Assembly (NCBI GenBank): GCA_029938265.1
Contig: JAOZVI010000001.1
Coordinates: 1 to 64,000, forward strand
Source of the DNA: Flavobacteriaceae bacterium
GTDB lineage: Bacteria; Bacteroidota; Bacteroidia; Flavobacteriales; Flavobacteriaceae
Direction of reading: 5' to 3'
Length of the DNA stretch: 64,000 nucleotides
The position numbers were made by a program, and so were the translations under genes. Shown here piece by piece: positions 1 to 64,000 of the stretch (within the stretch, counting starts at the first letter, position 1; each line of letters begins with the position of its first letter). Under the pieces are notes generated by a model. The model saw only the letters and a program-made list of their open reading frames with translations. It was not told where the DNA came from and searched no databases.

Positions 1-1
1 T

Positions 2-61
2 GTAATTAAAAATTCAGATGATATTACCGTTGATGAATTACCACCAAGTGGATTTATGTAG
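2..61 (+). CDS. C-terminal fragment of an unidentified plus-strand CDS running in from the left edge
   Basis: Open frame from position 2 to TAG at 59-61: VIKNSDDITVDELPPSGFM*. Too short to assign; vaguely like the post-AAA+ linker of sigma54 regulators. Confidence 0.3.
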   Translation, partial: VIKNSDDITVDELPPSGFM

Positions 62-164
62 CTTTCACAAAGGAGTTCATGAAAAATCTGTATCAAATTT
101 TTCTAACTTATTTTACTTTATATCAGAGTGTTAACTGTTTTTTGAGGAAGTCTTAATTAATGTA

Positions 165-1463
165 TTAAATACTAGTATTTCTCAATACATAATTAAACCT
201 ACTGTATATCATAAAGTTAACAATGTTTCTCATATTTGTTTTCAAATCAAATGCACGCTTAGTAATAGAAGAAATACTATAAAGGTCTCTATTTGCCTTT
301 ATAGTTGCCTGGCTTAATTGTTCAGCACTCATTAATTTTGGTTTAAAAGTAGCCTGATTGTATCTAAAATCTGGATGATTCCACCAATGTCCATCATAAA
401 GTAATCTATTTTCCTTTTTAAATTGCTCAAATATTTTAGTTCTTGGGTACGGCATTAAAATATTAAAAAATGCTAGTGTTAACTTATTTTTAATGGCAAA
501 TTCTACTGTTTGTTCAATAGTATCAACAGTATCAAAATCATTACCAACCATAAAACTTCCCCAGGTTAAAAATCCGTAGTCTCGTAAAATACTTAATCCT
601 TCTTTATAGCTATTAAAACCCTGAATATTTGGTGATTTATTATACCATTTAAGGGAATTAATATTGATAGATTCAAAACCGATTAAATTACCTATACATC
701 CACTATCTGCCATAAGTTTAAGCAATTCCTTGTCTTTAACCATATCAATACTTGATTGACTTGCCCATTTAATTTTCAGTGGAATAAGTTCCTTAAGAAA
801 AATCTTAAGTTCTGGTTTATTGGCAACCATATTATCATCCACAAAGAGTATGGTTTTTAGCTTATCCTTTTCAATTTCATATAATACGTCATCTATTTTT
901 CGACATTTATGTGAATGATCAAAGAATTGTGAAATACTACAAAATGCGCAATTGAATTTACATCCTCTACTAAATTGTAGAAGTGAAACGGGAAGATAAT
1001 TTTTTCCTTTGAAAATATTTCTATTGGGAAAACATCCTTCTTGTGGAGTTCCGAAAGGTGCCTTATAAATCTTCTGTAGCTTCTGAAGTTTAATATCACG
1101 CATCAATTGTTCCCATATGGGTTCAACATCGCCTAATACAATTGAATCAGCGTATTGAGAGGCTTCCTCTGTCATTAAAAAAACATGCATACCTCCCATT
1201 ATTACTTTAACACCACGCTTTCTGTATTCATTAGATATTTTATAGGATCTTCTGGCGCTAAACGAATCTACCGTAATACAAACAAGGTCTGTTTTTTCAT
1301 CAAAAGGAATCTCTTCAATACGATCATCATATAATACTGCTTCATCAGGCTCCTTAATAAGTCCCGCTATTATAGCTAGTTGCAAAGGCTCCATACTCCC
1401 CTCATTTAGATTATAAGCCGAAATAATATCTCCTAAACCTGGTCTAATTAAAGTTATTTTCAT
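165..1463 (-). CDS. B12-binding-domain-type radical SAM protein (rSAM1)
   Basis: 432 aa; N-terminal Rossmann-like B12-binding-type domain (VKVIMGGMHVFL...ADSIVLGDVEPIW) then CxxxCxxC in SRGCKFNCAFCS (codons near 939-962). Confidence 0.88.
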   Translation of the reverse strand: MKITLIRPGLGDIISAYNLNEGSMEPLQLAIIAGLIKEPDEAVLYDDRIEEIPFDEKTDLVCITVDSFSARRSYKISNEYRKRGVKVIMGGMHVFLMTEEASQYADSIVLGDVEPIWEQLMRDIKLQKLQKIYKAPFGTPQEGCFPNRNIFKGKNYLPVSLLQFSRGCKFNCAFCSISQFFDHSHKCRKIDDVLYEIEKDKLKTILFVDDNMVANKPELKIFLKELIPLKIKWASQSSIDMVKDKELLKLMADSGCIGNLIGFESININSLKWYNKSPNIQGFNSYKEGLSILRDYGFLTWGSFMVGNDFDTVDTIEQTVEFAIKNKLTLAFFNILMPYPRTKIFEQFKKENRLLYDGHWWNHPDFRYNQATFKPKLMSAEQLSQATIKANRDLYSISSITKRAFDLKTNMRNIVNFMIYSRFNYVLRNTSI

Positions 1464-1491
1464 CTGTAAATGATTTATTTATTTAAGTCAT

Positions 1492-2814
1492 CTAAAAAAT
1501 ATTTGGTGTTACTCTTTTTTTCACATATCGTCGGTAATGAAAATTTATCCCTAGCGAGAATATTAGCATTGATGGATTTTTCCATAAATTTCTATTAAGA
1601 AGAACCCTATATAATATACTTTTTATAGAGAAAACCTCATTATTGATCCACCAATACATTTCCGTTAATTTTTCAGGAGCTATCTTTTTAGGAATGTGAA
1701 CACATTGAGTTCCGTCAAACTTTCGAAGGTCATCTGTTAACATCCTATTTTGTTTAGCTAACTCTTTATATAATTCTGTTCCAGGAACTGGTGTTAAAAT
1801 ATAAAACCGTGGGATTGGTATTTTGTTTTTATAAATGAACTTACTGGTTTCCCGGATTGAATCTTCAGTATCAAAATCAGTACCAATAATCATTTCTATA
1901 CTGACAGTAATTCCCGATTTAGCTAGAATCCTAATGTTTTTTTCATGATCTTTGGCTTTTAGCCATGGTTTATCTAAACTATCTATCGCTTCTTGTTGAA
2001 TACTTTCTACACCAAAACTCATAAGGTCACAACCAGACTCTCGTACTATTTTCAATAGTTTAGTATTCTGAGCCAAATGAATGATACACTGGCTTGCCCA
2101 TTTCATCTTTAAAGGAATAATTTTTTGGCAAAGTTCTTTAAGGTATTTTGGATTTGAGACAATATTATCATCTATTAAATAAAATCGATTGAACCCTAAA
2201 CGCTTTACTTCTTTTATGTCTTGAATTACTTCATCAACAGGACGGTATAAATATTTTCCTTCATACAAACAGGCAATTGAGCAAAACGAACATGTAAAAG
2301 TACAACCCCGTCCTGCTTGAACAGGCAACATTGAACCAATTTTCTTTTTAGTCAGTAAATCGTATCTGGGTATTGGTAAGTTTTTTAATTCATTAATTGG
2401 ATAATTATACAGAGGTTTAACTGTACCATTTTCCTCATAATCCTGTAACATTTTTGGATAAGAAATTTCAGCATCGCCAATAACAACAGAATCAACATAT
2501 TTCATAGCCTCTTTATAAGCGATAGAAGCCATATAACCACCCATGACAACTAATTTTCCTCTCTTTTTAAATTCTGCGGCAATTTCCAACCCTCTAAAAG
2601 TAGCATGTCCCATACTTCCTATAGCGACAATATCAGCTTCTGTATCGAAATTAATTTCATCAACAACTTCAATAAGTAACTCCACTTGCCAATGAGCGGG
2701 GGTATAAGCTGCCAATAGAGGAAATGCCAATCCTGGAAGGTTTATTTTCCGCTGTTTGCATAATTTCCCATTATCAGCATACTGCGTAGGTTGTATAAAA
2801 AGTATTTTAGGCAT
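1492..2814 (-). CDS. B12-binding-domain-type radical SAM protein (rSAM2), paralogue of rSAM1
   Basis: 440 aa; GKLVVMGGYMAS...VDSVVIGDAE; CxxxCxxC in GRGCTFTCSFCS; similar length and motifs to rSAM1 (KWASQ, GFES/GVES, PYPRTKIFE/PVPGTELYK). Confidence 0.88.
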   Translation of the reverse strand: MPKILFIQPTQYADNGKLCKQRKINLPGLAFPLLAAYTPAHWQVELLIEVVDEINFDTEADIVAIGSMGHATFRGLEIAAEFKKRGKLVVMGGYMASIAYKEAMKYVDSVVIGDAEISYPKMLQDYEENGTVKPLYNYPINELKNLPIPRYDLLTKKKIGSMLPVQAGRGCTFTCSFCSIACLYEGKYLYRPVDEVIQDIKEVKRLGFNRFYLIDDNIVSNPKYLKELCQKIIPLKMKWASQCIIHLAQNTKLLKIVRESGCDLMSFGVESIQQEAIDSLDKPWLKAKDHEKNIRILAKSGITVSIEMIIGTDFDTEDSIRETSKFIYKNKIPIPRFYILTPVPGTELYKELAKQNRMLTDDLRKFDGTQCVHIPKKIAPEKLTEMYWWINNEVFSIKSILYRVLLNRNLWKNPSMLIFSLGINFHYRRYVKKRVTPNIF

Positions 2815-4177
2815 AATATTCGGCTTCTTTAATTCTCTTTTTGTATTGCTTTGTTACACGATACCCTCCCACAAACATCTTAAAAAGCATTAATGGGCTA
2901 TATGTTGTTAAATATTTTAATATTACTTTTGGGCTATATAAAATTGAAGTATAAGCTTTTAGTATTTCTTTATAGAAATCAGCAACAGATAATTTTGTTG
3001 GTCGAACCGAAATATGCGCCAGATCCCACTGTTCATAATTCAATTTTTCAATAATAATTTGGTCTGCAGCAAAACTAACTTCTGTTTTTGGAAGGGGTGT
3101 TAAAGGCTGTAAATTTACAAAATGGATCCCCAGCAATTTAATCACATCAACCATATTTTTGAAATCGCTTTTATCCCATTCCGGGGGAATAATAATAGTA
3201 GCAAAAACATCCATATTTTCCTTATGTAGAACAGCCATGGTTTGATTGTATATTGAAACTGAAATATTTTTATTGTATTTATCCAATTCCTTATCCGAAA
3301 AACTTTCGAAACCAACTATTACGGTCTTTAAACCAATTTGAGCAAGTTGGTGCATAATATTAGGGTTTTTTGCTATAAAATCAGCTCGACCATAAACCAA
3401 AAAATGCTTATTTATTTTTCGCTTTTTTATCTCTGAAATAAATTCCTGCAGCCATTTTATATCAATCAAAAAATCGTCGTCAACTATATAAATTTCCTTT
3501 TCCTCTATTTGTTCAAGCTCTTGAATTACATTCTGCACTGGTCTTTGATAATAGAGCCCATTTGTAATTACTCTGCAAAAGCAAAAAGAACATTTATATG
3601 GACAACCAAATGATGTTTTGATTAGTGCCACATTCTTATGAAAAATGTAAAAATATTTGTCACGATACTTTGAAACAGAACTTCTGTCAGGGAAAGGAGT
3701 AGTAAAATCCAAATCAGGAAGTGTCAAATCTTCCAATTTATCTCCTTTTCGCAAAACGCCTTGTGGCAGTTCTGTATTTTTATCAATATGATTTAGTAAA
3801 TCTGTAAATATCACAGAAGCATTTCTTATAACACGGAAATCAATCATATCGTTTTCAAAATCCTCAGGACATACTTCACAATGTACTCCGCCAACAATAT
3901 TAATAATATCTTTTGATATACTCTTGGCTATAGTACAGTACCTAATAATTGTTGAAACATTAGTAATATACCCGGTAACACATAATACATCAGGGCTATA
4001 CTCTACAATAAAAGATTCTATAGTTCTTTTTTCAAGAATCATATCTACAATTACAACTGAATCACAATCCCGCTTAAGTGCATACAAAATTTCTAATTCT
4101 AAAGGCTCGACAATCATCAGATGTTGCAAACCAATTGTTTCTGAAGAAGGTTTTGGCCTTACCATTAATATTTTCAT
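2807..4177 (-). CDS. B12-binding-domain-type radical SAM protein (rSAM3)
   Basis: 456 aa; INIVGGVHCEVCPEDF and CxxxCxxC in SFGCPYKCSFCF; overlaps rSAM2 by 8 nt. Confidence 0.87.
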   Translation of the reverse strand: MKILMVRPKPSSETIGLQHLMIVEPLELEILYALKRDCDSVVIVDMILEKRTIESFIVEYSPDVLCVTGYITNVSTIIRYCTIAKSISKDIINIVGGVHCEVCPEDFENDMIDFRVIRNASVIFTDLLNHIDKNTELPQGVLRKGDKLEDLTLPDLDFTTPFPDRSSVSKYRDKYFYIFHKNVALIKTSFGCPYKCSFCFCRVITNGLYYQRPVQNVIQELEQIEEKEIYIVDDDFLIDIKWLQEFISEIKKRKINKHFLVYGRADFIAKNPNIMHQLAQIGLKTVIVGFESFSDKELDKYNKNISVSIYNQTMAVLHKENMDVFATIIIPPEWDKSDFKNMVDVIKLLGIHFVNLQPLTPLPKTEVSFAADQIIIEKLNYEQWDLAHISVRPTKLSVADFYKEILKAYTSILYSPKVILKYLTTYSPLMLFKMFVGGYRVTKQYKKRIKEAEYYA

Positions 4178-5181
4178 AATAATACCTCCTTTATTGCATT
4201 TGTGTTTTCTAGTTTTCGCTTATATTCCATTAAAGGGCTGCTAAAAATTAGTAATTTGTTTAGTGCCCAATTACTGTGGCGAGCCTCCATAAATCTAGAT
4301 TGTGGCATACCTCCCATTCGCATTTTAGGGATTTCTGCTGTTTGCCCTAACTCTATAAATTCTGATTTACTCTCAATACCATCCTTTATCAAACTTGCAA
4401 GTAATCCCAAATAGGCACCATTTGTTTTATTCTGATTATAATCAATTCCTCCCAAAAAGAAATAATATATATCATTATTTATAAGACTTATATTCCATCC
4501 AATAATTAAATCCTCTTTAAAACAAACCAGTAGATTAAATTCCTTAGGAAGATTTTGGAAAAACTTAAGACTAAGTTTCTCTAATTTACTACGGCTGCGC
4601 TTATACACCTCTATATATAACTTATGCATTTCTTTAGTAAAATCTTTACACTTCATTTTTCGGAACTGTAAATCTTTATTGGCCATATTTATTTGATTCA
4701 ACCTACGTCTGTAGTTTGAGCGAAGTGAGGCCTTATAATTCTCCCATTTGACAAAACGGTTTCTTAATATAATAGTTGGTAAAGTATTCCCTAAAGCATA
4801 TAAACCCGCTTTTGGCTTTTCCTCAAGATTTAAAAACAGAACAAATCCTTTTTCCTCATTATAAATATGATTTTTTAAAGCTTCTATTGCACTTTTATTC
4901 CCAAAAATTCCGGCACTCGACACCGAACAAGGAACTCCTACAATATTCATTTTTATTGGACTTTTAATATTGATAAATGTAAAAATATCAAGTCGTATAG
5001 AGTAAATAATAGCAGCCGAAACCATTTTATCATCTTCAAGACATAAATAATAGCGCTGATTACAGTGATTAAACTTTTCGGTATATTTAAGAAATTTTAT
5101 TTGTTGAAAATAGTTATCAGCAAGCTCATCCCATTGTAATGGAAGATTAATGGAATCTTGAATATTTAAATATTCCAACAT
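4174..5181 (-). CDS. GNAT/FemAB (BioF2-like) acyltransferase-like protein
   Basis: 335 aa; YKASLRSNYRRRLNQI motif typical of FemAB/BioF2-like GNAT-fold proteins; overlaps rSAM3 by 4 nt. Confidence 0.65.
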   Translation of the reverse strand: MLEYLNIQDSINLPLQWDELADNYFQQIKFLKYTEKFNHCNQRYYLCLEDDKMVSAAIIYSIRLDIFTFINIKSPIKMNIVGVPCSVSSAGIFGNKSAIEALKNHIYNEEKGFVLFLNLEEKPKAGLYALGNTLPTIILRNRFVKWENYKASLRSNYRRRLNQINMANKDLQFRKMKCKDFTKEMHKLYIEVYKRSRSKLEKLSLKFFQNLPKEFNLLVCFKEDLIIGWNISLINNDIYYFFLGGIDYNQNKTNGAYLGLLASLIKDGIESKSEFIELGQTAEIPKMRMGGMPQSRFMEARHSNWALNKLLIFSSPLMEYKRKLENTNAIKEVLL

Positions 5182-6269
5182 TATAACTTTGTTTCAAATA
5201 TTGCAAACTTTCGGTAAACCTCTGGCTCCTTTCCATAACAACGTTGAAGAATTCGTTTTACAAAAGCTATTGAAGCACGATTTTCTTCAAAAATAAATCC
5301 TCCTTCACAATACTTATAACCTTTCTCAATAAGTGTAGGAAGAGATTTATTAATTAATGCAAGTGCAACTGGACTACGTTGATATTCAGGAATAATTCCA
5401 ATTTCTGTAAAGCGAAATGTATCAATTGATTTTCCAAGTCGGTATTTAAAAACATCAAAAACATTCAAATCACGCTGACCTGAAACCAATTGGTTAAAAT
5501 CGGGATACCACAAAAAGAAACCTATAGGCTTTCCTTTTATTTCAGCAAAGATTAAATTTTCATTATCTAACAGATATTTAAAAGGACTAAACATTTCAAA
5601 ATCCTCTTCCTTATCACGATTTGCCCAATAAGGATGCTCTATAAATGCCTGATTATTAAGTCGAGTGTAAATTGCACTTTCTTCTTTAATATTTCGTTTA
5701 TTCATAAACCTAATATTAAGCCCTTTAAGCTCTCTTTGTATTGTATAAGAGTGTGCCCAAGCTTTATACACTTTCATACTAAAACGAAATGTATACATTT
5801 TGTGACAATTAAGGTCCTTGAAATAATTGGCATAATAATCTGGATTATAAGGAAGTCCAAACATGGGTATTTCATCAAAACGATTTAATAAAATTCCTGC
5901 TCCATAATTTAAATGGCCATTCAAGCCAACAACTACCTTTTTACATTGCGAAAAATGCTTATAAATTTCTTTTTTTATCAAAGCAAAGATCTCTCCTAAA
6001 CCTTTTTGTGCTTCAAAAAATGAAACTTGAATATAGTCCTTTAGTTTATGATCATTAATGAGAGCAAAACGTGCAACGAGATTATTTCCATCCCTTACTA
6101 CAAATTTTTTTATAGAAGAATGTTTGTTAAACGAGCTATTAGAATTCAAAAGCAGCTTTTCAATACTGCTTTCGGTAGCACGAAAATAATTATTTCCCAT
6201 ATAAACATCAGCACTTACCTTTTCAAAATATTTATACGCCGATTTTCCCTCAATAAGCTCTATATTCAT
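5181..6269 (-). CDS. N-acetyltransferase-like protein (YghO-like GNAT family)
   Basis: 362 aa; LNYGAGILLNRFDEIPMFGLPYNPDYYANYF resembles the N-x-GxL-x-FD-PP-MPYNPPYY pattern of that family; C-terminal GNAT-like region (TEIGIIPEYQRSPVALALIN); overlaps next gene by 1 nt. Confidence 0.65.
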   Translation of the reverse strand: MNIELIEGKSAYKYFEKVSADVYMGNNYFRATESSIEKLLLNSNSSFNKHSSIKKFVVRDGNNLVARFALINDHKLKDYIQVSFFEAQKGLGEIFALIKKEIYKHFSQCKKVVVGLNGHLNYGAGILLNRFDEIPMFGLPYNPDYYANYFKDLNCHKMYTFRFSMKVYKAWAHSYTIQRELKGLNIRFMNKRNIKEESAIYTRLNNQAFIEHPYWANRDKEEDFEMFSPFKYLLDNENLIFAEIKGKPIGFFLWYPDFNQLVSGQRDLNVFDVFKYRLGKSIDTFRFTEIGIIPEYQRSPVALALINKSLPTLIEKGYKYCEGGFIFEENRASIAFVKRILQRCYGKEPEVYRKFAIFETKL

Positions 6270-6350
6270 ATGTATAAAATTTATAATTTCATGATATGTA
6301 ACACCATATTAATCATGCCATTGTGTGTGTCAAGATTAATCTTAAATGTT

Positions 6351-7502
6351 TTATATAAAATATTCTTCAGGTTTTGGAAAGCCTAAGAACTGCATATATG
6401 ATGATGCTGAATATGATCCTGCATTGCCAAATACTACAATATCACCAATCTTAAGTTCAGGTAATTCTACATTATTTGAAAAAATATCACGTGAATAAGT
6501 TGAACAACCATAAATAGTTGTAGTGACTGTTTTATCAGAAATTAATTGAACTCCATCCCTTATAATCATAATAGGGTGATTAGCGGAATCGGGATAAAGC
6601 AAAGGACGTGAAAACTGAACTGTAGAAGAGTTAAGACCAACCAATAGTTTATTATCTCGTTTCTTTACATCAGTAACATTCGAAACAAAATAACCAGCCT
6701 CACAACCTATTATTCTTCCAGGCTCAATTATAAGTTTAATATCTCTGTTAATTTGTTTTGAAACTTCATTCATTAATTGTGTAATTTGAGTATTGAACTC
6801 TGAAAAATCAAACTGTTTTTTTTTATCCTCAGAAACACCAAATCCTCCTCCAAAATTTAAGTATTCCAAATTGGTAAAATCTCTGGCTATATCAATTAGC
6901 TCTTTATAACAATTAATAAAATAGTCAATGTTAAAAATATCAGTTCCAACATATAAATGCAAACCTGAAATTTTTGATTTATCGCTAATATTATTAATTT
7001 CTTCCTTAGTAAAACCTAATCTGCTATTCTTGCCAATAAAGTAACCTGCACGTGTAGCGTATGGTTTTACATTATCCCCAATATTACAACGTATTCCTAC
7101 TGATTTTTTAGGAAATAATTTCAACCATAATTCAAGTTGATTTGGTGAATCCAAATTTAGTTGAACGCCATAACTTTCTGCTTTTATAATTGATTTTGCT
7201 GATAGTGCAGATGATGTAAGAATTATCTCTTGATCTCTATACCCAACTTTATGAGCAGCTTCAAGGTGCAAAATAGAATTGACAAATATATTAACTTTTT
7301 CTTCTTTTACAATACGAAGAAATTGAGAACTAATATTTGCCATTGAAGCAAAATGAATGGATTTATTTTTATACGAAATGTTCTGAAAAATACGGCACTG
7401 ATTTCTAATCTTCTGACTGTCATAAACATAGTATGAGTCAAATTCATCTTCTGCTTTACTTTCAATAAAAGAAAGAATATCTTTTTCCAAAACCATTTTC
7501 AA
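6351..7502 (-). CDS. Fold-type-III PLP-dependent Orn/DAP/Arg decarboxylase-family protein with atypical PLP-lysine motif
   Basis: 383 aa; LNFGGGFGV, IIEPGRIIGCEAGYF, CSTYSRD and FGNAGSYSAS are family-like, but the YAVKAN-equivalent reads HFASMAN. Confidence 0.8.
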   Translation of the reverse strand: MKMVLEKDILSFIESKAEDEFDSYYVYDSQKIRNQCRIFQNISYKNKSIHFASMANISSQFLRIVKEEKVNIFVNSILHLEAAHKVGYRDQEIILTSSALSAKSIIKAESYGVQLNLDSPNQLELWLKLFPKKSVGIRCNIGDNVKPYATRAGYFIGKNSRLGFTKEEINNISDKSKISGLHLYVGTDIFNIDYFINCYKELIDIARDFTNLEYLNFGGGFGVSEDKKKQFDFSEFNTQITQLMNEVSKQINRDIKLIIEPGRIIGCEAGYFVSNVTDVKKRDNKLLVGLNSSTVQFSRPLLYPDSANHPIMIIRDGVQLISDKTVTTTIYGCSTYSRDIFSNNVELPELKIGDIVVFGNAGSYSASSYMQFLGFPKPEEYFI

Positions 7503-7990
7503 TATTTTAGTATTCTTTATTTAATAACTAAATTTACGAATTTATCCATAATAATTTTTAGATATCAGTAATTATATTTTCTACTCCCATTGTATTTGTT
7601 TATATCCGTTTTTTTTTTTTTTGACTTTTGCAATTGAAATAGTATGACACAGTGCTTTGCCTTCAATTATTACAACATCATGAGAAAGAAGAAAAGAAAG
7701 TTGAAAGATATCAACAAAAGGTTGATTTTTAGCACATACCAAAAAGGCCTATTTTCGGGGTTAATGAAATAATTCAAAAAAAATGTGTTTGGCCATCAGT
7801 AAAGTTAATATACTTGGTCACAGTATAATTCCTCTTTATTTATTAGTTGTTGATGCTGCTTTAACATACGTTAAATCACATAAATTATTAGTTTTAATAT
7901 ATGCACTTAGAGTATAGCGCAAGAGAAAAAGAACCAGCTCTAAGTAGAAGAAGTTTCACATTTTAAGTATTCACACTAGTGAAATTATAA

Positions 7991-10345
7991 TTATTTTTTC
8001 GGTTCTAAGATCAATTTATCTTTTGATCTTTCGATCTCTTCTTTATTTAACATCATTTTATAGAAACCACCCTCTAAATATTTTTGCGCCTGATTTTTGT
8101 AATGTTTGCTAAATACATTGCCCGATTGACCGGTGGGTAAGATTGCAATACTATTTTCAACATCGCTAAAATCAATGATTCTACGTGTAGAAGGGCCTGC
8201 ATTTACTTCATATTTTCCGATATTATTAATAGAAAAATTTTGGTTATTCAGTACTCCATTCCCACCATTTGTCTTGAAGGGACCAATATTAAAAATATTT
8301 TTTAATATTGGTACTTTATCAAAAGCATGTTTGTGAGTTACTGAAACTGCTTTATCCCATGTCCATTGTTGAATATCTTCTCCAAATTGTTTTTCCAATG
8401 CAGTAATTGTTTCATGAAATGATTTTGTGAAAATTTCATCTCTGTTTTCTTTAATGTCTTTTGTTGTGATATCATTCCACCAAACAGATTTTCTCATTAG
8501 AATTTGTTTGGCAATTTGGCGATGGTATAATTTTGTTCCTAAAAATTGTTGAAACCCTTCCTCTCCCATCTCATCGGCAAAAGTATTCTCAATGAAACGA
8601 TATATAAATTTAGTATAGATTGTTGGTGCTGTCAAACTTGTTTTATAATCCCCTTCCCAATTATTTAAAATATTTATTGCTATTTTTTCGTTCTCAGAGA
8701 GATTCGCTTTTGAAAGATTTTCAATAACAACAGAAACCAGATCCGAAACAACTGCAGACTTATCATCAATAATCATTTTTTTAACATCCTCTTTGTCAAA
8801 ATCATCTTTTGGCTGTAAGATATTTACAATTCTTTTTGCTCTATTTTCAGGTACATAATAGCCGGGATAATACACACCTTGAATAGCATCAGGCTGATTA
8901 TTTGCTGAATACACATAACCCCAAGGTGGGTTTATCGCTTGTGGATTGTTCTTAAAGTCAATATAATTAATTTGATCATCAATACCGTTTCCTCCATCAA
9001 GAATAAATTTAGTATTTAAATCAGTATCTCGGGTATAAAGTTTTGCTGAAGCAAACCATGCAATATTATTTTTTGAATCTCCATACATTATATTTAAACC
9101 GGGTGCGATGATCTTAGATGCTCCTTTTTTAAATTCATTTAAAGAATTAGCATGAGATATTTGATAAGATGCATACAGAATTTCATTTTTTAATTCGGGA
9201 TTTGTATAGATCCAATCCATAGCAATATTCTTTTCTTCACCTATCATATCAATAAAATCATTCATGATGGGTCCGTGTTTTCCTACCTTTACTTCAAAAA
9301 CAACATCTTCACCATCTTTAACTTTAATTGTTTCTCTTCGTTTTTGGTATTCTGCTTTATCGGGTTCTTCATAAAAATCAACATCATCATTTGCTAACAT
9401 GGTCAAACCATAAGCATAATTTCTATTGTGACCTAATAATGGAAAAGGTGTCAATCCCAGATTAAATCCATAAATTTCAAAATCAGGGGTTACAATATGC
9501 GATTGAAACCAAACAGCAGGTTGTGCAAAACCAATATGTGGATCATTTGCGAAAATTACCTTATTGTTTTTAGTTTTTTTAGCCCCAATAACCCAACTAT
9601 TACTTCCAATAAATGGCGGTATTTTCGTGTTTTGAAAAATATCATTAGCGGAAGCAGAAATTGAACTTGCAATATCGTTCTTACTTTTTTGATTATAATT
9701 TTCAATCAAAGTAGCTTTAGGATTTGTCTTTATATCTAAATCTGCTAAATAAGTTGCACCCAATTTATCTTTAATATTTGTTAATAACGGATCTGTTTTA
9801 TGCGCCATTGCGAAACTAAAGCCCATATAACCAAATACATTATAAATATCATTAAGGGTATAATTTTCTTTGTCTATCCCTATTAATCTAAACTCTATGG
9901 GAGTTGTTCCTTCTTCAATAAACTGATTGATTCCATTTAGATAAGCCATTGAAAGTTTATAATATTGACTTGTGGTATCTAATTCATTTATTGCATTTTT
10001 AGATGCTGTCTCAATACCTAAACCTCTAAAAAATTTATCTGTTTTAATCAGTTCTTTTCCAAATAACTCTGACAGTCTTCCCGGAGCAATTCTTCTCAAT
10101 AATTCCATTTGCCACAATCTGTCCTGGGCATGTACATAGCCCAATGCCACATATGCATCATTTTTATTTTGAGCATAAATATGGGGTACACCAATGTCAT
10201 CATAATAAACTGTTACTTTATCTTCTAAATTGTTTAATTGAAGTTTTCCACTATAAACAGGCTTATTTCTTTGTATAAAAAACCAACTTCCAATAGCTAA
10301 TAATAAAATAATTACTAAAAGTATCTTAAGAATTCTTTTGATCAT
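7991..10345 (-). CDS. Penicillin acylase family protein (Ntn hydrolase)
   Basis: 784 aa; N-terminal signal/TM; DDIGVPHIYAQNKNDAYVALGYVHAQDRLWQMELLRR; GSNSWVI self-cleavage/nucleophile Ser site. Confidence 0.93.
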   Translation of the reverse strand: MIKRILKILLVIILLLAIGSWFFIQRNKPVYSGKLQLNNLEDKVTVYYDDIGVPHIYAQNKNDAYVALGYVHAQDRLWQMELLRRIAPGRLSELFGKELIKTDKFFRGLGIETASKNAINELDTTSQYYKLSMAYLNGINQFIEEGTTPIEFRLIGIDKENYTLNDIYNVFGYMGFSFAMAHKTDPLLTNIKDKLGATYLADLDIKTNPKATLIENYNQKSKNDIASSISASANDIFQNTKIPPFIGSNSWVIGAKKTKNNKVIFANDPHIGFAQPAVWFQSHIVTPDFEIYGFNLGLTPFPLLGHNRNYAYGLTMLANDDVDFYEEPDKAEYQKRRETIKVKDGEDVVFEVKVGKHGPIMNDFIDMIGEEKNIAMDWIYTNPELKNEILYASYQISHANSLNEFKKGASKIIAPGLNIMYGDSKNNIAWFASAKLYTRDTDLNTKFILDGGNGIDDQINYIDFKNNPQAINPPWGYVYSANNQPDAIQGVYYPGYYVPENRAKRIVNILQPKDDFDKEDVKKMIIDDKSAVVSDLVSVVIENLSKANLSENEKIAINILNNWEGDYKTSLTAPTIYTKFIYRFIENTFADEMGEEGFQQFLGTKLYHRQIAKQILMRKSVWWNDITTKDIKENRDEIFTKSFHETITALEKQFGEDIQQWTWDKAVSVTHKHAFDKVPILKNIFNIGPFKTNGGNGVLNNQNFSINNIGKYEVNAGPSTRRIIDFSDVENSIAILPTGQSGNVFSKHYKNQAQKYLEGGFYKMMLNKEEIERSKDKLILEPKK

Positions 10346-10380
10346 AAATATTGAATTTTATCCAAATATAGATTAAATAA

Positions 10381-10404
10381 AAAAAACCTCAATAAGATCG
10401 AGGT
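10381..10404 (-). terminator. Rho-independent-like hairpin in the leader of the penicillin acylase gene
   Basis: On minus strand GACCTCgatcttattGAGGTTTTTTT: stem ACCTC/GAGGT followed by a T tract. Confidence 0.5.
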
Positions 10405-10497
10405 CAAAAAGTTGATTTTTTAGTTAGTAGTAGAATAATTATGTAACAAATATAACAAAAAATATTCTCTTCTAACTTATTTTTTGTTTTTTACCAT

Positions 10498-10532
10498 AAA
10501 AAAATCACTAAAAAATTTAGTGATTTTTTTTT
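10498..10532. terminator. Terminator of the actABCDEF operon; symmetric hairpin
   Basis: AAAATCACTA aaaaatt TAGTGATTTT (10501-10510 / 10518-10527) flanked by A and T runs. Confidence 0.8.
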
Positions 10533-10562
10533 AAATATTGTAAATTCAAATAAGATCTGTAT

Positions 10563-11879
10563 TTAATAGTGATATATTTCACTTTCTTTCATAAACGGAT
10601 TTCCTTTTGCATGTAAAGGTGCTTTTGTTAAAGCTGTAAAAACTACAAAAATGAAAAGTCCGAGGAAAAATGCAAGTGAAGCAATTTCAGGAATTCCAAA
10701 ACTCCAATGATTTCCAACTGTAGCAGGAGATATTAATTGAAATATATCCATATAATGACCTATTAAAATAAGCATTCCTGCAGTTAAAACAAACCAAGGA
10801 GTACGTTTAAAATCACTATCCATCAAAATCAAAAATGGGAAAACAAAGTTTATTACGATCATCCCAATAAAAATTGGTTGATAAGAACCTAATAATCTAG
10901 GCATGAAATAAGCCGTTTCTTCGGGAATATTAGCATACCATTGCAACATAAATTGATCAAAGAAAAAATATGCCCAAAAAATGCTAAAACCAAACATATA
11001 TTTTGCAAGATCATGTATGTGACTATCATTTACAAATGGTATAAATCCTTTATGTTTCAAATAAATTGTAACCATTGCAATTACTGTAATTCCTGATACG
11101 ATCATACTAGAAAATACATAGAAAGAATATAATTGACTGTACCAGTGAGGATCTAATGACATTAACCAATCAAATGACATAAATAGTTCAAAAATTGCAA
11201 AGATTACAATAAAGATTATCGCAAAATTGAAATTTTTCTTATAAATAGAAATATCATTGGATGTATCTAAAGCAATTGAATTTTTACGCAATATCCATCT
11301 GAAAATATTATAAGCAAATAAATAGATAAAACCCCTTATCATCCATCCTGACGTATTTAACCACCAACTTTTACCATCAATTATAGCATCATAGTTTTCA
11401 CTTGTTGGGTCAAAAGTACCATCAGCCATCCAAGCATACATATGATTAAAATGCATTCCTGAAGCTAAAATAAAGATAAAAAGTAAAATTGAACCCGGTA
11501 AAATATAAGCTGTTATTGCTTCCATCACTCTAAAAAGTACAATAGACCATCCTGCCTGCGCTGCCCATTGAATAGCATAAAAAACCAAAACAAGTACTGC
11601 TATCATCAAAAAGAAAAAAGCAGGTATAAAGAAAGCTGTCCACGGTCTGTTTTGTGCCTGATGTAAAGCGTGTTCTAAATGACTTTGCTCTTCTTCAGCA
11701 CTTATTTGGGCAGTAGCCTCATGAGTATCAGTTTCATGTGCTTCATCAGCATGATGCAACATTTCTTTAACGTCATCAGTTGTTTTTGGTGCAGTAAAAA
11801 AACCGTATCCCATACCTAAAGCACCCAATATTATTAATACTAAAGAAAACGTTTTTAATTTGCTTGAAAATGTATACAT
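10563..11879 (-). CDS. actF: Alternative complex III subunit ActF (NrfD-like/quinol:cytochrome c oxidoreductase membrane protein)
   Basis: 438 aa multi-TM protein (MHFNHMYAWMADGTFDPTSENYD...FDWLMSLDPHWYSQLYSFYVFSS), last gene of a canonical ActA-F order. Confidence 0.85.
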   Translation of the reverse strand: MYTFSSKLKTFSLVLIILGALGMGYGFFTAPKTTDDVKEMLHHADEAHETDTHEATAQISAEEEQSHLEHALHQAQNRPWTAFFIPAFFFLMIAVLVLVFYAIQWAAQAGWSIVLFRVMEAITAYILPGSILLFIFILASGMHFNHMYAWMADGTFDPTSENYDAIIDGKSWWLNTSGWMIRGFIYLFAYNIFRWILRKNSIALDTSNDISIYKKNFNFAIIFIVIFAIFELFMSFDWLMSLDPHWYSQLYSFYVFSSMIVSGITVIAMVTIYLKHKGFIPFVNDSHIHDLAKYMFGFSIFWAYFFFDQFMLQWYANIPEETAYFMPRLLGSYQPIFIGMIVINFVFPFLILMDSDFKRTPWFVLTAGMLILIGHYMDIFQLISPATVGNHWSFGIPEIASLAFFLGLFIFVVFTALTKAPLHAKGNPFMKESEIYHY

Positions 11880-11918
11880 TTTTCTAGATATTTTACTTTT
11901 GTTTAATTTTTATAATCC

Positions 11919-12479
11919 TTATTTCAACAATTCAGCTCTTAAACTTTCAACATACTGCACAACTTGCCAACGTTCATTGTTAGTCAATTGAGAAGCATGT
12001 GATCCCATCATATTTCTACCATGCATAATTACATGATAAATACTGCCTTGTGTTATTTCTCTATCTTTATAATTAGGTACTCCTAAAAATGTTTCATTAA
12101 TCATTAATATACCTTGACCATCTCCTTTATCTCCATGGCAAATTGCACAAAATATTGTGTATAATTCTTTTCCTTTGAGTAAATTTTTATCCGTTAATTT
12201 AATTGGTGACATCATAGAATCTTTTGCCATTTGATAACCGGGTTCAGTATTTGGATATTCATAGGGCACAATACCTCTTGAAATTGTTCCCTCTACAGGG
12301 AGTTGTGCTGAAATACCATTTTTAAAAATAGGGTTTTTTGTATAGGTATCATAAGCAACGGCATCATACATATCTGTATCGCCCATATATTGTACTTTTC
12401 TATTTGTATTACTATCGTTGCACGAAGTAAAAACAATTACAAGTACTAAAAAGTAAGTTATTTTTATAAAATTCTTCAT
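11919..12479 (-). CDS. actE: Alternative complex III subunit ActE, monoheme cytochrome c
   Basis: Lipoprotein-like signal (FTSCNDS), CAICH heme motif, operon position. Confidence 0.88.
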   Translation of the reverse strand: MKNFIKITYFLVLVIVFTSCNDSNTNRKVQYMGDTDMYDAVAYDTYTKNPIFKNGISAQLPVEGTISRGIVPYEYPNTEPGYQMAKDSMMSPIKLTDKNLLKGKELYTIFCAICHGDKGDGQGILMINETFLGVPNYKDREITQGSIYHVIMHGRNMMGSHASQLTNNERWQVVQYVESLRAELLK

Positions 12480-12522
12480 CGCTTTTATATATTGCTGAGC
12501 AAATTTTTAAATTCTAATATTA

Positions 12523-13044
12523 TTATTTTTCAGTTACTTTTAATTCAATTGCTCCTGTTTGTTTTAAAAAGTCGGCCAATTGATCTTCATTACCATCCAT
12601 AGAAACTTCCATTACAAATTTATCATCAGTTGTTCTTGGATCAGGATTACTTGCTGTTTGAAATGGCCAGATCTTACTTCGCATATAAAAAGTAATTACC
12701 ATTAGGTGAGCGGCAAAGAAAACTGTCAGCTCAAACAATATTGGTACAAATGCAGGCATATTTTCAGCAAAACTAAAATTTGGTTTACCTCCAATATTTT
12801 GTGGCCAATCTACAATCATCATATAATTTAACATCCAAATAGCAAAGACAAACCCAATTACACCATAGATGAATGATGTGATGGCGATACGGGTTCCTTT
12901 TAATCCCATGGCTTTTTCAAGACCATGAACCGGAAATGGAGTATATACTTCCTCAATATGATGATTTGCTTCACGAGTTTGCCTTACAGCTTCTAAAAGC
13001 ACATCGTCATCATCATACATTGCTTGAATTACTTTATTACTCAT
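12523..13044 (-). CDS. actD: Alternative complex III subunit ActD (DUF3341)
   Basis: 173 aa, two TM segments, VYTPFPVHGLEKAMGLKGTRI; operon position. Confidence 0.9.
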   Translation of the reverse strand: MSNKVIQAMYDDDDVLLEAVRQTREANHHIEEVYTPFPVHGLEKAMGLKGTRIAITSFIYGVIGFVFAIWMLNYMMIVDWPQNIGGKPNFSFAENMPAFVPILFELTVFFAAHLMVITFYMRSKIWPFQTASNPDPRTTDDKFVMEVSMDGNEDQLADFLKQTGAIELKVTEK

Positions 13045-13083
13045 TTTAAATTATTTTATCAATTATAAAAATTGTTAATTTTT

Positions 13084-14472
13084 TTATTTATTATTTCTGG
13101 CTCGCTTATATCCATCTCCTGAAGCTTTCAATATTGATTTTACTTCTGCTTGTGCTACTACAGGAAATGTTCTTGCATATAATAAAAACAGTACAAAGAA
13201 AAAACCTATAGTTCCAATATAGATACCTATATCAACAAAAGTTGGTGAAAACTGTGCCCATGTAGAAGGTAAATGACCTCTACTTAAATTGATAACAATA
13301 ATATCAAATCTTTCAAACCACATACCAATATTGATTAATATTGCCATGATAAAGGACACTGTAAAATTTGTTCTTAATTTTTTAAACCACAACAATTGAG
13401 GAAAAATACCATTACAGAATATCAGTATCCAAAAAGCCCACCAGTACGGTCCGGTTGCGGCACCTACAGATAAGTAAGTAAAATCTTCATATGAACTTCC
13501 CGAATACCATCCAACAAAAAACTCTGACAAGTATGCAACCATAACGATACCTCCTGTTAACAAAATTACTTTGTTCATGTTTTCAATATGAAGTCTGGTA
13601 ATATAATCTTCAAGATTAGAAACCTTACGCATAATAATCAATAATGTTTGTACCATAGCAAAACCAGAAAATACAGCTCCAGCAACAAAATATGGAGGAT
13701 ATATTGTACTATGCCATCCAGGTATCACAGAAGTAGCAAAATCAAATGATACTATTGTATGAACTGAAAGTACTAAAGGTGTAGCTAAACCTGCCAACAC
13801 CAATGATACTTCTTCAAAGCGTTGCCAGTCTTTAGCAGTACCACTCCAACCAAAACTCAATAAACTATATATTTTCTTTTGAAATGGTTTTGTAGCTCTG
13901 TCTCTGATCATTGCAAAATCGGGTAATAAACCAGTGTACCAAAATACTAATGATACAGATAAATATGTAGAAATTGCAAATACATCCCATAATAATGGCG
14001 AATTAAAGTTTGTCCATAATGAACCAAATTGATTCGGAATTGGCATTACCCAATAAGCATTCCAAACTCGTCCCATATGAATTACAGGAAAAATAGCAGC
14101 TTGAATTACGGCAAATATTGTCATTGCTTCTGCAGAACGGTTGATACCCATTCTCCATTTTTGACGGAATAATAATAATACTGCAGATATTAATGTACCC
14201 GCATGACCAATACCTACCCACCAAACAAAATTGGTAATATCCCAGGCCCAGTTAATTTTATTGTTTAAACCCCAAACACCTATACCTGTTCCAATGGTAT
14301 ATGCTATTGCTCCTATTCCCCATAGAAGAGCAAAAGAGGCAATACTAAAAACAACCCACCACCAAGTGTTGGCTTTTCCTTCGATAGGCGCAGCTATATC
14401 ATTTGAAATATCATGATAAGTTTTATCTCCTAAAATTATCGGTTCTCTAATTGGTGCTTCGTAATGAGACAT
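13084..14472 (-). CDS. actC: Alternative complex III subunit ActC (NrfD/PsrC family)
   Basis: 462 aa polytopic; GIGVWGLNNKINWAWDITNFVWWVGIGHAGTLISAVLLL; operon position. Confidence 0.93.
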   Translation of the reverse strand: MSHYEAPIREPIILGDKTYHDISNDIAAPIEGKANTWWWVVFSIASFALLWGIGAIAYTIGTGIGVWGLNNKINWAWDITNFVWWVGIGHAGTLISAVLLLFRQKWRMGINRSAEAMTIFAVIQAAIFPVIHMGRVWNAYWVMPIPNQFGSLWTNFNSPLLWDVFAISTYLSVSLVFWYTGLLPDFAMIRDRATKPFQKKIYSLLSFGWSGTAKDWQRFEEVSLVLAGLATPLVLSVHTIVSFDFATSVIPGWHSTIYPPYFVAGAVFSGFAMVQTLLIIMRKVSNLEDYITRLHIENMNKVILLTGGIVMVAYLSEFFVGWYSGSSYEDFTYLSVGAATGPYWWAFWILIFCNGIFPQLLWFKKLRTNFTVSFIMAILINIGMWFERFDIIVINLSRGHLPSTWAQFSPTFVDIGIYIGTIGFFFVLFLLYARTFPVVAQAEVKSILKASGDGYKRARNNK

Positions 14473-14526
14473 AATTTTATATAAAATTTATTAATTGTTC
14501 TTTATTTTAAAATCGCTAAATATTAA

Positions 14527-17500
14527 TTAAGCTTCTTTTGTGTTCTTTACTTTTAATTGGTAAAAAACATTTGGTTTTGTTCCCACAAAATCCAATAATT
14601 TAAAACTTCTATCGTCTTTCTCTAATTGGGCAACTTTACTAATTTTATCATTTACATCTCCAAATACTATCGCATCAGTAGGACAAGCATTTGAGCAAGC
14701 TGTTTGGAATTCTCCATCAGCTACAGGTCTTCCTTCTTTTTTAGCATTCAATATGGTTAATTGTGTCATTTGAATACACATAGAGCATTTTTCCATCACA
14801 CCACGAGATCTTACAACAACATCTGGATTCAATACCATCCTTCCTAGATCATTGTTCATGTTAAAATCAAACTCATTATTATCAAAATATTTAAACCAGT
14901 TAAATCTTCTAACTCTATAAGGACAGTTATTAGCACAATAACGAGTACCTACACAACGATTGTAAGCCATTTGATTTTGACCTTGAAGTCCATGAGATGT
15001 AGCTGCAACCGGACAAACAGTTTCACAAGGAGCGTGATTACAATGCTGACACATAACTGGTTGGAACGATACTTCAGGAGCATCTGAAGGTTGAATTTGT
15101 GCATTAAAAAAATCTCCAGTACCAAAAATACCTTCCTCTTTACCTTTTTCAACAGTCATATCACTTGAGTAATAACGATCAATCCGCATCCAGTGCATGT
15201 CTCTACTAACTCTTATTTCATGTTTTCCAACTACAGGTACATTATTTTCTGCATGACAGGCAATGACACAAGCTGCACAACCAGTACATGTTGCTAAATC
15301 AATTGATAGATTAAATCTTGTACCTAAATCATCAAATTTTTCCCATAGATCAACCTTATCCTGGGTTACTTCTTGATGATCTAACGAAAATTTAGGTGGC
15401 GAATTCCATTCATCTTTAGGTTTAGAAACAAAATCAGCTAAAGTTGTTTCTTTAGTGATCTCACCCTCTCTACCCATTATCGTGTGTTGTAATTGAACAC
15501 AGGCAAATTCGTGTTCGCCTGAAACTTTTTCTATGCTTGCATTATGGAATATACCTTTTGCAAATGGAAAAGCATTAACACCAATACTCATTTCTTCTTG
15601 TAATCCTTTTTCTCCATATCCTAAAGCCAAAGCTATAGAACCCGGAGCCTGACCTGGCTGAATATAAACAGGTACTTTTTCAATAGTAACACCATTAGCA
15701 GTAATATTTACCATATCACCATTCAACGCTCCATTATCAACTGTTCGGTTTTCCAATCCCAATCTTTCTGCATCAATTCTGGAAACTAACAAATAATTAT
15801 CCCAAGTGGTTCTTGTAATTGGATCAGGCAATTCTTGTAACCAAGGATTATTGGCCTGTTGACCATCTCCAATTCCTGCTTTTGTATAGACAGTCAATTC
15901 AAGATCACTTCCTTTTATTTTTGAAAGCGCAGAACCTGCTGCACTAATATCTACATCATTAACTAAATTTTCTTCATTAGCTACGGATACTGAAAAAGTA
16001 CCATCGTGTAGTGCTTGATTCCAGGATTTACCTCCTAAAATGTTGTTATTCCAATTCCCTTTTAGATAATCATAATACGTTTCATTACTACCCAACCATT
16101 TTAATAAAGTTTCCTGAAACTGACGTGTATCAAATAATTTATGAATGGTTGGTTGTGTTAAACTATATTGACCTTTTTTGATCAATACATCATTCCATGT
16201 TTCTAAATAATGTGGTATTGCTGCAACATATTGAGAAGCGTTTGTCGTTTCATTGTCACTCATTGCAAAACTTACACTAAGCTTTGTTTTTTTTAACGCT
16301 TCAGTAAATTCTTTTGCATTTGGTAATGTATATGCAGGATTAGTATTGTGCGTAATTATAGCACCAATTTTTCCTGCTTTCATATCAGCTGTCAACTGTG
16401 TAACTTTAGCATCATCTCCATGGCGAATATTTCTTGTATTCACCACATCAATAACACTACTTTGTATTGCTTTGTTGATTTGTAAAGCTAATAATTGTGC
16501 ATTTTTATCTTGAATTCCTGTAACAACAACAGCATTTCCTTCAGCAGCTTTAATTTGTTTTGCAATATCTTGAATAGCGGTATTAAGTGGTGACATTTCG
16601 CGAGTTGCAACACCACTAACAATTGCCTGATATAATTTTATTAATGCATTTACTTGTTGAGAAGGTTTGATCATCACTCTTTTATCGGCATTCGCTCCCG
16701 TTAAAGACATATTCGATTCAAATTGAATATGCTGTGACATTTTTCCATTTTTAGGAATTCTACCTTTTGCATATCCGGTAGAAAAACCTCCACCTTGCCA
16801 ATCTCCTAAGAAATCTGCCCCAACTGAAACAATTACTTCAGCTTTAGAAAAATCGTAATCAGGTAAAGATCTTTTACCATACATTTCTTTCATGGCATCT
16901 AAAGCAGCACTTTCTGATATTGCATCATAAACAACATGCGCAACATTACTATATTGTTCTGAAAATTTCTTTACCAGACTACTTGTTGAAGGACTGGCAC
17001 AAGTTCCGGTTAAAAAAACTATTTTTTCTCCATTTCCTTTTAATTCATTTAATTTAGCAAGTACTTCTGTGTCAAATTTATTCCAGGTAATTGCTTCACC
17101 TTTGGCTTTAGGGCCTTTTAAACGATTGTTATCATATAGCGACAAAACTGATGCCTGTACTCTAGCATTTGTACTGCCAAATGATGATTCTTTATTAGGT
17201 TCAATCTTAATAGGGCGACCTTCTCTAACTTTTATCAAAACATTTGCAAAGTCAATACCATCAGCAATAGTAGTTGCAAAATACTCCGCTACTCCGGGTG
17301 TTATATCATCCGGTTTAATTACATAAGGAATTGATTTAATTACCGGACCCTCACATGCAGCTAATGATGCTACTGCAGTAGAAAAACCAACATACTTTAA
17401 AAAGTCTCTTCTACTTGTAGAACTTGAATCTAATGTGTCTTTATCTCCCAAAAATTGATCAGCAGGGATTTCTTCTACAAATTCTTTTTGTTTTAGCTTT

Positions 17501-17565
17501 TCAACAATAGAGCTGTTTTCTTTAAGCTCTTCAACACTTTTCCAGTATTTCTTGTTTGATGCCAT
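14527..17565 (-). CDS. actB: Alternative complex III subunit ActB (molybdopterin-like domain plus ferredoxin-like Fe-S domain)
   Basis: Tat-like TSRRDFLKYVGFSTAVASLAACEG; four-cluster Cys motifs (CTGCAACVIACHAENN, CQHCNHAPCETVCPV, CVGTRYCANNCPY, CSMCIQ); likely start MASNKKYWKS at 17565 rather than the upstream ORF start 17649. Confidence 0.93.
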   Translation of the reverse strand: MASNKKYWKSVEELKENSSIVEKLKQKEFVEEIPADQFLGDKDTLDSSSTSRRDFLKYVGFSTAVASLAACEGPVIKSIPYVIKPDDITPGVAEYFATTIADGIDFANVLIKVREGRPIKIEPNKESSFGSTNARVQASVLSLYDNNRLKGPKAKGEAITWNKFDTEVLAKLNELKGNGEKIVFLTGTCASPSTSSLVKKFSEQYSNVAHVVYDAISESAALDAMKEMYGKRSLPDYDFSKAEVIVSVGADFLGDWQGGGFSTGYAKGRIPKNGKMSQHIQFESNMSLTGANADKRVMIKPSQQVNALIKLYQAIVSGVATREMSPLNTAIQDIAKQIKAAEGNAVVVTGIQDKNAQLLALQINKAIQSSVIDVVNTRNIRHGDDAKVTQLTADMKAGKIGAIITHNTNPAYTLPNAKEFTEALKKTKLSVSFAMSDNETTNASQYVAAIPHYLETWNDVLIKKGQYSLTQPTIHKLFDTRQFQETLLKWLGSNETYYDYLKGNWNNNILGGKSWNQALHDGTFSVSVANEENLVNDVDISAAGSALSKIKGSDLELTVYTKAGIGDGQQANNPWLQELPDPITRTTWDNYLLVSRIDAERLGLENRTVDNGALNGDMVNITANGVTIEKVPVYIQPGQAPGSIALALGYGEKGLQEEMSIGVNAFPFAKGIFHNASIEKVSGEHEFACVQLQHTIMGREGEITKETTLADFVSKPKDEWNSPPKFSLDHQEVTQDKVDLWEKFDDLGTRFNLSIDLATCTGCAACVIACHAENNVPVVGKHEIRVSRDMHWMRIDRYYSSDMTVEKGKEEGIFGTGDFFNAQIQPSDAPEVSFQPVMCQHCNHAPCETVCPVAATSHGLQGQNQMAYNRCVGTRYCANNCPYRVRRFNWFKYFDNNEFDFNMNNDLGRMVLNPDVVVRSRGVMEKCSMCIQMTQLTILNAKKEGRPVADGEFQTACSNACPTDAIVFGDVNDKISKVAQLEKDDRSFKLLDFVGTKPNVFYQLKVKNTKEA

Positions 17566-17629
17566 ATTTATTGTTTGTTTTATTTTATATTGGATTAACA
17601 TCCAATTTATATTCTTTTTATCTAACTTC

Positions 17630-19126
17630 TTAGTAATGACATTTACCACATTCTTTTCCTCCTAGATCAGCGACAGTCCAGTTTTCTAAATCCGGATACT
17701 TTTTAGCTAATTCTTCATGAATTTTTGCATAATAAGCATTGTCTTTTAAATCTATATCGGTTTCTTTATGGCAATCCAGACACCATCTCATGGTTAATGG
17801 TGAATATTGATATACTTCATCCATTTCTTCCACAGGACCATGGCATTCCTGGCATTCTAAACCAGCAACATTTACGTGTTGAGAATGATTATAATACACA
17901 AAATCAGGAAGGTTGTGAATTCTATTCCATTGAATTGGTATTTGCTCATAATTATCTTTATAAGCTAATTTATCAACATCCCATCCTATTGCATCATAAA
18001 TTTTATGAATTTCAGCATCATAGAATGCTTTTTCAGATTCAGATGTAACAGGTCCATTATACTCAGTAATACTTTTATGACAATTCATACAAACATTAGC
18101 TGATGGAATTCCTGAAGTCTTACTGTTTCTTGCAGATGAATGACAATATTCACAATCAATTAAATTATCACCTGCATGTATCGTATGAGAAAAAGCTATT
18201 GGCTGTATAGGTTGGTATCCCTGATCAATACCAATATCCATTAAACTATCAAACAGAACATATGTTCCTAAAAGAGTAACAAAAATAGTAACAGCAATTT
18301 TTAAGAAACCATTTTTACTCTGAACTAAAATCCACACTGCCAGAATCAATATCACCAAAGCCAATGCATAGCTCATCCACCTATTTGAACTTTTTGGAGT
18401 AGCAACTACAATGTCAGCAACCACAGCCGCAACTTCAACAGGTTTTACGTCTCCAACTGTAGTATAGGCCAAAATTGCATCAATATCATCTTCAGATAAT
18501 TGAAGGTATGGCGTCATTGGAATACTGTTGTACTCATTAAAAATATCAATTGCATCCTGATCTCCACTGGCTCTTAATGCAGCATTATCTCTAATCCACA
18601 AATGAAGCCATTCTTTGCTTCTTTTTTCACTAATCCCCTGCAAAGGAGGTCCAATCAATTTTTTATCTAGTTTATGACATGCAACACAATGGGTTTGGAA
18701 TAATTTTTTACCTAAGGCTACTTTTGGATCGGAAGCTTTTGAAGTTGTTGCTGCTAAGTCACCCGTAGGTTTATCATCTGTATAGGCAATTATATCATTA
18801 ATATCCTGCTCACTTAACTGAGGATAAGGAGTCATTGGGATACTATTATACTCATTAAAAATATCAATTGCATCTTGGTCTCCACTTTCCCTTAATGCAT
18901 TATTATCTTTAATCCATGAATGAAGCCATTCATTGCTTCTTTTTTCACTAACCCCTTTTAAAGGAGGACCAATTAATTTTTTGTCTAATTTATGACAAGC
19001 GGCACAATTAGTGTTGTAAAGTTTTTTACCATTTTCCGGATCTCCCTGCTGGGCTGATATACTAAATGATATTAAAAAAAGGAAAGTTAGGCCGGTTATT
19101 AATTTTTTAAATGTATTGCTTTGCAT
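17630..19126 (-). CDS. actA: Alternative complex III subunit ActA with two N-terminal cytochrome c domains plus pentaheme region
   Basis: 498 aa; seven CxxCH motifs (CAACH, CVACH, CEYCH, CMNCH, CQECH, CLDCH, CGKCH); the first two lie in near-duplicate domains. Confidence 0.92.
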   Translation of the reverse strand: MQSNTFKKLITGLTFLFLISFSISAQQGDPENGKKLYNTNCAACHKLDKKLIGPPLKGVSEKRSNEWLHSWIKDNNALRESGDQDAIDIFNEYNSIPMTPYPQLSEQDINDIIAYTDDKPTGDLAATTSKASDPKVALGKKLFQTHCVACHKLDKKLIGPPLQGISEKRSKEWLHLWIRDNAALRASGDQDAIDIFNEYNSIPMTPYLQLSEDDIDAILAYTTVGDVKPVEVAAVVADIVVATPKSSNRWMSYALALVILILAVWILVQSKNGFLKIAVTIFVTLLGTYVLFDSLMDIGIDQGYQPIQPIAFSHTIHAGDNLIDCEYCHSSARNSKTSGIPSANVCMNCHKSITEYNGPVTSESEKAFYDAEIHKIYDAIGWDVDKLAYKDNYEQIPIQWNRIHNLPDFVYYNHSQHVNVAGLECQECHGPVEEMDEVYQYSPLTMRWCLDCHKETDIDLKDNAYYAKIHEELAKKYPDLENWTVADLGGKECGKCHY

Positions 19127-19309
19127 TACAAATCCATTTGAGTTATTTAAGTCGATTCAATTTTATGTCTATAACATTGTATAAACATACTATAATCCTA
19201 TGGAAAAAATCCATAAACATATAATTACTTACAAAAATACATTTTCTATGTAATCATCAAAGTGTTTTTTTATTAACAATATAATTTATAATTATTCTAA
19301 ATAGCAAAC

Positions 19310-19343
19310 TTGTTATCATTCTAAAAAACATTTTTTAGATTTG
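19310..19343 (+). promoter_or_regulatory. Bacteroidetes-type promoter candidate for the SPOR-domain gene
   Basis: TTG (19310-19312) and TAGATTTG (19336-19343; TAnnTTTG) 16 nt before the ATG at 19360. Confidence 0.4.
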
Positions 19344-19359
19344 TAAAAAATTTATTCTA

Positions 19360-19755
19360 ATGAAATTCATGCCATTAATTTATTTAAGTTTCTTTCTGTT
19401 TTTTTCACTTTCTGGATTTGCGCAACAAACAATAGGAAAAGTTACTGTTAAAACAGATTCAGATATTGATAAAGTTATTTCCAAAAAAAAAGCCTACAAC
19501 AAATCATTAAAAACCATGAATGGTTATAAAATCCAACTATTTTTTGGAGATGAAAAAAAGGCATATGAAGAAAAAGATAAATTTAGAGGTTTGTTTCCTG
19601 ACATTCCTGTTAAAATTATTTTTAGATCACCTGATTGGAAAGTTCAAGCCGGCAATTATTTGAGTCGATTAGATGCTGATAGGGCTTTGATTGATATTAA
19701 AAATGATTTCTCTGGCGCTATCGTGTTAGAAACAGAAATTGACATCAATCAATAA
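19360..19755 (+). CDS. SPOR-domain protein (peptidoglycan-binding, secreted)
   Basis: Signal peptide; NGYKIQLFFGDEKKAYEEKDKFRGLFPDIPVKIIFRSPDWKVQAGNYLSRLDADRAL resembles SPOR. Confidence 0.8.
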   Translation: MKFMPLIYLSFFLFFSLSGFAQQTIGKVTVKTDSDIDKVISKKKAYNKSLKTMNGYKIQLFFGDEKKAYEEKDKFRGLFPDIPVKIIFRSPDWKVQAGNYLSRLDADRALIDIKNDFSGAIVLETEIDINQ

Positions 19756-19786
19756 CAATTAACCCATTTAATTTACCTTTGCTTTT

Positions 19787-20809
19787 ATGAATGAAAATTT
19801 AGATGCTACAAATAAAGATTTCAGCAAAGAAGAATTTGATATTGAAAAAAAATTACGCCCCATTACATTTGATGATTTTGCAGGGCAAGAACAAGCGCTG
19901 GAAAATCTAAAAATTTTTGTCGAAGCCGCTAATTTAAGAGGTGAAGCATTAGATCATACTTTATTTCATGGGCCTCCGGGATTAGGTAAGACTACTTTGG
20001 CACATATATTAGCAAATGAATTAAATACCAACATTAAAGTAACTTCCGGACCTGTTTTAGACAAACCAGGTGATTTGGCTGGTTTACTTACAAATTTGGG
20101 TAATCGTGATGTTTTATTTATTGATGAAATACATCGGTTAAGCCCGGTAATTGAGGAATATCTTTACTCAGCAATGGAGGATTATAAGATCGATATTATG
20201 ATCGAATCTGGTCCAAATGCCAGAACAGTTCAAATTAATCTTGAACCTTTTACTTTAATTGGTGCCACTACACGTTCGGGTTTACTTACAGCACCTATGC
20301 GTGCCAGATTTGGAATAAGCAGCAGGTTAAATTATTACAAAACTGAATTATTAACCAATATCGTCCAACGAAGTGCTCAAATATTAAATGTACCCATTAA
20401 TATGGAAGCTGCGATAGAAATTGCAGGCAGAAGTAGAGGAACACCAAGAATAGCCAATGCATTGCTCAGAAGAGTTAGAGACTTTGCACAAATAAAAGGT
20501 GATGGAAATATTGAAATAAATATTACTCAATTTGCCTTAAATGCTTTATTAGTTGATACCCATGGATTGGATGAAATGGATAATAAGATATTAATAACCA
20601 TCATTGATAAATTTAAAGGAGGTCCGGTAGGGATCAGTACTTTATCAACAGCAGTTGGTGAAAATGCTGAAACAATTGAAGAAGTTTATGAACCATTTTT
20701 AATTCAGGAAGGATTCATCATGCGAACTCCAAGAGGTAGAGAAGTAACTGAACTAGCATACAAACATTTGGGTAAAATTAAAGGAGATTTCCAAGGAGGA
20801 TTGTTTTAA
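19787..20809 (+). CDS. ruvB: Holliday junction branch migration DNA helicase RuvB
   Basis: [67 protein letters not shown]. Confidence 0.98.
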
Positions 20810-20876
20810 GTATCGATGTTATAATAGTTTTAAACAAGATATTCATATAAAAACATTAAATCATTAAAAAAAGATT

Positions 20877-21095
20877 ATGAGCTTATTTTCAAAAGAAAAA
20901 CCTGCAGAACAAGTTTTTGTAAAAGGTAAAAAATTAAGTTGTAACATTTGCGGACATGATAAGTTTATCCATCGAGAAGCGCAATTGAACACTAAAGCTT
21001 TTAGCATGATGAATATAGATTGGGCTAATAAATCGGCAAATTGCTATGTGTGTGATAATTGTTCAAATATTCAATGGTTTCTGGATAAACAATAG
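20877..21095 (+). CDS. Small zinc-ribbon-like protein
   Basis: 72 aa with CNICGHDKF...CYVCDNCSN. Confidence 0.65.
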   Translation: MSLFSKEKPAEQVFVKGKKLSCNICGHDKFIHREAQLNTKAFSMMNIDWANKSANCYVCDNCSNIQWFLDKQ

Positions 21096-22025
21096 ATTCT
21101 GAAAAATAAATTACACGATACAACCCTAATCAAAACCGAAGCTCAACGCCTCGGTTTTTCTTCCTGTGGTATTTCTAAAGCTGAGTTTTTAGAAGAAGAA
21201 GCTCCAAGATTAGAAAATTGGCTTAAAAATGATTTTCATGGTAAGATGCAATATATGGAAAACCATTTTGACAAAAGGCTTGATCCTACAAAATTAGTTC
21301 CAGGAGCAAAATCGGTTATCAGTTTAAAATACAATTATTTCCCAAAAGAAATCCAAAATAAAAATGCTTACCAAATTTCAAAATATGCTTACGGCGAAGA
21401 TTATCATTATATCATTAAAAAGAAACTTTATAAACTTTTAAATTTTATTAATGAAAATATTGGAGATGTTGATGCCAGAGTTTTTACAGATTCAGCACCA
21501 GTTTTAGAAAGAGCATGGGCAAAAAAAAGTGGTTTGGGTTGGATTGGTAAGAACACTATGTTGATCTCTAGACAAAAAGGTTCCTTTTATTTTTTAGCGG
21601 AGATTATTTTAGATCTGGAACTAAACTATGATAATGAATTTAAAACAGATCATTGTGGAAAATGCACAAAATGTATTGATGCCTGCCCTACTGATGCCCT
21701 CTTGCCAAATCATTCTATTGACGGAAGCAAATGTATTTCCTATTTCACAATAGAAATAAAAGATGAGATACCAACTTCTATGAAAGGAAAGTTTAAAGAT
21801 TGGATGTTTGGATGTGATATCTGCCAGGATATATGTCCGTGGAATCGATTTTCTCTTCCTCATAATGAACCTAAATTTTTACCCCCTTCAGACTTGTTGC
21901 TAATGACTAAAAATGATTGGGAAGAATTAGATCAAAAAGTCTTTAATCGAATCTTTAAAAAATCAGCTGTGAAGCGTACAAAATACTCGGGTTTATTACG
22001 TAACATTAGTTTCCTAAAAAACTGA
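21096..22025 (+). CDS. queG: Epoxyqueuosine reductase QueG; the 50 codons upstream of the first ATG (21246) appear coding
   Basis: Two 4Fe-4S motifs ([28 protein letters not shown]), [22 protein letters not shown]; in-frame upstream [50 protein letters not shown] looks like the QueG N-terminus and is open back to the TAG at 21093-21095. Confidence 0.9.
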
Positions 22026-22026
22026 T

Positions 22027-22064
22027 TTTTGTTATATTCTGTCCTTTCAAATAGACTACCTTTG
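22027..22064 (+). promoter_or_regulatory. Bacteroidetes-type promoter candidate for maeB
   Basis: TTTTG near 22027-22031 and TACCTTTG at 22057-22064 upstream of ATG 22097. Confidence 0.45.
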
Positions 22065-22096
22065 TGTATTATTTATTCATATTAAAATATTAAATA

Positions 22097-24373
22097 ATGG
22101 CAGCAAAAATTAGAAAAAAAGACGCTTTAAATTACCATGAATTTCCAACACCTGGAAAAATTGCAGTAATTCCAACTACCAAATACACATCTCAACGAGA
22201 TCTATCCTTGGCATATTCGCCGGGAGTTGCAGTACCATGTTTAGAAATTGAAAAAAATCCAGAAGATGTATATAAATACACTTCAAAAAGCAATTTGGTT
22301 GCAGTAATATCAAACGGAACAGCTGTTCTGGGCTTAGGAGACATCGGTGCAGATGCTTCAAAACCCGTAATGGAAGGAAAGGCATTATTATTTAAGATCT
22401 TTGCCGATATCGACGTTTTTGATATTGAAGTTGATGAAAAAGATATCGAGAAATTTATTGCAACAGTAAAAGCCATTTCTCCCACTTTTGGTGGAATTAA
22501 TTTAGAAGACATAAAAGCACCTGAAGCTTTTGAAATTGAACGTAGATTAAAAGATGAATTGGATATTCCTGTAATGCATGATGACCAGCATGGTACCGCC
22601 ATTATTTCTACAGCAGCTTTAAAAAATGCACTTGAAATAACCAATAAAAAAGTAGCCAATGTAAAGGTTGTTGTTAGTGGAGCCGGAGCAGCAGCAGTTT
22701 CTTGTACCAGACTCTATAAAAAAATTGGCGTTAAAAGTGAGAATATTGTAATGTGCGATAGTAAGGGTGTCATTAGGGCAGACAGAGAAAACCTTACACC
22801 ACAAAAAGCCGAATTTGCAACCAAAAGAGATTTAAATACTCTTGAAGATGCAATGGTAGATTCTGATGTTTTAATTGGTTTATCTAAAGGTGGCGTTGTT
22901 AATCCGGAAATGTTATTAACAATGGCCAAAGATCCTATTGTATTTGCAATGGCCAATCCAGATCCAGAGATTGATTACGATTTAGCAATCAAAACGAGAA
23001 AGGATATCATTATGGCTACAGGTAGATCTGATCATCCAAATCAAGTTAATAATGTACTTGGTTTTCCATTTATTTTTAGAGGAGCTCTTGATGTAAGAGC
23101 TACAAAGATCAATGAAGAAATGAAAATGGCTGCAGTACATGCTCTGGCTGATCTGGCTAAAGAAATGGTTCCGGAACATGTTAATATTACCTACCACGAA
23201 AAAAACATTCATTTTGGTAAAGATTACATTATTCCAAAACCATTTGATTTGCGATTGATCTCTAAAGTCCCTCCGGCAGTGGCAAAAGCTGCTATGGATT
23301 CAGGAGTTGCTAAAAAACCGATAACTGATTGGGGTGCCTATATTGAAGGACTTGAAGAACGATTAGGTACAGGAAATAAGCTAATGCGTCAAATAACCAG
23401 CCGAGCTAAAGCCCAACCAAAAAGAGTAGTTTTTACAGAAGCTGACCATTTGGATGTTCTAAAAGCTGCTCAAATAGTTCATGAAGAAGGTATTGCAAAA
23501 CCTATTTTATTGGGTAATAAAAAAATAATTTCCCGCTTGATGAATGATATAAATTTTGAGGCAACAATTCCAATAATTGATCCTTTATCTAAAAGTGAAG
23601 AAAAAAGGAGAAATGAATTTGCAGATATTTACTGGGATCAAAAAAAACGCAAAGGAATTACAAAAATCGAAGCCTGCAAACGCATGCGCAATCGTAACTA
23701 TTTTGCTTCAATGATGGTAAACAACAATTTAGCAGATGCATTGGTTACTGGATATTCAAATAGCTATCCTATAGTAGCAAAACCAATAATTGAATTAATT
23801 GGTAAGCAAAAAGGTATCAAAAAAGTCTCAGCAACTAATATGATGTTGACCAGTCGTGGACCTTTATTTATATCAGATACAGCATTAAATATTAATCCAA
23901 ATTCTGAAGAATTAGTAGAAATTGCCAGATTGACTAATGATACCATGAAAATATTTGGTTTAAAGCCAATCTTGGCATTTGTTTCTCATTCAAATTTTGG
24001 CTCATCCAAATCTAATTCTGCTAAAAAGATACACGATGCCGTTTCAATTATTCATGAATCTTTTCCACAGATAGATATTGATGGTGAATTACAAGTTGAT
24101 TTTGCATTGAATAGTAAAATGCGCTCTGAAAAATTTCCTTTTTCAAAAATTGAAGGTAAAAAAGTAAACGGACTTATCTATCCAAATTTAGAGTCGGCTA
24201 ACATCAGTTATAAATTGTTAAAAGAACTCAATAAAATTGAATCGGTAGGACCGCTGATCATGGGACTTAATAAATCTGTTCATCTATTGCAACTACATGC
24301 CAGTGTTGATGAGATGGTGAATATGGTTAGTGTTGCTGTTGTAGATGCTCAGGAAAAAATGAAAAATAAATAA
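22097..24373 (+). CDS. maeB: NADP-dependent malic enzyme with C-terminal phosphotransacetylase-like domain
   Basis: 758 aa; SLAYSPGVAVPCLEI, MHDDQHGTAIISTAALKNAL, then PTA-like domain. Confidence 0.95.
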   Translation: MAAKIRKKDALNYHEFPTPGKIAVIPTTKYTSQRDLSLAYSPGVAVPCLEIEKNPEDVYKYTSKSNLVAVISNGTAVLGLGDIGADASKPVMEGKALLFKIFADIDVFDIEVDEKDIEKFIATVKAISPTFGGINLEDIKAPEAFEIERRLKDELDIPVMHDDQHGTAIISTAALKNALEITNKKVANVKVVVSGAGAAAVSCTRLYKKIGVKSENIVMCDSKGVIRADRENLTPQKAEFATKRDLNTLEDAMVDSDVLIGLSKGGVVNPEMLLTMAKDPIVFAMANPDPEIDYDLAIKTRKDIIMATGRSDHPNQVNNVLGFPFIFRGALDVRATKINEEMKMAAVHALADLAKEMVPEHVNITYHEKNIHFGKDYIIPKPFDLRLISKVPPAVAKAAMDSGVAKKPITDWGAYIEGLEERLGTGNKLMRQITSRAKAQPKRVVFTEADHLDVLKAAQIVHEEGIAKPILLGNKKIISRLMNDINFEATIPIIDPLSKSEEKRRNEFADIYWDQKKRKGITKIEACKRMRNRNYFASMMVNNNLADALVTGYSNSYPIVAKPIIELIGKQKGIKKVSATNMMLTSRGPLFISDTALNINPNSEELVEIARLTNDTMKIFGLKPILAFVSHSNFGSSKSNSAKKIHDAVSIIHESFPQIDIDGELQVDFALNSKMRSEKFPFSKIEGKKVNGLIYPNLESANISYKLLKELNKIESVGPLIMGLNKSVHLLQLHASVDEMVNMVSVAVVDAQEKMKNK

Positions 24374-24415
24374 ATTCATATTAGTTTTTCAACCCTAAAA
24401 AACTAATTCTAGCCT

Positions 24416-24470
24416 AAATCTTCATCATCCATTTATTCAAAATCAGGATGATGAAGATTTATTTTTATTT
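24416..24470 (+). terminator. Terminator of maeB, perfect 15-bp stem
   Basis: AAATCTTCATCATCC (24416-24430) / GGATGATGAAGATTT (24446-24460) followed by ATTTTTATTT. Confidence 0.85.
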
Positions 24471-24512
24471 CATATATTATCATTACATTTGACTTATTAA
24501 TTCTTTTGTTTT

Positions 24513-25094
24513 ATGATTACATCCATTAAGGGAAAATTGGTAGAAAAAAACCCTACATACACAGTGATAGAATGCAACGGAATTGGGTATTTCATTCGCA
24601 TTTCTTTACAAACATTTTCAAATATCCCTGATATAGAGTCCGTTAAGCTATTTACTCATTTATCGATTCGCGAAGATGCTCATATTCTTTATGGGTTTTA
24701 TGAAAAAATTGAACGCGAGATCTTTAGGTTATTAATTTCTGTTTCCGGAGTGGGTCCAAGTATCGCTATAACAATGTTATCATCTATGACATCTAAACAG
24801 GTTCAGCAAGCCATTGCATCTGAAGATGTTGCTTCCATTCAATCTGTAAAAGGAATTGGTGCAAAAACCGCCCAGAGAGTGATTGTTGATCTTAAAGATA
24901 AGATCTTAAAAACTTTCAACATTTCGGATGAGTTATTAACATCTAACAATACAATAAAAAATGAAGCGTTATCTGCTTTAGAAGTTTTAGGATTTTCTCG
25001 TAAAAATATTGAAAAGACCCTTCATGGTATTATACAAGAAACCCCTGAAATTGCTTTAGAAGAATTAATAAAACAAGCGTTAAAAAATTTGTAA
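24513..25094 (+). CDS. ruvA: Holliday junction branch migration protein RuvA
   Basis: MITSIKGKLVEKNPTYTVIECNGIGYFIRIS, SVSGVGPSIAITMLS, VKGIGAKTAQRVIVDLKDK. Confidence 0.96.
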   Translation: MITSIKGKLVEKNPTYTVIECNGIGYFIRISLQTFSNIPDIESVKLFTHLSIREDAHILYGFYEKIEREIFRLLISVSGVGPSIAITMLSSMTSKQVQQAIASEDVASIQSVKGIGAKTAQRVIVDLKDKILKTFNISDELLTSNNTIKNEALSALEVLGFSRKNIEKTLHGIIQETPEIALEELIKQALKNL

Positions 25095-25096
25095 AT

Positions 25097-28000
25097 TTGA
25101 TTATCCTCAAACAATTTACATATAGATCTATTATTGTCTTTATCTTCCTGTTTTCATATACAGCTGTACTTACAGCTCAAAATCTACGCCGAAATAATCA
25201 AATAAAACAAAGTGATTCAACTGCTATTACTAAAAATGATACCGTTCCACCTTTACAATACAATTTTAATAATTCACAAAAAGGTGGTTTATTTTTAAAT
25301 GACCCTACACAATATGAAGTTATTTATGATCCGGATTCTGGTCATTATATTTTTTATGAAAAAATTGGTGATTTTTTAATTAAACACCCCTCTTATATGA
25401 CCGAAGAAGAATATAAAGAATATCGTTTAAATCGCGATATGCTTGAATATTCAAAAACAAAAATAAGCGCAATAGATGGAAAAAAAGAAGGAAGTAGAGA
25501 TGCTCAAAAAAATTTACTACCAACTTATTATGTAAATAATAATTTTTTTGAAAGTATTTTTGGAGGTAATACGATTGAAGTTAATCCACAAGGTTCTGTT
25601 CTTTTAAAAATGGGTTTAATTAATCAAAGAGTAGAAAATCCACATCTATCTGAAAAGAACAGACAAAGTACAACCTTTGATTTTGATCAGGAAATTAGTG
25701 CAAGTTTAAATGCCAGAGTTGGTAAAAGATTAAGAGTTACCGCAAATTTTGACACACAATCAACTTTCAACTTTCAAAATTTAATTAAAATTGAATACAC
25801 GCCAACAGAAGATGACATCATCAGGAAAATTGAAATCGGTAATGTAAGTATGCCATCCCGAAATTCATTAGTTACAGGTGTGCAAAACCTATTTGGTGCC
25901 AAAACCGAATTACAATTTGGAAAGACAACAATTACAGGAATTTTTTCACAACAACGTTCACAGTCAAAAATAGTTCAAGCACAAGGAGGTTCTTTAATCA
26001 ATGAATTTGAAATAAGAGCAAGTGAATACGATAGTAACAGACACTATTTTATTGCTCATGCTTTTAGAGATAACTATGAAAATGCCTTATCTAATTTTCC
26101 TTTAATTAATTCATCAAATACAATAACTCGTATAGAAATTTGGGCAACCAATAGAAACTCTACTACAGAGAACACAAGAAACATTGTTGCATTAACTGAT
26201 ATTGGTGAAAATGATCCAAATAACATAGGACCTGCAAATGTAATACCAAATCCTGGTGCAAAAGACCCTTCTAATGATGCAAATAATCTAAATAATTTAT
26301 TAACATTAGATGGCCCTATCAGAGATATCGCAACTGTAAATGCAGCACTTTCACCCTATAATATGCAGCAAGGAAGAGACTATACAATTTTAGAAAATGC
26401 TCGAAAATTAATTCAGGGAATTGATTTTACTTTTAATGCTCAATTGGGTTTTATTTCTTTAAACAAACGCCTAGTAGATAGCGATGTACTTGCCATTGCA
26501 TATGAATACACTGATGGAAATAATGTGTATCAAGTTGGTGAACTTGCCGGAGATGGCGTTATTGCACCAGACAATCTGGTAGTCAAACTTTTACAAAGCG
26601 AAATCATTAACACTTCATTGCCTCTTTTTGATTTAATGATGAAAAATGTTTATGGTATCCCTGGTGCTTTTCAGTTACAAAAAGAAGGGTTTAGGTTTGA
26701 GATCATGTATCAGGATGATGAAACTGGTGTTCCTGTGAATATTTTACAAAATGCAAAAACACCGGGGCTACAGGACAGAACATTGTTAAACCTTTTAAGA
26801 TTAGACCGGTTAGATCAAAATAATAATATTCTTCCTGAGGGAGATGGGTTTTTTGACTATGTAGAAAGTATTACAATTAATTCGCAACAGGGATATGTTG
26901 TTTTTCCATTGGTAGAACCTTTTGGTCAGGATTTAGATGATATTTTAGATCCCGAAGATGATATTTATATTTTTGATGAATTGTATGACCGAACACAAAC
27001 AGAAGCACAAAATGATTTTCAAAATAAAGATAAATTTATTTTTAAAGGTTATTTTAAATCGGAAGGCAGAAATGGTATTCCTCTAGGGGCTTTTAATGTT
27101 CCAAGAGGGTCTGTTAAAGTTACAACTGGTGGAAGGGAACTAATTGAAGGAGTTGATTATGTTGTAGATTATAATATTGGTAATGTTCAAATCATCAACC
27201 CTACTCTAATTTCTTCAAATGCACCCATACAAGTTGCTGTAGAAAATAACATTGGATTTACACAACAACGACGAAGGTATATGGGGCTTAATGTTTTACA
27301 CGTTTTTAATGAAGATTTAGCTTTTGGAGGAAGTATAATAAATTTAAATGAAAAACCATTAACACAAAAAGCTCAATATGGTGCTGAACCTGTAAATAAT
27401 ACTATTTTTGGTCTTCATGCAAACTATACAAAAGAAGTTCCTTTATTAACAAAGTGGACCAACAAACTTCCAAATATTGATACCGATGCTCAATCATACA
27501 TTTCTATTCGTGCCGAAGCTGCACATTTATTACCTGGCTCTCCAAGCGGTATTAATCTAGACGGTGCTGCAACTTCATATGTTGATGACTTTGAAGGCTC
27601 TCAAATACCCATAGATATTAAATCTCCTAAACAGTGGTATTTAGCTAGTACACCTCAAGGGCAAAGTGGCGACTTAAATTTTAATAATGGCAATATAGCA
27701 TCCGGCTTACCCGATGAACTTCGTACAGGTGCTAAACGCTCAAAACTATCATGGTATAATATTGATCAAATATTTTATGGTTCATCTTTAAAACCAAGTA
27801 ATATTGATAATAATGAGCTTTCAAGAGCTGAAGTTAGACGAGTAACCTATAATGAGTTATTTCCGGAAGTTGATCTTGATGTAACCCAATCAAATATTAT
27901 TAGAACATTTGATTTTGAGTATTTCCCTGCCGAAAGAGGAACCTATAATTTTGATGATAATTTAGATAGTGAAGGAAAATATACCAACCCAGAAGAAAGA

Positions 28001-31000
28001 TGGGCAGGTGTTATGCGCTCATTAACAACTACTAATTTTCAACAGGCCAATGTTGAATATATACAATTCTGGCTATTAGATCCTTATGAAAACTATTCGA
28101 TAAAACCTGAAGAAGGAGGATTACCCACACCACCAAATCCTACTGATTTTAATGGCGAACTTTACTTTAATTTAGGAAGCATATCAGAAGATATTTTAAA
28201 GGATGATCGCAAAATGTTTGAAAATGGTTTGCCCTCGGACGGAATTCAAATACCTGGTGATAATATTGAAACCACACCCTGGTCCTCAATACCCAAAAAC
28301 CAATCTTTGATCTATGCTTTTACAGAAGATGATAACTCCAGAACTAACCAGGATTTAGGCTTTGACGGAATTAATGATGAAGATGAAGCTGTTAGATTTG
28401 GTTCAAATTTTGGTGACGACCCGGCTGCAGATAATTTTAATTATTTTAGAGGAACCGATCTAGACAACCAGAATGCTTCAATTTTAACAAGATACAAGAG
28501 ATTTAATTTAACTCAAGGAAATTCGCCAACGCCTAACAATTCTACTGAAAGTTATCCTACTTCAGCTACCTCATTCCCTGATATTGAAGATATCAATAAA
28601 GATCAAACTATGAGTGCCGTTGAGAGCTATTATCAATATAAGGTATCATTAAATGTAAATGATCTGATAGTTGGAAAAAATTATATCGTTGATAAAAAAG
28701 AGGTCGCGGTAAAATTAGCAAATAACGAAACACAAAATGCTACCTGGTATCAATTCAGAATACCAATTACAACTCCTGAAGATCCTAATAATATTATCAA
28801 TAATATGACAGGATTTACTTCTATTCGTTTTATTCGAATGTTTGTCACTAAATTTAAAATCCCTATAGTTTTACGTTTTGGCGAATTACAATTAGTAAGA
28901 GGTGACTGGAGAAGATACACAAAGACAATCAATGAAGCTATTGATCCACCACAAGAAATTACACCAATCGAAAATCAAAATTTTGAAGTAGGTGTTGTAA
29001 ATATTGAAGAAAATGCTGATCGAAAACCTATACCTTATGTACTTCCTCCAGGCATTAAACGAGAAAGACTACAAGGTACTACAACCATACAACAACAAAA
29101 TGAACAATCTTTATCTGTTAAAATTACCGACCTAAATCCTGGTGATACAAGAGCAGTTTTTAAAAATACAAGCTTTGATATGCGTATGTATAAACGACTA
29201 AAATTGTTTATACATGCTGAAAGTATTTTAAGTCAAATACAAGTTAGAGATGATGATCTACTTGCTGTTATTAGATTAGGAAGCGATACTGATGATAATT
29301 ATTATCAAGTAGAAGTTCCTCTAAAAATTACCGGTTTTAGTGCAGTAAGCCCTGAAGAAATCTGGCCTGATGAAAATAATTTAAATGCAAAACTAGAAGA
29401 TTTTGGAAATTTAAAATTAGAAAGATTAAACTCTGGTGGATCAGTAAATGATCTTTATCCTGCACCACAACCCGGCGAACCTGCAGAATACAGAATTAGG
29501 ATTAAAGGAAATCCAAACCTTTCCAATATCAGAACTCTGATGTTAGGGGTTAAAAATATATCTAATACATTGAAAAGTATGGAAATTTGGTATAACGAGC
29601 TACGTGTTTCCGAATTTGACAATGAAGGAGGATGGGCTGCCATTGTTAATGCTGATGCAAATTTTGCAGATTTTGCCGATATTTCTTTATCAGGAAGCAT
29701 GCACACTAAAGGTTTTGGATCAATTGACCAAAGAGTAAACGAACGCAGCCAAGAAGATGTTAAACAATACGGAATAGTTAGTAATGTAAACATTGGACAG
29801 CTATTACCCAAAAGAATAAATTTGAGTTTTCCAATTAATTTTAGTTTTTCTGAAGAATTCAGAGATCCTAAATACGACCCTCAATATCAAGATGTTCTTT
29901 TTAATAATGGCAATACCGATAGTGATATAGCAAGAGATTATACGCAACGAAGAAGTCTCAACTTGATCAATGTCAGAAAAAATCAGACACAGTTTAGCGG
30001 AAAACCACATTTTTATGATATTGAAAACTTATCACTTTCTTATGCATATAATGATATGTATCACCGTGATTATAATATTCAAAGATATATTGATCAAAAA
30101 CTAAGAGCCACAGCCAATTACAGCTATAGTTTTAAACCAATGTCTATAGAACCGTTAAAGAATTGGGGCTTATTGACTGATAAAGATTATTTAAGATTTA
30201 TTAAAGAAATCAATTTCAATCCTTTACCAACATCAATATCAGTTAATTCAAACATTATAAGAAATTACAATGAGCAATTATCAAGATCATTAGTTGAAGG
30301 TTTACCAGATTTACCTACGCTAAAGCAACGAAATTACATGTTTGATTGGGATTATCATATCGCTTATAATTTAACCAAATCTTTTCAATTTACATTTAGA
30401 GCTTTAAACAATTATGTTTATGACAATTATGATAGAGAGGAGGATATACAGCTTTATGATAATTTATTTACAATTGGAAGACCAGAGCATTACCACCAAA
30501 CTCTTGACGGAACATACAAAATACCTTTTGACAAGTTTAAATTCTTAGATTTTATTAATGCTACTTATAGCTATACTGCTGATTACGATTGGCAGGCACC
30601 ATCAATATCTAATATAGGTTTTGTGGGTAATACCATTCAAAATGCCAATACACATACATTTTCTGCAGATCTTACTATGGATAGATTCTATAAGCAAATA
30701 GGTGCCGATAAATGGTTTACTAAGAAGAAAAATAGTAAAAATTCCAATAACATCAACGAAGATAAAACTTCTGCAAAAAAAGTGAGTAAAAAACAAACTC
30801 CGGGACAAAAAATTGGAAGGATAGGTGTTGATATTTTAACATCTATTAAAGATATTCGTTTGTCATATGCTGAAAATAATGGAACTTTTTTGCCGGGTTA
30901 TATTCCAAATTCAGGATTTTTAGGAAGAGAAAAATATAACAATAGTTTTGCACCAACTTTTGGGTTTGTTTTTGGTAGTCAAGCTGATATTTTAGATATG

Positions 31001-32164
31001 GCATTAGAGAATAACTGGTTAATATCAAGAGGTGTTAATGAAAATGTTTACAGTAAGAATTACAGAAAATCACATTATGATAAATTTGATTACTCTATAA
31101 GTATTAGGCCAACAAAGGATTTTGATATTGAATTATTTGGCAATCGTATTTACACTAAAAGTTTTACTCAACCACTTGACATAGTTGATGATATTTTTGA
31201 CAATTCACCCATAAATGCAGTAGGTAATTTTAGTATTTCATACTTTATGCTTAATTCTACTTTTGAAGATAATAACGTTGTTTTTCAAAAATTTAAAGAC
31301 AATAGAGTTATAATTTCAAATCGTTTATCCAATGAAACCGGAGGAGATATTAATGGTTATGGAAACACCAATCAAGATGTGGTACTTCCTGCATTTTTAG
31401 CTGCATATTCCGGCAGGGATGCTAGTTCAATTGAATTAGATGCATTTAGAAATACACCCATTCCAAACTGGAGAGTTACCTATAAAGGTTTAATGAATAT
31501 CGGCTTTTTTAAACAAAATTTCAGAAGTTTTACACTAGAGCACAGTTATCGTTCGGTTTATTCAATTCTTTCATTTTCTAATAATTTAAAATTCGATGGA
31601 ACAGATCCTATTGGAGATAATAATCGTGATATTGCAGGAAACTTCAATACAAGAATTTTATATAATGGTGTAAGTCTTATCGAAGAGTTTGCCCCTTTAA
31701 TAAAAGTTGATTTTAAGATGAAGAATTCAATTTCACTTAGAGCAGCTTTTAATAAGGATAAAGCACTTAATTTAAATTTTAATAACAATACTGTAACCGA
31801 AAATAACGGTAGTGAAATTATCGTTGGAATGGGTTATCGGATTAAAAACGTTAGTATGAAATTTAAAACCGGAACCAAAATTACTAAATTTCAAGGTGAT
31901 ATCAATTTTAAAGCAGATTTAGGAATAAGAGATAATCTTACACAAATACGTTCGTATGGTATTTCTGATGATGTCAATAATGATCAGATAACAGGAGGAC
32001 AAAATTTGATATCATTTAAATTTCTAGTTGATTACTCATTAAATAAAAATTTATTAACATCTTTTTACTTTGACTATAATAAGTCTAAATTTGCAATATC
32101 AACTACTTTCCCCAGAACATCAATTAATGGCGGAATTAGTATAAGATATATAATAGGAAATTAA
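25097..32164 (+). CDS. sprA: SprA/Sov, giant outer-membrane translocon protein of the type IX secretion system
   Basis: 2355 aa; signal peptide; SprA-like content (NPQGSVLLKMGLINQ, YVDDFEGSQIPIDIKSPKQWYLASTP); probable TTG start 3 nt after the ruvA stop codon. Confidence 0.93.
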   Translation: MIILKQFTYRSIIVFIFLFSYTAVLTAQNLRRNNQIKQSDSTAITKNDTVPPLQYNFNNSQKGGLFLNDPTQYEVIYDPDSGHYIFYEKIGDFLIKHPSYMTEEEYKEYRLNRDMLEYSKTKISAIDGKKEGSRDAQKNLLPTYYVNNNFFESIFGGNTIEVNPQGSVLLKMGLINQRVENPHLSEKNRQSTTFDFDQEISASLNARVGKRLRVTANFDTQSTFNFQNLIKIEYTPTEDDIIRKIEIGNVSMPSRNSLVTGVQNLFGAKTELQFGKTTITGIFSQQRSQSKIVQAQGGSLINEFEIRASEYDSNRHYFIAHAFRDNYENALSNFPLINSSNTITRIEIWATNRNSTTENTRNIVALTDIGENDPNNIGPANVIPNPGAKDPSNDANNLNNLLTLDGPIRDIATVNAALSPYNMQQGRDYTILENARKLIQGIDFTFNAQLGFISLNKRLVDSDVLAIAYEYTDGNNVYQVGELAGDGVIAPDNLVVKLLQSEIINTSLPLFDLMMKNVYGIPGAFQLQKEGFRFEIMYQDDETGVPVNILQNAKTPGLQDRTLLNLLRLDRLDQNNNILPEGDGFFDYVESITINSQQGYVVFPLVEPFGQDLDDILDPEDDIYIFDELYDRTQTEAQNDFQNKDKFIFKGYFKSEGRNGIPLGAFNVPRGSVKVTTGGRELIEGVDYVVDYNIGNVQIINPTLISSNAPIQVAVENNIGFTQQRRRYMGLNVLHVFNEDLAFGGSIINLNEKPLTQKAQYGAEPVNNTIFGLHANYTKEVPLLTKWTNKLPNIDTDAQSYISIRAEAAHLLPGSPSGINLDGAATSYVDDFEGSQIPIDIKSPKQWYLASTPQGQSGDLNFNNGNIASGLPDELRTGAKRSKLSWYNIDQIFYGSSLKPSNIDNNELSRAEVRRVTYNELFPEVDLDVTQSNIIRTFDFEYFPAERGTYNFDDNLDSEGKYTNPEERWAGVMRSLTTTNFQQANVEYIQFWLLDPYENYSIKPEEGGLPTPPNPTDFNGELYFNLGSISEDILKDDRKMFENGLPSDGIQIPGDNIETTPWSSIPKNQSLIYAFTEDDNSRTNQDLGFDGINDEDEAVRFGSNFGDDPAADNFNYFRGTDLDNQNASILTRYKRFNLTQGNSPTPNNSTESYPTSATSFPDIEDINKDQTMSAVESYYQYKVSLNVNDLIVGKNYIVDKKEVAVKLANNETQNATWYQFRIPITTPEDPNNIINNMTGFTSIRFIRMFVTKFKIPIVLRFGELQLVRGDWRRYTKTINEAIDPPQEITPIENQNFEVGVVNIEENADRKPIPYVLPPGIKRERLQGTTTIQQQNEQSLSVKITDLNPGDTRAVFKNTSFDMRMYKRLKLFIHAESILSQIQVRDDDLLAVIRLGSDTDDNYYQVEVPLKITGFSAVSPEEIWPDENNLNAKLEDFGNLKLERLNSGGSVNDLYPAPQPGEPAEYRIRIKGNPNLSNIRTLMLGVKNISNTLKSMEIWYNELRVSEFDNEGGWAAIVNADANFADFADISLSGSMHTKGFGSIDQRVNERSQEDVKQYGIVSNVNIGQLLPKRINLSFPINFSFSEEFRDPKYDPQYQDVLFNNGNTDSDIARDYTQRRSLNLINVRKNQTQFSGKPHFYDIENLSLSYAYNDMYHRDYNIQRYIDQKLRATANYSYSFKPMSIEPLKNWGLLTDKDYLRFIKEINFNPLPTSISVNSNIIRNYNEQLSRSLVEGLPDLPTLKQRNYMFDWDYHIAYNLTKSFQFTFRALNNYVYDNYDREEDIQLYDNLFTIGRPEHYHQTLDGTYKIPFDKFKFLDFINATYSYTADYDWQAPSISNIGFVGNTIQNANTHTFSADLTMDRFYKQIGADKWFTKKKNSKNSNNINEDKTSAKKVSKKQTPGQKIGRIGVDILTSIKDIRLSYAENNGTFLPGYIPNSGFLGREKYNNSFAPTFGFVFGSQADILDMALENNWLISRGVNENVYSKNYRKSHYDKFDYSISIRPTKDFDIELFGNRIYTKSFTQPLDIVDDIFDNSPINAVGNFSISYFMLNSTFEDNNVVFQKFKDNRVIISNRLSNETGGDINGYGNTNQDVVLPAFLAAYSGRDASSIELDAFRNTPIPNWRVTYKGLMNIGFFKQNFRSFTLEHSYRSVYSILSFSNNLKFDGTDPIGDNNRDIAGNFNTRILYNGVSLIEEFAPLIKVDFKMKNSISLRAAFNKDKALNLNFNNNTVTENNGSEIIVGMGYRIKNVSMKFKTGTKITKFQGDINFKADLGIRDNLTQIRSYGISDDVNNDQITGGQNLISFKFLVDYSLNKNLLTSFYFDYNKSKFAISTTFPRTSINGGISIRYIIGN

Positions 32165-32183
32165 ATAATTAAACTTTTAAAAA

Positions 32184-32564
32184 ATGAACATACCTTTAAA
32201 TTTAAAGTACACTGCCGACCACGAATGGATTAAAATTGATGGTGAAATTGCAACTATTGGGGTTACCGATTTTGCTCAAGGCGAATTGGGCGATATTGTT
32301 TATGTTGATGTTGAAACACTCGATGAAACAATTGAAAAAGAAGAAGTTTTTGGTAGCGTTGAAGCAGTTAAAACGGTTTCAGACCTACTAATGCCTCTAA
32401 GTGGTGAAATTATTGAATTTAATGATGCTCTAGAAGATGCCCCAGAAAAAATAAATTCAAGCCCTTATGAAGAAGGTTGGATCATTAAAATTAAATTATC
32501 TGATGCTAACCAAGTAGATGATCTATTAGATGCTGAAGCGTATAAAGAAATTATTGGAGGATAA
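32184..32564 (+). CDS. gcvH: Glycine cleavage system H protein
   Basis: KYTADHEWIKIDGEIATIGVTDFAQGELGDIVYVD, ESVEAVK-like lipoylation site (FGSVEAVKTVSDL). Confidence 0.96.
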   Translation: MNIPLNLKYTADHEWIKIDGEIATIGVTDFAQGELGDIVYVDVETLDETIEKEEVFGSVEAVKTVSDLLMPLSGEIIEFNDALEDAPEKINSSPYEEGWIIKIKLSDANQVDDLLDAEAYKEIIGG

Positions 32565-32922
32565 TGCCATAACCTTGGCAATAATCATGACCTTGGTTAT
32601 TGCCTTTTTAAGTTTAAGTGTTGCTCCAAAGATCAATTTAGGATTGAATATTAAATCTAGTGATAAAATCTTACACACAATTGCTTATTTTTCTTTAAGT
32701 TCAATTTGGTTTTTTGCACTAAGAGATAAATTTAAAAATAAGTCATTCAAAACCTATCTAATAATTTCATTAATTTTTTATGGCATCATTCTTGAGGTTT
32801 TGCAAGGTAAGTTAACCAGTTATCGGTCAGCCGACTTCTACGATGCTATTGCCAATACTTTAGGAATTGTAATAGCTACAGTTTTTTTTAAAAAGTTTTT
32901 AAACTGGTTTAATAGTATTTAA
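32530..32922 (+). CDS. VanZ family membrane protein
   Basis: DKILHTIAYFSLSSIWFF...ILEVLQGKLTSYRSADFYDAIANTLGI; overlaps the 3' end of gcvH (start may instead be TTG 32554). Confidence 0.82.
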   Translation: MLKRIKKLLEDNAITLAIIMTLVIAFLSLSVAPKINLGLNIKSSDKILHTIAYFSLSSIWFFALRDKFKNKSFKTYLIISLIFYGIILEVLQGKLTSYRSADFYDAIANTLGIVIATVFFKKFLNWFNSI

Positions 32923-32985
32923 AAAAATACTTGTAATTGTAATAATTAATTCCTTAAATTAGCAAACGATTAAAATCTATAGAGA

Positions 32986-33705
32986 ATGGAACCAAAAAAA
33001 AATCCAAAAGCAAATCTTGAAAACCATAGTAAGCAATTTATGTTATTAGGTTTAGCAATTGCCTTATTATTGATCTACGTAGGAATCGAATGGAAAACAT
33101 TTGACAGAACAATTGAAGATTTAGGTATTTCTAATATGGCTGCCGAAGAAGAGATTGATATTCCGATTACAGAAAGAATCCAGGAAGTTAAACCTCCTCC
33201 ACCTCCACCTCCAGCTCCAGAAAAAATTGAAATTGTTGAAGATGAAGCAGAAATTATTGAAACTGTCTTAGAAACAACAGAAACAGAAGAATCTGAAGCA
33301 ATTGAAATTACTGAAATTGAAGAAGTGGTTGAAGAAGAGGAAATGGATGAGGATGTGCCTTTTGCTATCATTGAAGAAGTGCCTATTTACCCAGGCTGTA
33401 AAGGAACTAATGCACAGAAGAAAAAATGTTTGCAAGAAAAGATTCAAAAACTTGTAAGTAAAAATTTCAACACTGGTTTGGCCAATGATCTAGGTTTAAG
33501 TCCGGGAAGAAAAAAAGTATATGTTCAGTTTAAAATTGATAAAAAAGGTGATATCGTTGATATCAGGGCTAGAGGACCTCACAAACGTTTAGAAAAAGAA
33601 GCAGTTAGAGTTGTTGGAAAAATCCCTAAAATGACTCCCGGTAAACAACGTAACAGACCAGTTGGTGTAAAATATACTTTACCTATTACCTTAGTTGTTG
33701 AATAG
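32986..33705 (+). CDS. TonB family energy transducer
   Basis: One TM, PPPPPPAPEK linker, C-terminal KVYVQFKIDKKGDIVDIRARGPHKRLEKEAVRVVGKIPKMTPGKQRNRPVGVKYTLPI. Confidence 0.92.
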   Translation: MEPKKNPKANLENHSKQFMLLGLAIALLLIYVGIEWKTFDRTIEDLGISNMAAEEEIDIPITERIQEVKPPPPPPPAPEKIEIVEDEAEIIETVLETTETEESEAIEITEIEEVVEEEEMDEDVPFAIIEEVPIYPGCKGTNAQKKKCLQEKIQKLVSKNFNTGLANDLGLSPGRKKVYVQFKIDKKGDIVDIRARGPHKRLEKEAVRVVGKIPKMTPGKQRNRPVGVKYTLPITLVVE

Positions 33706-33730
33706 GCTACATGTTAAAAATTTATTATTC

Positions 33731-33760
33731 AAACCATCTAATTTATTTTAGATGGTTTTT
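33731..33760 (+). terminator. Terminator of the tonB-family gene
   Basis: AACCATCTA atttatttt TAGATGGTTTTT. Confidence 0.8.
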
Positions 33761-33771
33761 TATTTTATTTG

Positions 33772-33779
33772 TACATTTG
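33772..33779 (+). promoter_or_regulatory. -7 box candidate (TACATTTG) for deoC
   Basis: Matches TAnnTTTG, 18 nt upstream of ATG 33798. Confidence 0.4.
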
Positions 33780-33797
33780 GATTCATAATAAAACTAA

Positions 33798-34694
33798 ATG
33801 ATAAAAGATTTTTCCAAAATTCCAACTTACGATACACTAGGTGTAAATGAAAGAGTAGATCGCTTTAGCAAACGAAGTATTAAAAACTCTTCAAAAATTG
33901 AAGGTTTGAAATTAGCGTTAAGCATGATTGACTTAACAACCTTAGAAGGTAACGATACCAAAGGTAAAGTTGAACAACTATGCTACAAAGCTATGCATCC
34001 TCATAATACTTTACAAGGATTACCAACAGTTGCCGCAATTTGTGTTTATCCACCTTTTGTAAGTGTTGCAAAAAAAGCACTGCAAGGTTCTAAGATAAAT
34101 GTTGCATCGGTTGCTACTGCTTTTCCAAGTGGTCAATCTGATTTAAAAATAAAATTGGCTGATACAAAATTTGCTGTTGATCAAGGAGCTGATGAAATTG
34201 ATATGGTTATTTCAAGAGGTAAATTTTTAAGTGGAGATTATCAATATGTATATGATGAAATTGTTGCGGTTAAAGAAGCTTGTGGCAAGGCTCATTTAAA
34301 AGTTATCTTAGAAACAGGTGAATTAGAAACTTTAGATAATGTTAGAAAAGCTAGCGAAATAGCCATCCAAGCCGGAGCAGATTTTATAAAAACATCTACT
34401 GGCAAAATTCAACCGGCAGCAACTTTACCTGTAACTTACGTAATGCTAGACACAATAAAAGATCATTTTATTAAAACGGGTAAAATGATTGGAATGAAAC
34501 CAGCTGGTGGAATTTCAAATTCTAAAACTGCTTTTCAATATCTTATAATGCTAAACGAAATTTTAGGTGAAAAATGGATGAATAATAAATATTTTCGTTT
34601 TGGTGCCAGTAGCTTGGCAAATGATATTTTAATGCAATTAGTAAAATCTGAAACAGGATTTTATCAATCTGCAAATTATTTTTCAAAAGATTAA
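33798..34694 (+). CDS. deoC: Deoxyribose-phosphate aldolase
   Basis: DEIDMVISRGKFLSGDY, LKVILETGEL, FIKTSTGKIQPAATL, MKPAGGIS. Confidence 0.95.
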   Translation: MIKDFSKIPTYDTLGVNERVDRFSKRSIKNSSKIEGLKLALSMIDLTTLEGNDTKGKVEQLCYKAMHPHNTLQGLPTVAAICVYPPFVSVAKKALQGSKINVASVATAFPSGQSDLKIKLADTKFAVDQGADEIDMVISRGKFLSGDYQYVYDEIVAVKEACGKAHLKVILETGELETLDNVRKASEIAIQAGADFIKTSTGKIQPAATLPVTYVMLDTIKDHFIKTGKMIGMKPAGGISNSKTAFQYLIMLNEILGEKWMNNKYFRFGASSLANDILMQLVKSETGFYQSANYFSKD

Positions 34695-34696
34695 TT

Positions 34697-36157
34697 ATGG
34701 TACAAAAAAATAAAACTTTTAAAGCTTCATGGTCATATGACCCTGCACCAGAAAGTACAGATCATATTCAGATCAAAAAAAAATATGATTTATATATCGA
34801 TGGTAAATTTGTAAAACCAGAAAATGGAAAGTATTTTGAAACTATCAATCCTACCAATGATGAGGTAATTGCAGAAGTTGCTTTAGCAGAAAAAGAAGAT
34901 GTTGATAAAGCAGTAAGAGCTGCTAGGAATGCTTTTAAAAGCTGGTCGAAAATTGAGCCTAAAGAAAGGGGCAAATATATTTATAGAATTGCCAGATTAA
35001 TTCAGGAACGATCTAGAGAATTTGCAGTAATTGAAAGTTTAGATGGTGGAAAACCAATACGCGAATCTCGTGATATTGATATACCTTTAGCTGCAAATCA
35101 CTTTTTTTATTACGCCGGCTGGGCAGATAAATTGGAATATGCTTTTCCTAACAGAAATCCTAAACCACTTGGCGTAGCAGGGCAAATTATTCCTTGGAAT
35201 TTTCCTTTATTGATGGCAGCATGGAAATTAGCTCCTGCACTGGCAACCGGTAATACTGTGGTTTTAAAACCTGCAGAAACTACGCCACTAACAGCTTTAA
35301 AATTAGCGGAAATAATTCGCGACAGCGGTTTACCAAAAGGAGTGGTAAATATCATAACAGGTGCAGGTAAAACCGGTGCAGAAATTGTTAACCACCCCGA
35401 CATTGATAAAATATCTTTTACCGGATCTACAGCAGTAGGAAAATATATACAAAAAGCTGTTGCTGGAACCCATAAAAAAATTACTTTAGAACTGGGAGGT
35501 AAAAGTGCCAATATTATTTTTGAAGATGCTGCAATTGACCAAGCTGTAGAGGGCATAATTGATGCTATATTTTTTAATCAAGGTCATGTTTGCTGTGCTG
35601 GTTCAAGACTTTTTATTCAGGAATCAGTTGCCGATACAGTTATTCAAAAATTAAAGGATAGAATGGCAACTTTAATTGTTGGTGATCCATTGGACAAAAA
35701 TACTGATATAGGTGCCATTAATTCGAAAAGGCAATTAAAAACTATAGAGAATTACATAAAAATTGGCTTAGATGAAGGTGGAGAAATTTACCAGACTGAT
35801 TGTAAATTACCTAAAAAAGGAAATTGGTGTGCTCCTACCTTGTTTTTAAATTTATCACAATCGCATACTATTGTACAAGAAGAGATATTTGGTCCGGTAT
35901 TAGCCATTCAAACTTTTAGAACTATTCAAGAAGTCATTGAAAAAGCCAATAATACACCTTACGGATTAGCAGCAGGTGTTTGGACCCAAAAAGGAGCAAA
36001 ATTATTTCATTTATCTCAAAAACTTAAAGCAGGTGTGATCTGGGGAAATACTTTTAATAAATTTGATGCGACTTCTCCTTTTGGAGGTTATAAAGAAAGT
36101 GGCTTTGGACGTGAAGGAGGTTTGCACGGATTAAAACCTTATGTGAAATTCGAATGA
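34697..36157 (+). CDS. Aldehyde dehydrogenase family protein
   Basis: 486 aa; PWNFPLLMAAWKLAPALATGNTVVLKPAE, FTGSTAVGKYIQ, ELGGKSANIIFEDA, catalytic Cys in NQGHVCCAGSRLF. Confidence 0.95.
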   Translation: MVQKNKTFKASWSYDPAPESTDHIQIKKKYDLYIDGKFVKPENGKYFETINPTNDEVIAEVALAEKEDVDKAVRAARNAFKSWSKIEPKERGKYIYRIARLIQERSREFAVIESLDGGKPIRESRDIDIPLAANHFFYYAGWADKLEYAFPNRNPKPLGVAGQIIPWNFPLLMAAWKLAPALATGNTVVLKPAETTPLTALKLAEIIRDSGLPKGVVNIITGAGKTGAEIVNHPDIDKISFTGSTAVGKYIQKAVAGTHKKITLELGGKSANIIFEDAAIDQAVEGIIDAIFFNQGHVCCAGSRLFIQESVADTVIQKLKDRMATLIVGDPLDKNTDIGAINSKRQLKTIENYIKIGLDEGGEIYQTDCKLPKKGNWCAPTLFLNLSQSHTIVQEEIFGPVLAIQTFRTIQEVIEKANNTPYGLAAGVWTQKGAKLFHLSQKLKAGVIWGNTFNKFDATSPFGGYKESGFGREGGLHGLKPYVKFE

Positions 36158-36222
36158 CAAAAAACATTAAGTTTAAGGCATTGAAATTCATATTTTAATA
36201 ATTAAATTTTTAATAAAAATCC

Positions 36223-37083
36223 ATGTCAAGATTGAATATTAACAAAACATACAAATTATATATAGGAGGTAAATTTCCGAGAACTGAATCGAGTAGATAT
36301 TATCCTATCACAAATACTAAAGGAGATCTTATTGCAAATATGTGTCTGGCTTCTAGAAAAGATTTTAGAAATGCCGTTGTTATTGCCAGAAAAGTACAAG
36401 AATCGTGGGCAAGTACTTCAGCTCTAAACAAAGGACAGATCTTATATAGAATTGCTGAAATGCTTGAGGGGAGAAAAGAGCAATTTATCGAAGAATTGGT
36501 TTTACAAGGAACTACAAAAAAAGCAGCTCAAATTGAGGTTGAAACCTCAATTGACAGATTGGTTTATTACGCAGGTTGGAGCGATAAGTACCAACAGTTT
36601 TTCAGTACTGTAAATCCGGTTAGCAGTGCACACTTTAATTTTACCAACTTAGAACCTACAGGAGTTGTTTCAATTATTGCACCTGAAAATCAGGGTTTAT
36701 TAGGCCTAATATCAGTTATTGCTCCTGCAATAATTGGTGGTAATACAGTTATTGTTTTAGCCAGCGAAAATATTCCACTTTCAGCCATTTCCTTTGCTGA
36801 AGTTTTAAATTCATCTGATGTACCGGGTGGTATTGTAAATATCCTTACCGGAAAAAGAGAAGAATTGATATCTCACATGGCTTCTCATATGGATGTTAAT
36901 GCAATTATTTATTGCGGAACAGATAAAAACGATATCAAAACAATTAGCGAACTTGCCAGTAACAACGTAAAACGAACCATTTTTTATAAAAAGAGTGATT
37001 GGCTAAATAACAACAATGAATCACCTTACTTTATTGAAAAAACACAAGAAGCTAAAACTACATGGCACCCCGTAAAAGTATAG
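36223..37083 (+). CDS. Truncated aldehyde dehydrogenase-like protein lacking the catalytic Cys region
   Basis: 286 aa, N-terminal ALDH homology only (YIGGKFPRTESSRYYPI, IAPENQGLLGLISVIAPAIIGGNTVIVLASE, VPGGIVNILTG) ending WHPVKV. Confidence 0.8.
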   Translation: MSRLNINKTYKLYIGGKFPRTESSRYYPITNTKGDLIANMCLASRKDFRNAVVIARKVQESWASTSALNKGQILYRIAEMLEGRKEQFIEELVLQGTTKKAAQIEVETSIDRLVYYAGWSDKYQQFFSTVNPVSSAHFNFTNLEPTGVVSIIAPENQGLLGLISVIAPAIIGGNTVIVLASENIPLSAISFAEVLNSSDVPGGIVNILTGKREELISHMASHMDVNAIIYCGTDKNDIKTISELASNNVKRTIFYKKSDWLNNNNESPYFIEKTQEAKTTWHPVKV

Positions 37084-37141
37084 TTAGATGCTTAAATCAA
37101 TAAAAAATTATTTTATATTCAAATATTTAAAAATATAAATT

Positions 37142-37723
37142 ATGAATGATCAAGATTATTTTGCTCATGAAACAGCTGTTATTGATGATAATTGTATCAT
37201 AGGAAAAGGAACAAAAATTTGGCATTTTAGTCATATCATGTCTGATTGCAAAATAGGGGAAGGTTGTAATATTGGACAAAATGTTGTTGTATCTCCAAAG
37301 GTTGTTTTAGGAAAAAATGTGAAAGTACAGAATAATGTTTCAATTTATACAGGTGTTATTTGTGAAGATGATGTTTTCTTAGGGCCATCTATGGTGTTCA
37401 CCAATGTAATTAATCCAAGAAGTGCTGTTATTCGTAAGGAAGAATATATGCAAACCATCGTTAAAAAAGGGGCCAGCATTGGCGCTAATGCAACTATAGT
37501 TTGTGGTAATGATATTGGTAAATTTTCATTTATAGGGGCAGGGGCGGTTGTTGTGAAAGAAGTTAAGCCTCATGCTTTAGTTGTTGGAAATCCTTCAAAA
37601 CAAATTGGTTGGATAAGTGAATATGGTCAAAGATTAAAATTTGATGAAAAAGGAGAAGCAATTTGTTCTGAAAGCAAAGAAAAATATTTTTTAAATAATG
37701 GCGTTGTAAATAAAATCGGTTAA
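37142..37723 (+). CDS. Left-handed beta-helix acyltransferase (hexapeptide repeat; WlbB/WbpD-like)
   Basis: Hexapeptide repeats IGKGTKIWHFSHIMSDCKIGEGCNIGQNVVVSPKVVLGKNVKVQNNVSIYTGV; VVGNPSKQIGWISEYGQRL. Confidence 0.85.
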   Translation: MNDQDYFAHETAVIDDNCIIGKGTKIWHFSHIMSDCKIGEGCNIGQNVVVSPKVVLGKNVKVQNNVSIYTGVICEDDVFLGPSMVFTNVINPRSAVIRKEEYMQTIVKKGASIGANATIVCGNDIGKFSFIGAGAVVVKEVKPHALVVGNPSKQIGWISEYGQRLKFDEKGEAICSESKEKYFLNNGVVNKIG

Positions 37724-37791
37724 TTTTGTAAAATAATTTTAACACAATTCCTTAATATTATCATTGTCTTTACAACATGAACTATTAACAG

Positions 37792-39897
37792 ATGAGAAAA
37801 ATACTACTACTAATTATTGTTGTCTTTATTTCTTTAAATATAAATGCTCAAATTGAAAAACCTCCTATATATCCTGGTTGCGAAAATATTGATATTAAGC
37901 AAATAGAAAAGTGTTTCTTTAATAAATTAGAATATAATGTTCATCAAAATTTTAAGACCCCTCAAAACGTAAAAGATGATCGTTTTCAAGGAAAAATAAA
38001 TATTGTATTTTCAATCACAGATAGAGGTATATTCAAAGTAATTTATGTTAAATCTGCTTATAAAGAATTAGAAGAAGAAGCTTTAAGAGTTTTTTCAAAT
38101 CTACCTCAGGTAATTCCTGCTAATTACGATGGAAGATCTGTTGATAAGCGCTATGCACTGCCTATAAATATACCTATTGAACCATACGAAGAAATTGAAA
38201 TATCTCAATATGTTGTTCCTCCGGTTGCAACCACTGTAATTGAACCCAAAGTAATAATAAAAGAAGATATAATAATTGAAGATAATTTTACTTCAATAAA
38301 TAAAGATACATTATTTCCAGAATTTTATAGTGAGTTAAATATACCCCTTACCCATCAGGAATACGATGAAATTATCTACTATCTGGATAAAGGCGAAAAT
38401 ACACATACTACTTTTAAACCTTTTTTATACAATGAAGTAAGGCCACAAGTTGACTTAAATGCTAAAAGAAGTGCAATTTTAAAAGACAAGAATACTTGGG
38501 CGGGCAGAAAATTATTTAATGAACATTTATTTTTGGTCAAAGGTAAGAATTACTGGTTTACCGTAAATCCTACTTTTGACTTACAAATCGGTAAAGATAA
38601 TTCTGATATTGATTTTACTTATAACAACACAAGAGCTTTTCAAATTCAAGGAGCTTTGGGTAAGAAATTTAGTTTTTCAAGTTCTTATTATGAAAGTCAG
38701 GGAAGATTTGCTCAATATGTTAATAAATGGACAAGACTTTATAATCCGATTATTGGTGCCAGTGCTGTGGTTCCCGGAAGAGGGAAGGCCAAAGGATTTA
38801 AAGAAGGTGGTTTTGATTATCCTGTAGCAGAAGCTTATTTGAGTTATACACCCAATAATTTTTTTAATTTTCAATTCGGTAATGGTAAGAATTTTATAGG
38901 TGATGGTTACCGGACTTTCTTTTTATCTGATGTAGCTTCATCCTACCCTTTTTTTAAAATCAGTACAAAATTTTGGAAGATCAAATATACAAATTTGTGG
39001 ATGTGGATGGATGATATTAGACGGACTTCTTCCGATGATGGAACGAATTTACGCAAATTTGTTGCTATGCACCATTTAAGCTGGAATATTACCAAAAATT
39101 TTAATCTAGGCTTATTTGAAGCAGTCATTACCAATGAAAATAGTTATCCAAATGGTTTTGATATTTCATTTTTTAATCCGATAATTTTTTACAGAGCAGT
39201 TGAATTTTCAAACGGAGGAGATTTTAGTGGGAATGTACAAGTAGGTTTGAATATGAAATATAAAATAAATGATCAAATTTCAATTTATAACCAATTCTTA
39301 GTAGATGAACTGACTGTTAGTAGAGTTTTTGATGGCAGTGGATATATTGGTAACAAATTTGCTATTCAACTAGGTGCTAAGTATTACAATGCCTTTAAAA
39401 TTGATAATTTGATGTTACAGGGTGAATTTAACTGGGCAAGACCATACACTTTCTCTCATGCTGAAACAACCCTAAATTCAGGCCATTATAATCAACCCAT
39501 TTCTCACATGTGGGGTGCTAATTTTTGGGAATTTGTTGGTATCACCAGATATTCAAAAAATCGTTGGTTTGCCAATGCAAAAATAATAATTGGTGAAAAA
39601 GGTTATGATTTTCAAAATTCAGATATTAATTATGGAGGTGATATCTATCGTTCTTATAATGATGAAACTTCTGAAACAGGAAACGAAGTTGGACAAGGAA
39701 ATACTACAAAGATTTTTATAGGTGATATCCAAGCTGGATGGATACTAAATCCTGCTACTAACCTACAGATTTTTAGTGGTTTTACTTACCGAAGTTTTTC
39801 ACCATATCAAACCAGTAGTAAATTTAATGAAGACAACACAACCTGGTTTACAATTGGATTAAGATCAAGTTTATTTAATTGGTATTTTGATAATTAA
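37792..39897 (+). CDS. remB: RemB-like gliding-motility outer-membrane protein with N-terminal TonB-C-like domain
   Basis: 701 aa; signal peptide; PPIYPGCENIDIKQIEKCF... TonB-like region; beta-barrel-like C-terminus (NVRPQVDLNAKRS..., NFFNFQFGNGKNFIGDGYRTFFLSDVASSYPFFKI). Confidence 0.6.
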   Translation: MRKILLLIIVVFISLNINAQIEKPPIYPGCENIDIKQIEKCFFNKLEYNVHQNFKTPQNVKDDRFQGKINIVFSITDRGIFKVIYVKSAYKELEEEALRVFSNLPQVIPANYDGRSVDKRYALPINIPIEPYEEIEISQYVVPPVATTVIEPKVIIKEDIIIEDNFTSINKDTLFPEFYSELNIPLTHQEYDEIIYYLDKGENTHTTFKPFLYNEVRPQVDLNAKRSAILKDKNTWAGRKLFNEHLFLVKGKNYWFTVNPTFDLQIGKDNSDIDFTYNNTRAFQIQGALGKKFSFSSSYYESQGRFAQYVNKWTRLYNPIIGASAVVPGRGKAKGFKEGGFDYPVAEAYLSYTPNNFFNFQFGNGKNFIGDGYRTFFLSDVASSYPFFKISTKFWKIKYTNLWMWMDDIRRTSSDDGTNLRKFVAMHHLSWNITKNFNLGLFEAVITNENSYPNGFDISFFNPIIFYRAVEFSNGGDFSGNVQVGLNMKYKINDQISIYNQFLVDELTVSRVFDGSGYIGNKFAIQLGAKYYNAFKIDNLMLQGEFNWARPYTFSHAETTLNSGHYNQPISHMWGANFWEFVGITRYSKNRWFANAKIIIGEKGYDFQNSDINYGGDIYRSYNDETSETGNEVGQGNTTKIFIGDIQAGWILNPATNLQIFSGFTYRSFSPYQTSSKFNEDNTTWFTIGLRSSLFNWYFDN

Positions 39898-42380
39898 AAA
39901 TAAAAGCCTATTCCTCCTTTAACAGCAAAATTAGTTGCATTTGGAACATCTCTATAATTTCCTCTAAAAGAAAAATCAATTCTTAAAAGCTTAAATATGT
40001 TACCTACACCCACATGGTATTCCCAATACAATCTATCAGGTGCTACATAATCAACACTAGAAGCATTAATGGCTTTATTCTCATCCGAAATTGAGCCTGC
40101 TACACCCCTAATCCCAATAATTTCTCGTAATTGAAATTTTCTTAAAAGTGGAATCTTTGAAAATAATCTTCCATTAAAATTATGTTCTAAATGTAGAGAT
40201 GTATATTGATTGGTTACAAATTCATAATAATCTAATAAATCAAAAATCCTTCGCGCTGTAACATAAGTTTGATTTCCCGGAACTACATTTAATAATAGTA
40301 AAGGAACAGTATTGAACGTTTTACCCATTTCAAAATACAATTTAGATTTTCCAATAAGACCCAATTGTAAGGGTTGTTCATAGTAAAATTGTAACTTATG
40401 ATAATCAAAATTACTATCAAAAACACCTTTTATTCCTTTGGTATAACTTAAATAAAATGTGGGAAATCTTCCTTGTCTGTTACCTCCTTGGTCAACTCCT
40501 AATCCCCAGGGCTTACGACCAGGTGTATATTTAAAAGCAATACTTAATTCGGTTTGTTTTACTTCAGATTGTATATTGCCATTTTCATCATAATAATCAA
40601 CACTAAACACTTCTGTATTAGCAGATTTTAATGTTTTAAAAGTTGATCCTACCCTTATCTCAAGATTTTTTAAAGGTTCAATTGATAATTTAGCATTTGT
40701 TATATGAACATCAGAAAGTTTTTCATTATCTCCCCTTGTAAATATTGATGTAGTATTAAAATTTCTTTCCAAAACATCATTTGATGTCGTCATACTTACC
40801 CCTAATTGTTCTATATCACGCCGGTTTCCTAACGAAACTATTATTCTATTTCTTTTCGTAAGTAACCATTTCCCTTCAACTCCGTATTTAAATTTTTTAT
40901 CTTTAAAACCATAAGCTACAAATCCATTTACACGCCAGGGATCTGATTTTGTGAAATACGTTCTTCCTCCTAATCTCAATCTCAACCCTTCAATATCATT
41001 ATAGCCAACAGTGGAGAAAATCGGACCCCAATCAAAACCATTCATAAAATTCCAATACCCAGAAGTCAATATTTCTGAAATATCTGTCAATTCTTTAAAA
41101 CGTTTAACTGTTTGTAATGTATCCAACATTTCATAAATACCAACCTCATCTTTATTTAACCTTTCTAGTCGATTTTGATTCCAGTAATCATCATTTTTAT
41201 GATAAATTTCTTCACTATGGCTTACATCTGGTTTATAATATTCATTCGGTCTTTTTACATTAAATACGTGATTATCATAAAGCGTTGTTCTTTTTCCGTA
41301 AACACCTTTAGATATATCTTTACTATTCAATGAAAAATCACTCATAAAATGATCTCTTTTCAATAAAAATATGCTGTCATTTATTACCTCAAATTCTTGT
41401 TCAATATAAATATCTTTTACCCAATTTATGTTGGCACTTTTGCTTGCATCCATTTGAATTTCTTTTATTGCAAAAGTTGTATCATTTACCCAAAAATCAC
41501 CTTTAAAAGTTAATTCGTTTTTCCGGCGAGGATAAAAGATAATGTTAAAACACCATTTACTATCAATATAGGCACTATCAACAAGAGCATAATTGTAAAA
41601 CTGAGGACCAAGTTTAGAGAGTGGGCTTGTAAAACTCTTATTGAAAAATTTTATATAATTATCATAGATATTATATTCTACATATAACTGTTTTATAAAC
41701 GCTATAAGTCCTTGATTATCCTGAAAACCTGAATTTTTATTTGCAATAAGTTTTTCATTAATTTTTTTTGGTACTGTATTATTTCCGTAAATTTTATATA
41801 CTGTTTCATTAATAAAAATTGGCAGATATGCTTTTCCTGTAACAGTTGATGTATCAATATGGTCAAAAATAAATTCCATTCCGTTAAAAACCTTATTGTT
41901 TTTTAGTTTTTCATCAACATTATTTAAATCAAATTCTATCTTCTCATATTTATCTAACTCATATTGATTGTATAAATGAAGTCCGTTTTCTCTTTTTTTT
42001 CTCCAAATCTTTTTTAAGATGGCTATAGCCGGATTACCTTTATTTTTAATTCTACCAGAATAAACTGTTACTTCTTTTAGCGTTCCAAAATCTTCTTTTA
42101 AAGTAATATCTATATTTAAATTTTCTCTCTTTAATGGAATTATTTTACTTTTATAACCCAAAAAGGAAACTACTAAATTTGGATAAAAAGTGTCTGATTG
42201 TATATAAAATTTGCCATTCTCATCAGATACCACACCAATAATAGAACCTTGAAAAATCACATTTGCAAAAGGTATAGGTTGCTTATCTTCCCCAATAACA
42301 ACACCGCTTACTTTAACTTGTGCACTTAAGTTAAAAAGCGTAAATAATACTATTAAAGGAAGTATCTGTTTATTGAGCAT
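39894..42380 (-). CDS. DUF5686 / carboxypeptidase-regulatory-like domain outer-membrane protein
   Basis: 828 aa; signal peptide; VSGVVIGEDKQPIPFANVIFQGSIIGVVSDENGKFYI; NPAIAILKKIWRKKREN; C-terminal barrel. Confidence 0.82.
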   Translation of the reverse strand: MLNKQILPLIVLFTLFNLSAQVKVSGVVIGEDKQPIPFANVIFQGSIIGVVSDENGKFYIQSDTFYPNLVVSFLGYKSKIIPLKRENLNIDITLKEDFGTLKEVTVYSGRIKNKGNPAIAILKKIWRKKRENGLHLYNQYELDKYEKIEFDLNNVDEKLKNNKVFNGMEFIFDHIDTSTVTGKAYLPIFINETVYKIYGNNTVPKKINEKLIANKNSGFQDNQGLIAFIKQLYVEYNIYDNYIKFFNKSFTSPLSKLGPQFYNYALVDSAYIDSKWCFNIIFYPRRKNELTFKGDFWVNDTTFAIKEIQMDASKSANINWVKDIYIEQEFEVINDSIFLLKRDHFMSDFSLNSKDISKGVYGKRTTLYDNHVFNVKRPNEYYKPDVSHSEEIYHKNDDYWNQNRLERLNKDEVGIYEMLDTLQTVKRFKELTDISEILTSGYWNFMNGFDWGPIFSTVGYNDIEGLRLRLGGRTYFTKSDPWRVNGFVAYGFKDKKFKYGVEGKWLLTKRNRIIVSLGNRRDIEQLGVSMTTSNDVLERNFNTTSIFTRGDNEKLSDVHITNAKLSIEPLKNLEIRVGSTFKTLKSANTEVFSVDYYDENGNIQSEVKQTELSIAFKYTPGRKPWGLGVDQGGNRQGRFPTFYLSYTKGIKGVFDSNFDYHKLQFYYEQPLQLGLIGKSKLYFEMGKTFNTVPLLLLNVVPGNQTYVTARRIFDLLDYYEFVTNQYTSLHLEHNFNGRLFSKIPLLRKFQLREIIGIRGVAGSISDENKAINASSVDYVAPDRLYWEYHVGVGNIFKLLRIDFSFRGNYRDVPNATNFAVKGGIGFYF

Positions 42381-42393
42381 ATGATAACATAAT

Positions 42394-42420
42394 AAAAAAA
42401 CCTTTCTTTATTGAAAGGAA
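42394..42420 (-). terminator. Terminator of pdhB
   Basis: Minus strand CCTTTC aataaa GAAAGG TTTTTTT. Confidence 0.7.
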
Positions 42421-42477
42421 AATTATTAATTGCAAATTAATTATTTTTGATTTAATTGCACTTTTATATTTTAAAAA

Positions 42478-43458
42478 TTACTGTTTATACAATACCTTCT
42501 TAACAGCCTTTACAACATCATCGGCATTAGGTAACCATTCTTTTAATAAAACAGGTGAAAAAGGAGCGGGTGTATCAGCAGTTGTAATTCTTTGAATTGG
42601 AGCGTCTAAATAATCAAATACGTTTTCTTGTACTTGATATGTAATTTCACTTGAAACACTTGCAAAAGGCCATGCTTCTTCAAGAATTACCAAGCGGTTT
42701 GTTTTTTTTACAGAATTAAAAATTGTATCAAAATCCATTGGCCTCACAGTACGCAGATCAATTATTTCAACAGAAATACCTTCTCTATCTAAAATATCAG
42801 CTGCTTTGAAAGCTTCTTTTATTATTTTACCAAATGAAACGACTGTAACATCTGTCCCTTCTTTTTTTACATCAGCAACACCAATTGGCAAAATATATTC
42901 GCCTTCAGGAACTTCACCTTTATCACCGTACATTTGTTCTGATTCCATAAAAATAACCGGATCATCATCACGAATTGCTGCTTTTAACAAGCCTTTTGCA
43001 TCATATGGAGTAGATGGTACAACAACTTTTAAACCAGGTGTATTGGCATACCAATTTTCAAATGCTTGTGAATGTGTTGCAGCCAATTGGCCAGCAGAAC
43101 CTGTTGGTCCTCTAAAAACAATGGGGCAATTAAATTGTCCGCCAGACATTTGACGTATTTTTGCAGCATTATTAATAATTTGATCTATGCCAACTAAAGA
43201 AAAATTGAAGGTCATATATTCAACTATTGGTCGGTTACCATTCATAGCAGACCCTACTGCAATTCCGGAAAAACCTAACTCCGCAATTGGTGTATCAATA
43301 ACTCGTTTTGCACCAAATTCATCTAACATTCCTTTTGATGCTTTATAGGCACCATTATATTCAGCAACTTCTTCACCTAGTAGATAAACTGATTCATCTC
43401 TACGCATTTCTTCACTCATTGCCTCCGCTATCGCTTCTCTAAATTGTAATACTTTCAT
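42478..43458 (-). CDS. pdhB: Pyruvate dehydrogenase E1 component beta subunit
   Basis: MKVLQFREAIAEAMSEEMRRDESVYLLGEEVAEYNGAYKASKGM; GPTGSAGQLAATHSQAFENWYANTPGLKVVVPSTPYDAKGLL. Confidence 0.95.
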   Translation of the reverse strand: MKVLQFREAIAEAMSEEMRRDESVYLLGEEVAEYNGAYKASKGMLDEFGAKRVIDTPIAELGFSGIAVGSAMNGNRPIVEYMTFNFSLVGIDQIINNAAKIRQMSGGQFNCPIVFRGPTGSAGQLAATHSQAFENWYANTPGLKVVVPSTPYDAKGLLKAAIRDDDPVIFMESEQMYGDKGEVPEGEYILPIGVADVKKEGTDVTVVSFGKIIKEAFKAADILDREGISVEIIDLRTVRPMDFDTIFNSVKKTNRLVILEEAWPFASVSSEITYQVQENVFDYLDAPIQRITTADTPAPFSPVLLKEWLPNADDVVKAVKKVLYKQ

Positions 43459-43635
43459 TTTTCTATATATATCTGTTTGCTTAATCTAAATATTTTGAAG
43501 GTTTGCAAAATTAAGGAAATTTTATAAAACATTTATCTGCTTAAATAAATTTAAAATTAAATTTTATTATGCATGCATAGTATTTATCAAAAAAATATAT
43601 TACCTTCGTAACTTATAATATTTAATATAGTAAAA

Positions 43636-44382
43636 ATGAAAATATTAGTATGTATTAGTCATGTTCCTGACACGACTTCTAAAATTAATTTTACTGAAGA
43701 TAACACTAAATTTGACAGTAATGGAGTTCAATTTGTTATAAATCCTCATGATGAGTTTGTGTTAACTCGTGCTATGTGGTTTAAAGAAAAACAAGGTGCC
43801 TCAATAACTGTTGTAAATGTTGGAAATATTTCTACTGAACCAACACTGCGCAAGGCTTTAGCCATTGGTGCAGATGATGCAATTAGAGTCAATACTGAAG
43901 CTACTGATGGTTTCTACGTTGCAAAACAATTGGCAGAAGTTATCAAAAATGGTGGTTATGATCTGATCATGGCCGGTAAAGAATCAATGGATTATAACGG
44001 GGGTATGGTTCCCGGAATGACCGCTTCAATTTTAGATTATAATTTTGTTAATGCGTGTATAGGTATTGAAATTGAAGGAAATAAAGCTACAGTAACTCGT
44101 GATATTGATGGTGGGAAAGAAATATTAAGCACTGAACTACCTCTAGTGATCGGTGGTCAAAAAGGCCTGGTTGAAGACAAAGATCTGAGAATCCCTAATA
44201 TGAGAGGAATTATGATGGCTCGAAAAAAACCATTGAAAGTTGTTGAACCTGTAGATTTCGATCCAACTACAGTTATTACTGATTTTGAAAAACCAACTCC
44301 AAAATCAAATTGTAAAATTATTGATGCCGATAAGGTTGAAGAATTAGTTGATTTATTACACAATGAAGCTAAAGTGATTTAA
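43636..44382 (+). CDS. etfB: Electron transfer flavoprotein beta subunit
   Basis: MKILVCISHVPDTTSKINF, INPHDEFVLTRAM, AGKESMDYNGGMVPGMTA. Confidence 0.93.
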   Translation: MKILVCISHVPDTTSKINFTEDNTKFDSNGVQFVINPHDEFVLTRAMWFKEKQGASITVVNVGNISTEPTLRKALAIGADDAIRVNTEATDGFYVAKQLAEVIKNGGYDLIMAGKESMDYNGGMVPGMTASILDYNFVNACIGIEIEGNKATVTRDIDGGKEILSTELPLVIGGQKGLVEDKDLRIPNMRGIMMARKKPLKVVEPVDFDPTTVITDFEKPTPKSNCKIIDADKVEELVDLLHNEAKVI

Positions 44383-44399
44383 TTAATAAAAAATAAAAT

Positions 44400-45365
44400 A
44401 TGTCTGTTTTAGTATTTGCCGATAATTCGGGTGGAAAATTTAAAAAAAATGCATTAGAAGTTACTTCTTATGGAAAAAAAGTAGCCGAAATAGCTCAAAG
44501 CAATTTGGTTGTTTTAACCATTAATGCAAGTGACGTTTCGGAATTATCAAATTTCGGTGCAGAAAAAATAATAAAGGTTAATGATGACAAATTAAAGAAC
44601 TTTAATGCTAAAGCCTATGCTGATGTTATCAAACAAGTTGCCTTAAAAGAAGGTTCTGATACTATTATCATCGATTCTAGTACTGATGGAATATATCTCG
44701 CTCCCATAGTTGCTGTAAATTTAGATGCGGGTTATGCTTCAAATACTGTTAGCGTTCCAAATTCAATTGCTCCTTTTATAGTTAAACGTAAAGTTTTTTC
44801 ATCAAAAGCATTTGATCACACTGAAATTAAAACAACCAATAAAGTTATTGGTCTATCAAAAAATTCATTTGGTTTGGTAGAAAATAAGGTTAATACCGTT
44901 GAAGAAGAATTTAGTCCTTCATTATCTGATAAAGATTTTAATGTAGTTGTTACTTCAGTAGAAAAAACAACCGGAAAAGTAACTATTGCTGATGCTGATA
45001 TTGTTGTTTCAGGAGGTAGAGGATTAAAGGGCCCTGAAAACTGGGGAATGATAGAAGAGTTAACCGAAGTTTTAGGAGCAGCGATTGCCTGTTCTAAACC
45101 TGTTGCTGATTTAGGATGGAGACCGCATAGTGAACACGTAGGACAAACCGGTAAACCTGTTGCATCAAATTTATATATTGCAATTGGTATATCAGGTGCC
45201 ATTCAACATTTGGCTGGTGTTAATTCATCAAAAGTTAAAGTTGTAATTAATACTGATCCTGAAGCTCCTTTTTTCAAAGCTGCTGATTATGGTATTGTTG
45301 GTGATGCATTTGAAGTTGTTCCTAAATTAATTGAAAAATTAAAAGAATTTAAAGGAAATCAATAA
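44400..45365 (+). CDS. etfA: Electron transfer flavoprotein alpha subunit
   Basis: VVSGGRGLKGPENWGMIEELTEVLGAAIACSKPVADLGWRPHSEHVGQTGKPVASNLYIAIGISGAIQHLAG. Confidence 0.95.
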   Translation: MSVLVFADNSGGKFKKNALEVTSYGKKVAEIAQSNLVVLTINASDVSELSNFGAEKIIKVNDDKLKNFNAKAYADVIKQVALKEGSDTIIIDSSTDGIYLAPIVAVNLDAGYASNTVSVPNSIAPFIVKRKVFSSKAFDHTEIKTTNKVIGLSKNSFGLVENKVNTVEEEFSPSLSDKDFNVVVTSVEKTTGKVTIADADIVVSGGRGLKGPENWGMIEELTEVLGAAIACSKPVADLGWRPHSEHVGQTGKPVASNLYIAIGISGAIQHLAGVNSSKVKVVINTDPEAPFFKAADYGIVGDAFEVVPKLIEKLKEFKGNQ

Positions 45366-45398
45366 GTAAATCATATTTTTTAGTAAATTGTGCCTTTA

Positions 45399-45453
45399 AA
45401 AGACTGTTTGAATTTTTGGACCAAATATGTCCTTAATTTTAACAGTTTTTTTA
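45399..45453 (+). terminator. Terminator-like structure after etfA
   Basis: ACTGTT...GGAC caaatat GTCC...AACAGT followed by TTTTTTT. Confidence 0.5.
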
Positions 45454-45483
45454 ATTTATATTAATTAATCTTTCATTAAATAA

Positions 45484-46101
45484 GTGAGTTTAGTTCGATT
45501 AAATATTAAAGGAATTTCCTACAGTCAAACACAAAGCGGGGCTTATGCCTTAGTTTTGAGTGAAATGGAAGGAGAACGCACCTTGCCAATCATAATAGGT
45601 GCTTTTGAAGCTCAATCAATTGCTATTGCATTAGAAAAAGAAATCAAACCGCCAAGACCTCTAACACATGATCTGTTTAAAACTTTTGCCGACAGGTTCA
45701 ATATCATTATCAAACAGGTAATCATTCATAAATTAGTAGATGGTGTGTTCTATTCTAGTTTAATCTGCGAATTTGATAAAACAGAAGAAATAATTGACGC
45801 CAGAACTTCAGATGCTATAGCTCTTGCCATAAGGTTTAACGCTCCTATCTTTACTTTTGAAAATATTTTAGACAAAGCAGGTATTATTCTAAAACTTAAA
45901 GATCAAACCAAATTAGAACAATCAAAATTTAAAATGGAAGATTTAGTAGCTGATATTGAAGAAAATGAAGATGTAGAAGAATCAACATTTGATAAAGAGA
46001 GTTTAGAAGAATTAAATAGGCAATTAGAACAAGCTGTTTCAAATGAAAATTATGAATTGGCTGCTAAAATAAGAGATGAGATCTCAAAACGCGAAAAATA
46101 A
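45484..46101 (+). CDS. Bifunctional nuclease (BFN/DUF151) family protein with C-terminal UVR motif
   Basis: ALVLSEMEGERTLPIIIGAFEAQSIAIALE, DARTSDAIALAIRFNAPIF, NRQLEQAVSNENYELAAKIRDEI; GTG start. Confidence 0.9.
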   Translation: MSLVRLNIKGISYSQTQSGAYALVLSEMEGERTLPIIIGAFEAQSIAIALEKEIKPPRPLTHDLFKTFADRFNIIIKQVIIHKLVDGVFYSSLICEFDKTEEIIDARTSDAIALAIRFNAPIFTFENILDKAGIILKLKDQTKLEQSKFKMEDLVADIEENEDVEESTFDKESLEELNRQLEQAVSNENYELAAKIRDEISKREK

Positions 46102-46119
46102 AAACTACACCTCTACATT

Positions 46120-47364
46120 ATGAATATTAAATTTCGTTTAACAATCTTAAACTTTTTTGAATTTTTTGTTTTTGGATCCTGGTTAATTTCTCTGGGTGGT
46201 TATTTAGGCGGACAGCTTCATTTTTCAGGAGCTCAAATAGGAAAAATTTTCATGACCTTAGGTCTGGCATCAATAATAATGCCGGCCATTGTTGGTATAA
46301 TAGCTGATAAATATCTAAATGCTCAAAAGCTTCTGGGGATTATTCATATTTTAGGATCTGGTTTTTTATTTTACTTATCACTTATAAATGATTATGACAC
46401 TTTCTTTTGGGTAATGCTGGCTTATCTTATGCTATACATGCCTACTATCGGATTAGCTAACGCTGTATCATATAGTGTTCTTGAAGATAACAATTATGAT
46501 ATTGTAAAAGTTTTCCCACCCATACGTGTTTGGGGTACAATAGGCTTTATTATTGCTATGTGGGTTGTTGATTTTCTTGATTGGACTCAGAGTCCAAATC
46601 AATTTTATTTTGCAGCTGTGTTTTCTTTATTATTGGGTATTTACTCTTTTACATTACCCAATGTACCGTGTTCCACATCAAAAAGCAAATCACTAACTGA
46701 ACGATTAGGTTTAGATGCATTTGTTTTATTTAAAGAATATAAAATGGCAGTATTCTTTATTTTCTCAATGCTTTTAGGAGTTGTTTTACAAATTTCTAAT
46801 GCCTGGGCTTCAGAATTTTTAAGAAGCTTTACAGCAGATTTTCCTGATTCTTTTGCTGTAAAACATTCTAATATACTAATTTCATTATCTCAAATATCCG
46901 AAACAATCTTTATCTTAACCATACCTTTCTTTTTAAAAAGATTTGGTATAAAAGCCGTAATGTTAATGAGTATGTTTGCCTGGTTTTTACGATTTTTTCT
47001 ATTTGGAATTGGAAATCCTGAAGGAATAGGTTTGGCTTACTTAACAATATCTATGATCGTTTACGGTATGGCATTCGATTTCTTTAATATTTCAGGATCC
47101 TTATTTGTTGAGAATGAAACAGATCCAAAATATAGAAGTAGCGCTCAGGGGTTATTTATTTTACTAACCAATGGTTTAGGTGCATTAATCGGTGGTTATA
47201 CAAGTGGGCTTATTGTTGATCATTTTACGAATAATAATGGTGACAGAGACTGGAATAGTATTTGGTTTATTTTTGCAGGTTATGCCTTATTATTAACTAT
47301 TGTTTTTGCTTTAGTCTTTAAATACAAGCATAAACCGGAAGCAATTAAAGACATAAATCACTAA
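46120..47364 (+). CDS. Nucleoside permease (NupG-like nucleoside:H+ symporter, MFS)
   Basis: 414 aa, about 12 [66 protein letters not shown]. Confidence 0.88.
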
Positions 47365-47399
47365 ATTATACAATACTACAAAAAGTAGAAAAGCATAAA

Positions 47400-48224
47400 A
47401 TGAAGCAATATTTAGATTTAATTCAACACGTAATAGATAATGGTGCTGTAAAAGAGGATAGAACGGGAACAGGAACTAAAAGTGTTTTTGGATATCAAAT
47501 GCGTTTTGATTTAAACGAAGGTTTTCCTATGGTAACCACTAAAAAATTACACTTAAAATCAATTATTTACGAATTATTATGGTTTTTAAAAGGTGATACA
47601 AACATTGGATATTTACAAGAAAACGGTGTAAAAATATGGGATGCCTGGGCTAATGAAAATGGTGATTTAGGTCCTGTTTACGGATACCAATGGCGAAATT
47701 GGAATGGTGATGGAATTGACCAAATTGCTGATGTAATTAAAACCATTAAAAGCAACCCTGACAGTCGTCGTATGTTGGTGTCTGCATGGAATCCAAGTGT
47801 TTTACCCGATACTTCAAAATCTTTTTCTGAAAATGTTGCAAACAATAAAGCAGCACTTCCTCCATGCCATGCCTTTTTTCAATTTTATGTAACAAATGGC
47901 AAATTATCTTGTCAACTCTATCAAAGAAGTGCTGATATATTTTTAGGAGTTCCTTTTAATATTGCTTCATATGCCTTATTAACAATGATGATTGCACATG
48001 TTACAGGTCTTAAATACGGTGATTTTGTTCATACTTTTGGTGATGCTCATATTTATAGTAATCACAAAGAGCAAATAGCATTACAATTATCTCGTGAACC
48101 AAAAAAACTCCCTAAAATGGAATTAAATTCAAATATTAAAAATATTTTTGATTTTTCATTTAAAGATTTTAACTTAGTGGATTATTTCCCGCACCCCCAT
48201 ATAAAAGGTGCCGTATCAGTTTAA
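47400..48224 (+). CDS. thyA: Thymidylate synthase
   Basis: [62 protein letters not shown]. Confidence 0.98.
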
Positions 48225-48236
48225 AATAAAATAACT

Positions 48237-48446
48237 ATGGATGCACTACAACTAAAAAACAGTATCATTAAAGAAATCTCTCAAATTGATGATGTAAAAT
48301 ATCTACAAAAAATTCAAGATTTGATCAATTCCTTTTATCAAAATTCAGATAAGCAGCTTTCGTTTTTAAGTAATAACAAAACTGACGTTAATAATGATAA
48401 AGAGAATTTTACTGATTATATTAAGGAATGGATAAAAGATATGTAA
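48237..48446 (+). CDS. Hypothetical protein, small acidic C-terminal-helix protein
   Basis: 69 aa ORF between thyA and a 2TM gene, same strand and close spacing; no confident family. Confidence 0.5.
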   Translation: MDALQLKNSIIKEISQIDDVKYLQKIQDLINSFYQNSDKQLSFLSNNKTDVNNDKENFTDYIKEWIKDM

Positions 48447-48456
48447 AAAAACTCTT

Positions 48457-48828
48457 TTGAAAACAAACGATCAACATCAAATATACGAAGCTACCCGAAA
48501 GCGAACCAAAAAGAGAAAGAATCTTTATTTTCATTTTGTGCTCTTTTTAATCGGTTCGGTTTTTTTTATTTTTTTAAATAAGTTCTTACATATTTATGAC
48601 CAATATGATTGGTTTTTATGGGCTGTCATGTTGTGGTTTTTCTTCTTGGTTATCCACTTCTTCAACTTCTTTGTATTCAACCGATTCTTTGATAAAGAAT
48701 GGGAACGTATTCAGACTGAAAAACTCATAGAAAAGCACAATTCAAAAGTTGAAAAGTTGGAAAAAAGTTTAGAAAAAAAAGATTTTTTCTCTAAAATTAG
48801 TTCCGAAAACGATCAAATTACAAATTAA
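48457..48828 (+). CDS. 2TM domain-containing protein
   Basis: KRTKKRKNLYFHFVLFLIGSVFFIFLN...WFLWAVMLWFFFLVIHFFNFFVFNRFFDKEWE; TTG start in track. Confidence 0.8.
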   Translation: MKTNDQHQIYEATRKRTKKRKNLYFHFVLFLIGSVFFIFLNKFLHIYDQYDWFLWAVMLWFFFLVIHFFNFFVFNRFFDKEWERIQTEKLIEKHNSKVEKLEKSLEKKDFFSKISSENDQITN

Positions 48829-48843
48829 AAATACTTCAATTTA

Positions 48844-49326
48844 ATGATTACAATTATAGCTGCTGTGGCAAAAAATAATGCGCTGGGCAAAAACAATAAA
48901 TTGATCTGGCATTTACCGGCTGACCTGATGCGTTTTAAAAAAGTTACCAGCGGACATCATATAATTATGGGTAGAAAAACGTTTGAATCGTTAGGAAAAC
49001 CACTGCCTAATAGAACTACTATCATAATAACCCGAAATAAAAACTATAAAACAGAAGGATGTGTTGTTGTAAATTCATTAAATGAAGCATTACAAATTGC
49101 AAAAGTTGATGAAAATCCTTTTATTTTAGGTGGTGCTGAAATTTATAAACAAGCTATAAAAATAGCCGATATTTTAGATCTGACCATAGTTCACCAAGAT
49201 TTTAAAGCCGATGTTTTCTTTCCTGAGATCAATAAAAATATTTGGAAAGAAACCTCAAGACAAGATTTCAAAGCCAATGAAAATAATAAATACGACTATA
49301 GTTTTGTTACCTATGCAAGAAAATAA
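48844..49326 (+). CDS. folA: Dihydrofolate reductase
   Basis: NALGKNNKLIWHLPADLMRFKKVTSGHHIIMGRKTFESLGKPLPNRTTIIITR. Confidence 0.97.
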   Translation: MITIIAAVAKNNALGKNNKLIWHLPADLMRFKKVTSGHHIIMGRKTFESLGKPLPNRTTIIITRNKNYKTEGCVVVNSLNEALQIAKVDENPFILGGAEIYKQAIKIADILDLTIVHQDFKADVFFPEINKNIWKETSRQDFKANENNKYDYSFVTYARK

Positions 49327-49341
49327 TTCTTTAATTTAAGT

Positions 49342-51126
49342 TTATTTTATTTCAATATAAAAAGGAATTCGTGCCTGTATTCCTTTGAGTTGAGAGAAAT
49401 TTTTTATCTGTTTATAGATCTTATAATTTTCAACACCCAATTCTTCTTCAAGTAATTTATCCTTATTTACACCTAAAAAAGGTACCTGCGATTTAATATC
49501 TTTAAAATCTTTTTTATAATTCGGATAGTTTCTAACCCTGTAATTATCCAAATTAGCCAATCCTGCAGCAGCATTGATAGCATCTTCTAAACTACCTAAT
49601 TCATCAACTAAACCATTTTCTAGAGCCTGTTTACCTGTCCAAACTCTTCCTTGAGCAATACTATCAACCTGAGCAAAGGTCATTTTTCTTCCTTCAGCAA
49701 CTTTATTAACAAAAGTCTTATAGAAATCTTCTATACTCTCTTTAGTGACATTATAAAATTCAGGTGTAATAGGCTCAAAAACACTATAACCTGTTGATTG
49801 TTTATTTGTACCTACCTGCTCAGCATTAATACCAATATTATCAGATAATTTACTAATATTTGGAACTGCCCCAAAAACACCAATTGAACCTGTAATCGTA
49901 GTTGGTTCAGCATAGATCTTATCCGCATTACAGGCAATATAATAACCTCCGGATGCAGCCAGGTTCCCCATAGAAACTACTAAAGGTTTTTCTTTTTTTG
50001 TCAATTCCAATTCTCTCCAAATAATGTCGGAAGCCAAACCACTACCTCCCGGAGAATTCACTCTTAACACTATAGCTTTAACATCTTTGTTTTCTCTTGC
50101 TTTACGAAGAGCTTTGATTATCATTTCCTGACCAATATACTTCTCACTACCCTCACCATATTTAATTTCACCCTGGGCATATATTACAGCTACTCTGTCT
50201 TTTGCAGTTGATTTGATTTTTCCTTTACCCGAATCAATATAATCTTTTAAAGAAATTAGTTTTAATTTATCATCTTTATTTATATCTACTAAACCTTTTA
50301 AGATATCTCGATACTCATCCTTGTAGATCTCTCCTGAAATCATATCATTTTCAATTGCTAAATCTGAATTTCTTGTTAATAATTCATCAGCAATATAATT
50401 TAATTCATCATTTGTTTTATTACGAGAATACCCAATGTCTTCTATAATTTCATTCCAAATTGAATTTAAAAATGATTGTGTTTGTTCTCTGTTTTCTGAA
50501 CTCATCTTATTAGTTAAAAATGGTTCAACAGCACTTTTATATTTTCCATGCCTTATTACTTCCATTTTTACACCATACTTATCTTGAAAATCTTTGTAAT
50601 AAATAATTTCACCACCTAAACCTTTAAAATCAACAGCACCAACAGGATTCACAAAAACAGAATCAGCTGAAGAACTTAAATAATAATTTTTTTGATCATA
50701 AAAATCAGCAAAAGCTGTGATGAATTTTCCGGTTTCTTTAAACTCTAATAACTTGTTTCTAAGCGACTGTAACTGAGCAAAGCCTGCATCAATTTGCAAA
50801 GCTTCAATACTAATACCCTCAATATTATCATCGGATTTTGCATTTTCAATAGCATTGATAATATTATTCAATCCCATTTTATCATCTCCCAGATCAAAAA
50901 TCATTTCAAAAGGATCGTTACTTTTTGGAGCATAGTCCTTAATGGTTTTATCGAGTTTTAAAGTTAAAATTGAATTGCTTTTAACCGTGATCTCATCATC
51001 TTGGCTAAAAGCCGCTCCTATAGCAGCAAATACCAAAAACATGATAAATACTGAAATAAATATACCTAAAATTACTGCTAATAATTCTCTTAAAAATGTC
51101 ATCTGTGAAATATTAAAATTTATCAA
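49342..51126 (-). CDS. sppA: Signal peptide peptidase SppA, 67K type
   Basis: 594 aa; RVNSPGGSGLASDIIWREL; AASGGYYIACNADKIYAEPTTITGSIGVFG. Confidence 0.94.
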   Translation of the reverse strand: MINFNISQMTFLRELLAVILGIFISVFIMFLVFAAIGAAFSQDDEITVKSNSILTLKLDKTIKDYAPKSNDPFEMIFDLGDDKMGLNNIINAIENAKSDDNIEGISIEALQIDAGFAQLQSLRNKLLEFKETGKFITAFADFYDQKNYYLSSSADSVFVNPVGAVDFKGLGGEIIYYKDFQDKYGVKMEVIRHGKYKSAVEPFLTNKMSSENREQTQSFLNSIWNEIIEDIGYSRNKTNDELNYIADELLTRNSDLAIENDMISGEIYKDEYRDILKGLVDINKDDKLKLISLKDYIDSGKGKIKSTAKDRVAVIYAQGEIKYGEGSEKYIGQEMIIKALRKARENKDVKAIVLRVNSPGGSGLASDIIWRELELTKKEKPLVVSMGNLAASGGYYIACNADKIYAEPTTITGSIGVFGAVPNISKLSDNIGINAEQVGTNKQSTGYSVFEPITPEFYNVTKESIEDFYKTFVNKVAEGRKMTFAQVDSIAQGRVWTGKQALENGLVDELGSLEDAINAAAGLANLDNYRVRNYPNYKKDFKDIKSQVPFLGVNKDKLLEEELGVENYKIYKQIKNFSQLKGIQARIPFYIEIK

Positions 51127-51257
51127 TTATTAATTCTGAAAAATACAAAATTAAAGTTACTAATTTGACGTTCATCACATCAATATGTTACATATTCAAA
51201 AATAAAAGCACAAATATAAACTTTTATCCTTTTGTTTTATTTTCTTTGTAATTAATC

Positions 51258-52385
51258 ATGAAAATTGTAAAAACCACTTATTTATCACTAGGCACAAATC
51301 AAGGCGAAAAACTGCAAAATTTACAAGATGCCGTTGATGCTATTGGTAAAAATATAGGCCATATTATTAAAATATCATCTGTATATAGCACAAAATCATG
51401 GGGGTTTTCAGGTAATGATTTTTTTAATATATGCGTTGAAGTTACTACTAATATGGTTCCTGAGCATTTGATAAATACTATACTTGAAATTGAGAAAACA
51501 CTCGGCAGAGAACGTTCCAATATTAAAACTTACCAATCGCGAAAAATTGATATTGATATTTTATTATATGATGAAGAGATTATTCTTTTAAAAAATTTGA
51601 TCGTTCCTCATCCCCGAATGCTAGATCGTAAATTTGTATTGATTCCGCTTTCTGAAATAGCCGCAAATATAATTCATCCTGTAAAAAAAATATCAATTCA
51701 AAAGTGTTTACAAAACTGTACTGATTCTACAGAAGTTATCAAAACAGAATTAAATATCAAACGTCCTATTTCGTTAATTGAAAAATATAATTATATCGCC
51801 ATTGAAGGTAATATTGGTTCAGGAAAAACATCGCTTGCCAAAAAAATGGGAGATGATTTTAATGCAAAATTAGTTTTGGAAAGATTTGCTGATAATCCAT
51901 TTTTACCCAAATTTTATACCGATAAAGATCGCTATGCTTTTCCTTTAGAGATGAGTTTTTTGGCAGACAGATACCATCAACTTACTGATGATCTAGCTCA
52001 ATTTGACCTTTTTAAGAGTTTTATAGTATCAGATTATTTTATATTTAAATCGCTCATTTTTGCACAAATTACTTTGCCAAAAGAAGAATATAATCTGTAT
52101 CGAAAAATGTTTGATATTATGTATAAAGAGATCACTAAACCGGATATTTATGTTTATTTATATCAAAACACCAACAGACTTATTGATAATATTAAAAAAA
52201 GAGGCAGAACTTATGAACAGAATATCAAACCTGATTATTTAGAAAGTATTCATAAAGGTTATTTGAATTTCATAAAAACCCGAGATAATTTAAATACACT
52301 GATCATTGATATTACTGAGATAGATTTTGTAAATAATCAGACTGACTATCAAATTATTATAGATAAGATCGTAGGCAATGACTGA
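51258..52385 (+). CDS. folK: FolK (HPPK) fused to deoxynucleoside kinase
   Basis: LSLGTNQGEKLQNLQDAVDAI...RKIDIDILLYDEEII...VPHPRMLDRKFVL (HPPK), then YIAIEGNIGSGKTSLAKKM...LERFADNPFLPKFY (dNK). Confidence 0.93.
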   Translation: MKIVKTTYLSLGTNQGEKLQNLQDAVDAIGKNIGHIIKISSVYSTKSWGFSGNDFFNICVEVTTNMVPEHLINTILEIEKTLGRERSNIKTYQSRKIDIDILLYDEEIILLKNLIVPHPRMLDRKFVLIPLSEIAANIIHPVKKISIQKCLQNCTDSTEVIKTELNIKRPISLIEKYNYIAIEGNIGSGKTSLAKKMGDDFNAKLVLERFADNPFLPKFYTDKDRYAFPLEMSFLADRYHQLTDDLAQFDLFKSFIVSDYFIFKSLIFAQITLPKEEYNLYRKMFDIMYKEITKPDIYVYLYQNTNRLIDNIKKRGRTYEQNIKPDYLESIHKGYLNFIKTRDNLNTLIIDITEIDFVNNQTDYQIIIDKIVGND

Positions 52386-52395
52386 TCTTGTTTAC

Positions 52396-52731
52396 TTACT
52401 GTCCAATACCCATTTTTTCAGCAAAATAATCGCAAAAATCTTTCATGGTTGCACCCATTTTTTCATCACCGGTAGCAGTTTTAAATGATTCTGACATCGA
52501 TAAAAGTATCTGATGATAGAATTGCTTCATTTCATCGATGGGCATATTTTTAGTCCAAAGATTTATTTTATAAGTATCTTTATTATTACTATCCCAAAGT
52601 GATAAAAATGCAGCTTTTGCCTCCATATTTTCGACATCTCCATCATCAGCACTCCAAAATATTTCTTCGGGTACTTTATTTTCATCTAAACCAACTTTTA
52701 TTTTTATTTCTGATCTTTGTTTTATTGCCAT
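52396..52731 (-). CDS. gldC: Gliding motility protein GldC
   Basis: 111 aa; EIKIKVGLDENKVPEEIFWSADDG; adjacent to gldB. Confidence 0.9.
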   Translation of the reverse strand: MAIKQRSEIKIKVGLDENKVPEEIFWSADDGDVENMEAKAAFLSLWDSNNKDTYKINLWTKNMPIDEMKQFYHQILLSMSESFKTATGDEKMGATMKDFCDYFAEKMGIGQ

Positions 52732-52757
52732 AATTAATAATTATATTTTTTAATCTT

Positions 52758-53717
52758 TTAATTCTTTCTTGGTTTATACTTAGATTTTTTAAAAATTATT
52801 TCGTTTTGTGTGACCAACATTTCTTGAATCGTAACATCATTATTTTTAATATATGATTGTACAATTTGCCAACCAAACCACACTCCTATTCTACCAGGAG
52901 AATCTTTATCATTTGCAATATAAAACTTTGAAAATGGTGCTTCATTGATAAATCTTTCTGATAATTCAGCATCAGTGTCAAATAACAATGATTTATCAAT
53001 AAAATATTTCCAGACTTCCAATTCATTATCAACTGCCCATTGAAACTGTTGTGCTTCATAACCCATAATTTCCGCCTGATTTTTATTCGGTAAGAACCTA
53101 TTCATTAATTCCATTTTTTTTCCTTCCTGAATCATTCTGGCAACAAATCTATTATCATTAGAAGGAGGTACGATCTGCTCTGCAAACTTTTCTGCAACAG
53201 CAATAGTAATATATTCTTCCGTATATGACTGTTTAACATATTTGGGAAAATCACTATAAAATTTATGATCTTTTCCAAGAAATACATCCAAAGAAATTAG
53301 TAATAAGCTATCTGCCAAGATCACTCTGTTATCAGAATCTATATTAGTAAGAAGGGTGATTGTTACCGGTTCTTTAAAATTCGGATAGTAATATTTGATG
53401 TGTTTGAACAACGAACTGAGTTGTTTTTTTTCTTCCGAAAAATCTTTATATAATTTCTGAGTTTCTTCAAAAAGCTCTAATTCATCTTTATTGGACATCT
53501 TATTTACCCAGACAGAATCAGGATTCTGTGGTGGAAAAAGATATGGAAATTCAGCTTTTAATTCTGATACTTTTTCAGGTGAAGTTGTGTAAAATTTCTG
53601 ATCAAATCGTATTATTTCAGTTTTTACTTCAATATCTGAAACATTCACTTTTTGCTTTTCATTTTTTGAACAGCTTAAAAAACTCACTAAAAAAAGAATA
53701 ATAATAAAATATCGCAT
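52758..53717 (-). CDS. gldB: Gliding motility lipoprotein GldB
   Basis: 319 aa lipoprotein (SFLSCSKNE); IRFDQKFYTTSPEKVSELKAEFPYLFP; adjacent to gldC. Confidence 0.88.
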   Translation of the reverse strand: MRYFIIILFLVSFLSCSKNEKQKVNVSDIEVKTEIIRFDQKFYTTSPEKVSELKAEFPYLFPPQNPDSVWVNKMSNKDELELFEETQKLYKDFSEEKKQLSSLFKHIKYYYPNFKEPVTITLLTNIDSDNRVILADSLLLISLDVFLGKDHKFYSDFPKYVKQSYTEEYITIAVAEKFAEQIVPPSNDNRFVARMIQEGKKMELMNRFLPNKNQAEIMGYEAQQFQWAVDNELEVWKYFIDKSLLFDTDAELSERFINEAPFSKFYIANDKDSPGRIGVWFGWQIVQSYIKNNDVTIQEMLVTQNEIIFKKSKYKPRKN

Positions 53718-53763
53718 TAATTATTTATTTTTGTTGCTGGCAAAACTAATAAATACTTTTAAG

Positions 53764-54555
53764 ATGAACGCAGAAAAGGTTGCAAATCATATCGTAAATT
53801 GGTTAAAAACTTATGCAGAAAATGCAAAAGTCAACGGATTTGTTATTGGAATATCAGGTGGAATAGATTCTGCAGTAACCTCAACACTCTGTGCTGAAAC
53901 AGGATTTTCAACTCTTTGTGTTGAAATGCCAATTCATCAAGGTGAAAATCAGATAAACAGAGGAAAAGAACACATTAGCCAATTAAAAGAAAGGTTTAAA
54001 AATATTACTTCTGAAGAAGTTGAACTGACTTCAGTTTTTGAAAATTTTAAAAGTGCAGTACCCAGAGTTGAAGATTCTTCAAAAGTTGATCTTTCTTTAG
54101 CCAATACACGTGCAAGACTGAGAATGACAACTCTTTATTATTTTGCCGGATTTAACGGTTTATTAGTTGTAGGAACTGGCAATAAGGTTGAAGATTTTGG
54201 TGTTGGTTTTTATACAAAATACGGCGATGGAGGTGTTGATCTAAGTCCGATAGCCGACTTGATGAAGTCTGAGATCTTTGAATTGGCTGCTTATTTAAAA
54301 GTGCCTGATTCTATTCAAAATGCACAACCAACCGATGGTTTATTTGGTGATTCACGTACTGATGAGGATCAGTTAGGTGCAAGCTATGACGAATTAGAAT
54401 GGGCGATGAATGTAATTGATAAAGGAAAAACAACGGATGATTTTGTGGGAAGACAAAAAGAAGTTTTTGACATTTATACCAAACTTCATCGAGCTAATAA
54501 ACACAAAATGATACCTATTCCTATTTGTGAAATTGATCAACTTATAAAGATCTAG
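53764..54555 (+). CDS. nadE: NAD+ synthase
   Basis: GISGGIDSAVTSTLCAETG, GTGNKVEDFGVGFYTKYGDGGVDLSPIADL; likely start MNAEK (53764). Confidence 0.95.
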   Translation: MNAEKVANHIVNWLKTYAENAKVNGFVIGISGGIDSAVTSTLCAETGFSTLCVEMPIHQGENQINRGKEHISQLKERFKNITSEEVELTSVFENFKSAVPRVEDSSKVDLSLANTRARLRMTTLYYFAGFNGLLVVGTGNKVEDFGVGFYTKYGDGGVDLSPIADLMKSEIFELAAYLKVPDSIQNAQPTDGLFGDSRTDEDQLGASYDELEWAMNVIDKGKTTDDFVGRQKEVFDIYTKLHRANKHKMIPIPICEIDQLIKI

Positions 54556-54559
54556 CACA

Positions 54560-56542
54560 TTATCCTACAACAATATTTAATTTTTCGGAAATCAATTTCT
54601 TTAGATTATTATAATCTTGAACCATTGATAAGTTTTCAATACTTTTAGTTTCAAAATCTTCATCTTCATCATTAAATTGAGGAATTTCATTCTTTAAAGA
54701 ATCTATCTTTTCATCAATTAAGATCTTTCGCAATCTGTATATTACATCGGAAACCAATTTTTGAAGCGGTTTGATTTTTTGCTTAACATAGATTTCTTTT
54801 CTCTCCCAATCACTCAAAACATATTTTTCTTCATCCATAATTAAATTACTAACAGCCTTTCCCATTTCAAGATCTAAATGTTGTGTAAAAGTTTCACTTG
54901 TAATTTCATTATTTTGGTTTAATTGATAAATGATCTCGTAATATATTTTTTTAAATATCTCATTTGTAAACTCAATTTCATCATCGTGTAAATGCGTATA
55001 AATTTCATTTGATACTTTATTCTTATATACTTCTTTCTTAATACTTCTATTTCCTTCGTCATCGATTACAGAAACATAATCGATAAAATCGACCTCTTCA
55101 TTACCATAAAGCAATAAGATTTCAATAATTTTCTTTTCTAAAATATACTGCGGATCAATTTTTTGTGTTTGTTGGGTCTCTTTCTTAACTCCGGTAATTC
55201 TAGGCTGCATTTGCCTAATCTTATCTGAAGCAATTTTTTGCTCTTTTTTTATAATCTGAGCCAGTTCATCAAACAACACTTTTTCTGAAATATCCATAAT
55301 CCTTGAACATTCCTGAATGTAGATCTCGCGTTGAATGTTATTAGGAATCTTAGAAATACTAAAAACAATATCTCTGATCAATGATGCTCTTTTAATCGGG
55401 TCATTTTGAGAATCCTCAAGTAATAGTGAAGCTTTGAACTGAATAAAATCTTTAGAATTCTTTTCGAGATAATCTTTTAATTGATCCGGAGAAGTTTTCT
55501 TGGCAAAACTATCGGGGTCTTCTCCATCTGAAAAAGTAACAACTTTTACATTCATTCCCTGCTCAAGTATCAGATCAATACCTCTTAAAGAAGCACGAAT
55601 TCCTGCTGCATCTCCATCAAATAATACAGTAATATTTGGTGTAAGTCTATTGATCAATCTAATTTGATCTGAAGTAAGCGCGGTACCCGATGATGCCACA
55701 ACATTCACAATGCCTGACTGGTGCAAAGAAATTACATCTGTATATCCTTCAACCAAATAACAATTATCATTTTGTGCTATACTTTGTTTTGCCTGATAAA
55801 TACCATATAAAATTTTACTTTTATGATAAATTTCACTTTCAGGTGAATTGAGATATTTAGCAACTTTTTTATCTTTTAACAACGTTCTACCGCCAAAACC
55901 TAATACTCTACCACTCATTGAGTGAATTGGAAACAAAACCCTACCTTTAAAACGATCAAATTTTCGATCGTCATTTACTATTGTCAGACCTGTTTTTTCT
56001 AAAAATTCAAGTGAGTATTTTTTTTCTAATGCAGTATCGGTAAAAGCTGTCCATTCATCAAGCGCATATCCTAATTCAAACTTTTTTATGGTCTCAGTTG
56101 TAAAACCTCTTTCTTTAAAATATGAAAGTCCGATAGCAATACCTTTTTCATTATTCAACAATACATCATGAAAATAATTTTTAGCAAACTCGCTAATTAA
56201 AAACATACTTTCACGTTCGCTCTGCTGAATCTTTTGCTCTTCAGTTTGTTGGGTTTCTTCAATTTCAATATTGTATTTTTTGGCTAAATACCGAAGTGCT
56301 TCCGGATAGGAATAATGCTCATGTTCCATTAAAAAAGTAACCACATTTCCTCCTTTACCTGAGCTAAAATCTTTCCAGATCTGTTTCACAGGTGAAACCA
56401 TAAAAGATGGCGTTTTCTCATCAGCAAAAGGACTCAAACCCTTAAAGTTACTTCCTGCTTTTTTTAAATAAACAAAATCACCTATTACCTCCTCTACGCG
56501 AGCAGTTTCAAAAACTTTATCTATTGTGTTTTTTGTAATCAT
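54560..56542 (-). CDS. dnaG: DNA primase
   Basis: GLSPFADEKTPSFMVSP, GFGGRTL, LVEGYTDVISLHQSG, LFDGDAAGIRASLRGIDL. No canonical CHC2 cysteine cluster is evident. Confidence 0.95.
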   Translation of the reverse strand: MITKNTIDKVFETARVEEVIGDFVYLKKAGSNFKGLSPFADEKTPSFMVSPVKQIWKDFSSGKGGNVVTFLMEHEHYSYPEALRYLAKKYNIEIEETQQTEEQKIQQSERESMFLISEFAKNYFHDVLLNNEKGIAIGLSYFKERGFTTETIKKFELGYALDEWTAFTDTALEKKYSLEFLEKTGLTIVNDDRKFDRFKGRVLFPIHSMSGRVLGFGGRTLLKDKKVAKYLNSPESEIYHKSKILYGIYQAKQSIAQNDNCYLVEGYTDVISLHQSGIVNVVASSGTALTSDQIRLINRLTPNITVLFDGDAAGIRASLRGIDLILEQGMNVKVVTFSDGEDPDSFAKKTSPDQLKDYLEKNSKDFIQFKASLLLEDSQNDPIKRASLIRDIVFSISKIPNNIQREIYIQECSRIMDISEKVLFDELAQIIKKEQKIASDKIRQMQPRITGVKKETQQTQKIDPQYILEKKIIEILLLYGNEEVDFIDYVSVIDDEGNRSIKKEVYKNKVSNEIYTHLHDDEIEFTNEIFKKIYYEIIYQLNQNNEITSETFTQHLDLEMGKAVSNLIMDEEKYVLSDWERKEIYVKQKIKPLQKLVSDVIYRLRKILIDEKIDSLKNEIPQFNDEDEDFETKSIENLSMVQDYNNLKKLISEKLNIVVG

Positions 56543-56583
56543 TTAAAAAAATATAAACAATTTGTTTATAGCAGTGTAAAGAT

Positions 56584-56614
56584 AAAAAAAAACACTGTTA
56601 AAAATAACAGTGTT
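56584..56614 (-). terminator. Terminator of clpX
   Basis: AACACTGTTA aaaa TAACAGTGTT with A run on the plus strand (T tract on minus). Confidence 0.8.
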
Positions 56615-56628
56615 TAGTTTTAGTGTTT

Positions 56629-57870
56629 TTAAGAAACCGCTTTTAGCTTTTTGATCGTAGATTTTGTGAGTTTTTCTTGCGCATATTTTTTAGTAACCCT
56701 TAGTTTAGTTTCTCCAGAACCCGGTAGTTCAAACATTGCATCTGTGAGTATTTCCTCACAAAGAGAGCGAAGCCCCCTTGCTCCTAATTTATATTCAACT
56801 GCTTTATCAACAATAAAATCAAGCGCTTTTTCATCAATGCTAAAATCAATTCCATCTAATTCAAACAATTTGTTGTATTGTTTGATAATAGCATTTTTTG
56901 GTTCAGTTAAAATTGATCGGAGTGTTTCCTTATCTAAAGGTTTTAAATATGATAAGACTGGTAGTCTTCCAATAATTTCAGGAATTAAACCAAACGATTT
57001 TAGATCAGTAGGTAATACATATTGCAATAAATTCTCTTCGTCAACTTTATCATCAGAAATTGAAGCGCTATATCCAACCGCCTGCATATTTAATCGTTTA
57101 CCAATAACTTTATCTATACCACTAAAAGCGCCACCGGCAACAAATAGTATATTTTTGGTATTTACTTCAACAAATTTTTGATCGGGATGTTTTCTACCTC
57201 CTTTTGGCGGAACATTAACTACGGTTCCTTCCAACAATTTAAGCAAAGCTTGTTGAACACCTTCACCTGACACATCTCGGGTTATAGAAGGATTATCACC
57301 TTTACGTGCAATTTTATCGATTTCATCAATAAAAACAATACCTCTCTCTGCTTTTTCTACATTATAATCGGCTGCTTGTAATAAACGAGTTAAAATGGTT
57401 TCAACATCTTCCCCAACATAACCGGCCTCAGTTAAAACTGTAGCGTCAACTATAGCAAACGGTACATCTAACATTCTGGCAATAGTTTTTGCAATTAGTG
57501 TTTTTCCTGTTCCGGTTTCACCAACCAAAATGATATTGCTTTTTTCAATTTCAATATCATCCTTAATGTTTACCTGCTTTTGTGTCAGCCTTTTATAATG
57601 ATTATATACTGCAACCGACATTACTTTTTTTGCATGATTCTGACCGATAACATATTGATCTATAAAGTTTTTAATATCAATAGGTTTACCCACTGAAAAA
57701 TCGGAATCTGATTGTTTCTCATTTGATTCAGCAAGTTCTTCTAGAACAATTCCATGAGCCTGTTCAATACATCTATCACAGATATGTGCATCAACTCCTG
57801 CAATTAGCAAATTTGTCTCATCCTTTTTCCGTTTACAAAACGAACATTCTAATTCTTCTTTTTTCGTCAT
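56629..57870 (-). CDS. clpX: ATP-dependent Clp protease ATP-binding subunit ClpX
   Basis: N-terminal zinc-binding [10 protein letters not shown]...[61 protein letters not shown]. Confidence 0.98.
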
Positions 57871-57922
57871 CTTAAAAAGTTGATTTGTATATTTTTATAA
57901 AGAGTTAAAATCTTAAACTCAA

Positions 57923-58585
57923 TTATTTATTCCGAGTTAAAATCTCGTCAATCATTCCGTATTTTTTAGCTTCCTCAGCTTTCATCCAATAATCTCTATC
58001 AGAATCTTCCTGTACTTTTTCAATTTTTTGACCTGAATGTTTTGCAATTATTTGGTACAATTCTTCTTTAAGTTTTAATATTTCACGTGCAGTGATCTCA
58101 ATATCTGAAGCTTGACCTTGTACACCACCCATTGGTTGATGAATCATTATTCGCGAATGTGGTAGAGCTGAACGTTTGCCTTTTTGACCGGAACACATTA
58201 AAACTGCTCCCATTGAAGCTGCCATACCTGTACAAATAGTGGCTATTTCAGGTTTTATAAATTGCATAGTATCATATATACCTAATCCGGCATAAACGCC
58301 ACCACCCGGTGAATTGATATAAATTGAAATATCTTTTGAGGCATCAACACTTTCTAAAAATAACAATTGAGCTTGAATAATGTTAGCTACATGATCGTCA
58401 ATTGCAGTACCCAAAAATATAATTCTATCCATCATTAAGCGTGAAAACACATCCATTTGTGCTACATTTAACTGACGTTCTTCAATAATATAGGGTGTTA
58501 CACTACTAACGATCTTATCAATATACATACTATTAAAGCCCTGATCTTTAACAGCAAATTTTTTAAATTCTTTTCCGTAATTCAT
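57923..58585 (-). CDS. clpP: ATP-dependent Clp protease proteolytic subunit ClpP
   Basis: INSPGGGVYAGLGIYDTMQFI, CTGMAASMGAVLMCSG, SRIMIHQPMGG. Confidence 0.98.
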   Translation of the reverse strand: MNYGKEFKKFAVKDQGFNSMYIDKIVSSVTPYIIEERQLNVAQMDVFSRLMMDRIIFLGTAIDDHVANIIQAQLLFLESVDASKDISIYINSPGGGVYAGLGIYDTMQFIKPEIATICTGMAASMGAVLMCSGQKGKRSALPHSRIMIHQPMGGVQGQASDIEITAREILKLKEELYQIIAKHSGQKIEKVQEDSDRDYWMKAEEAKKYGMIDEILTRNK

Positions 58586-58675
58586 AAATGTATTTTTATA
58601 GTAATTTGAGGGTAAATATACTTAAAATTAGTAAACTAAATTTAAAATTTGTGAATTTGAATAAATGGTACTCTT

Positions 58676-58713
58676 ATAAAAATACCTCACAGAATATTTT
58701 GTCTGTAAGGTAT
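58676..58713 (-). terminator. Terminator of tig
   Basis: Minus strand ATACCTTACAGA caaaatat TCTGTGAGGTAT TTTTA (one G-U pair). Confidence 0.75.
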
Positions 58714-58757
58714 TGTTTACCATCTTTAAAAAAGTTTACTCATTTAAAAGTATCTTT

Positions 58758-60080
58758 TTATTTATAAACTTCTTTAATAAAGTTCTCATAAGTGATCTCT
58801 TTAGATTTTAGATTTACGTTTTCTTTAAAGAAATTTAATAACTTTTCACTCATTAATTGATCTGATAAACGCTTTGCTTCTTCCTGATTGGCCAGAACTC
58901 TATTTGCAATTTCATCTAATTCTTTTTCTTCAGGATTAGAATTTCCAAATTGAGCCATCTGTTCTCTAATAAATTTCTTGGAGAATTCTTTTAGGTCTTC
59001 ATAAGAAACATTAAGATCATTGTCTTTACTTAATTTATTCTCGATCAATTGATAACGCAATCCTTTTTCTGAATTTTTATATTCTTCAACAGCTTGTTCT
59101 GAAGTCAAAGGTTTTTCCCCGGCAACAGCTAACCATTTTTGTAGAAACTCAGCCGGAAGATCAAACTTTGTGTTTTCAATTAAACTTTCAGTTACAGCAT
59201 TTAACAAATGTTGATCAGATTGTTGTTTAAATTGTTTTTCGGCATCTTCCTTTAATTTTGATCTGAATTCACCTTCATTCTTCACAATACCCTCACCAAA
59301 AATTTTATTAAATAATTCTTGATTAATTTCAGATAATTCTGTTTCAGTAATTTCCTCAATCGTAAAAGTTAATGGAATATCCAATCCGTGTATTTCATCA
59401 TGTGAAACTCCTAATACATTCATTAACATATGATCATCAGCAAATAATCCTTTAGTTTTTAAAGAAATAACATCACCAACTTTTTTGCCGATTAATTTTT
59501 TTTGATTGACTTTACCTTTGATCTTATCTAATTTGAAAGTCGACTTTTTATCAATTTCTTTTTCTTCATTTACAAGGGTTCCGGTAATATTTGAATTTTC
59601 AATAATTGTTTCTTGTGTAATTAATTTACCGTACTGTTCTTGAATATTCACAATTTGATCATCGATCATTTTATCATCAGCAATAATTTTGTACTCTGTA
59701 ATTGCTTTTTTAGGCTTTAGATTTATTTCAAAATTAGGAGCAAGTCCCAACTCAAATTCAAAAGAAAAATCATCTGAATCCCATGTAAAATTATCTTGTT
59801 GTTTTGGTAGAGGATTGCCCAAGACATCTAACTTCTCTTCAACCAAATATTTACTTAATGTGTCTTGCAACAGTTTATTCACTTCTTCAATGATCACTGA
59901 TTTACCATACTGTTTTTTTACCAAGCTCATGGGCACATGACCTTTTCTGAATCCGGGTATATTGGCCTTTTTACGATAATCGCTTAAAACACTATCAACT
60001 TTCTTTTGGTAATCTTCGTTTTTGATATCAATTCTTACAATTGAATTCAGTTCGTCAATTTTTTCTTTCGTTATGTTCAT
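58758..60080 (-). CDS. tig: Trigger factor
   Basis: RKKANIPGFRKGHVPMSLVKKQYGKSVIIEEVNKLL; typical 440 aa organisation and synteny with clpP-clpX. Confidence 0.94.
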   Translation of the reverse strand: MNITKEKIDELNSIVRIDIKNEDYQKKVDSVLSDYRKKANIPGFRKGHVPMSLVKKQYGKSVIIEEVNKLLQDTLSKYLVEEKLDVLGNPLPKQQDNFTWDSDDFSFEFELGLAPNFEINLKPKKAITEYKIIADDKMIDDQIVNIQEQYGKLITQETIIENSNITGTLVNEEKEIDKKSTFKLDKIKGKVNQKKLIGKKVGDVISLKTKGLFADDHMLMNVLGVSHDEIHGLDIPLTFTIEEITETELSEINQELFNKIFGEGIVKNEGEFRSKLKEDAEKQFKQQSDQHLLNAVTESLIENTKFDLPAEFLQKWLAVAGEKPLTSEQAVEEYKNSEKGLRYQLIENKLSKDNDLNVSYEDLKEFSKKFIREQMAQFGNSNPEEKELDEIANRVLANQEEAKRLSDQLMSEKLLNFFKENVNLKSKEITYENFIKEVYK

Positions 60081-60218
60081 TTTACTGATATATTTTACTT
60101 TTCAAATTTTGAAGCTGCAAAATTAATAAATTTAAAACACATATCAACAATGTTTATTTCAAAACACTTCAAACAGTGGTTAATGATGTGTTAAATTTTA
60201 ATATAATTGGGGTAAAAA

Positions 60219-60258
60219 ACAAAAATGACTTTTCTTTTTTCTTAAGAAAAGCCATTTT
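60219..60258 (-). terminator. Terminator of the PF04020-like gene
   Basis: Minus strand AAAATGGCTTTTCTT aagaaaa AAGAAAAGTCATTTTT followed by GTTTTTT. Confidence 0.65.
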
Positions 60259-60283
60259 AGCTATATAAAATATGAATTTAAAC

Positions 60284-60625
60284 TTATTCTTTATCGATTA
60301 CTTTGTATAAAATTGATTGCACTATTGATAATAAAATACTGAAAAGAAGGGCAGCCCAAAAACCTGATACTTCAAATCCATCAATTAATTTATCTGCCAA
60401 AAGTACGATCAATGCATTTATAACAAATAAAAATAATCCTAATGTTAAAATAGTAACGGGCAGCGTTAAAACAACCAAAATTGGTTTTAGAATTGCATAA
60501 AGAAGACCAAGAATAACGGCAACCCATATCGCTGTAACATAGGTGTCTACAGTTACTCCGGGTAAAATATACTCAATAGCAAGAACAGCAATCGCTGTCA
60601 ATAATATTTTTAAAATAAATTGCAT
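60284..60625 (-). CDS. Phage holin family protein (PF04020-like 4-TM membrane protein)
   Basis: 113 aa; VAVILGLLYAILKPILVVLTLPVTILTLGLFLFVINALIVLLADKLIDGF. Confidence 0.88.
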   Translation of the reverse strand: MQFILKILLTAIAVLAIEYILPGVTVDTYVTAIWVAVILGLLYAILKPILVVLTLPVTILTLGLFLFVINALIVLLADKLIDGFEVSGFWAALLFSILLSIVQSILYKVIDKE

Positions 60626-60663
60626 AAAATTTAGTTTTTAAAGTTTATAATGAGCCAAATTAA

Positions 60664-61431
60664 TCATTTTTTTAAAAAAATTATAATTTTGTTAAAAAAA
60701 TCGTTCGGGTTTTCTGCGTGTAACCAATGTCCTGCATTCGATATTGTTTCAATATAAGAGTTTGGAAAATGATTCTTAATCAGTACTTTATCTTCTTCTA
60801 AAATATAATCTGAATTCTCCCCTCTTAAAAATAATGTCTCTCCTTCAAATTGCGTGAATGGTGACAGAGCTTCTCCAACTTCTTCAACATTATCAGTTAA
60901 ACTTTGTAAGTTTATACGAAATGCAAAACTATCTTTTGTTTTACGATAAACATTTTTAAGTAAAAATTGTCTGATCCTGGATTCAGAAATATAGTTTTTT
61001 AAAATTTCATCTATCTCATTTCTCGATTTAATTATAGAAAAATCTACTGAATGAAGTGCTTTAAAGATAAATTGATGGTGAAGCGGATAAAATTTTGGTG
61101 CAATATCAGCAACTATTAATTTATTAACTTTTTCAGAAAACTCCACAGCAAACAGCATTCCAACTTTACCGCCCATTGAATGACCCATAATATTTACCTT
61201 AGACAACTTATAATATGAAATATAATAAAGCAGGTCTTCAACCATCAGCTCATAAGAAAAATCATCACTATGGAAACTTCTCCCATGATTTCTATGATCA
61301 ATTATATGCACTTGGAAGTCGCTGGAAAACTTATTGGCTAACGTTTTCCAATTATCACCCATACCAAAAAAACCATGTAAGATCAATAGCGGTTCTCCAG
61401 AACCTAATATAATTGAGTGTAACAATTGCAT
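60664..61431 (-). CDS. Alpha/beta-fold hydrolase (YbfF-like esterase)
   Basis: LILHGFFGMGDNWKTLANKF, DHRNHGRS, MGHSMGGKVGM. Confidence 0.9.
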   Translation of the reverse strand: MQLLHSIILGSGEPLLILHGFFGMGDNWKTLANKFSSDFQVHIIDHRNHGRSFHSDDFSYELMVEDLLYYISYYKLSKVNIMGHSMGGKVGMLFAVEFSEKVNKLIVADIAPKFYPLHHQFIFKALHSVDFSIIKSRNEIDEILKNYISESRIRQFLLKNVYRKTKDSFAFRINLQSLTDNVEEVGEALSPFTQFEGETLFLRGENSDYILEEDKVLIKNHFPNSYIETISNAGHWLHAENPNDFFNKIIIFLKK

Positions 61432-62144
61432 TATTTTAACTTTTGCAAATACATACTAACAACGTTTTGCAAGCCAAAATATAAAGCCTCAGCAATTAAT
61501 GCATGACCTATAGAAACCTCTAACAAATTAGGTATTTTACTAGAAAAATATTGAATGTTTTCTAAATTTAAATCATGGCCAGCATTTAATCCCATTCCCA
61601 GATCACCAGCTTTAATTGCGGCTTTAATAAATGGTTTGATACCTTTTTTGTTTCCATTAGCAAAATCAACAGCATAAGATTCGGTATATAATTCAATTCT
61701 ATCCGTTCCTGTTTTTGCAGCTGCTTCAATCAATTTCAGATCAGTTCCCATAAAAATGGAAGTTCTTATATTATTTCTTTTAAACTCAGCAACAACTTCT
61801 TTTAAAAACCCTTGATTTGTAACCGTATCCCACCCTGCATTTGATGTAATTGCATCAACAGCATCAGGCACTAAGGTAACTTGGGTTGGTTTGGTTTTTA
61901 ATACCAGATCAATAAATTTTGGTATTGGATTACCTTCAATATTGAATTCGGTAGTGATAACCGGTTTAAGATCATAAACATCCTGATATCTGATATGACG
62001 TTCATCCGGGCGAGGATGCACTGTTATTCCTTGTGCTCCAAATTCCTGTAAATCAATTGCAGATTGTACAACATTAGGGTAATCACCTCCTCTGGCATTG
62101 CGTAAAGTCGCAATTTTATTAATATTAACACTTAATTTTGTCAT
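61431..62144 (-). CDS. pdxJ: Pyridoxine 5'-phosphate synthase
   Basis: [60 protein letters not shown]. Confidence 0.97.
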
Positions 62145-62237
62145 AGTTCTATAAATAAAGAAAAATCATATATATTAATTATCTGCAAAATTAACCTATT
62201 TCAATATTATTTTTAGTTATTTTGTACATAGTTTATA

Positions 62238-62897
62238 ATGCAAGCATTAGATTACATATCAAAGGATATTAAACCTATTCGTTTAATCGACAATGTTAAA
62301 AAAGTTAAATTGCTTTTTGAACAAGTTACCTTCACACATTTACCTGTAATTAATAAAAATATATTTTGTGGTAGTATTGCTAGAAATGATATAGAATTTA
62401 TCGGAAAAACCGATCGAAAAATTGAAGAATTAAGAAAATATTTAAAACCTCTTTATATTTTAGAAAATGTAAACTGGTTTGAAGTGCTTCAAACATTTGC
62501 TAATAATAATTGTAATTTATTACCGGTTTTGAACATGCAAAAAAAATATGTGGGTTATTATGAACTAAATGACTTTATAACTATTTTTAATGGTACTCCA
62601 TTTTTACATGAAGAAGGTGTAATTTTAACCATATCAAAAGGGATCAATGATTATTCATTCAGTGAAATCTCACAAATTGTTGAAACAAATAATGCCACTC
62701 TATTTGGAGCTTTTGTTTCAAAAATTGAAGATGAAACTGCTACAATAACGTTAAAATTAAGCCCACATGACATTAACAATACCATGCTTTCTTTTAGACG
62801 ATATGGTTATTTAATCTTATCAGAAACGCACGAAGATAAATATTTAGATAATTTAAAAGATCGATCAGATTATTTAGAAAAATACTTGAATATTTAA
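62238..62897 (+). CDS. CBS-domain protein
   Basis: 219 aa with paired CBS-like segments (VTFTHLPVINKNIFCGSI; NNCNLLPVLNMQKKYVGYYELNDFI). Confidence 0.78.
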   Translation: MQALDYISKDIKPIRLIDNVKKVKLLFEQVTFTHLPVINKNIFCGSIARNDIEFIGKTDRKIEELRKYLKPLYILENVNWFEVLQTFANNNCNLLPVLNMQKKYVGYYELNDFITIFNGTPFLHEEGVILTISKGINDYSFSEISQIVETNNATLFGAFVSKIEDETATITLKLSPHDINNTMLSFRRYGYLILSETHEDKYLDNLKDRSDYLEKYLNI

Positions 62898-62909
62898 TTG
62901 GTTTTAATC

Positions 62910-63791
62910 ATGAAAGTTGGAATTTACGGACAAACAAACATTGAAACTACTATAAATTACATCAAAATATTGGTGGATACTTTAAGCAAATACGATACAA
63001 CCATTGTATTTGAAAAGAATATTTATAATTACTACAAAGACCAATTTAAAACCAAAACTTTTGAAACATTCTCAAATTATGATGATTTAAGCGCTTCATT
63101 TGATCTGTTTTTTAGTGTTGGTGGTGACGGAACTTTCTTACGATCAGTTACTTTTGTAAGAGATTTAAATATCCCTATTGTAGGTATAAATACTGGGCGA
63201 CTTGGCTTTTTGGCAACTATACAAAAAGAAAAAATTCAAGAGTCCATTGCTCAATTAATGCTAAAAAATTATACAATAAGTGACCGTACTCTATTAAGTG
63301 TATGTGCTGATAATGAAAATAAAGCGTTAAATGAATCTAATTTTGCATTAAATGAAGTTGCAATAAGTCGGAAAAATACTGCTTCAATGATAACAGTTAA
63401 AACCTATCTCGATGATGAATATTTAAGCACATATTGGAGCGACGGTTTGATAGTTTCAACACCTACCGGATCTACAGGTTATTCATTAAGCTGTGGCGGA
63501 CCAATAATTTCACCTACTTCAAAAAATATTATTTTAACGCCCATTGCACCACATAGTTTAAGTGTGCGTCCTTTGGTAATTCCGGAAGAAACTAAAATCG
63601 AGCTAAAATTGAGTAGCCGTACAAATGAAGTATATATTTCTCTAGATTCTCGTTTAACAACTATTAGCGATACAACAAAAATTTTTATCCGTAAATGTGA
63701 TTTCACAATTAAAACAATACTTTTAAACGAACAATCATTTATCAAAACTCTTCGCGAAAAACTTCTTTGGGGTGAAGATAAACGTAATTAA
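62910..63791 (+). CDS. nadK: NAD kinase
   Basis: SVGGDGTFLRSVTFVRDLNIPIVGINTGRLGFLA; STPTGSTGYSLSCGGPIISP; likely start MKVGIYGQ at 62910 rather than the TTG at 62898. Confidence 0.96.
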   Translation: MKVGIYGQTNIETTINYIKILVDTLSKYDTTIVFEKNIYNYYKDQFKTKTFETFSNYDDLSASFDLFFSVGGDGTFLRSVTFVRDLNIPIVGINTGRLGFLATIQKEKIQESIAQLMLKNYTISDRTLLSVCADNENKALNESNFALNEVAISRKNTASMITVKTYLDDEYLSTYWSDGLIVSTPTGSTGYSLSCGGPIISPTSKNIILTPIAPHSLSVRPLVIPEETKIELKLSSRTNEVYISLDSRLTTISDTTKIFIRKCDFTIKTILLNEQSFIKTLREKLLWGEDKRN

Positions 63792-63899
63792 ATATACTGT
63801 CTATACAACAATTTTACGCTTAAAATACTGTTATTCAAAAAAGACCATTCAAATCATTTAAAAGCAAATGTATTTTTATATATTTGCAAACTGTTTTTT

Positions 63900-64000
63900 A
63901 TGAAGAAATTATATATAATTATATTGACGATTTTTATGTTTAGTTATACAACTATTTCATCTCAAATCAATGAGTTAGGTGTATTTTTAGGCGGAAGTAA
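63900..64000 (+). CDS. N-terminus of a secreted/outer-membrane protein (DUF6089-like), cut by the window edge
   Basis: MKKLYIIILTIFMFSYTTISSQINELGVFLGGS...: signal peptide then NELGVFLGGS; position after nadK fits; upstream TATATTTG at 63879-63886. Confidence 0.55.
   Translation, partial: MKKLYIIILTIFMFSYTTISSQINELGVFLGGS

Follow-up and report, generated by a model that had tools for sequence, protein, structure and literature searches.

Putative LysA-like fold-type III proteins without the Schiff-base lysine and their radical SAM gene neighborhoods

Relatives of diaminopimelate decarboxylase (LysA) and ornithine decarboxylase (ODC) carry the Schiff-base lysine in a YAxKA/C/N motif. One gene in the DNA analyzed here (the window, a stretch of 64,000 nucleotides from a Flavobacteriaceae contig) encodes a protein of this fold with FASMAN at the same place. 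Is the methionine real, and what might such a protein do? The original prediction held that Met replaces the PLP lysine, that the reading frame is intact and simple decay is not the cause, and that the other PLP-site elements are retained. Features of the window are collected in Table 1.

Table 1. Features of the lysine-less gene and its operon in the window
Feature	Position	Strand	Remarks
Lysine-less LysA/ODC-fold protein, CDS	6351..7496	minus	381 aa counted from the ATG at 7496; passes the PF02784 and PF00278 cut-offs
ATG codon, Met at the Schiff-base lysine position	7341..7343	minus	Residue 54 (TTG frame), Met52 (ATG start); motif FASMAN
HLYVGT: Tyr184 at PLP-stacking His position, Thr187 at phosphate-binding Ser position	6942..6959	minus	
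GGGFG, phosphate-binding glycine loop, retained	6837..6851	minus	G218 and G220 invariant
EPGR (E260-R263), pyridine-N and phosphate contacts, retained	6714..6725	minus	Roles from ODC literature
CSTYSRD in place of the CESGD motif (carrier of the catalytic Cys)	6486..6506	minus	Window column is Thr
GSY with Tyr364 (Tyr389 of ODC, phosphate contact), retained	6411..6419	minus	Tyr in 11/11
362-aa GNAT-like protein, operon gene 2	5181..6269	minus	Orthologues L003 and L004 pass the Acetyltransf_1 cut-off; conserved neighbor
335-aa GNAT/FemAB-like protein, gene 3	4174..5181	minus	Acetyltransf_6 over cut-off in L004; conserved neighbor
B12-binding radical SAM protein 1	2807..4177	minus	PF04055 and PF02310; 70-75% identical in L003-L005
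B12-binding radical SAM protein 2	1492..2814	minus	PF04055; PF02310 weak, below cut-off; 83-85% identical in L003-L005
B12-binding radical SAM protein 3, contig edge	165..1463	minus	PF04055; PF02310 weak, below cut-off

The longer version of the frame (6351-7502, minus strand) encodes 383 amino acids from a TTG at 7502, and residue numbers used here, such as Met54, follow it. Because all three close orthologues begin at the ATG at 7496, this codon is probably the real start, and the residue would therefore be Met52 in the real protein. Both Pfam gathering scores were passed (PF02784, 72.9 bits, cut-off of 23.4; PF00278, 53.6 bits, cut-off of 23), placing the product in the Orn/DAP/Arg decarboxylase superfamily of fold type III. 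LysA was the best match in a PDB profile search, and LysA structures were the best Foldseek matches of the predicted model. Against the LysA equivalog TIGR01048, the window protein scored 169 bits versus a cut-off of 297.9 bits; the other lysine-less members described below scored 159 to 249 bits, and the members fell below every equivalog cut-off in NCBIfam. The same genome encodes a separate canonical LysA with YAVKAL.

HMMER aligned FASMAN with FAVKAN, the lysine motif in solved LysA structures, and all 27 Lys-bearing homologues compared have Lys where the window protein has the methionine. In an AlphaFold model based on a five-sequence alignment, the C-terminal domain is poor and the barrel is good (most blocks at 80 to 94 pLDDT, residues 31 to 263), with residue 54 directly after strand 47-52, as expected of the lysine position. 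A scan of 84,980 genomes returned three close orthologues (73, 67, and 70% identity), from MAGs labeled Bacteroidales, Bacteroidetes, and Chitinophagaceae. All three keep Met, which is also present in the homologues that adjoin B12-binding radical SAM genes. The window gene is intact and full length, and dN relative to the L003 orthologue (0.18) is far below dS (1.7, with synonymous sites near saturation), indicating that it is under purifying selection. Both the predicted substitution and the predicted absence of simple decay were thus borne out.

Beyond the three orthologues, the lysine is also missing from eight more distant homologues that we found and from one congeneric copy. The distant members come from Bacteroidota genomes (G191, G741, G799, and G953), from plasmids of Sinorhizobium meliloti GR4 (protein WP_015241380), S. 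medicae, Mesorhizobium huakuii, and Gloeothece, and from an IMG/VR metavirome contig. The 13 members found, window protein included, comprise 12 with Met at the lysine position and one, on the Gloeothece plasmid (L072:9902-11131), with Val (FATVTN). They span at least three bacterial phyla, in a census that outside Bacteroidota is one of individual finds rather than systematic. Among 298 genomes of the same order, no further members were found at the clade threshold, and best matches in five congeneric genomes were only at the level of canonical LysA. Several PLSDB "plasmid" records of 2 to 5 Mb (H82, H84, and H87; Neisseria gonorrhoeae, Aeromonas, and Proteus) are apparently chromosomes.

In trees computed with the active-site columns removed, 11 lysine-less rows fell on one side of a branch (support 100/98), and later 12 did so (support 99/95). 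AU tests rejected grouping with Bacteroidota LysA for the AAMCN pair (P = 0.0055), the four window-type proteins (P = 0.00015), and the Gloeothece protein (P = 0.0196), these groupings having been picked after the tree was seen and several branches being long. Column-stripped trees and AU tests thus favor one clade over independent losses of the lysine. A search limited to open-licence papers, in which a negative result counts for little, returned no account of this clade and nothing relevant on lysine-less fold-III proteins, SnoaL/NTF2-like leaders, or such clusters. Within the LysA-like fold-type III proteins, the clade forms a family not named before.

The active site was compared between 11 lysine-less proteins (all members except G953 and the IMG/VR protein, L116) and 27 Lys-bearing proteins. 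Three residues are lost in 11/11: Lys54, the Cys of the Cys335 column, and the equivalent of Asp88 (position 73). The column of the catalytic Cys contributed by the partner subunit (Cys360 of ODC) holds Thr or Val throughout, and the CESGD site reads [ST]-T-[YF]-S-[RK]-D across the clade, with NTVLQND in the AAMCN branch. Position 75 is Asn in every lysine-less protein compared. R138, G218, G220, E260, P261, G262, R263, D339, D354, and Y364 are kept in 11/11, and among them are the PLP phosphate and pyridine-N contacts known from ODC (Arg154, the Gly loop, Glu274, Arg277, and Tyr389, mapped by motif). The expectation that PLP-site elements are retained therefore stands for GGGFG, EPGR, and NAGSY and fails for CSTYSRD, which had been counted among them and in fact replaces the motif of the catalytic Cys. 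The PLP-stacking His position is Tyr in 11/11 lysine-less proteins and His in 25/27 Lys-bearing ones; since two Lys-bearing homologues, encoded beside acyl-carrier-protein genes, also have Tyr, the change was dropped as a mark of inactivity. Taken at the level of sequence, this is selective remodeling, in which the lysine and the catalytic Cys are discarded and the residues for the PLP phosphate and ring nitrogen are kept.

No clade-wide substitute lysine, which would have spoken against the prediction, appeared in the same alignment. The sole clade-wide lysine, K280, is common to 25/27 Lys-bearing proteins. All four window-type proteins have K146, in a low-confidence loop specific to that type.

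The window and the three orthologue loci (L003-L005) share one gene order: the lysine-less gene, the 362-aa GNAT-like gene, the 335-aa GNAT/FemAB-like gene, and B12-binding radical SAM genes 1 and 2. Of the third radical SAM orthologue, L005 has an intact copy and L003 one that an interruption splits (L003:9284-10795); none was found at the same place in L004. Further downstream, L004 (14290-16883) has a different radical SAM gene whose product is 33% identical to radical SAM protein 1. The operon is likely cotranscribed, because adjacent genes either overlap or are separated by tens of bases. Upstream of the window gene, no conserved small ORF of precursor type was found, and neither a PqqD-like gene nor an NTF2-like protein was found in the window operon.

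Radical SAM genes lie next to 9/13 members, versus 1/54 canonical LysA loci in a motif scan of short 1.5-kb flanks; as the nine represent only three or four independent kinds, this difference hints at an association but falls short of a clean test. The S. meliloti, S. medicae, and IMG/VR loci each run NTF2-like, QueA-like, PqqD-like, SPASM radical SAM, B12-binding radical SAM, and lysine-less protein, and a CPBP-family protein comes next on the two Sinorhizobium plasmids. In NCBIfam, the rhizobial radical SAM pair comes nearest to the models of mycofactocin/PqqE-type maturases and ApyD, with every score well short of the cut-off. In M. huakuii, two radical SAM genes precede the lysine-less gene, and DUF3050 and TldD-related genes follow it. 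The Gloeothece gene comes after an asparagine-synthetase-like gene, with no radical SAM neighbor, and none was seen beside the lysine-less genes of G191, G953, and G741.

These cassettes have further features of their own. A RiPP maturation system would have a precursor peptide and an RRE in one cassette. The rhizobial and metavirome cassettes hold a PqqD-like gene and an NTF2-like protein with a conserved tail, candidate features of this kind. This NTF2/SnoaL-like protein is encoded upstream of the QueA-PqqD-radical SAM genes (L070:4742-5233, L073:4750-5241, and L116:471-995), and its C-terminal tail, G[IV]RVLNE[KR]IAT..A..GVAQ, is nearly identical although full-length identity between the S. 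meliloti and IMG/VR proteins is only 37%. It is possibly a RiPP precursor with an NTF2-like leader. The QueA-like homologue of SAM:tRNA ribosyltransferase-isomerase (L070:5287-6312, L073:5293-6318, and L116:1029-2165) is unlikely to serve queuosine synthesis there. The M. huakuii region L071:3547-17000, which holds DegT aminotransferase pieces, a split transketolase, the two radical SAM genes, the lysine-less gene, DUF3050 and TldD-related genes, and a weak BtrH_N-like match, is an apparent uncharacterized biosynthetic cluster.

How does the protein compare with known systems? It shares with LysA (TIGR01048; PDB 2yxx and 2p3e) the two-domain fold, the glycine loop, EPGR, and the Tyr389 equivalent; unlike LysA, it has Met for the Schiff-base Lys, Thr for the catalytic Cys, and Tyr for the stacking His. 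BtrK-type acyl-carrier-protein amino-acid decarboxylases offer a natural-product context, and some carrier-adjacent homologues share the Tyr at the stacking-His position, but BtrK-type enzymes keep Lys and Cys, and the window operon is without a carrier-protein gene. The B12-binding radical SAM protein of the rhizobial cassettes is nearest in NCBIfam to ApyD of the aminopyruvatide RiPP clusters (239 to 298 bits, cut-off of 750), whereas the apy cluster as published includes MNIO and P450 genes but lacks a fold-III protein (PMC10635010). YggS/PLPHP (COG0325) is a fold-III PLP holder without known catalysis, and its K36A variant still binds PLP noncovalently in the same pocket, with a KD of 124 versus 1.3 nM, and can use neighboring lysines (PMC9601805). 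Wild-type YggS is a single barrel with its Lys present, unlike the clade, whose members add the C-terminal beta domain PF00278 and are naturally without the Lys; the window protein is thus not of the YggS/PLPHP type.

We give an even chance to the reading that the lysine-less protein is a Lys-independent cofactor- or substrate-binding partner in radical SAM tailoring cassettes and not a decarboxylase. Ordinary amino-acid decarboxylation would not be expected, because there would be no internal aldimine. Most likely, the pocket would still bind a ligand noncovalently, either of the pyridoxal-phosphate type (PLP, PMP, or a PLP-substrate adduct) or a phosphorylated one like it. Its hydrophobic Met surroundings and the remodeled dimer-interface motif may hold or process an amine-bearing intermediate, which would serve the coencoded radical SAM and acyl-transfer enzymes of a specialized-metabolite pathway. 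In favor of this reading count the invariant Met of the four window-type proteins, the single clade, the selective remodeling of the active site, the radical SAM neighbors, and the separate canonical LysA of the genome. By analogy with YggS K36A, Lys-free fold-III proteins can hold PLP noncovalently. On the other side, the pocket residues may have been kept for structural reasons, some members have no radical SAM neighbors (Gloeothece, G191, G953, and G741), the His-to-Tyr change also occurs in two Lys-bearing homologues, the C-terminal domain of the model is poor, and K146 could be a local surrogate lysine in the window type.

The main rival, to which we assign a lower yet substantial probability, is a pseudo-enzyme scaffold that no longer binds PLP and pairs with the radical SAM enzymes in a structural or substrate/peptide-binding role, as antizyme inhibitor does with antizyme. 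The loss of both catalytic residues in every member compared (11) is consistent with it, as are the PqqD-like RiPP-recognition domains and radical SAM maturases of the rhizobial and metavirome cassettes. The invariant phosphate and ring-N contacts argue against it, and so does antizyme inhibitor itself. This ODC-derived pseudo-enzyme is likewise an inactive-looking ODC-fold homologue kept by selection, but it mostly keeps Lys and Cys, has lost PLP-pocket residues such as Arg154, and does not bind PLP (PMC3543441). The lysine-less clade shows the reverse, Lys and Cys lost and the pocket kept, and does not match the antizyme-inhibitor type.

It seems unlikely that the family goes further and performs Lys-independent PLP chemistry, jointly with B12-binding radical SAM enzymes, on a peptide or small-molecule intermediate while holding PLP, PMP, or a PLP-substrate aldimine. 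More improbable still is an ordinary PLP enzyme with a displaced lysine, its internal aldimine formed by a local surrogate such as K146 or by a partner's lysine in trans. B12-dependent aminomutases are a precedent for a lysine acting in trans, K146 is present in all four window-type proteins in their type-specific loop, and YggS K36A can turn to neighboring lysines; against this, K280, the one lysine present across the clade, also occurs in Lys-bearing homologues, and the catalytic Cys is lost too. A sequencing or assembly error, a point variant, or a decaying gene has next to no probability. In its favor, the window comes from a draft genome in 255 fragments (contigs), but Met recurs in 12/13 independent records, complete isolate plasmids included, the frames are intact, and dN is well below dS; the absence of Lys from close homologues refutes this explanation.

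Database entries name members of the clade diaminopimelate decarboxylase, alanine racemase, or decarboxylase, and these names are very probably wrong. PLP enzymes are regarded as being defined by their Schiff-base lysine, and here a multiphylum clade drops this residue together with the catalytic Cys and keeps the remaining pocket. The clade would be one of two things, a path to PLP chemistry that needs no lysine or a binding module recruited into radical SAM pathways.
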